From Actinomycetota bacterium (GTDB lineage: Bacteria; Actinomycetota; CALGFH01): DNA of 32,559 nt. Position numbers and translations under genes: made by a program. Below the pieces are notes generated by a model that saw nothing but the letters and a program-made list of their open reading frames with translations, searched no databases and was not told the origin of the DNA. Positions 1-32,559 of this stretch are shown in pieces (position 1 is the first letter of the stretch; every line of letters begins with the position of its first letter). The DNA lies in assembly GCA_036280995.1 (NCBI GenBank), contig DASUPQ010000239.1, positions 1 through 32,559 on the forward strand, in the 5' to 3' direction.

Positions 1-42
1 GGTGCCGGCGCCGCCCTGGCCGGTCCCGCGCCCGGGTCGCAG

Positions 43-936
43 GTGCCGGCCCCGACCCTGGGCCGGCTGCTGCTCGCCTGGTCGTTCAACCCCCTGGTCA
101 CCGTCGGCCTGCTGGCCGCGGCCATCGCCTACCTCCAGGCCCGGCGGCGCCTGGTCGCCGACGGGGTGGCCTGGCCGGCGCGGCGAGCTGCCTACTTCCT
201 GTGCGGGATCGGCGCCCTCGCCCTGGCCCTGCTGTCCCCGATCGAGGCCTACGACACGGTGCTGTTCTCGGTCCACGTCGGCCAGCACATGCTGCTCACC
301 ATGGTCGCCGCCCCGCTGCTGGCCCTGGGCGCCCCGGTCACCCTGGCCCTGAGGGTGGCCAAGGGGAAGACCCGCCGCCGCATGACCCGGGTGCTGCACA
401 GCCCACCCCTCAAGGTCATCGGCCACCCGCTGGTCGCCTGGGTGCTGTTCACCGTCACCCTGTACGGGCTCTACTTCTCGCCCCTGTTCGACCTGACCCT
501 GCGCGAGCCGCTGGTCCACGACCTGGTACACCTGCACTTCCTCGCCGCCGGGCTGCTGTTCTGGTGGGTGGTGGTCGGCCTCGACCCGTCCCGCTGGCGC
601 CTGCCCCACATCGCCCGGCTGCTGTTCGTGTTCCTGATGGTGCCGTTCCACGCCTTCCTCGGGGTGGCGATCATGAACAGCGGGCGGGTGCTGGCCCCGA
701 CCCTGGAGACCTTCCAGCGCGACTGGGGGCCGACCCCGCTGGCCGACCAGCAGGCCGGCGGGGCCATCCTCTGGGGGGCCGGCGACCTGATCGCCCTCGT
801 TGCGGTGCTGGGCGTGCTCATCTCCTGGGCCAGCTACGAGGAGAAGGTGGTGAACGTCCGCGAGGACCGTCGCCTGGCCCGCGAGCGCGCCGCCGGTCGT
901 CCCCCCCACCCCGTCAGCCGGCCCCCGGTCCCGTGA
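43..936 (+). CDS. ctaG: CtaG-family (caa3-type) cytochrome c oxidase assembly membrane protein
   Basis: Polytopic membrane protein of 297 residues matching the caa3_CtaG family, whose members help assemble or insert copper into cytochrome c oxidase. Several hydrophobic segments are visible (about 15-33, 50-66, 84-103, 128-147, 160-180, 190-211, 241-262). Histidines expected of the family lie in or beside them: His78 and His82 (VHVGQHMLL), His159, His163 and His165 (HDLVHLHF), and His203 (VPFHAFLG). The C-terminus is basic and proline-rich. The frame is open to the left window edge, so a longer upstream start cannot be excluded; GTG at 43 puts about 14 residues before the first membrane segment, as is usual for the family. 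Its stop overlaps the next gene by four bases, so the two are probably co-translated. The family is clear; the exact role in copper delivery is inferred from family knowledge. Confidence 0.85.
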   Translation: MPAPTLGRLLLAWSFNPLVTVGLLAAAIAYLQARRRLVADGVAWPARRAAYFLCGIGALALALLSPIEAYDTVLFSVHVGQHMLLTMVAAPLLALGAPVTLALRVAKGKTRRRMTRVLHSPPLKVIGHPLVAWVLFTVTLYGLYFSPLFDLTLREPLVHDLVHLHFLAAGLLFWWVVVGLDPSRWRLPHIARLLFVFLMVPFHAFLGVAIMNSGRVLAPTLETFQRDWGPTPLADQQAGGAILWGAGDLIALVAVLGVLISWASYEEKVVNVREDRRLARERAAGRPPHPVSRPPVP

Positions 937-1715
937 GCGACCCGATCCCCGATCCCCCGGGGGACCCCCCCGGGCCGGACCTCACCGGCAAGGTTCGCGC
1001 CTGGTGGGACGCTGACGCCGCCACCTACGACGACTCCACCGACCACGGCTGGGCCGCGGCCTCGCCGGCGCTCCGGGCCGCCTGGAACGCCGCCCTGGAC
1101 CGCCTGCTCCCCGGCCCGGGCGCGCGGGTGCTGGACGTGGGCGCCGGGACCGGGTTCCTGTCGCTGGCCGCGGCCAGGCTGGGCCACCAGGTCACGGCCC
1201 TCGACCTCTCGGGCGGCATGCTGGAGCGGCTGCAGGGGAAGGCCGCCGCCGACGGGCTCGAGGTCGAGCTGGTCGAGGGCGGTGCCGCGGAGCCGCCGCC
1301 CGGGCCGTTCGACGCCGTGGTCGAGCGCCACCTGCTGTGGACGCTGCCCGACCCGGGGGCCGCGCTCGCCGCCTGGCGGGGGGTGGCCCCGCAGGGACGG
1401 CTGGTGCTGTTCGAGGGGCTGTGGGGCGGGGCCGACCCGCTCGAGGCCCTGCGCGGGCGGGCCCGGGAGGGGCTGCGCCGGTTGCGCGGGGAGCCGGACC
1501 ACCACCACGACCACTACGACCCGGCCGTCCTGGAGGAGCTGCCGCTGTCCGGCGGGACCCACCCCGACCGGCTGGTCGAGCTGGTCGAGGCGGCCGGCTG
1601 GGGTCCGGCCCGGCTGGAGCGGCTGCGCGACGTCGAGTGGGCCCACCTGCTCGCCCTGCCGGCCAGCGTCCGCCTGCTCGGGGTGACGCCGCGGTTCGCG
1701 GTGGTCGCCGGCTGA
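933..1715 (+). CDS. class I SAM-dependent methyltransferase
   Basis: A 260-residue Rossmann-fold methyltransferase. The SAM-binding glycine motif is VLDVGAGTGFL at about residues 66-76. It is followed by the acidic end of strand 2 (VTALDLS) and a strand-4 region (FDAVVERHLLWTLPDP). The C-terminal part has a histidine-rich loop (DHHHDHYDP) and LPLSGGTHPDRLVELVEAAGW, the layout of small-molecule methyltransferases common in actinobacteria. The substrate cannot be told from sequence. The GTG start at 933 overlaps the ctaG stop (GTGA), suggesting translational coupling. A longer open frame runs upstream inside ctaG but has only arginine/proline-rich shadow composition, so the overlapping GTG is preferred. 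Confidence 0.85.
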   Translation: MSDPIPDPPGDPPGPDLTGKVRAWWDADAATYDDSTDHGWAAASPALRAAWNAALDRLLPGPGARVLDVGAGTGFLSLAAARLGHQVTALDLSGGMLERLQGKAAADGLEVELVEGGAAEPPPGPFDAVVERHLLWTLPDPGAALAAWRGVAPQGRLVLFEGLWGGADPLEALRGRAREGLRRLRGEPDHHHDHYDPAVLEELPLSGGTHPDRLVELVEAAGWGPARLERLRDVEWAHLLALPASVRLLGVTPRFAVVAG

Positions 1716-1723
1716 ACTAGACT
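1695..1723 (+). promoter_or_regulatory. candidate promoter of the zinc-ribbon gene
   Basis: TTCGCG at 1695-1700, a 17-base spacer, and TAGACT at 1718-1723. The -10 fits the actinobacterial TAnnnT form; the -35 is weak (3 of 6). A start site near 1730 would give a leader of about 24 bases containing the strong AAGGAGG at 1739-1745. Pattern match only. Confidence 0.4.
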
Positions 1724-1753
1724 CGAACCGCCCGACACAAGGAGGCGACCTCC

Positions 1754-2095
1754 GTGGCCACCGACCTGATCTGCCCCAAGTGCCAGGGACACATGCGGAC
1801 CTACGAGCGCAGCGGCGTCACCGTCGACCAGTGCGGCGACTGCCGCGGCATCTTCCTGGACCGGGGCGAGCTCGAGCGCCTGGTCGATGCCGAGCAGGGC
1901 TGGCAGCGCAGCCATTCCGCGCCCCGCGACCGGGACTACGAGCGCGAGCGCGACTACGAGCGGGGACGCGACCGCGGGTCGAGCTTCCCGATCCCGTTCG
2001 GCGGCGACGACGACGACGACGATGACCGCCGCCGCTACAGCCAGGGCTCCCACAGGAAGCGCAAGAAGAGCTTCTTCGACGAGCTCTTCGATTAG
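1754..2095 (+). CDS. small zinc-ribbon (TFIIB-type, zf-TFIIB) protein
   Basis: A 113-residue protein with a TFIIB-type zinc ribbon at the N-terminus: Cys7-x2-Cys10 (CPKC) and Cys27-x2-Cys30 (CGDC), followed by RGIFLDRGELERLV, typical of this family. The rest is low complexity: a charged repeat (DYERERDYERGRDRG), a run of seven aspartates encoded by GAC/GAT, and a basic end before FFDELFD, a C-terminal motif often seen in such proteins. The GTG start at 1754 has a near-perfect AAGGAGG at 1739-1745 with an 8-base spacer, the best ribosome site in this part of the window. Function unknown; nucleic-acid or protein binding through the ribbon is the usual guess for the family. Confidence 0.85.
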   Translation: MATDLICPKCQGHMRTYERSGVTVDQCGDCRGIFLDRGELERLVDAEQGWQRSHSAPRDRDYERERDYERGRDRGSSFPIPFGGDDDDDDDRRRYSQGSHRKRKKSFFDELFD

Positions 2096-2123
2096 CCACG
2101 ACCGGCGCCTGCCGCGGCGGCTG

Positions 2124-2699
2124 GTGCAGCTGTACGCCGGGCTGGTGCTCTACGGCGTGTCGATGGCGCTGATGGTGCGCTCCTCGCTCGGGGTGATGCC
2201 CTGGGACGTGCTGCACCAGGGGCTCGCCCGCCAGCTGGGCTGGTCGCTGGGGACGGTCACGATCGTCGTCGGGACGCTGGTGCTGCTGGCCTGGATACCG
2301 CTGCGCGAGCGGCCGGGGCTCGGCACCCTCAGCAACGTCGTGGTCGTGGGGCTGGCCGTGGACGCGGTCCTGGCCGTGCTGGCGGCGCCGGAGGGACTGG
2401 CCTGGCGGGCCGCCTTCGCCGCCTCGGGCATCCTGCTCAACGGCGTGGCCACGGCCGCCTACATCGGGGTCGACCTGGGGCCAGGGCCGCGCGACGGGCT
2501 CATGACCGGGCTGGTGCGGCGCACCGGCGGCCCGGTTGGCCTGGTCCGGACGGCCATCGAGGTCGTGGTGGTCGCGACCGGCTGGCTGCTGGGCGGCACC
2601 CTCGGGGTCGTGACCGTGCTCTACGCCCTGACCATCGGGCCGCTGGTCCACGTGCTCCTGCCCCGGCTCACGGTCGCCCCGGCCGGAGCGGCCCGCTAG
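2124..2699 (+). CDS. YczE/YitT-type multipass membrane protein
   Basis: An integral membrane protein of about 191 residues resembling the YczE family. The N-terminal segment LYAGLVLYGVSMALMVRSSLG is followed by the family-like GVMPWDVLHQGL, and about five hydrophobic helices follow, with a central conserved-looking stretch AAYIGVDLGPGPRDGLMTG. Start uncertain: GTG 2124 leaves only two residues before the first helix, whereas relatives have about a dozen. The codons just upstream (ISHDRRLPRRL, from the rare ATT at 2091 that overlaps the previous stop) look like a natural basic N-terminus, so translation may begin at 2091 or by coupling. ATG at 2022, well inside the zinc-ribbon gene, is less likely. 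The stop codon shares a CTAG palindrome with the convergent hydrolase gene. Confidence 0.75.
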   Translation: MQLYAGLVLYGVSMALMVRSSLGVMPWDVLHQGLARQLGWSLGTVTIVVGTLVLLAWIPLRERPGLGTLSNVVVVGLAVDAVLAVLAAPEGLAWRAAFAASGILLNGVATAAYIGVDLGPGPRDGLMTGLVRRTGGPVGLVRTAIEVVVVATGWLLGGTLGVVTVLYALTIGPLVHVLLPRLTVAPAGAAR

Positions 2700-3499
2700 C
2701 TGGCGAGCTCGGCCTCGGGGTCGGCCTTGAGGTCCATGGCGGCGGCCTCGAGGGCCTCGCGGACGGCGCGGCCGTAGATGGTGCCGAGGAAGGCGTAGCC
2801 GGCGCTGGAGGGGTGGAACCGGTCGGCGCTGAACATCTCCCGCTTGCCGTGGAAGGCCGACTTGGTCAGCTTGGCGATGTCGAACACCGAGATGCCGTGC
2901 GGGGTCAGCTCGGCCCGGTACAGGCGGGTGAAGAGCAGCGCCCGGAGGCCGATCAGGTCGCGCAGGGGCCGGTGGAAGGCGGTCGCGGTCTCGGCCGGGG
3001 GCAGGCCGGAGACGATCACCTTGGCGTCGGGGGCGACCTCGGCCAGGCCGTCGACCAGCAGCCGGAGCTGGCGGCGGGCCTCACGGAGCCTGGTCCCGTG
3101 GGTGACGTCGTTGGTGCCGACGCAGACCAGCACGATGTCCGGCTCCAGGCCGTCGACCTGGGGGAGCTGCTTGCCGACGACGTCGGCCAGGCGCGACCCG
3201 GAGACGCCGAGGGCGTGGAGGCTGACCAGGTACTGGTCGCTGAGGGCCTTGGCCACCCCGTAGGTGAGGGTGTCCTCGGCGGCGTCGGCACCCACCCCGG
3301 CGACCGAGCTGTCGCCGAGGACGACCAGCGTAAGTGGCTCGCCGTCCTCCGGGCCGATGGTGCCGCTGATCTCCAGCGGCGGGTGGGAGGGAACAAACGG
3401 GTGGCGCCGGGCCGCCATGACCTCGGCGGCCAGCGTGGTCGCCAGCGCGCCCACCCCGAGCAGGGTCGCCCGACCAAGGTGCCGGACAGCGATGCCCAA
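2696..3499 (-). CDS. SGNH/GDSL-family hydrolase (esterase/lipase type)
   Basis: An SGNH hydrolase with all four blocks, numbered from the TTG start at 3499: block I VVLGDSSVAG with nucleophile Ser64, block II glycine in LHALGVSGSRL, block III VGTNDV with Asn130, and block V DRFHPSSAGY with Asp226 and His229. An N-terminal hydrophobic stretch (RATLLGVGALATTLAAEVMA) suggests a membrane anchor or uncleaved signal. The frame is open to a GTG at 3592, but no ribosome site precedes that codon. TTG 3499 has GAGGAGG at 3505-3511 with a 5-base spacer and a good promoter just upstream, so the shorter 267-residue form is preferred. The substrate is probably an acyl or acetyl ester; it cannot be specified. 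Confidence 0.8.
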   Translation of the reverse strand: MGIAVRHLGRATLLGVGALATTLAAEVMAARRHPFVPSHPPLEISGTIGPEDGEPLTLVVLGDSSVAGVGADAAEDTLTYGVAKALSDQYLVSLHALGVSGSRLADVVGKQLPQVDGLEPDIVLVCVGTNDVTHGTRLREARRQLRLLVDGLAEVAPDAKVIVSGLPPAETATAFHRPLRDLIGLRALLFTRLYRAELTPHGISVFDIAKLTKSAFHGKREMFSADRFHPSSAGYAFLGTIYGRAVREALEAAAMDLKADPEAELAS

Positions 3500-3521
3500 C
3501 AGCGCCTCCTCGTACGAGTCC

Positions 3522-3550
3522 AGCGTACGGGTTGCTGACCGGTTTGTGAA
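3522..3550 (-). promoter_or_regulatory. promoter of the SGNH hydrolase gene, inside the longest ORF
   Basis: On the minus strand: TTCACA (3550-3545, five of six to TTGACA), exactly 17 bases, then TACGCT (3527-3522, TAnnnT). The start site would fall near 3515, just before the GAGGAGG ribosome site at 3511-3505 and the TTG codon at 3499. This locally AT-richer stretch supports the shorter coding region. Confidence 0.5.
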
Positions 3551-3668
3551 GCCTGCAACCACCGTACGCGGCGCTGTGTCGCGGACCGTCACCTCACGAT
3601 CTGGCTACAGGTCCTCCAGGCCGGCCAGGGGGCTGGAGGGTTCAGTGGCCGATCGCCGGGCGGGCGCC

Positions 3669-3674
3669 TACCAT
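3669..3674 (+). promoter_or_regulatory. -10 element of a possibly leaderless nth transcript
   Basis: TACCAT (TAnnnT) ends six bases before the nth ATG, and no Shine-Dalgarno sequence lies between. At normal -10 to +1 spacing the transcript would start at or next to the A of the start codon. No convincing -35 was seen. Confidence 0.4.
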
Positions 3675-3680
3675 CCCGCC

Positions 3681-4412
3681 ATGCCCGCCTCCCCGACCGG
3701 CGCCGTGCCCCGGCGCCGAGAGTCCAAAGCCGCCAAGGCGGCCCGCGCGGCCGAGATCCGGGCCCGGCTGGCCGCCCGCTACCCGGTCGTCACCACCGCC
3801 CTTGACCACCGGTCGGCCTGGGAGCTGCTGGTCGCGACCATCCTGTCCGCCCAGTCGACCGACGTGGTCGTCAACCAGGTCACCCCCGAGCTGTTCCGCC
3901 GCTGGCCGACCCCGGCCGACCTGGCCGCCGCCGACCGGGCCGAGGTGGAGCAGGCCATCCACGCCACCGGGTTCTTCCGCAACAAGGCCAGGTCGATCCA
4001 GGGGGCGGCCGCCTACCTGCTCGAGCACCACGGCGGCGAGGTCCCCGAGACCATCGACGAGCTGGTCGAGCTGCCCGGGGTCGGCCGCAAGACGGCCAAC
4101 GTGGTCCTGGGCACGTTCTTCTCCCGCAACGACGGTGTGGTGGTCGACACCCACGTCGGGCGGCTGACGCGCCGCCTCGGCCTGACCGCCAACCAGGACC
4201 CGGTCAAGGTCGAGCGCGACCTGATGGCCCTGCTGCCGATGGAGGAGTGGACGATCTTCTCCCACCGCCTCATCTGGTTCGGGCGCGAGGTGTGCACGGC
4301 CAAGGACCCGCGCTGCGACCGCTGCGAGCTGGCCGACCTCTGCCCGTCGGCGTTCAAGGTGGGCCGGTTCGCGAAGGCGGCCAAGCCGGGCGAGGACCGT
4401 GCTGGTCGCTGA
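3681..4412 (+). CDS. nth: endonuclease III (Nth), base-excision repair glycosylase/AP lyase
   Basis: A 243-residue endonuclease III, which removes oxidised pyrimidines and cleaves at abasic sites. The helix-hairpin-helix is ELPGVGRKTANVVL, with the catalytic lysine Lys137 in it; the catalytic aspartate is Asp156 in VVVDTHVGRLTRRLGL. The [4Fe-4S] cluster ligands follow the canonical C-x6-C-x2-C-x5-C pattern at Cys205, Cys212, Cys215 and Cys221. A basic 30-residue N-terminal extension precedes the core, common in actinobacterial forms. ATG 3681 is chosen because the frame upstream has no family similarity and a -10-like hexamer sits six bases before it. The 3' end overlaps acuB by 14 bases, so nth heads the operon. 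Confidence 0.95.
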   Translation: MPASPTGAVPRRRESKAAKAARAAEIRARLAARYPVVTTALDHRSAWELLVATILSAQSTDVVVNQVTPELFRRWPTPADLAAADRAEVEQAIHATGFFRNKARSIQGAAAYLLEHHGGEVPETIDELVELPGVGRKTANVVLGTFFSRNDGVVVDTHVGRLTRRLGLTANQDPVKVERDLMALLPMEEWTIFSHRLIWFGREVCTAKDPRCDRCELADLCPSAFKVGRFAKAAKPGEDRAGR

Positions 4413-5037
4413 GGCCATGACCCCGCGGCCGGTGACGGTGGCGCCGGACGCGACCGTCGCCGCCGCCCTCTCGGCCATGCGCCGGGGGCGGTTCCGGCAC
4501 CTGCCGGTGGTGGCCGCGGCCGAGCTGGTCGGGGTCGTGTCCAACAGCGACCTGGAGACCTCGCCGGGAGCGCCGGTGGAGGCGGCCGAGTCGCTCGGCG
4601 ACCGCCCGGTGGCCGAGGTCATGACCGGCCAGCCGGTCACCGTCTGGCCCGACGAGCCGGTCGAGGTCGCGGCCAGGCTGCTGGTCGAGCACGCCATCGG
4701 CTGCCTGCCGGTGGTGGCCGACGAGGGCCTGGTCGGGATCCTCACCGAGTCCGACCTGTTCTTGGTGCTCCTGCGGCTGCTCGGGGGTGGCGAGCCGTCG
4801 AGCCGCATCACCCTGGTCCTGCCCGACGTGCCCGGCGCCCTCGGGCGGGCCATGACCGTCGTCGGCGACCTCGGGGTCAACCTGCTCACCGTGGTCACCG
4901 AGCCCGGACCCGAGCCCGGCACCCGCGGGGTCGTCCTGCGGGCCGGGACCATCAACGCCGCCCCGGTGGTGGCCGCCCTGGCCGCCGCCGGCTTCGCCGC
5001 CTCCGGGCCCGGCCGGCCCGACCCGGACGACCGGTGA
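4399..5037 (+). CDS. acuB: AcuB-like CBS-CBS-ACT protein
   Basis: A 212-residue protein with two CBS motifs (about 5-52 and 72-125, each beginning with an AMTPRPVTV- or VMTGQPVTV-type strand) and a C-terminal ACT domain (about 135-203: ITLVLPDVPGALGRAMTVV). This CBS-CBS-ACT order is that of AcuB, encoded with acuA and acuC in Bacillus. Both modules usually bind small ligands (adenylates in CBS, often amino acids in ACT), so a ligand-sensing role is likely; AcuB's biochemical job is not settled. The GTG start lies inside nth and the stop overlaps acuCA as GTGA, so the three genes are tightly coupled. A general CBS-ACT regulator is possible on sequence alone; the neighbouring gene makes the AcuB assignment much stronger. 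Confidence 0.85.
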   Translation: MLVAEAMTPRPVTVAPDATVAAALSAMRRGRFRHLPVVAAAELVGVVSNSDLETSPGAPVEAAESLGDRPVAEVMTGQPVTVWPDEPVEVAARLLVEHAIGCLPVVADEGLVGILTESDLFLVLLRLLGGGEPSSRITLVLPDVPGALGRAMTVVGDLGVNLLTVVTEPGPEPGTRGVVLRAGTINAAPVVAALAAAGFAASGPGRPDPDDR

Positions 5038-6833
5038 GCGGCGCCTGCGCGCTCGCCGCCGACGAGCGGCTGGCCGCCTACGACTTCGGGCCCGACCACC
5101 CGTTCCAGGCCGGCCGGCTGGCGGCCGGGATGTCGCTGCTGCGGGCGGCCGGGGTGCTGGACGACGACGACCTGCTGGCGTTCGGGCCGGCCGCCGGCGC
5201 CGACCTGGAGCTGATCCACGACCGCGACTACCTGGACGCCCTGGCCCGTTTCTCGGCGCCGGGGGCGGCCGCGGCCGACCCGGCCGAGGCGGCCCGCTGG
5301 GGGCTGGTCGGTGACAACCGGCCGTTCCCGGGCATGGACGCGGCGGCCCGGCTGGTCGCGGGGGCGACCACGGCCGCCCTTGACGCGGTCGCCGGGGGTG
5401 AGCTGGCGCACGTGTTCGCGCCCGTGGCCGGCCTCCACCACGCCCAGCGGCGCCGCGCCGTCGGGTTCTGCCTGGTCAACGACGTCGCCGTGGCCATCGC
5501 CCGCTGCACCCGGGCCTGGCCGCTGCGGGTGCTCTACGTCGACCTGGACGCCCACCACGGCGACGGCGTCCAGGCCGCCTTCTACGACGACCCGCGGGTG
5601 TGCACGGTCAGCCTGCACGAGACCGGCCGCTACCTGTTCCCCGGGTCCGGCGAGGTGCACGAGCTGGGCCGCCCGCCCGGGGTGGGGCGCAGCGTCAACC
5701 TGCCCCTGGAGCCGCGGACCGGCGACGACGGCTTCCTGGCCGCCTTCGACGCCGTGGTCGAGCCGCTGGCCGCCGCGTTCCGGCCCGACGTGCTGGTCAC
5801 CCAGAACGGCTGCGACGGCCACGCCGACGACCCGCTCAGCGACCTCGAACTGAGCCTGCGCGGCCTCCGGGCGCTGGCCAGGCGGCTGCACCGGCTCGCC
5901 CACCGCCACTGCCAGGGCCGCTGGGTGGCCACCGGGGGTGGCGGCTACGACCTGGACCGGGTGGTCCCGAGGGCCTGGGCGCTGCTCTGGTCGGAGCTGA
6001 GCGGCCGCCGACTGCCGGCGAGGATGACGGCCGACTGGCTGGAGTCGCGGCGGCGCCAGCGGCGCCGGGCCCCCGCGCCCGGGTGGCGGGAGCGGGAGGA
6101 GCGCAACCAGCGGACCGTCCGGGCGCTGCGGCGGCTGGTCCTGCCCCCGGCCGTGCGGGTCGTCTACCCGCTGGCCGGGCGGGGCGGCGGGGCCGGGCGG
6201 CTGCCGACGTGGGAGCCGCGGGCCGGCGAGCACCTGGCCCCGGGCGGCGCTCTGGTGCTCCGCGACCGCAGCCCGGCCTCGCTGCTGCGCCGGCTCGAGG
6301 TCGACCCGGGCATCCACGCCTTCGTCCGCGACCCCGCCCAGGAGCGGGAGGTGCTGGCCCGGATCGCCGAGGAACCCAACGGCGAGGTGGTGGTCGCCCA
6401 CACGCCCGAGGGGGTGGTGGTCGGGTACGTGGCCGTGCTCGACCCCGAGCCCGGCAGCCGCTTCGCCAGCCTCCCCGGCCTGCTCGAGGTCGGCGCCGTC
6501 GAGGTGGCCACCGGCTGGCGGCGGGGCGGGGTGGCCGGCGCCCTGCTGCGCTTCGCCGTCGAGCCCGACCCCTTCGAGGACCTCATCCTGATCGCCTCCG
6601 GCCTGGCCTGGCATTGGGACCTGGAGCAGAGCGGCCTGTCGGCGACCGCCTACCGGCGGGTCCTGCGGCGGGTGTTCGAGGTCGCGGGGTTCGAGGCGCT
6701 CCAGACGGACGAGCCGGAGATCGCCTACCACCCGGCCAACCTGTTCGTGGCCCGCGTCGGCAGCCGGGTGCCGCCGGCCCGCCGGGCCGCCTTCACCAGC
6801 CGGCTGGTCCGGGGCCACCACGCCATGCCGTGA
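5034..6833 (+). CDS. acuC: AcuC deacetylase-AcuA acetyltransferase fusion
   Basis: A 599-residue protein with two opposing enzymes. Residues 1-330 are a class I/II histone-deacetylase fold like AcuC. It has the histidine pair His135-His136 (GLHHAQ), zinc ligands Asp172 and His174 in YVDLDAHHGDGVQAAFYDD, a third ligand Asp261 in QNGCDGHADDPLSDL, and the transition-state Tyr305 in TGGGGYDL; all are intact. A basic linker (about 331-390) follows. Residues about 395-595 match AcuA, the GNAT acetyltransferase: LLRRLEVDPGIHAF, an acyl-CoA loop RRGGVA at 496-501, WHWDLEQSGLSATAYRRV, and TDEPEIAYHPANLFVARVG. In Bacillus subtilis AcuA acetylates and silences acetyl-CoA synthetase and AcuC reactivates it. 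Here both activities sit in one chain beside AcuB. No acetyl-CoA synthetase gene is in the window, so the target is inferred. GTG start overlaps the acuB stop. Confidence 0.85.
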   Translation: MSGACALAADERLAAYDFGPDHPFQAGRLAAGMSLLRAAGVLDDDDLLAFGPAAGADLELIHDRDYLDALARFSAPGAAAADPAEAARWGLVGDNRPFPGMDAAARLVAGATTAALDAVAGGELAHVFAPVAGLHHAQRRRAVGFCLVNDVAVAIARCTRAWPLRVLYVDLDAHHGDGVQAAFYDDPRVCTVSLHETGRYLFPGSGEVHELGRPPGVGRSVNLPLEPRTGDDGFLAAFDAVVEPLAAAFRPDVLVTQNGCDGHADDPLSDLELSLRGLRALARRLHRLAHRHCQGRWVATGGGGYDLDRVVPRAWALLWSELSGRRLPARMTADWLESRRRQRRRAPAPGWREREERNQRTVRALRRLVLPPAVRVVYPLAGRGGGAGRLPTWEPRAGEHLAPGGALVLRDRSPASLLRRLEVDPGIHAFVRDPAQEREVLARIAEEPNGEVVVAHTPEGVVVGYVAVLDPEPGSRFASLPGLLEVGAVEVATGWRRGGVAGALLRFAVEPDPFEDLILIASGLAWHWDLEQSGLSATAYRRVLRRVFEVAGFEALQTDEPEIAYHPANLFVARVGSRVPPARRAAFTSRLVRGHHAMP

Positions 6834-7471
6834 ACCCGGCCTCGGTCGTCGAGTGGCTGGAGGGGCTCCAGGGCCCATGGGCGTACCTGGGCGTGTTCGT
6901 GGTCGCGTTCGCCGAGCACGCGTTGTTCGTCGGGACCTTCCTGCCCGGGGAGGTGATCCTGCCCCTCACCGGGGTGGCCGCCGCCGCCACCGGGGTGGTG
7001 GCCTGGCCGGTGGCCGCGGCCTGCGCCACCCTCGGCGGCTTCCTGGCCGACCAGCTCACCTACTGGCTGGGCCGGTGGCTGGGACGCCGGCGCGGGAGGC
7101 GGCCCGGCGCCCCGGGCCGCTTCGCCAGGCCGGCCGCGGTCGTGCGCGAGCTGTACCGCCGCCACGGCGCCCTGGCCCTGGTCCTGGGGCGGTTCGTCGC
7201 CGGGGTGGCGCCGTTCGTGGCCCCCGGGGCCGGCTGGGCCGGCATGCCGTACCGCCGCTTCCTGCCCGCCAACGCGCTCGCCAACGCCCTCTGGGGGCCG
7301 GTCATGGTGGGCGTCGGCTACCTCTTCGGCGTGCAGGCGGCCCGGCTCGACGGACCCTGGCGCTGGGCCGGTCTGGCCGTCACCGGGACCGTCCTGGCCC
7401 TGGCCTTCCTGCGCCTGCGCTCGATCGGCGCCGACCTCGCCAAGGCGACGGACCGTTCGTCGGGCCAGTGA
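6830..7471 (+). CDS. DedA-family membrane protein
   Basis: A 213-residue DedA (SNARE-associated/VTT fold) membrane protein. Family hallmarks are FVGTFLPGEVILPLTG (about 33-48), with the acidic residue Glu41 in a re-entrant segment, and GRFVAGVAPFVAPGAGWAGM (120-139) with the conserved Arg121. These are followed by RRFLPANALANALWGPVMV and a last helix near 180-195. DedA proteins are linked to phospholipid or undecaprenyl-phosphate flipping and membrane homeostasis; which applies here is unknown. The GTG start overlaps the acuCA stop by four bases, making it the last gene of the nth-acuB-acuCA-dedA unit. Confidence 0.85.
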   Translation: MNPASVVEWLEGLQGPWAYLGVFVVAFAEHALFVGTFLPGEVILPLTGVAAAATGVVAWPVAAACATLGGFLADQLTYWLGRWLGRRRGRRPGAPGRFARPAAVVRELYRRHGALALVLGRFVAGVAPFVAPGAGWAGMPYRRFLPANALANALWGPVMVGVGYLFGVQAARLDGPWRWAGLAVTGTVLALAFLRLRSIGADLAKATDRSSGQ

Positions 7472-7536
7472 CGTGCGTGATGCTTGACCGGTAGTTGAGG
7501 CATCACCCTCCGAACCTGTTTCATACCCGCTCTGTG

Positions 7537-9846
7537 ATGCGGACCGGGGAGGACATGGCGCAGCCCGTCCAGACCACCACCACACGCCGGTCGGGGGGAG
7601 CGGCTCTCCTGGCGATCCCGCTGCTGGCCGTGCTGGTCCTTGCCGGCATCGGCCTGGCCGCCAACCTCCGGGCCGGTGCCCGGGCCGAGCGGGTGCGGGG
7701 GCTGGCGCCCTTCACCGGCGCCCTGAACACCCTGGTCCACGACCTCCAGCGGGAGCGGAGCCTGTCCGCCGCCCAGGTCCCGTCCCGGCCCACCCTGGAC
7801 GCGGCCCGGGTGGCGGTCGACGGGACCGCCGCCCGCTACCGGGACGCCGCCGTCCAGGTCGAGATCTCGGACCGCGACCGCCAGCTCCACCAGCGCCTCG
7901 ACAGCGGGCTGGCCCGGCTGGCCGAGCTCACCGCCCTGCGGGCCTCGGTCGGCGCGGCCGGGCGGGGGGGCGAGTCCGACCCGGTCACCGTGTTCCGCCG
8001 CTACACCGAGATCATCGGCAACCTGCTGGCCGTCGGCGGCGAGATCGGCCTCCGCGAGGCCGGCCAGGACGCCGGGCTGCTCCAGGCCGTCACCGCCGCC
8101 ACCGCCTTCTCCCGGGCCAAGGAGCTCGCCGACCGCGAGCGCGAGGCCGCCGCCCAGGCCGCCGCCAGCGGCGCCCTCGCCCCCACCGAGCGGACCCGCC
8201 TGGCCGCCCTCGGCGGCCGCCAGGACGTCCTGCTCGACCAGTTCGCCGCCCTGGCCAGCCCCGGCCAGCGGGCCAGGTACGCCCGCGCCTTCCCCGCCGC
8301 CGAGGGCGGCCAGACCGCCCGCCTCCGCCGCGCCGCCCTGGCCGCCGGGCCGGGCCCAGGGGCCGAGGCCGACCTGGCCGGGTGGTCCAAGGCCACCACG
8401 ACCAGGTTCGAGCGCATGCGGGAGGTCGAGCTCGGCCTGACCGCCGAGGTGGCCGCCCTGGCCGCCCAGGCCGACCGGGCCGCCGCCCGCCGGGTCCTGG
8501 CCTATGCCATGGTCCTGTTCCTCGCCGCCAGCGCCCTGGTCGTCCTCCTGGTCCTGACCCCGGGCCGCACCCGCCGTTCCAACGCCCCAGATCGCGTCCC
8601 ACCCCGCGACCGGGCCCCGGGTGGCGTCCCACCCCGCGACCGGGCCCCGGGTGACGTCCGACCCCGCGACCGGGCTCTCGACCCGGCCCTCGACCCGGGC
8701 ACGCCGGAACCCCACCCGCCGGTGCCGGCCCCCCCGGTGGGGGAGCGTAGCCTAACGGCGACGGGCGAGTTCGCGGCTCTCCACACCCCCCACACCCTGC
8801 CTCCGGCGAGCCGCGGCTCCCACACCCCTCCTCCAGCTGTCCACACCTCCCCGGTGGGCGAGGTTGGGCCGGAGCTGGCGGACCTGGCCAGGCGGAGTCA
8901 GGACCTGGTGGACCAGCAGCTGGAGCTGCTCGACCAGGTCGCGCGGGACCAGGCCGACCCGCGGCTGCCGGGGCGGCTGCTCCAGGTCGACCGGCTGGCC
9001 GTGCGGGCCCGGCGCAACGCCCACAACCTGATCGTGCTGGCCGGGGGGGAGCCCGGTGGCGCCTGGGAGGAGTCGGCGCCGCTGGCCGAGGTCGTCTCGG
9101 TGTCGGTCCGCGACAACCCGGACGCCCACCGGGTCGACCTGGAGGTCACCGACGACCTGCTGGTGCCCGGGTCGGCGACCGACGACCTGGCCAACCTGCT
9201 GGCCGAGCTGGTGGACAACGCCACCTCCTTCTCGGCCCCGGAGACCAGGGTGCGGGTCGGCGGGCAGAAGGTCGGCTCCGGCTACGTCCTGGAGGTCGAG
9301 GACCGCGGCCTGGGCATGACCGACGGGGAGCTGGTCGCGGTCAACCGGCGGCTGTCCGGCGAGCAGGCGGCCGGCGACGACCTGGAGCAGCGGCTCGGCA
9401 CCTGGGTGGCCGGGCGCCTGGCGGCGCGCCACGACGTGCGGGTGCAGCTGCGCCGCTCGGCCTACGGCGGCGTGACCGCGCTGGTGTTCCTTCCCGAAGG
9501 GCTGGTCGACGCGCCGCCGCCGGTGCCGCCCGTCGAGCAGGAGGAGGCGCCGGACGGCCAGGTCGAGCAGGCCAGCGACGCCGCCCTGGCCGGCCTGCCG
9601 ATGCGCCGCTACGTGACCCAGCGGGCCCCGGCCGAGGACCAGCCCCTGCCCAAGCGGGCGCCGCACACCAGCCTCGCCCCCGACCTGGCCGCCACCGGCC
9701 AGCCGGGCGACCCCGAGTCCCCGCCCGCCGCCCGGTCGCCCGAGCAGGTCAGGAACATGCTGACCAGGTACCGCTCGGGCCTGGAGCGCGGCCGGGCCGC
9801 CGCCCGCGACCTGCCCGACGACCCCGACGGCGACCGCACGGCCTGA
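7537..9846 (+). CDS. NIT-domain transmembrane sensor histidine kinase-like ATPase
   Basis: A 769-residue sensor. TM1 is at about 20-43. An extracellular helical NIT (nitrate/nitrite-type) sensor follows, starting LVHDLQRERSLSAAQ, and TM2 is at about 321-343. Then comes a low-complexity proline-rich linker with a 10-residue tandem repeat (354-383), a dimerisation-like helix (VRARRNAHNLIVLAGGEPGG) and a GHKL ATPase domain with N box ELVDNATSFSAP, G1 box EDRGLGM and a final LRRSAYGGVTALVFLP. As in the CvnA group of actinobacteria, the helix has no obvious H-E/D phosphoacceptor box. The C-terminal 130 residues are disordered. No cvnB-D genes follow, so this is an orphan. Start uncertain: ATG 7537 has no ribosome site; ATG 7555 has GGGGAGG at 7546-7552 but only two bases away. 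Confidence 0.8.
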   Translation: MRTGEDMAQPVQTTTTRRSGGAALLAIPLLAVLVLAGIGLAANLRAGARAERVRGLAPFTGALNTLVHDLQRERSLSAAQVPSRPTLDAARVAVDGTAARYRDAAVQVEISDRDRQLHQRLDSGLARLAELTALRASVGAAGRGGESDPVTVFRRYTEIIGNLLAVGGEIGLREAGQDAGLLQAVTAATAFSRAKELADREREAAAQAAASGALAPTERTRLAALGGRQDVLLDQFAALASPGQRARYARAFPAAEGGQTARLRRAALAAGPGPGAEADLAGWSKATTTRFERMREVELGLTAEVAALAAQADRAAARRVLAYAMVLFLAASALVVLLVLTPGRTRRSNAPDRVPPRDRAPGGVPPRDRAPGDVRPRDRALDPALDPGTPEPHPPVPAPPVGERSLTATGEFAALHTPHTLPPASRGSHTPPPAVHTSPVGEVGPELADLARRSQDLVDQQLELLDQVARDQADPRLPGRLLQVDRLAVRARRNAHNLIVLAGGEPGGAWEESAPLAEVVSVSVRDNPDAHRVDLEVTDDLLVPGSATDDLANLLAELVDNATSFSAPETRVRVGGQKVGSGYVLEVEDRGLGMTDGELVAVNRRLSGEQAAGDDLEQRLGTWVAGRLAARHDVRVQLRRSAYGGVTALVFLPEGLVDAPPPVPPVEQEEAPDGQVEQASDAALAGLPMRRYVTQRAPAEDQPLPKRAPHTSLAPDLAATGQPGDPESPPAARSPEQVRNMLTRYRSGLERGRAAARDLPDDPDGDRTA
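8596..8685 (+). repeat. 30-bp tandem repeat, three copies, in the sensor-kinase linker
   Basis: Three head-to-tail 30-base units start at 8596, 8626 and 8656 and encode VPPRDRAPGG, VPPRDRAPGD and VRPRDRALDP. Units 1 and 2 are almost identical; unit 3 is diverged at its end. The array lies just after TM2, where a HAMP domain would sit in many kinases, and keeps the frame. Confidence 0.85.
8731..8791 (+). repeat. dispersed 61-bp element, copy A, inside the sensor-kinase gene
   Basis: Begins with a hairpin-forming 20-mer (8731-8750: CCCCC-GGT-GGGGG, then AGCGTAG) that occurs exactly, in reverse complement, at 30993-31012. The similarity continues without gaps through 61 bases, 45 identical by my count, ending in TCCACA plus a C run. 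It is translated here as part of a proline-rich linker. Further TCCACA-like words and a second CCCCGGTGGG follow up to about 8865. Confidence 0.65.
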
Positions 9847-10014
9847 CCGGGTGCGGCCCGGTCGGCGCGGCCGGCGAACACCGCCGCCGGGGCGACCGCC
9901 GGGTTCGCGGGGGATCAAACCATCCGTGCCCGTTTCGTTGCCGGGCGAGGCCGGCCCCCGGTACTCCCGCGGCAGCATCCGCATCCGGGCAGTTCAAGGC
10001 CGTCTGCGGCGAGT

Positions 10015-10020
10015 TATGAT
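10015..10020 (+). promoter_or_regulatory. -10 element of the oppDF promoter
   Basis: TATGAT at 10015-10020 with a weak -35 (GTTCAA at 9992-9997, 17-base spacer). The start site would be near 10027, giving a leader of about 34 bases that includes the GGGAGG ribosome site at 10050-10055. It lies in the longest non-coding stretch, 9847-10060. The rest of that stretch holds only a 5-bp CCGGG/CCCGG hairpin at 9847-9861, directly after the kinase stop, too weak to call a terminator. Confidence 0.5.
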
Positions 10021-10060
10021 GCTGCTGCCCCCGGCAGCCGGGGCGTGGTGGGAGGTGGGC

Positions 10061-11077
10061 ATGGCACTGCTCGAGGTCCGGGACCTCCGGGTCCATTTCG
10101 ACACCGACGACGGTGTCGTCAAGGCGGTCGACGGGGTCAACTTCTCGCTCGACCCCGGCCAGACCCTCGGGATCGTCGGCGAGTCCGGCTCCGGCAAGAG
10201 CGTCACCAACATGGCCATCATGGGCCTGGCCAGAGGCGGCCGGGTCAGCGGTGAGGTCCTGTTCGAGGGCCGGGACCTGCTCAAGATGCACCCCGACGAG
10301 CTGCGCGAGATCCGCGGCAAGAAGATCGCCATGATCTTCCAGGACCCGCTGTCCAGCCTGCACCCCTACTACAAGGTCGGGGCCCAGATTTCCGAGATGA
10401 TCCTGGCCCACGAGAAGGTCTCCAAGAAGGAGGCCCGCGACCGGACCATCAACCTGCTCCGCCTGGTCGGCATCCCCAAGCCGGAGCGGCGGGTCGACGA
10501 CTTCCCCCACCAGTTCTCCGGCGGCATGCGCCAGCGGGCCATGATCGCCATGGCCCTGGCCCTCGACCCGGCGGTGCTGATCGCCGACGAGCCGACCACC
10601 GCCCTCGACGTCACCGTCCAGGCCCAGGTCCTCGACCTGATCGAGCGGCTCCAGGAGGACTTCGGCACGGCCATCATCTGCATCACCCACGACCTGGGGG
10701 TGGTGGCCGACATCGCCGACGACGTCCTGGTCATGTACGCCGGCAAGCCGGTCGAGGTGGCCGACCGGCGGACCGCCTACTACAACCCGCACATGCCCTA
10801 CACCTGGGGGCTGCTGCAGTCGCTGCCGTCGGTCGGGGCCGAGCACACCGGCGAGCAGCTGCGGCCCATCAAGGGCCTGCCGCCGAGCCTGATCAACCTC
10901 CCCAAGGGCTGCTCGTTCAACCCGCGCTGCCCGTACGTGATGGACGTCTGCACCAGGGAGGAGCCGAAGCTGCTCCCGGCCGACCCGGTCGGGAGTCCCG
11001 CGCACCTGTCCGCCTGCCACCTGTCCCTCGAGGAGAAGGAGCGGATCTGGCAGCAGGAGGTGGCACCCACCCGATGA
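10061..11077 (+). CDS. oppD: oligopeptide/dipeptide ABC importer ATPase (OppD-like)
   Basis: One of two ATPases of a peptide-type importer, 338 residues. Walker A is GESGSGKS (40-47), the ABC signature FSGGMRQR starts at 152, Walker B is VLIADEP (172-178), and the switch histidine is His210 in CITHDLGVV. The C-terminal oligopeptide-ATPase extension carries the cysteine motif CSFNPRCPYVMDVC, which in relatives binds an iron-sulfur cluster or stabilises the domain. ATG 10061 is preceded by GGGAGG at 10050-10055. The stop overlaps oppF (ATGA). The symbol reflects family position; the transported substrate may be dipeptides, oligopeptides or another solute. Confidence 0.9.
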   Translation: MALLEVRDLRVHFDTDDGVVKAVDGVNFSLDPGQTLGIVGESGSGKSVTNMAIMGLARGGRVSGEVLFEGRDLLKMHPDELREIRGKKIAMIFQDPLSSLHPYYKVGAQISEMILAHEKVSKKEARDRTINLLRLVGIPKPERRVDDFPHQFSGGMRQRAMIAMALALDPAVLIADEPTTALDVTVQAQVLDLIERLQEDFGTAIICITHDLGVVADIADDVLVMYAGKPVEVADRRTAYYNPHMPYTWGLLQSLPSVGAEHTGEQLRPIKGLPPSLINLPKGCSFNPRCPYVMDVCTREEPKLLPADPVGSPAHLSACHLSLEEKERIWQQEVAPTR

Positions 11078-12222
11078 GCACGGCGGGCGCATACGAGAGG
11101 TCGGTGGACGGGGAGGGTGCGCCAGTGAGCGAGCCGCTGGTCAAGATCACCGGGGTCAAGAAGCACTTCCCGATCACCCAGGGAGTCATCTTCCAGCGCG
11201 AGGTCGGCCGCGTGCACGCCGTCGACGGCGTCGACCTTGAGGTCTTCCCGGGCGAGACGCTCGGCATCGTGGGGGAGACGGGCTGCGGCAAGTCGACCCT
11301 GGCCAGGCTGATCTCGCGGCTGCTGCCGGTCACCGAGGGCACGATCGAGTTCGACGGCCAGGACATCACCCATCTCAAGGGCAACGGGCTGCGATCGCTC
11401 CGGCGCGAGATCCAGATGATCTTCCAGGACCCGTACTCGTCGCTGAACCCGCGCAAGCGGGTCGGGGCGATCATCGGCGACCCGTTCGACATCCACGGGC
11501 TGGCCGAGGGCAAGGAGCGCAAGCAGCGGGTCCAGGAGCTGATGGAGGTCGTCGGCCTCAACCCCGAGCACTACAACCGGTTCCCGGCCGAGTTCTCCGG
11601 TGGCCAGCGCCAGCGCATCGGGGTGGCCCGCGCCCTGGCCCTGCGGCCCAAGCTGATCATCTGCGACGAGCCGGTGTCGGCCCTCGACGTCTCCATCCAG
11701 GCCCAGGTGGTCAACCTGCTCGAGGACCTGCAGGCGGAGTTCCACCTCACCTACGTGTTCATCGCCCACGACCTGTCGGTGGTGCGCCACGTGTCGGACC
11801 GGGTCGCGGTGATGTACCTCGGGAAGGTGGTCGAGCTGGCCGACGCCCGCCGCCTGTACGCCGAGCCCAAGCACCCCTACAGCGGGGCGCTGCTGTCGGC
11901 GGTGCCCGTGCCCGACCCGGACAAGGTCCACGAGCGCAAGCGGGTCATCCTCCTCGGCGACGTGCCGTCGCCGATCGACCCGCCGTCGGGCTGCCGGTTC
12001 CACCCCCGCTGCCCCAAGGCCCAGCAGCGCTGCGTCGACGAGGTGCCGCCGCTGGAGACCAAGGCCTCCGGCGACCTTGCCGCCTGCCATTTCCCGATCG
12101 AGCCGGGCGAGGACCTGGCCGCGGCGCGGCCGGGCATCGAGCAGGACGCGGCCGCGGTCGCCGTGGCCGGGGCCACCGGAGGGACCGAGCTGCCGCCCGA
12201 CGAGCCCCCGCACCCCGCCTAG
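11074..12222 (+). CDS. oppF: oligopeptide/dipeptide ABC importer ATPase (OppF-like)
   Basis: The second ATPase, 382 residues. Walker A is GETGCGKS (67-74), signature FSGGQRQR (174-181), Walker B LIICDEP (194-200), and switch histidine His232 (IAHDLSVV). The OppF-type insert IFQREVGRVHAVDGVDL follows the first strand. The C-terminal cysteine motif is CRFHPRCPKAQQRC, and a roughly 45-residue alanine/proline/acid-rich tail ends the protein. ATG 11074 overlaps the oppD stop. A second in-frame start, GTG 11125, lies just before the conserved domain and would remove 17 residues that look unconserved. OppD and OppF normally form a heterodimer driving the OppB-OppC channel encoded on the opposite strand. 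Confidence 0.9.
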   Translation: MSTAGAYERSVDGEGAPVSEPLVKITGVKKHFPITQGVIFQREVGRVHAVDGVDLEVFPGETLGIVGETGCGKSTLARLISRLLPVTEGTIEFDGQDITHLKGNGLRSLRREIQMIFQDPYSSLNPRKRVGAIIGDPFDIHGLAEGKERKQRVQELMEVVGLNPEHYNRFPAEFSGGQRQRIGVARALALRPKLIICDEPVSALDVSIQAQVVNLLEDLQAEFHLTYVFIAHDLSVVRHVSDRVAVMYLGKVVELADARRLYAEPKHPYSGALLSAVPVPDPDKVHERKRVILLGDVPSPIDPPSGCRFHPRCPKAQQRCVDEVPPLETKASGDLAACHFPIEPGEDLAAARPGIEQDAAAVAVAGATGGTELPPDEPPHPA

Positions 12223-12243
12223 CGAACCTGCCGGAGCGCTAGG
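12218..12243. repeat. inverted repeat carrying both convergent stop codons (oppF/oppB)
   Basis: CCTAGCG (12218-12224) and CGCTAGG (12237-12243) are perfect 7-base arms around a 12-base loop. The oppF TAG and the oppB TAG each fall inside one arm. It might act as a weak bidirectional terminator, but no T-run follows on either side. Confidence 0.4.
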
Positions 12244-13204
12244 TGTACCGGACCCGCGGGTCCAGGTAGGCGTAGACCACGTCCACGACCAGGTTCATCA
12301 GGGTCACGGCGAGGGCCACGATCACGGTCACGGCCAGCACGGCCGGGAGGTCGCCCTGGAACACCGAGTTCACCGCCCACTGGCCGATGCCCTGGAGGTT
12401 GAACACCGTCTCGGTGATCACCGCCCCGCCGAGCAGGGCGCCCAGGTCGAGCCCGATCAGGGTCACCACCGGGGTCAGGCTGGCCCGCACGCCGTGCTTG
12501 AGGATGACCTTCCATTCGGGCAGGCCCTTGACCCTGGCCGTCCGGATGTAGTCCTGACCCATCGTCTCGATCAGGTTGCCCCGGGTCATGCGGGCGTAGA
12601 AGGCCGCATACAGCAGGGCCAGCACCACCCAGGGCATGATCATGTGGCTCAGCCAGCCCGAGAAGCTCTCACCTATCGGGACATAGCCGGTGCCCGGCGA
12701 GATCCCCAGCTTGTACCAGAACAGCCACAGCGCCATGAGGCCGAGCCAGAACACCGGGGCCGACACGAAGAACAGTGCGAACAGCATCGATGCGCGGTCG
12801 ATCAGGGAGCCGCGCTTGATCGCCGAGACGATCCCGATGGGGATGCCGATGCACAGCCAGACCAGGGCCGCGCCCACGGCGAGCTGGATGGTGACCCAGA
12901 TCCGGTCGAAGAGCAGGTCCTTCACCGGTGAGCGGGTCACGAAGGAGAAGCCGAGCCCCGGCCAGCCGTACTCGTCGCCGGTGAAGATGTTCTTCAGGAA
13001 CAGCACGTACTGCTGCCAGACCGGCTTGTCCAGGCCGAACTGGCGGCGCACCTCGGCGATCTGCTCCGGGGTGGGGTTCTTGCCGGCGAACTGGACGGCC
13101 GGGTCGGTCGGTGGCATCACGAAGAAGATGACGAAGGTGAAGGCCGTGATGACCAGGACCACCAGGACGACCCACAGGAGCCGTCGGACGATGTAGCGCC
13201 ACAT
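12239..13204 (-). CDS. oppB: oligopeptide/dipeptide ABC importer permease (OppB-like)
   Basis: A 321-residue BPD-type permease subunit. The N-terminus MWRYIVRRLLWVVLVVLVIT is typical of OppB/DppB, followed by a long periplasmic-side loop (NPTPEQIAEVRRQFGLDKP) and then about five more helices. The cytoplasmic coupling (EAA) loop is ARVKGLPEWKVILKHGVRAS at about 226-245. It ends with AYLDPRVRYT, the classic C-terminus of this subfamily. The ATG at 13204 has no clear ribosome site. An 80-base gap with a very strong hairpin separates it from oppA upstream. It lies tail-to-tail with oppF. Confidence 0.9.
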   Translation of the reverse strand: MWRYIVRRLLWVVLVVLVITAFTFVIFFVMPPTDPAVQFAGKNPTPEQIAEVRRQFGLDKPVWQQYVLFLKNIFTGDEYGWPGLGFSFVTRSPVKDLLFDRIWVTIQLAVGAALVWLCIGIPIGIVSAIKRGSLIDRASMLFALFFVSAPVFWLGLMALWLFWYKLGISPGTGYVPIGESFSGWLSHMIMPWVVLALLYAAFYARMTRGNLIETMGQDYIRTARVKGLPEWKVILKHGVRASLTPVVTLIGLDLGALLGGAVITETVFNLQGIGQWAVNSVFQGDLPAVLAVTVIVALAVTLMNLVVDVVYAYLDPRVRYT

Positions 13205-13241
13205 GTGCTGTCACCCGGCCGTTCTTGCGTCTCGGGGGAGG

Positions 13242-13270
13242 GGCGGGGGCCGCCCCGGGCGGCCCCCGCC
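13242..13270 (-). repeat. 13-bp GC hairpin between oppA and oppB
   Basis: Perfect arms GGCGGGGGCCGCC (13242-13254) and GGCGGCCCCCGCC (13258-13270) with a 3-base loop, about 15 bases after the oppA stop. No T-run follows in the transcription direction, so a simple intrinsic terminator is doubtful. Such hairpins after a binding-protein gene commonly protect the upstream message or partly stop transcription, giving more binding protein than permease. Confidence 0.7.
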
Positions 13271-13284
13271 GTCTCACCGTGCCA

Positions 13285-15156
13285 CTAGGAGAGGGTCTCC
13301 TTGTTGCTCACCGCGATCTCGGTGATGGACATCTCGGTCGAGAACTGGTCGAACTCGTACTTGGTCACGCTCGGGTTGGTGATGACGATCACCGAGTTCC
13401 ACAGGTAGGGCACCCATGGGACAACCTGCTCCATGAGCTTCTTGTCCAGGTCGACGAAGCAGGTGGTCCGGGCCTCGACCTCGACGATCTCCTGGCAGCG
13501 GTTCACGTCGGCGTCCACGTTCGGGATCTGGGCTCCGGAGGGGATGTCGACGCCTAGCTCCTCCGCCTTCGCCTGGTCGAGCCCGACCAGCGCGTAGTTG
13601 GTGTTGCCAGTCGGGATGAGCGCCTCCTTGGTGAACAGCGGCGCCGCGAACGAGTAGGGGTCGGGGTAGTCCTTGCCCCAGCCGGCGTTCAGCGCGATCG
13701 GGATCATGTTCTTGACGGTCTGGATGGTGGTGTAGGCGGCGCTGGAGGCGAGCTCGCGGGCGGTCACCTTGATGCCGATCTTGGCCAGGCTCTCGACAAC
13801 CACCGGCTCCATGGCGGTCCAGGGGGCCACGTTGCGGTTGATCATCACCAGGCCGGTGCACTTGGCGCCGTCGCAGAGACCGTCCTTGTTGGTGTCGTAC
13901 TTCGACTGCTTCATCAACTCCTTGGCCTTGGCCTCGTCACCCCGGTTGCCCTCCGAGGCGTAGGGGTTGTACTCGGCCGTGAGCTGACCGTTGAGGACGT
14001 TCGGCGGCATGATGTGGGTGGCGATCTGGCCGGCGATGCCGCCGCCCCAGGCCTGCAGCATCCCCGCCTTGTCCATCACCTGGTTGACGGCCTTGCGCAC
14101 GTTGATGTCGTCGAACGGGGGCGTGGCCCAGTTCATCGTGATGTACCAGGTGCGGTCGCCTTCGTTGACGTGGATCAGGTTCTTCTTGGCCTGGTCGGCC
14201 GAGTACCGCTGCAGCAGGGTCGGCGGCGGGTCGTCGGTGAACGAGGTGTCCAGGGCGCCCGTGTCGACCTTGTTGAAGATGTCGTCCAGGTTGGTGTTGA
14301 CGTCGATCTTGATGCCGTCGACGTAGTTGGTCCGGGTCTCGTCGGTCGCCTGGTCGTAGTTGGGGTTGCGGACCATGTACAGGTTCTTGCTCGGGTCGAA
14401 GCCGGAGATCGGCTTCTGCGCGTCGCAGCTGGAGACGTCGAGCTGGTCGGAGCCCTGGATCATGTAGGGCCCGGAGGAGATCATGTAGCGCCCGTAGTCG
14501 CCGGCCTTGGTGTGGCACTTGGCGACCTCCTCGGGGATGGCCCCGGTGGCCGGCATGGCCAGGCGGTACAGGAAGTCACCGGTCGGCCTGGTCAGCCGGA
14601 AGGTGATCGTCTGGTCGTCGGGCGTCTCGATCCCCGAGACCTTGGTCGCGGCGCTCTTGGCCTTGCCGTCCATGCCCTCGATGACGCCGAAGTAGTAGAC
14701 GCCGTACTGGGCGGCCAGCGGCTGGGTGTTGATGCGCTGGAACGCGTAGGCGATGTCCTTGGAGGTGATCGCCCGGTCCAGCGGCGGCGCGAACTTGACG
14801 TTGGGCTTCAGCTTGAACGTGTAGCTGAGCCCGCCGTCGGCCGGCTCCGGGATCGCGGTGGCCAGATCCGGGAACAGCTCGTTCCCGGGGGGGCCGGCGA
14901 TGTGCTTGTAGCTGACCAGGGTGCGGACCAGCGCGCCGTAGAGCGTGAACGCCGAGCCGAGGTACTCACCGGTCGGGTCGAAGCCGTTGGTGAAGCCGAA
15001 GTCGGTCGTCGCCGTGCGCAGCACGCCGCCCTTCTCGGCGGTGGCCTGCTGCTGGTCGCCGCCGCCCTCGTCGTCACCGCCGCCACAGGCCGCGGCCACC
15101 AGGGCCAGGGCCAGGGCAAGTCCCACCAAACGAAGACGCTGTCGTCTCTTGCCCAT
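13285..15156 (-). CDS. oppA: ABC importer substrate-binding lipoprotein (family 5, OppA-like)
   Basis: A 623-residue family 5 solute-binding protein. The signal is MGKRRQRLRLVGLALALALV with the lipidation cysteine at Cys24 (VAAAC), then a short glycine/acid-rich tether (GGGDDEGGGDQQQ). The mature part has the usual family features: YTFKLKPNVKFAPPLDRAITSKDIAYAF in parts, a central FDDINVRKAVNQVMDK segment and a C-terminal KYEFDQF region. It is longer than many DppA proteins (about 540). ATG 15156 has GGAG four bases upstream. A stronger AAGGAGG lies 60 bases upstream before an in-frame CTG. It sits between oppC and oppB. Ligand not predictable. Confidence 0.9.
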   Translation of the reverse strand: MGKRRQRLRLVGLALALALVAAACGGGDDEGGGDQQQATAEKGGVLRTATTDFGFTNGFDPTGEYLGSAFTLYGALVRTLVSYKHIAGPPGNELFPDLATAIPEPADGGLSYTFKLKPNVKFAPPLDRAITSKDIAYAFQRINTQPLAAQYGVYYFGVIEGMDGKAKSAATKVSGIETPDDQTITFRLTRPTGDFLYRLAMPATGAIPEEVAKCHTKAGDYGRYMISSGPYMIQGSDQLDVSSCDAQKPISGFDPSKNLYMVRNPNYDQATDETRTNYVDGIKIDVNTNLDDIFNKVDTGALDTSFTDDPPPTLLQRYSADQAKKNLIHVNEGDRTWYITMNWATPPFDDINVRKAVNQVMDKAGMLQAWGGGIAGQIATHIMPPNVLNGQLTAEYNPYASEGNRGDEAKAKELMKQSKYDTNKDGLCDGAKCTGLVMINRNVAPWTAMEPVVVESLAKIGIKVTARELASSAAYTTIQTVKNMIPIALNAGWGKDYPDPYSFAAPLFTKEALIPTGNTNYALVGLDQAKAEELGVDIPSGAQIPNVDADVNRCQEIVEVEARTTCFVDLDKKLMEQVVPWVPYLWNSVIVITNPSVTKYEFDQFSTEMSITEIAVSNKETLS

Positions 15157-15207
15157 CTTTCTCCGCCTCTCAAGAGGGTTGTTGCCGCCGTTGCTGCTGG
15201 TTCGGCC

Positions 15208-15223
15208 CAGTTGGTTCCTCCTT
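15208..15223 (-). promoter_or_regulatory. strong Shine-Dalgarno before an in-frame CTG upstream of oppA
   Basis: On the minus strand AAGGAGG (15223-15217) stands six bases before CTG (15210-15208), which is in frame with the oppA ATG 18 codons later without a stop. Use of the CTG would add LGRTSSNGGNNPLERRRK to the signal peptide. It may instead be a ribosome standby site or chance. Confidence 0.3.
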
Positions 15224-15227
15224 CCTA

Positions 15228-15241
15228 GCCGGCGCGCCGGC
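15228..15241. repeat. 14-bp perfect palindrome between oppC and oppA
   Basis: GCCGGCGCGCCGGC, directly after the oppC stop on the minus strand and before the oppA leader. It could be an operator or an RNA processing stem; in this GC-rich sequence a chance origin is possible. Confidence 0.4.
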
Positions 15242-15242
15242 G

Positions 15243-16220
15243 TCAGGACCGTTCCGAGGGTCCGAGGGCGTCCCGCAACCCGTCACCCACGAGGTTGAAC
15301 GACAAGGTGGTGAGCAGCAGGAAGATCCCCGGGAAGACCATCATCCACCAGGCCACGGTGAACAGCTGCCCGCTCGCCACCTCGGCCAGCATCCGCCCCC
15401 AGGACGGCGTCGTCTGCGGCACCCCGACCCCGAGGAACGAGAGCGCCGCCTCGAAGATGATGTTGTTGGGAATGATCAGGGTGGCGTACACGACGATCGG
15501 GGCGACCAGGTTGGGAAGCAGCTCGCGGAACATGATCCGGCCGCTGCCGGCCCCCAGGGACCGGGACGCCTCGATGAACTCGCGCTCCCGCAGCGACAGC
15601 ACCTGGCCGCGCACCAGCCTGGCCATGTTCGGCCAGGTGAAGATGGCGATGATGCCGATCACCAGGCTCAGGCCGGGTTTCAGCAGGCCGCCGACGCAGC
15701 CCTGGGCGGTCACCGAGCAGACGGTCGCGATGCCGATGGCGAACAGCAGGATCGGCATGGCGAGGACGATGTCGGCCGCCCGGGAGATGAACGTGTCGGC
15801 GGCGCCGCCGCGGTAGCCGGCGAGCATGCCGAGGCTGATGCCGATCACCGCGGCCAGGCCGGTGGCCACGAAGGCGACCGTCAGCGACGTGCGCGCCCCG
15901 TACATGACCCGGACGAACAGGTCCCGGCCGACCGAGTCGGCGCCGAACCAGAACTCGGCGTTCGGCCCCAGGGGGAGCCCGAAGACCGGGTCCCGCATCT
16001 CGTCGAAGAGCTCGTTGGGGCCGTGGCCGGTCAGGCGGGCGAACAGGGGGGCGGCCAGCGCGAGCAGGATCAGGATGACGATCACGACCGCCCCGGCGAC
16101 GGCGGCCTTGTCCTTCATGAAGCGCGAGCGGAACAGCTCCCAGGAGGAGCGGGCCCGCGCGGCCTCGATCGACTCTCCCGCACCGGGTTCGAACTGTTCC
16201 TCGAGAGCTGGTTGGCTCAC
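15243..16220 (-). CDS. oppC: oligopeptide/dipeptide ABC importer permease (OppC-like)
   Basis: A 325-residue permease. A cytoplasmic N-terminal tail (about 1-40) with the OppC_N-like SSWELFRSRFMKDKAAVAG precedes the first helix (AVVIVILILLALAAPLF). Then come a periplasmic loop and five helices with the coupling loop ASRSLGAGSGRIMFRELLPN. The end, NLVGDGLRDALGP, is diagnostic of the OppC/DppC subfamily. GTG 16220 has GGGAGGG five bases upstream (16225-16231) and a TATGAT promoter element at 16277-16282. It is the first gene of the minus-strand unit oppC-oppA-oppB; the usual order is A-B-C-D-F. Confidence 0.9.
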   Translation of the reverse strand: MSQPALEEQFEPGAGESIEAARARSSWELFRSRFMKDKAAVAGAVVIVILILLALAAPLFARLTGHGPNELFDEMRDPVFGLPLGPNAEFWFGADSVGRDLFVRVMYGARTSLTVAFVATGLAAVIGISLGMLAGYRGGAADTFISRAADIVLAMPILLFAIGIATVCSVTAQGCVGGLLKPGLSLVIGIIAIFTWPNMARLVRGQVLSLREREFIEASRSLGAGSGRIMFRELLPNLVAPIVVYATLIIPNNIIFEAALSFLGVGVPQTTPSWGRMLAEVASGQLFTVAWWMMVFPGIFLLLTTLSFNLVGDGLRDALGPSERS

Positions 16221-16276
16221 GTGGCCCTCCCACCGAGCGCCGTTGCCTGACCCGCGAGGTGCAGGTTGCGCCGGTG

Positions 16277-16282
16277 ATCATA
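16277..16282 (-). promoter_or_regulatory. -10 element of the oppC-oppA-oppB promoter
   Basis: TATGAT read on the minus strand (16282-16277), in the 97-base gap after malQ. The start site would be near 16270 with a leader of about 50 bases holding the oppC ribosome site. The -35 region is not a good TTGACA match. GCAGG (16261-16265) and CCTGC (16284-16288) form an inverted pair around the -10 and could be an operator. Confidence 0.45.
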
Positions 16283-16317
16283 TCCTGCGCGTGCCGCCAG
16301 TTCCCTAAGACTTCCTC

Positions 16318-18276
16318 TCAGCTTCGGGCCGTCGCTTGATCAGCCTGCACAGAGAGGATGGCGGCGAGGCGCCGGACCCGCGGGTCGGCGGCCAGGTCGT
16401 CGAGCAGGACGGGCAGGGGCAGAGACCAGTTCGGCCGCTGGTCGATGGTGCCGGGGACGTTGGGCCGGTCGGGGGCCTCGACCGCGTCCTCGAGGGTGGC
16501 CGCGACCAGCATGGCCGGGGTCCGGGCAAGGAAGCCGTACAGGGCGGCCACGATCGCCTCGACCGACCGCTCGCCGGGGGCGAGCAGGCCCTCGTCCTCC
16601 AGCAGCCGGCACAGGCTGTCCCGCTGTTCCTCCTGGTCGGCCTGCTCCTGGCCGCCGGGCGTGGCCACCCCGATGTCGAAGAGGTGGTCCAGGTCGCTGC
16701 CGGTGAAGAACCCGGCCACGGTGGGCAGGTCGTGGGTGGTGGTGGCGGCCAGGGCGAGCCGGGGGTAGTCGGCCGCCCGCCGCCGGCGGCCGGCGTGGTC
16801 GTGCTCGAACCAGGCCAGCCGGTAGGAGAGCACCCCCTCGGCGGCCAGCCGCTCCCGCACCCCGGGCTCGACCGTGCCCAGGTCCTCGCCCACCACCAGG
16901 GCCGCCGCCCGGTGGCTCTCCAGGGCCAGGACCCCGAGGAGGTCGTCGGCCGGGTAGCGGACGTAGGTGCCCTGCGCCGGCTCGGCCCCCTCGGGGATCC
17001 AGAACAGGCGGAACAGGCCCATCACGTGGTCGATGCGCAGGCCGGCGGCATGGGCCATGCCGGCCCGGATGGTCTGGGCGAACGGCCCGTAGCCGCCGGC
17101 GGCGAGGCGGTCGGGCACGAACGCCGGCAGGCCCCAGTCCTGGCCGTGCCGGCCCAGCGGGTCGGGCGGGGCGCCGACCGACATCCCGGCGGCCAGCTCG
17201 TCCTGGAACGACCAGGCGTCGAAGCCGTCGGGGGCGAAGCCGATGGCCAGGTCGTTCACCACCCCGAGCTGACCCTCGGCCGGCCGGGCGGCGGCCAGCT
17301 GCTGGTCGAGCAGCCACTGGAGCCAGGCGTGGTAGCCGGCCTCCTCGGCGTGGCCGGCGCCGGCCTCGGCCACCTCGGGGCGGCCGGGATGGCGGTAGGC
17401 GGCGGGCCAGGCCCGCCAGTCGTCGCCGTGGAGGTGCTGGAGGGCGCAGAAGACGGCGTACCGCTCCAGGTTCGGGGTGGCGGCCCGGTAGGCGGCCAGC
17501 CCGTCGCGGCGGCCCGGGACCCGGTCCGTGGCCGCGTAGGCGAGGCGCAGGGCCGCATCCTTCAGCCGGTACACGGCCACCCGGTCGATCCGGTCCCGGT
17601 CGAGCAGGTCGCGGCCGGCGGCGGCCAGGGCCTCCACCCGGGCCCGCGCCTCCGGGTCGAGCCCGGCCAGCTCGGGCACGTCCTCGACCCGCAGGTAGAG
17701 GGGGTTGCGGAACACCCGGCTGGAGGGGTTGTAGGGGCTCGGCTCACCCGGCAGGGCGGCGTGGAAGGGATTGAGCAGCGCGAACCCGGCGCCCAAGGGC
17801 GCCGTGGCCGCCAGCAGCCCGGCCAGGTCGCCGAGGTCGCCCATGCCCCAGCTGCGGCGCGAGCGGACGGCGTAGAGCTGGGCGGCCCAGCCCCAGGCAC
17901 GGCCCCCGTCGTCCAGCGCCTGCGGCAGGTGGCAGCGTCCGGGCGCGACCACCAGGGTGGTGGCGCCGGTCCGGCCCTCCAGCCGGTGCCAGCCCGGGGG
18001 CAGGTCGCCGGGCAGCCCGACCGGGACCGGCCGCTCCTGGCCGCCCTCCAGCACCAGCGTGACCGGCTCGCCCGCCGGGGGGCTCCAGCCGGCCCGCTGG
18101 CCGCTGCGGGCGACCACCACCGGGGGCCAGACCGCCCGGCCCGGCGGGGGGCCCATGGCGTCGAGCACGGCCTCGAGGGTGGCCTGCGAGACCTCGTACG
18201 TCTGGTTGGCGGCGTCGGTGAACCGGGTGGCGACTCCGCGCGCTTCGGCGATCCGGCGGAGCTCGTCGAGCGTCAT
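16318..18276 (-). CDS. malQ: 4-alpha-glucanotransferase (amylomaltase, GH77)
   Basis: A 652-residue GH77 enzyme that transfers maltodextrin segments between chains and releases glucose. The N-terminal beta-rich region (about 1-125) is typical of the long bacterial form. The core has WGMGDLGDL (143-151), a substrate loop with EPSPYNPSSRVFRNPLYL, nucleophile Asp416 in LRIDHVMGLFRLFWIPEG, acid/base Glu464 in VVGEDLGTVEPGV, and the third carboxylate Asp516 in TTTHDLPTVAGFF. All three catalytic residues are present. The ATG has no ribosome site, but TAACCT lies six bases upstream, so the mRNA may be leaderless. It is divergent from glgX, 50 bases apart, and may share its control. Confidence 0.93.
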   Translation of the reverse strand: MTLDELRRIAEARGVATRFTDAANQTYEVSQATLEAVLDAMGPPPGRAVWPPVVVARSGQRAGWSPPAGEPVTLVLEGGQERPVPVGLPGDLPPGWHRLEGRTGATTLVVAPGRCHLPQALDDGGRAWGWAAQLYAVRSRRSWGMGDLGDLAGLLAATAPLGAGFALLNPFHAALPGEPSPYNPSSRVFRNPLYLRVEDVPELAGLDPEARARVEALAAAGRDLLDRDRIDRVAVYRLKDAALRLAYAATDRVPGRRDGLAAYRAATPNLERYAVFCALQHLHGDDWRAWPAAYRHPGRPEVAEAGAGHAEEAGYHAWLQWLLDQQLAAARPAEGQLGVVNDLAIGFAPDGFDAWSFQDELAAGMSVGAPPDPLGRHGQDWGLPAFVPDRLAAGGYGPFAQTIRAGMAHAAGLRIDHVMGLFRLFWIPEGAEPAQGTYVRYPADDLLGVLALESHRAAALVVGEDLGTVEPGVRERLAAEGVLSYRLAWFEHDHAGRRRRAADYPRLALAATTTHDLPTVAGFFTGSDLDHLFDIGVATPGGQEQADQEEQRDSLCRLLEDEGLLAPGERSVEAIVAALYGFLARTPAMLVAATLEDAVEAPDRPNVPGTIDQRPNWSLPLPVLLDDLAADPRVRRLAAILSVQADQATARS

Positions 18277-18282
18277 GCCCGG

Positions 18283-18288
18283 AGGTTA
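18283..18288 (-). promoter_or_regulatory. -10 element of a possibly leaderless malQ transcript
   Basis: TAACCT (TAnnnT, minus strand 18288-18283) ends six bases before the malQ ATG, and the intervening CCGGGC is no ribosome site. The spacing is the same as at nth. Confidence 0.4.
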
Positions 18289-18306
18289 CGGCACACTGAC
18301 CCGACC

Positions 18307-18326
18307 ATGACCACCTGCGGCGGGCG

Positions 18327-18330
<4 letters not shown>
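18307..18330 (+). other. seven-codon mini-ORF overlapping the glgX start
   Basis: ATG at 18307 reads MTTCGGR then TGA at 18328-18330, which overlaps the glgX ATG (18327-18329) as ATGA. glgX itself has no ribosome site, so translation of the mini-ORF could feed glgX by coupling. Short and unproven. Confidence 0.25.
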
Positions 18331-20458
<2,128 letters not shown>

Positions 20459-20462
<4 letters not shown>

Positions 20463-21427
20463 GGCGCCTGGCCGTCCTGCTCCTCCTGGCCGCCGTGGCC
20501 GCCGGCTGCGGCGGGGGCGGGGCGCCGCCGACCACCCCGACCCTCCCCACCCCCTCGACCACTGCCGGCGGCGGAGGGCGGGACGCCGGCGTCCAGGTCC
20601 AGGAGCGGGGCTTCGCGGCCGGCGGCGGGTCGGGGATCGTCGCCTCCGAGCGCTACCCCGGAGTGCTCTGGGCCATCCGGGACCGGGGCGGCCAGGACCG
20701 GCCGGGCAGGCCCCAGAACGCCCTGTACGCCTACAAGGTGACCGACGGGAAGGTCGGCACCCTGTCCGGCGCGAGCTTCAAGGCCGTCCCCATGCCCGTG
20801 GAGGCCCGCGACTGGGAGGACATCGGCCGGGACAGCGAGGGCAACCTGTGGGTCGCCGACATCGGCGACAACGAGTGCGACCGCACCGACACCGCCCTGC
20901 TGAAGGTCCGCGAGCCCGACCCGAGGCAGACCAATCCGGCCCAGGTGCTGGCCACCTACCGCTACCGGTTCCCCGACCCGCCGGCCGGCTGCGCGGGCCG
21001 CAACGCCGAGGCGATGTTCCTGGTCGACGACGTCCCCTACCTGATCGACAAGGCCGAGCAGTCGACCCTGTACCGGTTCCCGGAGCTGGACCCGGCGGGC
21101 GCCGTGACCCTGGAGAAGGTCGGCGTCCTGGCCGGCCGGGTGGCCAACCTGTCCGGCGCCGACCTGTCCGCCGACCGCGGCCGCCTGGCCGTCGACACCC
21201 ACACCACCCTGTACGTCTACCAGGCCACGGACCCGTCCCTGGACGGCCCGGCGCTGGTCGCCGACCTGATCAGCCGCCCCCCGGCCTGGACGGTCCAGCT
21301 CGCCGGGGAGGGCGCCGGAGTGACCAACGTCGAGGGCGTCGCCTTCACCTGGGACAGCCACGACCTCAACCTGCTGGCCGAGAACCGCCACGTCTACTTC
21401 GTCCCCGCCGGCGCCTACGAGCGCTGA
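20459..21427 (+). CDS. lipoprotein with a beta-propeller-like domain, function unknown
   Basis: A 322-residue exported lipoprotein. The signal is MRRLAVLLLLAAVAAG with lipidation at Cys17 (AAGC), then a glycine/proline/threonine-rich tether. The mature part has repeated short strand motifs: GVLWAIRDRG, ALYAYKV, ARDWEDIGRDSEGNLWVADI, TLYRFPEL, TLYVYQATDP and HVYFVPAG. These suggest a propeller, like proteins annotated as phytase-like or SdiA-regulated-like, but I cannot assign an activity. Two cysteines (in NECDRT and AGCAGR) might pair. ATG 20459 overlaps the glgX stop, so it is in the glgX operon and may act on the cell surface; a link to glucan use is only contextual. The 3' end overlaps the convergent amidase by 13 bases. 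Confidence 0.75.
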
Positions 21428-22803
21428 GGGGGTGCCGGGACCGCCGGCAGCGGGGCGTGGCGGGGCCAGGGGCGGAGCGTCTCGAGCTGGCGGGCCAGCG
21501 ACAGCAGCAGCGCCTCGCCGCCGGGGGCGGCGGCCAGCTGGACCCCGAGGGGCAGGCCCTCGGCGGAGGCGCCGGCCGGGACCGAGGCGGCCGGGAAGCC
21601 GACCAGGTTGAACGGCGGGGGGAACGGCATGTACCCGGTCAGGCCGAGCAGGGTCCGGCTCCAGCCCTTGCCCGCGTAGGCGCCGACCCGCAGCGGGGGC
21701 GCGGCCAGGGTCGGGCTGAGCAGCACGTCGTGGTCGTCGAACCAGGACCGGAAGCGGGCCAGGACGCGCGCCGGAGGGCCGTCCGGCACCGGCCGGGCCC
21801 GGCGCAGCAGCCGGCCGGCGCGGGCCTCGGTCCGGGTGCGCGGCTCCAGGGCCGCCGGGTCCAGGGGGCCGGCGTCCTCGGCGATGCCGAGGAAGAACCG
21901 GTGCAGGAACGGCCCGGCGTCGCCGTTGCGCCACGGCGGGTCGGCGGTCACGACCTGGTGGCCGGCCTCGCCCAGCGCCTCGGCGGTGGCGCCCAGGGCG
22001 GCCCGCACCTGCGGGTCGACCTTGACCCCGACCGCCGGCGGCCGGGCGGTGACGCCGACCCGCAGGGCCCGACCGGGCGGCGCCACCGCCCGGTAGGCGT
22101 CGGTGCCGGCGAGCACGTCCAGCACCAGCCCGAGGTCGGCCACGGTGGTGGCCAGCGGCCCGAACTCGGCCATCCCGCACATGGCCGAGACGCCGGAGGC
22201 GGGGAACGGCACCACGCCGGGGCCGGGCTTGAGGCCGACCAGCCCGCAGTTGGAGGCGGGCATGCGGATCGAGCCGCCGCCGTCGGTGGCCAGGGCGACC
22301 GGGACCATGGCCGCGGCCACCGCGGCCGCGCTGCCGCCCGAGGAGCCGCCGGGGGTGTGGTCCAGGCTCCAGGGGTTGCGCGACACCCCGAAGGCCGCGC
22401 TCTCGGTGAACGGCCACAGGCACAGCTCGGGCACGCTGGTCTTGCCGACCAGCAGGGCTCCGGCCGCCCGCAGGCGCCGGACCAGCTCGGCGTCGGCCGC
22501 GGCCGGCGCGGGGCTGGTCGCCGCCGAGCCGACGCGGGTCGGCGACCCGGCCAGGTCGACGTTGTCCTTGACCGCCACCGGAACCCCGGCCAGCGGCAGC
22601 TCGCCCAGGTCGTCCCGGCCCCCCAGGGCCCGCGCCTCGGCCCGGACCTCGTCCGTCCTGACCAGCCGGAACGCCCCCAGCCGGGGGTCGAGGGCGTCGA
22701 TCCGCTCCAGGTGCTCCTCCAGCACCTCGGCCGGCGTCACCCGCCCCGCCCGGACCGCCGCGGCGATGCCCACCGCGGTCTCACCCACGTAGCGACCGGC
22801 CAT
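21415..22803 (-). CDS. amidase (amidase-signature family)
   Basis: A 462-residue amidase-signature hydrolase with the Ser-cisSer-Lys triad: Lys79 in VPVAVKDNVDLAG, the serine pair 154-155 in TPGGSSGGSAAAVAAA, and nucleophile Ser178 in ATDGGGSIRMPASNCG. It is followed by GLVGLKPGPG and a C-terminal PAASVPAG/LPLGVQLAA region, as in the family. ATG 22803 has GGGAGG six bases upstream. The amide substrate cannot be told; GatA is unlikely because no gatB or gatC is near and the length and C-terminus fit free amidases better. It is divergent from treY with only 27 bases between start codons, so its promoter must lie within treY. Confidence 0.88.
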   Translation of the reverse strand: MAGRYVGETAVGIAAAVRAGRVTPAEVLEEHLERIDALDPRLGAFRLVRTDEVRAEARALGGRDDLGELPLAGVPVAVKDNVDLAGSPTRVGSAATSPAPAAADAELVRRLRAAGALLVGKTSVPELCLWPFTESAAFGVSRNPWSLDHTPGGSSGGSAAAVAAAMVPVALATDGGGSIRMPASNCGLVGLKPGPGVVPFPASGVSAMCGMAEFGPLATTVADLGLVLDVLAGTDAYRAVAPPGRALRVGVTARPPAVGVKVDPQVRAALGATAEALGEAGHQVVTADPPWRNGDAGPFLHRFFLGIAEDAGPLDPAALEPRTRTEARAGRLLRRARPVPDGPPARVLARFRSWFDDHDVLLSPTLAAPPLRVGAYAGKGWSRTLLGLTGYMPFPPPFNLVGFPAASVPAGASAEGLPLGVQLAAAPGGEALLLSLARQLETLRPWPRHAPLPAVPAPPQRS

Positions 22804-22815
22804 GGCGACCTCCCG

Positions 22816-22821
22816 TAGGCT
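22816..22821 (+). promoter_or_regulatory. -10 element of a possibly leaderless treY transcript
   Basis: TAGGCT (TAnnnT) ends nine bases before the treY ATG, with no ribosome site between. A weak -35 (GCGACC, 18-base spacer) lies inside the amidase coding region. The geometry equals that at glgP. Confidence 0.4.
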
Positions 22822-22830
22822 GTCTCGTCG

Positions 22831-25038
22831 ATGGCAGGCTACCAATCCACCTACCGGGTGCAGCTGTCGGGGGCATTCCCGTTCGCGGCCGCCCGGGCGG
22901 TCGTGCCCTACCTGGCCGACCTGGGCGTGTCCCACCTCTACACCTCGCCGATCCTGCGGGCCCGGAGCGGCTCGACCCACGGCTACGACGTCGTCGACCC
23001 GACCCAGGTCAGCCCCGAGCTGGGCGGCGAGGCCGGCCTGCGCGAGCTCGTGGCCGCCCTCCGGGACCACGGCATGGGCCTGGTCGTCGACCTGGTCCCC
23101 AACCACATGACCACCTCGGACGAGAACCCCTGGTGGGTCGAGACCCTGGCCGGCGGCCCGGCCGCCGCGGCCGCCCGGGTGTTCGACATCGACTGGCAGG
23201 CCGGTGGCGGCAAGGTCCGGCTGCCGGTCCTCGGCGCCCCCCTCGACCAGGTCGCCGGCCAGGTCCGGGTCGAGGGCGGCTGGGTCGTCTACCACGAGCA
23301 CCGCTTCCCGCTGGCCCCCGGCACCGACCGGCTGGAGCAGCAGCACTACGAGCTGGTCGAGTGGCGCCGGGCCGCCGTCGACCTCAACTACCGCCGCTTC
23401 TTCACCGTCAACGAGCTGATCGGGGTCCGCCAGGAGGACCCGGAGGTGTACCGGCTGACCCATGCCACCGTCCTCCGGCTGGTCGCCGAGGGCCTGGTCG
23501 ACGGGGTCCGGGTCGACCACATCGACGGGCTGGCCGACCCGGCCGCCTACCTGCGCCGGCTGGCCGCCGAGGTGCCGTTCGTGGTCGTGGAGAAGATCCT
23601 CGAGGACGGCGAGGACCTGCCGCCGGCGTGGCCGGTCGCCGGTACCACCGGGTACGAGTTCCTGGCCGTGGCCGACGGGGTGCTGGTCGACCAGGCGGCC
23701 GCCGGAGCGTTCGCCGACGGCTACCGGCGCCTCACCGGTGCCGACCCCGACCCGGCGGCCGTCGCCCTGGCCTGCAAGCGGGAGCGGCTGGAGCGCGACT
23801 TCGGCGGCGAGGTCGCCGGGGTGGCCCGGCACCTGCCCGGCGACCAGGCGGCCAGCCGGGCCGCCGTGGTCGAGCTGGCCGCCCGCCTGCCCGTCTACCG
23901 GACCTACGTCACCGACGTCGTCTCCGGCACCGACCGGGCGCTGGTGATCTCGTCGGCCCAGGCGGCCCGGCCGGCCCTTGACCCGGCCGGGGCATCGGCC
24001 CTGGACCGGCTGGTCGCCGCCCTGCTGCTGGAGGACCCGGCGCCCGAGGCGGTCCGCCGCTTCCAGCAGCTCACCGGGCCGGCCATGGCCAAGGGGGTCG
24101 AGGACAGCGCCCTGTACCGCGACACCCGCCTGGTCGCCCGCAACGAGGTCGGCGGCAACCTGGGCCGCTTCGGCCGCCCGGTGGCCGAGCTGCACCAGGC
24201 CAACGCCGAGCGCGAGGCCCGCTGGCCCCGCTGCCTGCTCGCCACCTCGACCCACGACACCAAGCGGGGCGAGGACGTCCGCGCCCGCCTGGCCGTGCTC
24301 AGCGAGTGCCCGGCCCGCTGGTGGCCCCTGGCCGCCCGCTGGACGGCCCGCCTGGGCGCCGGGGTCGACCCGGCCGACGCCCTGCTGCTCTGGCAGACCA
24401 TGGCCGGGGCGTGGCCGCTGGAGCAGGAGCGGTGCCTCGCCTACCTGGAGAAGGCCATCCGCGAGGCCGGGCTCCACACCACCTGGACCGACCCCGACCC
24501 GGCCTACGAGCGGGCCGTGGCCGACCTGGTCGGCCGCGCCTACGCCGACGCGGCCTTCCTGGCCGACCTGGAGGCGCTGGTCGCCGAGATCGCCCCCGCC
24601 GGCCGGGTCAAGGCGGCCGGCCTGGCCCTCCTCCGCCTGACCAGCCCCGGCGTCCCCGACACCTACCAGGGCACCGAGACCGAGCAGCTGGTCCTGGTCG
24701 ACCCCGACAACCGCCGCCCCGCCCCCTTCACCCCCGACGACTCCCTCAAGTTCCGGGTCACCCGCACCGCCCTCCGCCTGCGCCGCGGCCACCCGGACCT
24801 GTTCGCCGGCTACCGCCCGGTCGACGCCCCCGGCCACCTGGTCGCCTTCACCCGCGGCGACGACCGCCTGGCCGTGGTCGTCACCCGCCTCCGGACCGGG
24901 GGCGAGCCCGCCGGCCCGGTCGACCTCCCGCCAGGCCCCTGGCGCGACCTGCTGTCGGGTGCCACCCACCCCGGCGGCCCCACCCCGGCCGGCCGGCTCC
25001 TCGGCGACCTGCCCCACGCCCTCCTGGTCCGCGCCTAA
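22831..25038 (+). CDS. treY: malto-oligosyltrehalose synthase (TreY, GH13_26)
   Basis: A 735-residue intramolecular transglycosylase that turns the reducing-end linkage of maltodextrins into a trehalose linkage; TreZ then releases trehalose. The signature start is STYRVQL, followed by YLADLGVSHLYTSPIL, STHGYDVVDP and VVDLVPNHM. Catalytic residues are nucleophile Asp229 in DGVRVDHIDGL, acid/base Glu254 in FVVVEKIL and Asp476 in ATSTHDTKRGEDVRARL. The C-terminal region has SPGVPDTYQGTE and LVLVDPDNRRP. No treZ or treX partner lies beside it, although glgX may supply debranched dextrins. No ribosome site precedes ATG 22831, which favours leaderless translation. Confidence 0.95.
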   Translation: MAGYQSTYRVQLSGAFPFAAARAVVPYLADLGVSHLYTSPILRARSGSTHGYDVVDPTQVSPELGGEAGLRELVAALRDHGMGLVVDLVPNHMTTSDENPWWVETLAGGPAAAAARVFDIDWQAGGGKVRLPVLGAPLDQVAGQVRVEGGWVVYHEHRFPLAPGTDRLEQQHYELVEWRRAAVDLNYRRFFTVNELIGVRQEDPEVYRLTHATVLRLVAEGLVDGVRVDHIDGLADPAAYLRRLAAEVPFVVVEKILEDGEDLPPAWPVAGTTGYEFLAVADGVLVDQAAAGAFADGYRRLTGADPDPAAVALACKRERLERDFGGEVAGVARHLPGDQAASRAAVVELAARLPVYRTYVTDVVSGTDRALVISSAQAARPALDPAGASALDRLVAALLLEDPAPEAVRRFQQLTGPAMAKGVEDSALYRDTRLVARNEVGGNLGRFGRPVAELHQANAEREARWPRCLLATSTHDTKRGEDVRARLAVLSECPARWWPLAARWTARLGAGVDPADALLLWQTMAGAWPLEQERCLAYLEKAIREAGLHTTWTDPDPAYERAVADLVGRAYADAAFLADLEALVAEIAPAGRVKAAGLALLRLTSPGVPDTYQGTETEQLVLVDPDNRRPAPFTPDDSLKFRVTRTALRLRRGHPDLFAGYRPVDAPGHLVAFTRGDDRLAVVVTRLRTGGEPAGPVDLPPGPWRDLLSGATHPGGPTPAGRLLGDLPHALLVRA

Positions 25039-25127
25039 CCGGCCACGACCGCGCAGGACACCAGTCACCCGTCGGCGGAGTCCACGACCGGTTCGCCGTT
25101 GTCGGCCTGGTCTGGTAGAGCTTGGGC

Positions 25128-26043
25128 ATGACGACCTTCGAGCTGGTGCCGGCCGGGCCGTTCTCGCTGGAGGCGGGGGCGGCGTTCCTGGAGGGGTTCT
25201 CGCCGGCCGCGTACCGGGGGGCGGGGGCCGGGCACCTGCACCTGGCGTTCGTGCCGGACGGGGAGGAGGCGGCGGGCGGGGTGTGCCTGCGGCAGCCGGA
25301 CGGGGTGGTCGTGGGGGAGGTGTTCGGGGATGCCGACCCCGGGGCCGTGCGGGAGCAGGTGGCGCGGATCCTGTCGCTGGACGTGGACGGGAGCGGGTTC
25401 CCGGCGGTGGGGCGGCGCGACCCCGTGGTCGGCCGGCTGCAGGGGCGCTGGCCGGGGCTGCGGCCGGTGGGGTTCTGCTCGCCGTACGAGGCGGCCGCGT
25501 GGGCGCTGATCGGGCACCGGATCCAGATCGTGCAGGCGGCCAGGATCAAGGAGCGGATGGCGGCCGCGCTGGGCCAGGCGGTCGACATCCACGGCGACGT
25601 GCGCCATGCCTTTCCCGGGCCGGGGCGGCTGGCCGGCCTCGAAGGGTTCCCGGGGGCTGTTCGAGGGCAAGGTGGCCAACCTCCGCGCCCTGGCCGTTGA
25701 GGCGATGGACGGCCGCCTCGACGGAGCCTGGCTGCGCCAGCTCCCACGCGACCAGGCCCTCAAGGAGCTGAAGCAGCTCCAGGGGATCGGCGACTTCTCG
25801 GCCGAGCTGGTGCTGCTCCGCGGGGCCGGCGACCCCGACCACCTGCCCCTGCACGAGCCCCGCCTGTGCCGCGGGGCGGCCATCGCCTATGGCCTGGACG
25901 AGCCGCCCGGCCGCGAGTGGCTGGAGGAGCGCGCCCAGGCCTGGCGTCCCTACCGGACCTGGGTCGTGCTCCTGCTCCGGGTCCTGCTCGAGGCCGAGAC
26001 GGGCGAGACCGGCGGCACCCGCGACGTCGGCGGGCGCCGCTGA
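25128..26043 (+). pseudogene. frameshifted AlkA-like DNA-3-methyladenine glycosylase
   Basis: Two overlapping frames together make one HhH-GPD glycosylase of about 304 residues. Frame 1 runs from ATG 25128 (TTFELVPAGPFSLEAGAAFL) to about 25650 (FPGPGRLAGLEGFPG). Frame 2 resumes with LFEGKVANLRALAVEA, LQGIGDFSAELVLLRGAGDP (the helix-hairpin-helix) and YRTWVVLLLRVLL up to the TGA at 26041. Removing one G from the run GGGGG at 25652-25656 joins them. Either the gene is inactivated or this is an indel error in the assembly. The expected catalytic aspartate after the hairpin is replaced by Glu in PLHEPRL. TAGAGC lies six bases before the ATG and no ribosome site is seen. It ends 19 bases from glgP, convergent. 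Confidence 0.75.
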
Positions 26044-26062
26044 CCCGCGGCCGCCGCCCCGG

Positions 26063-28597
26063 TCAGGCCCAGGCGACCAGGCCGAGCTCGGAGGCGGAGG
26101 CCAGGCCGACGTGGCGGGGGACGACCCGGACGGTGTAGCCGAAGGCGCCCGGGGTGGCCAGGGGGACCTCGCCCTCGAACGCCCAGCCGTCGGTGGTGCG
26201 CTCGCCGTCCTGCTTGAGGGTGGTCAGCGCGACCTCGGGGAGCTCGTCGGCGTCGTCGACCCGCCCGTAGGCGACCTGGACCTCGACCTCGTCCGGGTCG
26301 AGGTCGCCCAGCTCGACGAAGGCCCTGACGGTGAACCTGGCCCCGAGCAGGCGCTCCTTGACGCCGTTCTCGACCCGGCGCACGGACACCCCCGGCCACG
26401 CCGCCGCGGCCCGGCGCTTCCACTCGGCGAGCTCCTTGGAGGCGGCGAAGTCGTCGCCGGCCAGGCGCCGCGAGGTCGTGGCCGCGGGCAGGTAGTAGCC
26501 CTCGGTGTAGTCGCGGACCATGCGGCTGGCCAGGATGGCCGGTCCCAGCGAGACCAGGTTGTGCTTGATCATCGAGATCCAGCCCCTGGGCAGGCCGTCC
26601 GGCCGGTCGTAGAACAGCGGCAGGACCTCGTGCTCCAGCAGGTCGTAGATGGACGCCGCCTCCAGCTGGTCGCGGCGGTCGGGCTCGATGGTCGGGTCGT
26701 CGGCCGAGGGGATGGCCCAGCCGTTGTGGCCGTCGTACAGCTCGTCCCACCAGCCGTCGCGGATCGACAGGTTGAGGCAGCCGTTGAGGGCCGCCTTCAT
26801 GCCGCTGGTCCCGCAGGCCTCGTACGGCCGCAGCGGGTTGTTGAGCCAGACGTCGGACCCGGCGACCAGTGTCCTGGCCATGGCCATGTCGTAGTCGGGC
26901 AGGAACGCGACCCGGTGCCGGACCTTGGCCTGGGCGGCGAAGCGGGCGAAGTCGGCGATCAGCGACTTGCCGCCCTCGTCGGCCGGGTGGGCCTTGCCGG
27001 CGATCAGCAGCTGGATCGGCCGCTCCTCGTCCAGCAGCAGCCGGGTCAGCCGCTCCTCGTCCTCCAGCAGCAGGGTGAGCCGCTTGTAGGAGGGCACGCG
27101 GCGGGCGAAGCCGACGGTCAGCACCTCCGGGTCGAAGGCCCGGTCGATCCAGCCGAGCTGGCCCTCGCTGGACCCTCGGGCCAGCCAGGCCCGCTTCAGC
27201 CGGGCCCGGACGTCGTCGACCAGCCGCTCGCGGGCGATCCGCCGCACCCGCCAGATGTCCTCGTCGGGGGTGTCGGCCAGCGGCGCCCAGGCGGCGCCCG
27301 AGACGCGGAAGTCGGCCCCGAGGCGGCGCTCGAACAGCTCGCTGAACTCGCGGTTGATCCAGGTGCCGGCGTGGACGCCGTTGGTGACGTGCCCGATCGG
27401 CACCTCGGCCTGCTCGAAGCCGGACCACAGGCCGCGGAACATGCCCCGCGACACCTGGCCGTGGAGGCGGCTGACCCCGTTGGCCCGCTGGGCCAGGCGC
27501 AGGCCCATGATGGCCATGTTGAACATCGAGTGGTCGCCGTCGGGCTCGGCCCCGAGCTCGACGATCTGGTCGACCCCGATGCCGGTCTCGACCCCGTGCC
27601 CGCCGAAGTAGCGCTCGATGAAGGACCGCGGGAAGCGGTCGATGCCGGCCGAGACCGGCGTGTGGGTGGTGAAGATGGTGCCGGCCCTGACCGTCTCGAT
27701 TGCGGTGGCGGCGTCCAGGCCCTGCTCCTGGATGAGGCGGCGGATGCGCTCCAGGCCGAGGAACCCGGCGTGGCCCTCGTTGGTGTGGAACACCTCGGGC
27801 TCGATTCCGAGGGCGTGGAGGGCGCGGACCCCGCCGATGCCGAGCAGGATCTCCTGGCGCAGCCGGTGCTCGCCCCCGCCGCCGTAGAGGCGGTCGGTGA
27901 CCGCCCGCTCGGCCGGGCCGTTCTCGTCCACGTCGGAGTCCAGCAGCAGCAGCGGCGCCCGGCCGACCTCGGCCCGCCAGATCTGGGCGTGGAGCACGCC
28001 GTCGGGCAGGCGAACCGAGACCAGCAGCGGCTTGCCGCCGCCGTCGCGGACCAGCTCGAAGGGGAGCTCGTGGGGGTTGAAGGCCGGGTAGGACTCCTGC
28101 TGGCGGCCGTCGGCCGTCAGCGACTGGCGGAAGTAGCCCGAGCGGTAGAACAGGCCGACCCCGACCACGGGGACGCCCAGGTCGCTGGCCGCCTTGAGGT
28201 GGTCGCCGGCGAGCACGCCGAGGCCGCCGGAGTACTGGGGCAGGACCTCGCTGACGCCGAACTCGGGCGAGAAGTAGGCGATGCGGGAGGGGGCGTTGGC
28301 CAGGGTCTGGTACCAGCGGGGCTCGTCCAGGTAGGTCTCGAGGTCCTCGAGCAGGGCCTGCTGGCGGGCGAGGAAGTCGCGGTCGGCGGCGGCCTGCTCG
28401 AGGACGTGGGCGTCGGTCTCGTTCAGCATGCGCAGCGGGTTGTGCCCGGAGGCCTCCCAGCCGGCGGGGTCGATGGCGCGGAACAGCTCCTGGGTGGCCG
28501 GGTGCCAGCTCCAGCGGAGGTTGTGGGCGAGGACGCGGAGGGGGGTGAGGGCGTCAGGCACGGTGGGCAGCACCGTGAATCGGTGTAGAGGTCTCAT
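26063..28597 (-). CDS. glgP: alpha-glucan (glycogen/maltodextrin) phosphorylase, GT35
   Basis: An 844-residue alpha-glucan phosphorylase releasing glucose-1-phosphate from chain ends. The N-terminal DUF3417 segment (LRVLAHNLRWSWHPATQELF) marks the short-form alpha-glucan phosphorylase subfamily rather than the classical muscle-like type. Recognisable parts are AYFSPEFGVSEVLPQYSGGLG, NEGHAGFLGLERI, TTHTPVSAGIDRF, GHVTNGVHAGTWI and, near the C-terminal lobe, EACGTSGMKAALNGCLN with the pyridoxal-phosphate lysine at about residue 601. ATG 28597 is preferred to an upstream in-frame codon because TATGAT lies nine bases before it and the 17 extra residues look unconserved. With GlgX and MalQ in the window this completes a glycogen breakdown set. 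Confidence 0.93.
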   Translation of the reverse strand: MRPLHRFTVLPTVPDALTPLRVLAHNLRWSWHPATQELFRAIDPAGWEASGHNPLRMLNETDAHVLEQAAADRDFLARQQALLEDLETYLDEPRWYQTLANAPSRIAYFSPEFGVSEVLPQYSGGLGVLAGDHLKAASDLGVPVVGVGLFYRSGYFRQSLTADGRQQESYPAFNPHELPFELVRDGGGKPLLVSVRLPDGVLHAQIWRAEVGRAPLLLLDSDVDENGPAERAVTDRLYGGGGEHRLRQEILLGIGGVRALHALGIEPEVFHTNEGHAGFLGLERIRRLIQEQGLDAATAIETVRAGTIFTTHTPVSAGIDRFPRSFIERYFGGHGVETGIGVDQIVELGAEPDGDHSMFNMAIMGLRLAQRANGVSRLHGQVSRGMFRGLWSGFEQAEVPIGHVTNGVHAGTWINREFSELFERRLGADFRVSGAAWAPLADTPDEDIWRVRRIARERLVDDVRARLKRAWLARGSSEGQLGWIDRAFDPEVLTVGFARRVPSYKRLTLLLEDEERLTRLLLDEERPIQLLIAGKAHPADEGGKSLIADFARFAAQAKVRHRVAFLPDYDMAMARTLVAGSDVWLNNPLRPYEACGTSGMKAALNGCLNLSIRDGWWDELYDGHNGWAIPSADDPTIEPDRRDQLEAASIYDLLEHEVLPLFYDRPDGLPRGWISMIKHNLVSLGPAILASRMVRDYTEGYYLPAATTSRRLAGDDFAASKELAEWKRRAAAAWPGVSVRRVENGVKERLLGARFTVRAFVELGDLDPDEVEVQVAYGRVDDADELPEVALTTLKQDGERTTDGWAFEGEVPLATPGAFGYTVRVVPRHVGLASASELGLVAWA

Positions 28598-28606
28598 GAT
28601 TGAACG

Positions 28607-28635
28607 ATCATACAAGCGCTGCCTGCCGGCGCAGG
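28607..28635 (-). promoter_or_regulatory. glgP promoter (-10 TATGAT) with an overlapping inverted repeat
   Basis: TATGAT on the minus strand (28612-28607) ends nine bases before the glgP ATG, without a ribosome site. CCTGC (28622-28626) and GCAGG (28631-28635) form a hairpin or operator-like repeat that overlaps the place of the -35 element, so a repressor could bind there. The rest of the 137-base gap up to 28734 holds the sigma gene leader, without a clear promoter. Confidence 0.45.
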
Positions 28636-28734
28636 TCGGCGTCCACACCGATCAGGGCGCGCTGTCACAACGGCGCCATAACAGCCCGCAGAATCGGGTG
28701 GTAACGAACCGCCGCCAGCAGCGATGAAGGGGGG

Positions 28735-29286
28735 ATGGCCGAGCTGACCGAGGTCGACGTGGAGGCGATGGTCCGGGACGCCCGGGCCGGGGACGCCCAT
28801 GCGCTCGGGCGGCTCTACGACACCTACCGCGACCGGGTCGCCCGGTTCGCGACCGGCAGGCTCGGCGACGCGGAGAAGGCGGAGGACGTGACCAGCGAGA
28901 CGTTCGAGGCGGTGCTGCGCAACCTCGGCTCCTACCGGGCCGGCACCGACTTCGAGGCGTGGCTGTTCACGATCGCCCACCGCCGGGTCGCCGATCACTT
29001 CCGGCGCCGGTCGCGGCGGCGCGAGGTCGTGCTGGACGAGGCCGTCCAGCCGGCCGTCGGCGGGCCCGAGGAGGCCGTGCTGGCCGCCGAGCGTCGGGCC
29101 GAGGTCGCCTGGGCGTTCCGGCGGCTCCGGGCCGACCAGCAGGAGGTCCTGGCCCTGCGGGTGCTCGGCGGCCTGTCGGCGGTCCAGGTCGGCGAGGTGC
29201 TCGGCAAGTCGGAGGGCGCGGTGCGGGTCGCCCAGCACCGGGCGCTGCGCTCGCTGCGGGAGGCGATGGGGGTGACGGCACCGTGA
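28735..29286 (+). CDS. ECF-type RNA polymerase sigma factor (BldN-like)
   Basis: A 183-residue group IV sigma factor. Region 2 (about 25-95) has LYDTYRDRVARFATGRLG, the acidic AEDVTSETFEAVL core-binding/-10 segment and WLFTIAHRRVADHFRRR. Region 4 (about 120-175) has the helix-turn-helix QEVLALRVLGGLSAVQVGEV and KSEGAVRVAQHRALRSLRE. The style of region 2 (EDVTSETF) resembles the BldN group. AAGGGGGG (28727-28734) touches the ATG directly, an unusually tight ribosome site, so a slightly later start is possible. It is followed, with a GTGA overlap, by its likely anti-sigma factor, then by a Ser/Thr kinase. Confidence 0.9.
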   Translation: MAELTEVDVEAMVRDARAGDAHALGRLYDTYRDRVARFATGRLGDAEKAEDVTSETFEAVLRNLGSYRAGTDFEAWLFTIAHRRVADHFRRRSRRREVVLDEAVQPAVGGPEEAVLAAERRAEVAWAFRRLRADQQEVLALRVLGGLSAVQVGEVLGKSEGAVRVAQHRALRSLREAMGVTAP

Positions 29287-30122
29287 CGGAGCCCCGCGGG
29301 AACGGGCCGATGGACGGCGACGACGACCTGGCCGCCCTGGCCGGGCTCGACCTGGCCCTCGACGAGCTGGCCGCCGGACACGACCTCCCGGCCGGCGAGG
29401 TCGCCGGCAATGCCGCCGACCTGGCCGCCCTGGCCGCCGACCTGCGCGCGGCCATGCCGGCCCCGCCGCCCGAGGCGGCCGAGCGCGGCCGGGCCGCGTT
29501 CCTGGCCGCGGCGGCCGGCGGCCGGCCCCGGGGCAGGGTCTGGCGGCGCTCGCTGCCGCTGCGGCTGGCCGCCGTGGCCGCCGCCCTGGTCGTGCTCGTG
29601 GCCCTGCCGGCGGCGGCCAGGCAGGCCGACCCGGGAACGGCCCTGTGGCCGGTCCGGTCGGTGGGCCAGCAGGTCCGCGACCGCCTGACCGACGACCCGG
29701 TCGACCGGGCCCGCCTGCGCCTGAACACGGCCGCGGACTACCTCGCGGCCGCCGAAGGCGCCGGCGAGGAGGGCCGCGAGGACATGGCCGACGCGGCCGA
29801 GGAGAAGATCGAGGCCGCCGTCGAGGCCCTCAAGGACCTCTCCGGCCCGCAGGTGGCGGCCGTGCGGGCGCGGGCCACCCAGCTCGAGGCCCAGGTCGAG
29901 AAGCTGGAGCGCCAGAAGGACGCCGACGACCGCTCCGGGTCGGGCGGGGAGACCGAGCCGGGCGACGACCGCTCCGGCCCCGGCGGCGACGACGACCGCT
30001 CAGACGACGACCCGGCCGACGACGACAACTCCGGGCCCGGCGGCGACGACGACGGTGGGTCGGGCAAGGGGTCCTCGGGCTCCGGATCGGGGTCCCAGCG
30101 GTCGGGGTCCGACGATGGCTGA
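29283..30122 (+). CDS. membrane-anchored anti-sigma factor (RsbN/DUF5667-like)
   Basis: A 279-residue single-pass protein. The cytoplasmic N-terminus (1-90) is acidic and alanine/leucine-rich with a helical LAALAGLDLALDELAAG stretch, likely to hold the sigma factor. One TM helix lies at about 92-112. The outer part begins DPGTALWPVRSVGQQVRDRL, the pattern of DUF5667 as in the Streptomyces anti-sigma factor RsbN, followed by a helical, coiled-coil-like region (165-212). A 68-residue tail of D, G and S (DDRSGPGGDDDRS and similar) ends it. Position straight after an ECF sigma gene with overlapping codons supports the assignment; I cannot align the sigma-binding part to a known anti-sigma domain. 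Confidence 0.75.
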   Translation: MTEPRGNGPMDGDDDLAALAGLDLALDELAAGHDLPAGEVAGNAADLAALAADLRAAMPAPPPEAAERGRAAFLAAAAGGRPRGRVWRRSLPLRLAAVAAALVVLVALPAAARQADPGTALWPVRSVGQQVRDRLTDDPVDRARLRLNTAADYLAAAEGAGEEGREDMADAAEEKIEAAVEALKDLSGPQVAAVRARATQLEAQVEKLERQKDADDRSGSGGETEPGDDRSGPGGDDDRSDDDPADDDNSGPGGDDDGGSGKGSSGSGSGSQRSGSDDG

Positions 30123-31539
30123 GCGGGCCGGGGCGGTGGACGGCCGCTGCCTCGGGGGCCGCTACCGGATCGGGGCGCTGCTGGCCGCCGGCGGGATGGG
30201 GGAGGTGTGGGCCGCCCGCGACCTGCTGCTGGACCGGGCGGTGGCCGTCAAGGTGCTCGGCGGGGCCCTGGCCGGCGACGGCCGGGCCGCCGAGCGGCTG
30301 CGCCGGGAGGCTCGGGCGGCCGGCCGGCTGGACCACCCGAACATCGCCCGGGTCCTCGACCTGGGCGAGCACGACGGGCGCCCCTACCTGGTCATGGACC
30401 TGCTCGAGGGCGAGAGCCTGGCCGCCCGACTCGACCGCGCCGGGCCCATGGCCCCGGCGGAGGCGGTCCGGGTCGTGGCCGCCGCCGCCGACGCCCTCGA
30501 GGCGGCCCACCGCGCCGGGGTCGTCCACCGCGACGTCAAGCCGGGCAACGTGTTCCTGACCTCCGACGGCGAGGTCAAGGTCCTCGACTTCGGCATCGCC
30601 TGGTGTGCCCATGAGGCCACCCTCACCACCGGCGACCTGCTCGGCACCGCCGCCTACCTGGCCCCCGAACGCGTCCTCGGCCACCAGGCGACCCCGGCCG
30701 CCGACATCTACTCCCTCGGCGTGGTCCTCTACGAGCTGCTGGCCGGCCGCCGCCCGTTCGAGGCCGCCTCCGACATCGCCCTGGCCATGGCCCACGTGAA
30801 CGCCGAGCCCCCACCCCTCGCCCGGGTCGCCCCCTCGGCCCCGGCCCCCCTGGCCGCCGCCGCCGCCCACGCCATGGCCAAGGACCCGTCGGCCCGCCCC
30901 CCGTCGGCCGCCGCCTTCGCCCTCCTCCTGCACTCCCCGGACCCCGCCCGCGGGGGCTGTGGACAACCGGGCGCATCCGATTCGCCTCTGGCCTACGCTC
31001 CCCCACCGGGGGACCCGGCGCGGCACCGCCGGGTCCCCGGCCGCCCGGGCACGACCCACCCGCTGCCGGTGGGCGCTCCGGGTACGACGCGGCCGGTCCC
31101 GCCTGCCGCTGGCGCGACCCGGCGGCTTCCCGGGGCCAGGGCGGGCCTGTCGCCTCCTGCCGGGCGTCAGCGGCGGCGGGCCCGTCCTCGCCGGCGTGGT
31201 CTGCTGGTGGCCCTGCTGCTGGCCGGAGCGGTGCTGGCCGTGCTGCCGGCCCTGGCGGGCGGGCTGCACGACTGGGTGGGGGAGCGGGTCGAGCCGCCGT
31301 TCGCCGTCGTCGACCCCGGCGCCGCGATCCCGGTCGCGGAGGCGCCCCAGCCATCCGGTGCCGGGGCCACGACCGACCCTGGCCCGCCGGCCGCCGGGCC
31401 GGCCGGGCCGGCCGGGGAGGTCGCCGCCGGCGACCCACCCGACCGCGGCGACGACCGCGACCGGGACGCCTCCGGCGGCTCCGGCCGGTCAGGCGGGGAC
31501 GACGACTCCGGCGGGGGAGGATCGAGCGGCCCCGGCTGA
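30115..31539 (+). CDS. transmembrane Ser/Thr protein kinase (PknB-like catalytic domain)
   Basis: A 474-residue Hanks-type kinase. The glycine loop is GALLAAGGMGEV (20-31), followed by Lys46 in VAVKVL, catalytic loop HRDVKPGN (His138-Asn145, an RD kinase), DFG at 158-160, activation segment TLTTGDLLGTAAYLAPE ending at 185, and DIYSLGVVLYELLAGRRPF. A proline/arginine-rich juxtamembrane linker (about 275-360) precedes TM 362-383. The short outer part has no PASTA repeats and ends in an acidic Gly/Ser tail (DDRDRDASGG, DDDSGGGG). ATG 30115 overlaps the anti-sigma gene by eight bases. The kinase may phosphorylate the sigma or anti-sigma factor encoded with it; that is inference. Confidence 0.9.
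   Translation: MAERAGAVDGRCLGGRYRIGALLAAGGMGEVWAARDLLLDRAVAVKVLGGALAGDGRAAERLRREARAAGRLDHPNIARVLDLGEHDGRPYLVMDLLEGESLAARLDRAGPMAPAEAVRVVAAAADALEAAHRAGVVHRDVKPGNVFLTSDGEVKVLDFGIAWCAHEATLTTGDLLGTAAYLAPERVLGHQATPAADIYSLGVVLYELLAGRRPFEAASDIALAMAHVNAEPPPLARVAPSAPAPLAAAAAHAMAKDPSARPPSAAAFALLLHSPDPARGGCGQPGASDSPLAYAPPPGDPARHRRVPGRPGTTHPLPVGAPGTTRPVPPAAGATRRLPGARAGLSPPAGRQRRRARPRRRGLLVALLLAGAVLAVLPALAGGLHDWVGERVEPPFAVVDPGAAIPVAEAPQPSGAGATTDPGPPAAGPAGPAGEVAAGDPPDRGDDRDRDASGGSGRSGGDDDSGGGGSSGPG
30952..31012 (-). repeat. dispersed 61-bp element, copy B, inside the Ser/Thr kinase gene
   Basis: Reverse-complement partner of 8731-8791. The 20-base hairpin end (31012-30993) is identical; over 61 ungapped bases 45 agree by my count, including the final TCCACA. 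It encodes part of the juxtamembrane linker (GGCGQPGASDSPLAYAPPPGD), in a codon style less GC-rich than its surroundings. Confidence 0.65.
30958..30966 (-). other. perfect DnaA-box sequence inside the kinase gene
   Basis: TGTGGACAA on the plus strand, i.e. TTGTCCACA on the minus strand, the consensus DnaA box of high-GC actinobacteria. It is a single full match within copy B of the dispersed element; a one-mismatch version (CTGTCCACA) lies at 8837-8845. No origin is implied by isolated boxes. Confidence 0.5.
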
Positions 31540-31620
31540 GCCCGCTCGCCCGGCCAAGCCCGTCGGCGCCGCCCGAGGCGGTCCGGCCGTGGCGGATCTC
31601 GCGTTCCTGAGCCCGGCCCC

Positions 31621-31710
31621 TCGACCTCCCGAATCCCGTTGGCACCCGGCCGGGAGGGTCGAACATGGGCGGGACTGCCCGATAAGGCTCCCTGCGGGAT
31701 TCGGGGAGGT
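31621..31710 (+). promoter_or_regulatory. leader with two mutually exclusive stems before the esterase gene
   Basis: Bases 31621-31631 (TCGACCTCCCG) can pair with 31651-31662, a stem of 11 pairs with one bulged G that covers the ribosome site of a six-codon leader ORF. The overlapping 31624-31638 can instead pair with 31695-31710, 15 pairs with one bulge, of which 11 are the exact inverted repeat CCCGAATCCCG/CGGGATTCGGG. That stem buries GGGGAGG at 31703-31709, the ribosome site of the esterase. The layout resembles a translational attenuator. It requires transcription to start before 31621, which is not shown. Confidence 0.4.
31665..31685 (+). other. six-codon leader ORF (MGGTAR)
   Basis: ATG 31665 to TAA 31683-31685, with GGGAGGG (31652-31658) six bases upstream, a better ribosome site than many genes here. 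It lies between the two stems of the esterase leader. Very short; coding is unproven. Confidence 0.35.
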
Positions 31711-31714
31711 TGCG

Positions 31715-32559
31715 GTGCGAGCGACCCTGGCCGGCATGATCTGTCTGGCCCTGGCCGCCTGCACCGGCGGAGGCGGCGAACCCGGGGAGCCCGACCAGCC
31801 GGCCGCGCCGGCGCTGACGTTGACCGTCCTCAGCATCCCTCTGGACTGCCAGGCGGTGCCCGGCGTGCCGGATGGCTGTCGGGTCGGCGGGAGCGGCATG
31901 GCCGCCCGGCTCGGGAAGGTCCGCGTCTATGCCAGCGTCCGGCTCGGCGGGCCGCGGCCGGGTGGCTGCCGGGAGGCGACCGCCACCGGCTCGATCAGCG
32001 GCGCGGCCTGGTCGGCGCCGTTCGCCGGGGGCGGCGAATGGTGCGGGCAGCGGGCGCGGTTCACCTACCGGCTCGACGGGCCCAGGGGCGGGGAGGGGCG
32101 CCTCGAGTACCGGCACGAGCCGCCGGCGGCCCCGACCGCGACCTTCAGCGGGGCCCTGCCGGCGCCACCGGCGGCCAGGGCCGGGCGGGCGGCCAGCGAC
32201 CCGGCCCGCCGCATCGACAGCCCCGGCTGCGGAAAGCGCCCGCCGGTGCGTCCGGGCCGGTCGGGAGACCTGGAGGTCGAGGCCGACCCGGAGGTGTCCG
32301 CCGGCGCCTCCCGCCGCGGCTACCGGGTGCATGTGCCGGCCGGCTACCGGCCCGGACGGGCGGTCCCGGCCGTGCTGCTGCTCCACGGCAACGGGGGCGG
32401 CGCCGCCGACCTCGACGACGTCTCCGGCCTGTCCGAGCTGGCCGACCGCCGCGGCTTCCTGGCCGTCTACCCCCAGGGGCTGTCGGTCGGCGCCGGCCGG
32501 CCGTTCTGGGCCGCCGCCGGCCGGGTCGAGGGCGGGGTCGACGACCTGCGCTTCACGGC
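31715..32559 (+). CDS. lipoprotein with LpqC/PHB-depolymerase-like esterase domain (3' partial)
   Basis: The first 281 codons of a secreted lipoprotein running off the right edge. The signal is MRATLAGMICLALAA with lipidation at Cys16, then a short Gly/Pro/Glu tether. Residues about 35-150 form an unrecognised beta-rich domain with four cysteines (45, 55, 85, 110) that could make two disulfides. From about 185 an alpha/beta-hydrolase of the LpqC/esterase-depolymerase type begins: RRGYRVHVPAGYRPGRAVPAV, LLLHGNGGGAADL (oxyanion strand), ELADRRGFLAVYPQGL and GVDDLRF. The GxSxG nucleophile would come shortly after the window end. GTG 31715 has GGGGAGG five bases upstream. Likely acts on ester-linked polymers or cell-wall esters outside the membrane; the substrate is unknown. 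Confidence 0.8.
   Translation, partial: MRATLAGMICLALAACTGGGGEPGEPDQPAAPALTLTVLSIPLDCQAVPGVPDGCRVGGSGMAARLGKVRVYASVRLGGPRPGGCREATATGSISGAAWSAPFAGGGEWCGQRARFTYRLDGPRGGEGRLEYRHEPPAAPTATFSGALPAPPAARAGRAASDPARRIDSPGCGKRPPVRPGRSGDLEVEADPEVSAGASRRGYRVHVPAGYRPGRAVPAVLLLHGNGGGAADLDDVSGLSELADRRGFLAVYPQGLSVGAGRPFWAAAGRVEGGVDDLRFT

Follow-up and report, generated by a model that had tools for sequence, protein, structure and literature searches.

Results and Discussion

The window, by which we mean the whole 32,559-nucleotide stretch of DNA that was analysed (contig DASUPQ010000239.1 of the Actinomycetota assembly GCA_036280995.1), contains a gene that we call acuCA. It starts with GTG, runs without an internal stop codon and joins an AcuC-type lysine deacetylase to an AcuA-type acetyltransferase in one polypeptide. 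The stop codon of acuB, the gene in front of it, overlaps the acuCA start by four bases (GTGA). The histidine kinase gene follows after a gap of about 660 bases, and oligopeptide transporter genes are found downstream as well. The features are collected in Table 1. Elsewhere in the window lie two long putative open reading frames without a Pfam match, 25889-28588 (+, 899 aa) and 18273-20165 (-, 630 aa).

Table 1. Features of the acuB-acuCA region (window positions; residue numbers refer to the fusion protein).
Feature	Position	Strand	Remarks
Endonuclease III (nth)	3264-4412		Upstream of acuB
acuB, two CBS domains and an ACT domain; predicted to sense nucleotides and to inhibit the AcuC half	4399..5037	+	Pfam CBS 9e-31; ACT below cut-off; PDB AcuB matches
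acuCA fusion gene	5034..6833	+	599 aa; homologous fusions in other genomes
AcuC-type class I Zn deacetylase domain, residues 22-321	5097..5996	+	PF00850 (Hist_deacetyl) E 2.8e-81; H135, H136, D172, H174, D261, Y305
AcuC C-terminal tail and interdomain linker, residues 326-404	6009..6245	+	Partly low model confidence; N358 invariant
AcuA GNAT domain and free C-terminal tail, residues 405-599	6246..6830	+	2q04 and 9g7f chain C matches; E490, R496, WHW 526-528, G523
Histidine kinase with N-terminal NIT (nitrate/nitrite sensing) domain and ATPase domain	7495-9846	+	About 660-base gap after the fusion

Both halves of the protein could be assigned. The deacetylase half is recognised by Pfam as the original prediction had anticipated (Table 1), and the N-terminal half of the structural model, with its arginase/deacetylase fold, matches HDAC structures (Foldseek 5.5e-22). 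The residues that had been named as catalytic, His135/136, Asp172, His174, Asp261 and Tyr305, are all found at these positions; together with G303 and G304 they provide the Zn ligands, the catalytic His pair and the GGY tyrosine. The AcuA half gave no GNAT or AcuA match in Pfam or NCBIfam at a threshold of E 0.001. A phmmer search of residues 395-599 against the PDB returned the AcuA structure 2q04 at 2e-31 over nearly the full domain (residues ~405-595) and B. subtilis AcuA, chain C of the AcsA-AcuA complex 9g7f, at 1.3e-26, again over nearly the full domain. Residues E97, E102 and R108 of the B. subtilis protein (BsAcuA) correspond to E485, E490 and R496 of the fusion, and the 138-WHW-140 motif, including H139 and W140, is kept as W526, H527 and W528. 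Mutation of BsAcuA has shown that E102, the general base, and W140 are both required for acetyltransferase activity (PMC11255334). The GNAT domain, described earlier as intact-looking, thus holds up to this comparison. One position is different: E135 is replaced by G523. An AlphaFold2 model based on 26 fusions shows two folded domains (mean pLDDT 78, pTM 0.62), with low-confidence stretches falling within residues 341-387; the placement of the domains relative to each other is not to be read from it.

The neighbouring CBS-ACT protein, which had been suggested as one factor that might set the balance of the two activities, turned out to be an AcuB. Its highest-scoring hits in the PDB are AcuB structures from Geobacillus and Bacillus (9s4w at 1.1e-32, 9s4v, 9qs7; down to 2.7e-26). 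Bacillus AcuB is an adenine-nucleotide sensor that inhibits AcuC (PMC13121692, PMC13039410), so that the suggested control becomes specific. The effect of Ap4A is disputed: in one study AMP-loaded AcuB inhibits and Ap4A releases AcuC (PMC13121692), whereas in the other Ap4A enhances the inhibition (PMC13039410). An overlap of acuB and acuC is likewise present in B. subtilis (PMC13039410). The window AcuB keeps R33 and H34, both nucleotide/Ap4A-binding positions; position 33 is H in 11 of 21 aligned AcuB proteins. The equivalents of R51 and K120, which contact AcuC or Ap4A in Bacillus, are not conserved in the fusion group, and the nucleotide specificity may therefore differ from that in Bacillus. 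Including the window, 18 of the 20 fusion loci examined have acuB as their immediate upstream neighbour, mostly within tens of bases; of the remaining two, one (L230) reaches the end of its contig at this point.

Conservation is strong in both halves. All of the listed deacetylase residues and the AcuA residues E97, E102, R108 and WHW (BsAcuA numbering) are invariant in the 29 fusions of the Chloroflexota/window group, and both catalytic sets stay invariant in a 26-row alignment that includes a fusion from Bacillota. For seven pairs of related fusions, several with dS near saturation, we obtained dN/dS values of 0.03-0.09 for the AcuC half and 0.02-0.14 for the AcuA half, so that selection acts on both. 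The two domains are both better conserved than the linker region. Within the AcuC tail that precedes the AcuA domain, N358 is invariant and R350 and I354 are near-invariant in the 26-row alignment; these residues may simply belong to the native AcuC tail. At the position of BsAcuA E135, each of the 29 Chloroflexota/window fusions has G. Of the stand-alone AcuA proteins of Actinomycetota, the phylum of the window, 24 of 25 have G or A, while 28 of 30 Bacillota copies have E. The residue follows a split between phyla: AcuA proteins of Actinomycetota and Chloroflexota almost always have G or A here, those of Bacillota E. The E135A/Q variants of B. subtilis AcuA show a raised use of acetyl phosphate plus CoA (PMC11255334), and the enzymes of the Chloroflexota/window group may lean the same way.

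The expected target is present. The window genome encodes the acetyl-CoA synthetase AcsA, for which a search of the remaining genome had been proposed, in two parts, one at the end of contig C209 and the other at the start of contig C215. It contains the target motif PDLPKTRSGKIMRR, and those AcsA loci listed with their C-terminus carry PKTRS(G/A)KIMRR. Among the fusion genomes tested, 26 of 27 have AcsA at E below 1e-200. In the window, acsA is not adjacent to acuB-acuCA. The genome also has a stand-alone AcuC (C646, 9518-10510; L169) that is 52% identical to the fused one, occurs in both relatives of the window genome and groups with actinobacterial AcuC in the tree. A weaker AcuC fragment lies on contig C403. 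A second AcuA was searched for in the window genome and not found, and several other AMP-forming acyl-CoA synthetases are encoded.

How widespread is the fusion? A scan of 84,980 species genomes added two Chloroflexota MAGs (L004, L005) that have a fusion and the same acuB-acuCA arrangement. We then found AcuA in 33 of 400 sampled Chloroflexota genomes, 27 of which have an in-frame AcuC upstream on the same strand. In the Actinomycetota sample AcuA is present in 26 of 397 genomes and is fused only in the window (1 of 26). The Bacillota sample has AcuA in 64 of 399 genomes with a single fusion (1 of 64; genome G848, locus L246, 592 aa), the status of the other 63 being judged by open-frame length. 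This Bacillota fusion (G848:C34:203000-211000, 2497-4275, +) has the AcuC-AcuA order too, with acuB just upstream; separate acuA, acuB and acuC genes are the rule in this phylum. Genome G519 carries, beside its fusion, a second, stand-alone AcuA that falls within the clade of the fusions. In each of two large Chloroflexota genomes (G730:C1:5321080-5321639 and G748:C1:4516260-4516825) the AcuA matches extend over two frames and are possibly frameshifted fusion genes.

These data also bear on the question of whether the gene is real. The window genome is an assembly of 959 contigs with an estimated contamination of 3.7%, and neither of the two other genomes of its class in our collection, one of the same genus and one of the same family, has the fusion. 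The neighbouring nth and NIT kinase genes were not found in the stretches of the same-family genome that were examined. Against an artefact stand about 29 additional fusions from other genomes, of which several lie on contigs of 4 to 11 Mb; they rule out a frameshift or a chimeric assembly. A misbinned contig is ruled out as well: 5.5 kb of the same contig (window 15373-20851) are 91% identical to the same-genus genome, whose contig C54 ends inside the matching block, and in its tetranucleotide profile the acu region agrees both with the remainder of the window and with other contigs of the genome. The contig is native to the genome, and we regard the chance that two genes were joined by an assembly or sequencing error, or that the contig is foreign, as negligible. 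The prediction of one continuous protein thus stands.

The trees tell us that the fusion did not arise only once. In the tree of the AcuC half, the Chloroflexota fusions form one clade (SH-aLRT 98), the window sits on a long branch nearest to them and the Bacillota fusion lies among Bacillota and other AcuC; grouping the window with Chloroflexota is not rejected (p 0.52). In the AcuA tree, window and Chloroflexota fusions group together (support 92) with three unfused-looking Chloroflexota AcuA inside. Because these three (L233, L202 and L244) nest there, a single clade of window and Chloroflexota fusions is mildly rejected for the AcuA half (p 0.02); one of them, L244, begins at the end of a contig and may itself be a fusion that was cut short. 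A single origin of all fusions is rejected for the Bacillota protein on the AcuA half (AU p 1e-44 with all fusions held together). Since its AcuA half groups with Bacillota proteins, apart from the others, the AcuC-AcuA fusion arose in the same order at least twice, in Bacillota independently. The patchy presence, the second, native AcuC and the tree placement suggest that the window acuCA was probably acquired laterally from a Chloroflexota-type lineage.

What could such a protein do? Bacillus AcuA binds AcsA and acetylates it at K549, which inactivates and releases AcsA, and AcuC takes the acetyl group off again; the C-terminus of AcuA plugs the CoA site of AcsA (PMC11255334, PMC11910552). 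The premise of the original prediction, that separate proteins carry out these reactions there, is therefore correct. We consider it quite probable, judging from the conserved residues and the gene layout, that acuCA encodes a bifunctional converter that acetylates and deacetylates AcsA, with AcuB controlling the AcuC half. The C-terminal AcuA half would bind AcsA and, when acetyl-CoA is plentiful, acetylate the catalytic lysine and switch the enzyme off. The N-terminal AcuC half would hydrolyse the acetyl group and switch it on again. AcuB, probably co-translated, would read adenine nucleotides and inhibit the AcuC half, so that the net direction would depend on acetyl-CoA, which acts on the AcuA half, and on AcuB with its bound nucleotide, which acts on the AcuC half. 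The fusion would fix the two activities at 1:1, and it leaves the AcuA C-terminus free. Some points count against the converter: owing to the stand-alone AcuC the fusion is not the only AcuC-type deacetylase of the window genome, acsA lies away from the operon and several AcuB contact residues vary.

The strongest competitor, to which we give somewhat less than an even chance, sees in the fusion only a device for co-expression and stoichiometry, in which the domains act on AcsA independently and no new regulation is gained. It shares its chemistry with the converter, and our confidences in the two overlap. The less conserved and partly poorly modelled linker would fit such a device, as would the usual separation of the three genes in Bacillota and the stand-alone AcuA of G519, which indicates that the AcuA part can exist unfused. 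On the other hand, most of the sampled Chloroflexota with AcuA keep the fusion, which evolved twice with the same domain order, and the AcuC tail retains its conserved residues, with the caveat given above. A more elaborate reading is a reciprocal switch, in which the linker would couple the binding of AcuB to the AcuC half with that of AcsA or acetyl-CoA to the AcuA half, one activity rising as the other falls. We consider this unlikely. In this reading the invariant G at the E135 position would also favour acetyl phosphate plus CoA as donor.

Less probable still is a switch that acts mainly on a substrate other than AcsA, such as a different acyl-CoA synthetase or perhaps an elongation factor. 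The genome offers several AMP-forming candidates, its acsA stands outside the operon and B. subtilis AcuC also deacetylates TufA (PMC13039410); yet the catalytic and AcsA-contacting residues of AcuA are invariant, and AcsA accompanies the fusion in all but one of the genomes tested. That one half has become a non-catalytic scaffold or a decayed enzyme is very improbable. The second AcuC of the window genome would speak for it, but every catalytic residue of both halves is invariant and dN/dS is well below 1 in both.

Conclusion

In summary, an AcuC-AcuA fusion preceded by acuB is present in the window genome. What appears to be new is the joining in one chain, its wide occurrence in Chloroflexota and the fact that it arose repeatedly, while the parts and their chemistry are known from Bacillus AcuABC. 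In the openly licensed literature on AcuA, AcuB, AcuC and bacterial deacylase diversity we found neither a described AcuC-AcuA fusion, in line with the original prediction, nor an activity assay of a fused protein, and an earlier mention is possible; the fusion also occurs outside this genome, is common in AcuA-bearing Chloroflexota and has at least two origins. If both halves are active, an acetyltransferase and a deacetylase with opposing action on the same target would reside in one chain. The natural fused and split versions in related genomes would allow a direct test of what is achieved by joining opposing enzymes in a metabolic switch, and the fusion could serve as a ready-made construct for the AcuABC-AcsA cycle outside Bacillus.

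Bifunctional converter enzymes are exemplified by AceK, the isocitrate dehydrogenase kinase/phosphatase, and by GlnE and GlnD. To our knowledge, opposing enzymes in one chain are known for phosphorylation, adenylylation and uridylylation, and not for protein acetylation. The window protein resembles AceK, GlnE and GlnD in that opposing modification and removal would be combined in one protein, with a metabolic enzyme or its regulator as the target. It differs from them in that the modification would be lysine acetylation and in that its two activities would reside in a Zn deacetylase and a GNAT domain, whose folds are unrelated. With AcuA/AcuB/AcuC and AcsA of B. subtilis it shares homologous domains and the AcuB neighbour, the kept catalytic residues, the four-base acuB overlap and the same AcsA motif; different are the single polypeptide in AcuC-AcuA order, the change of E135 to G in 29 fusions and the acsA gene that does not adjoin the operon. 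GNAT acetyltransferases with fused regulatory domains have also been described, namely the ACT-GNAT protein AAPatA and the cAMP-binding Pat (PMC6434083, PMC6456759). Like acuCA, these are protein lysine acetyltransferases fused to another domain. Their partner domain senses a ligand, however, whereas the partner in acuCA is an antagonistic deacetylase.
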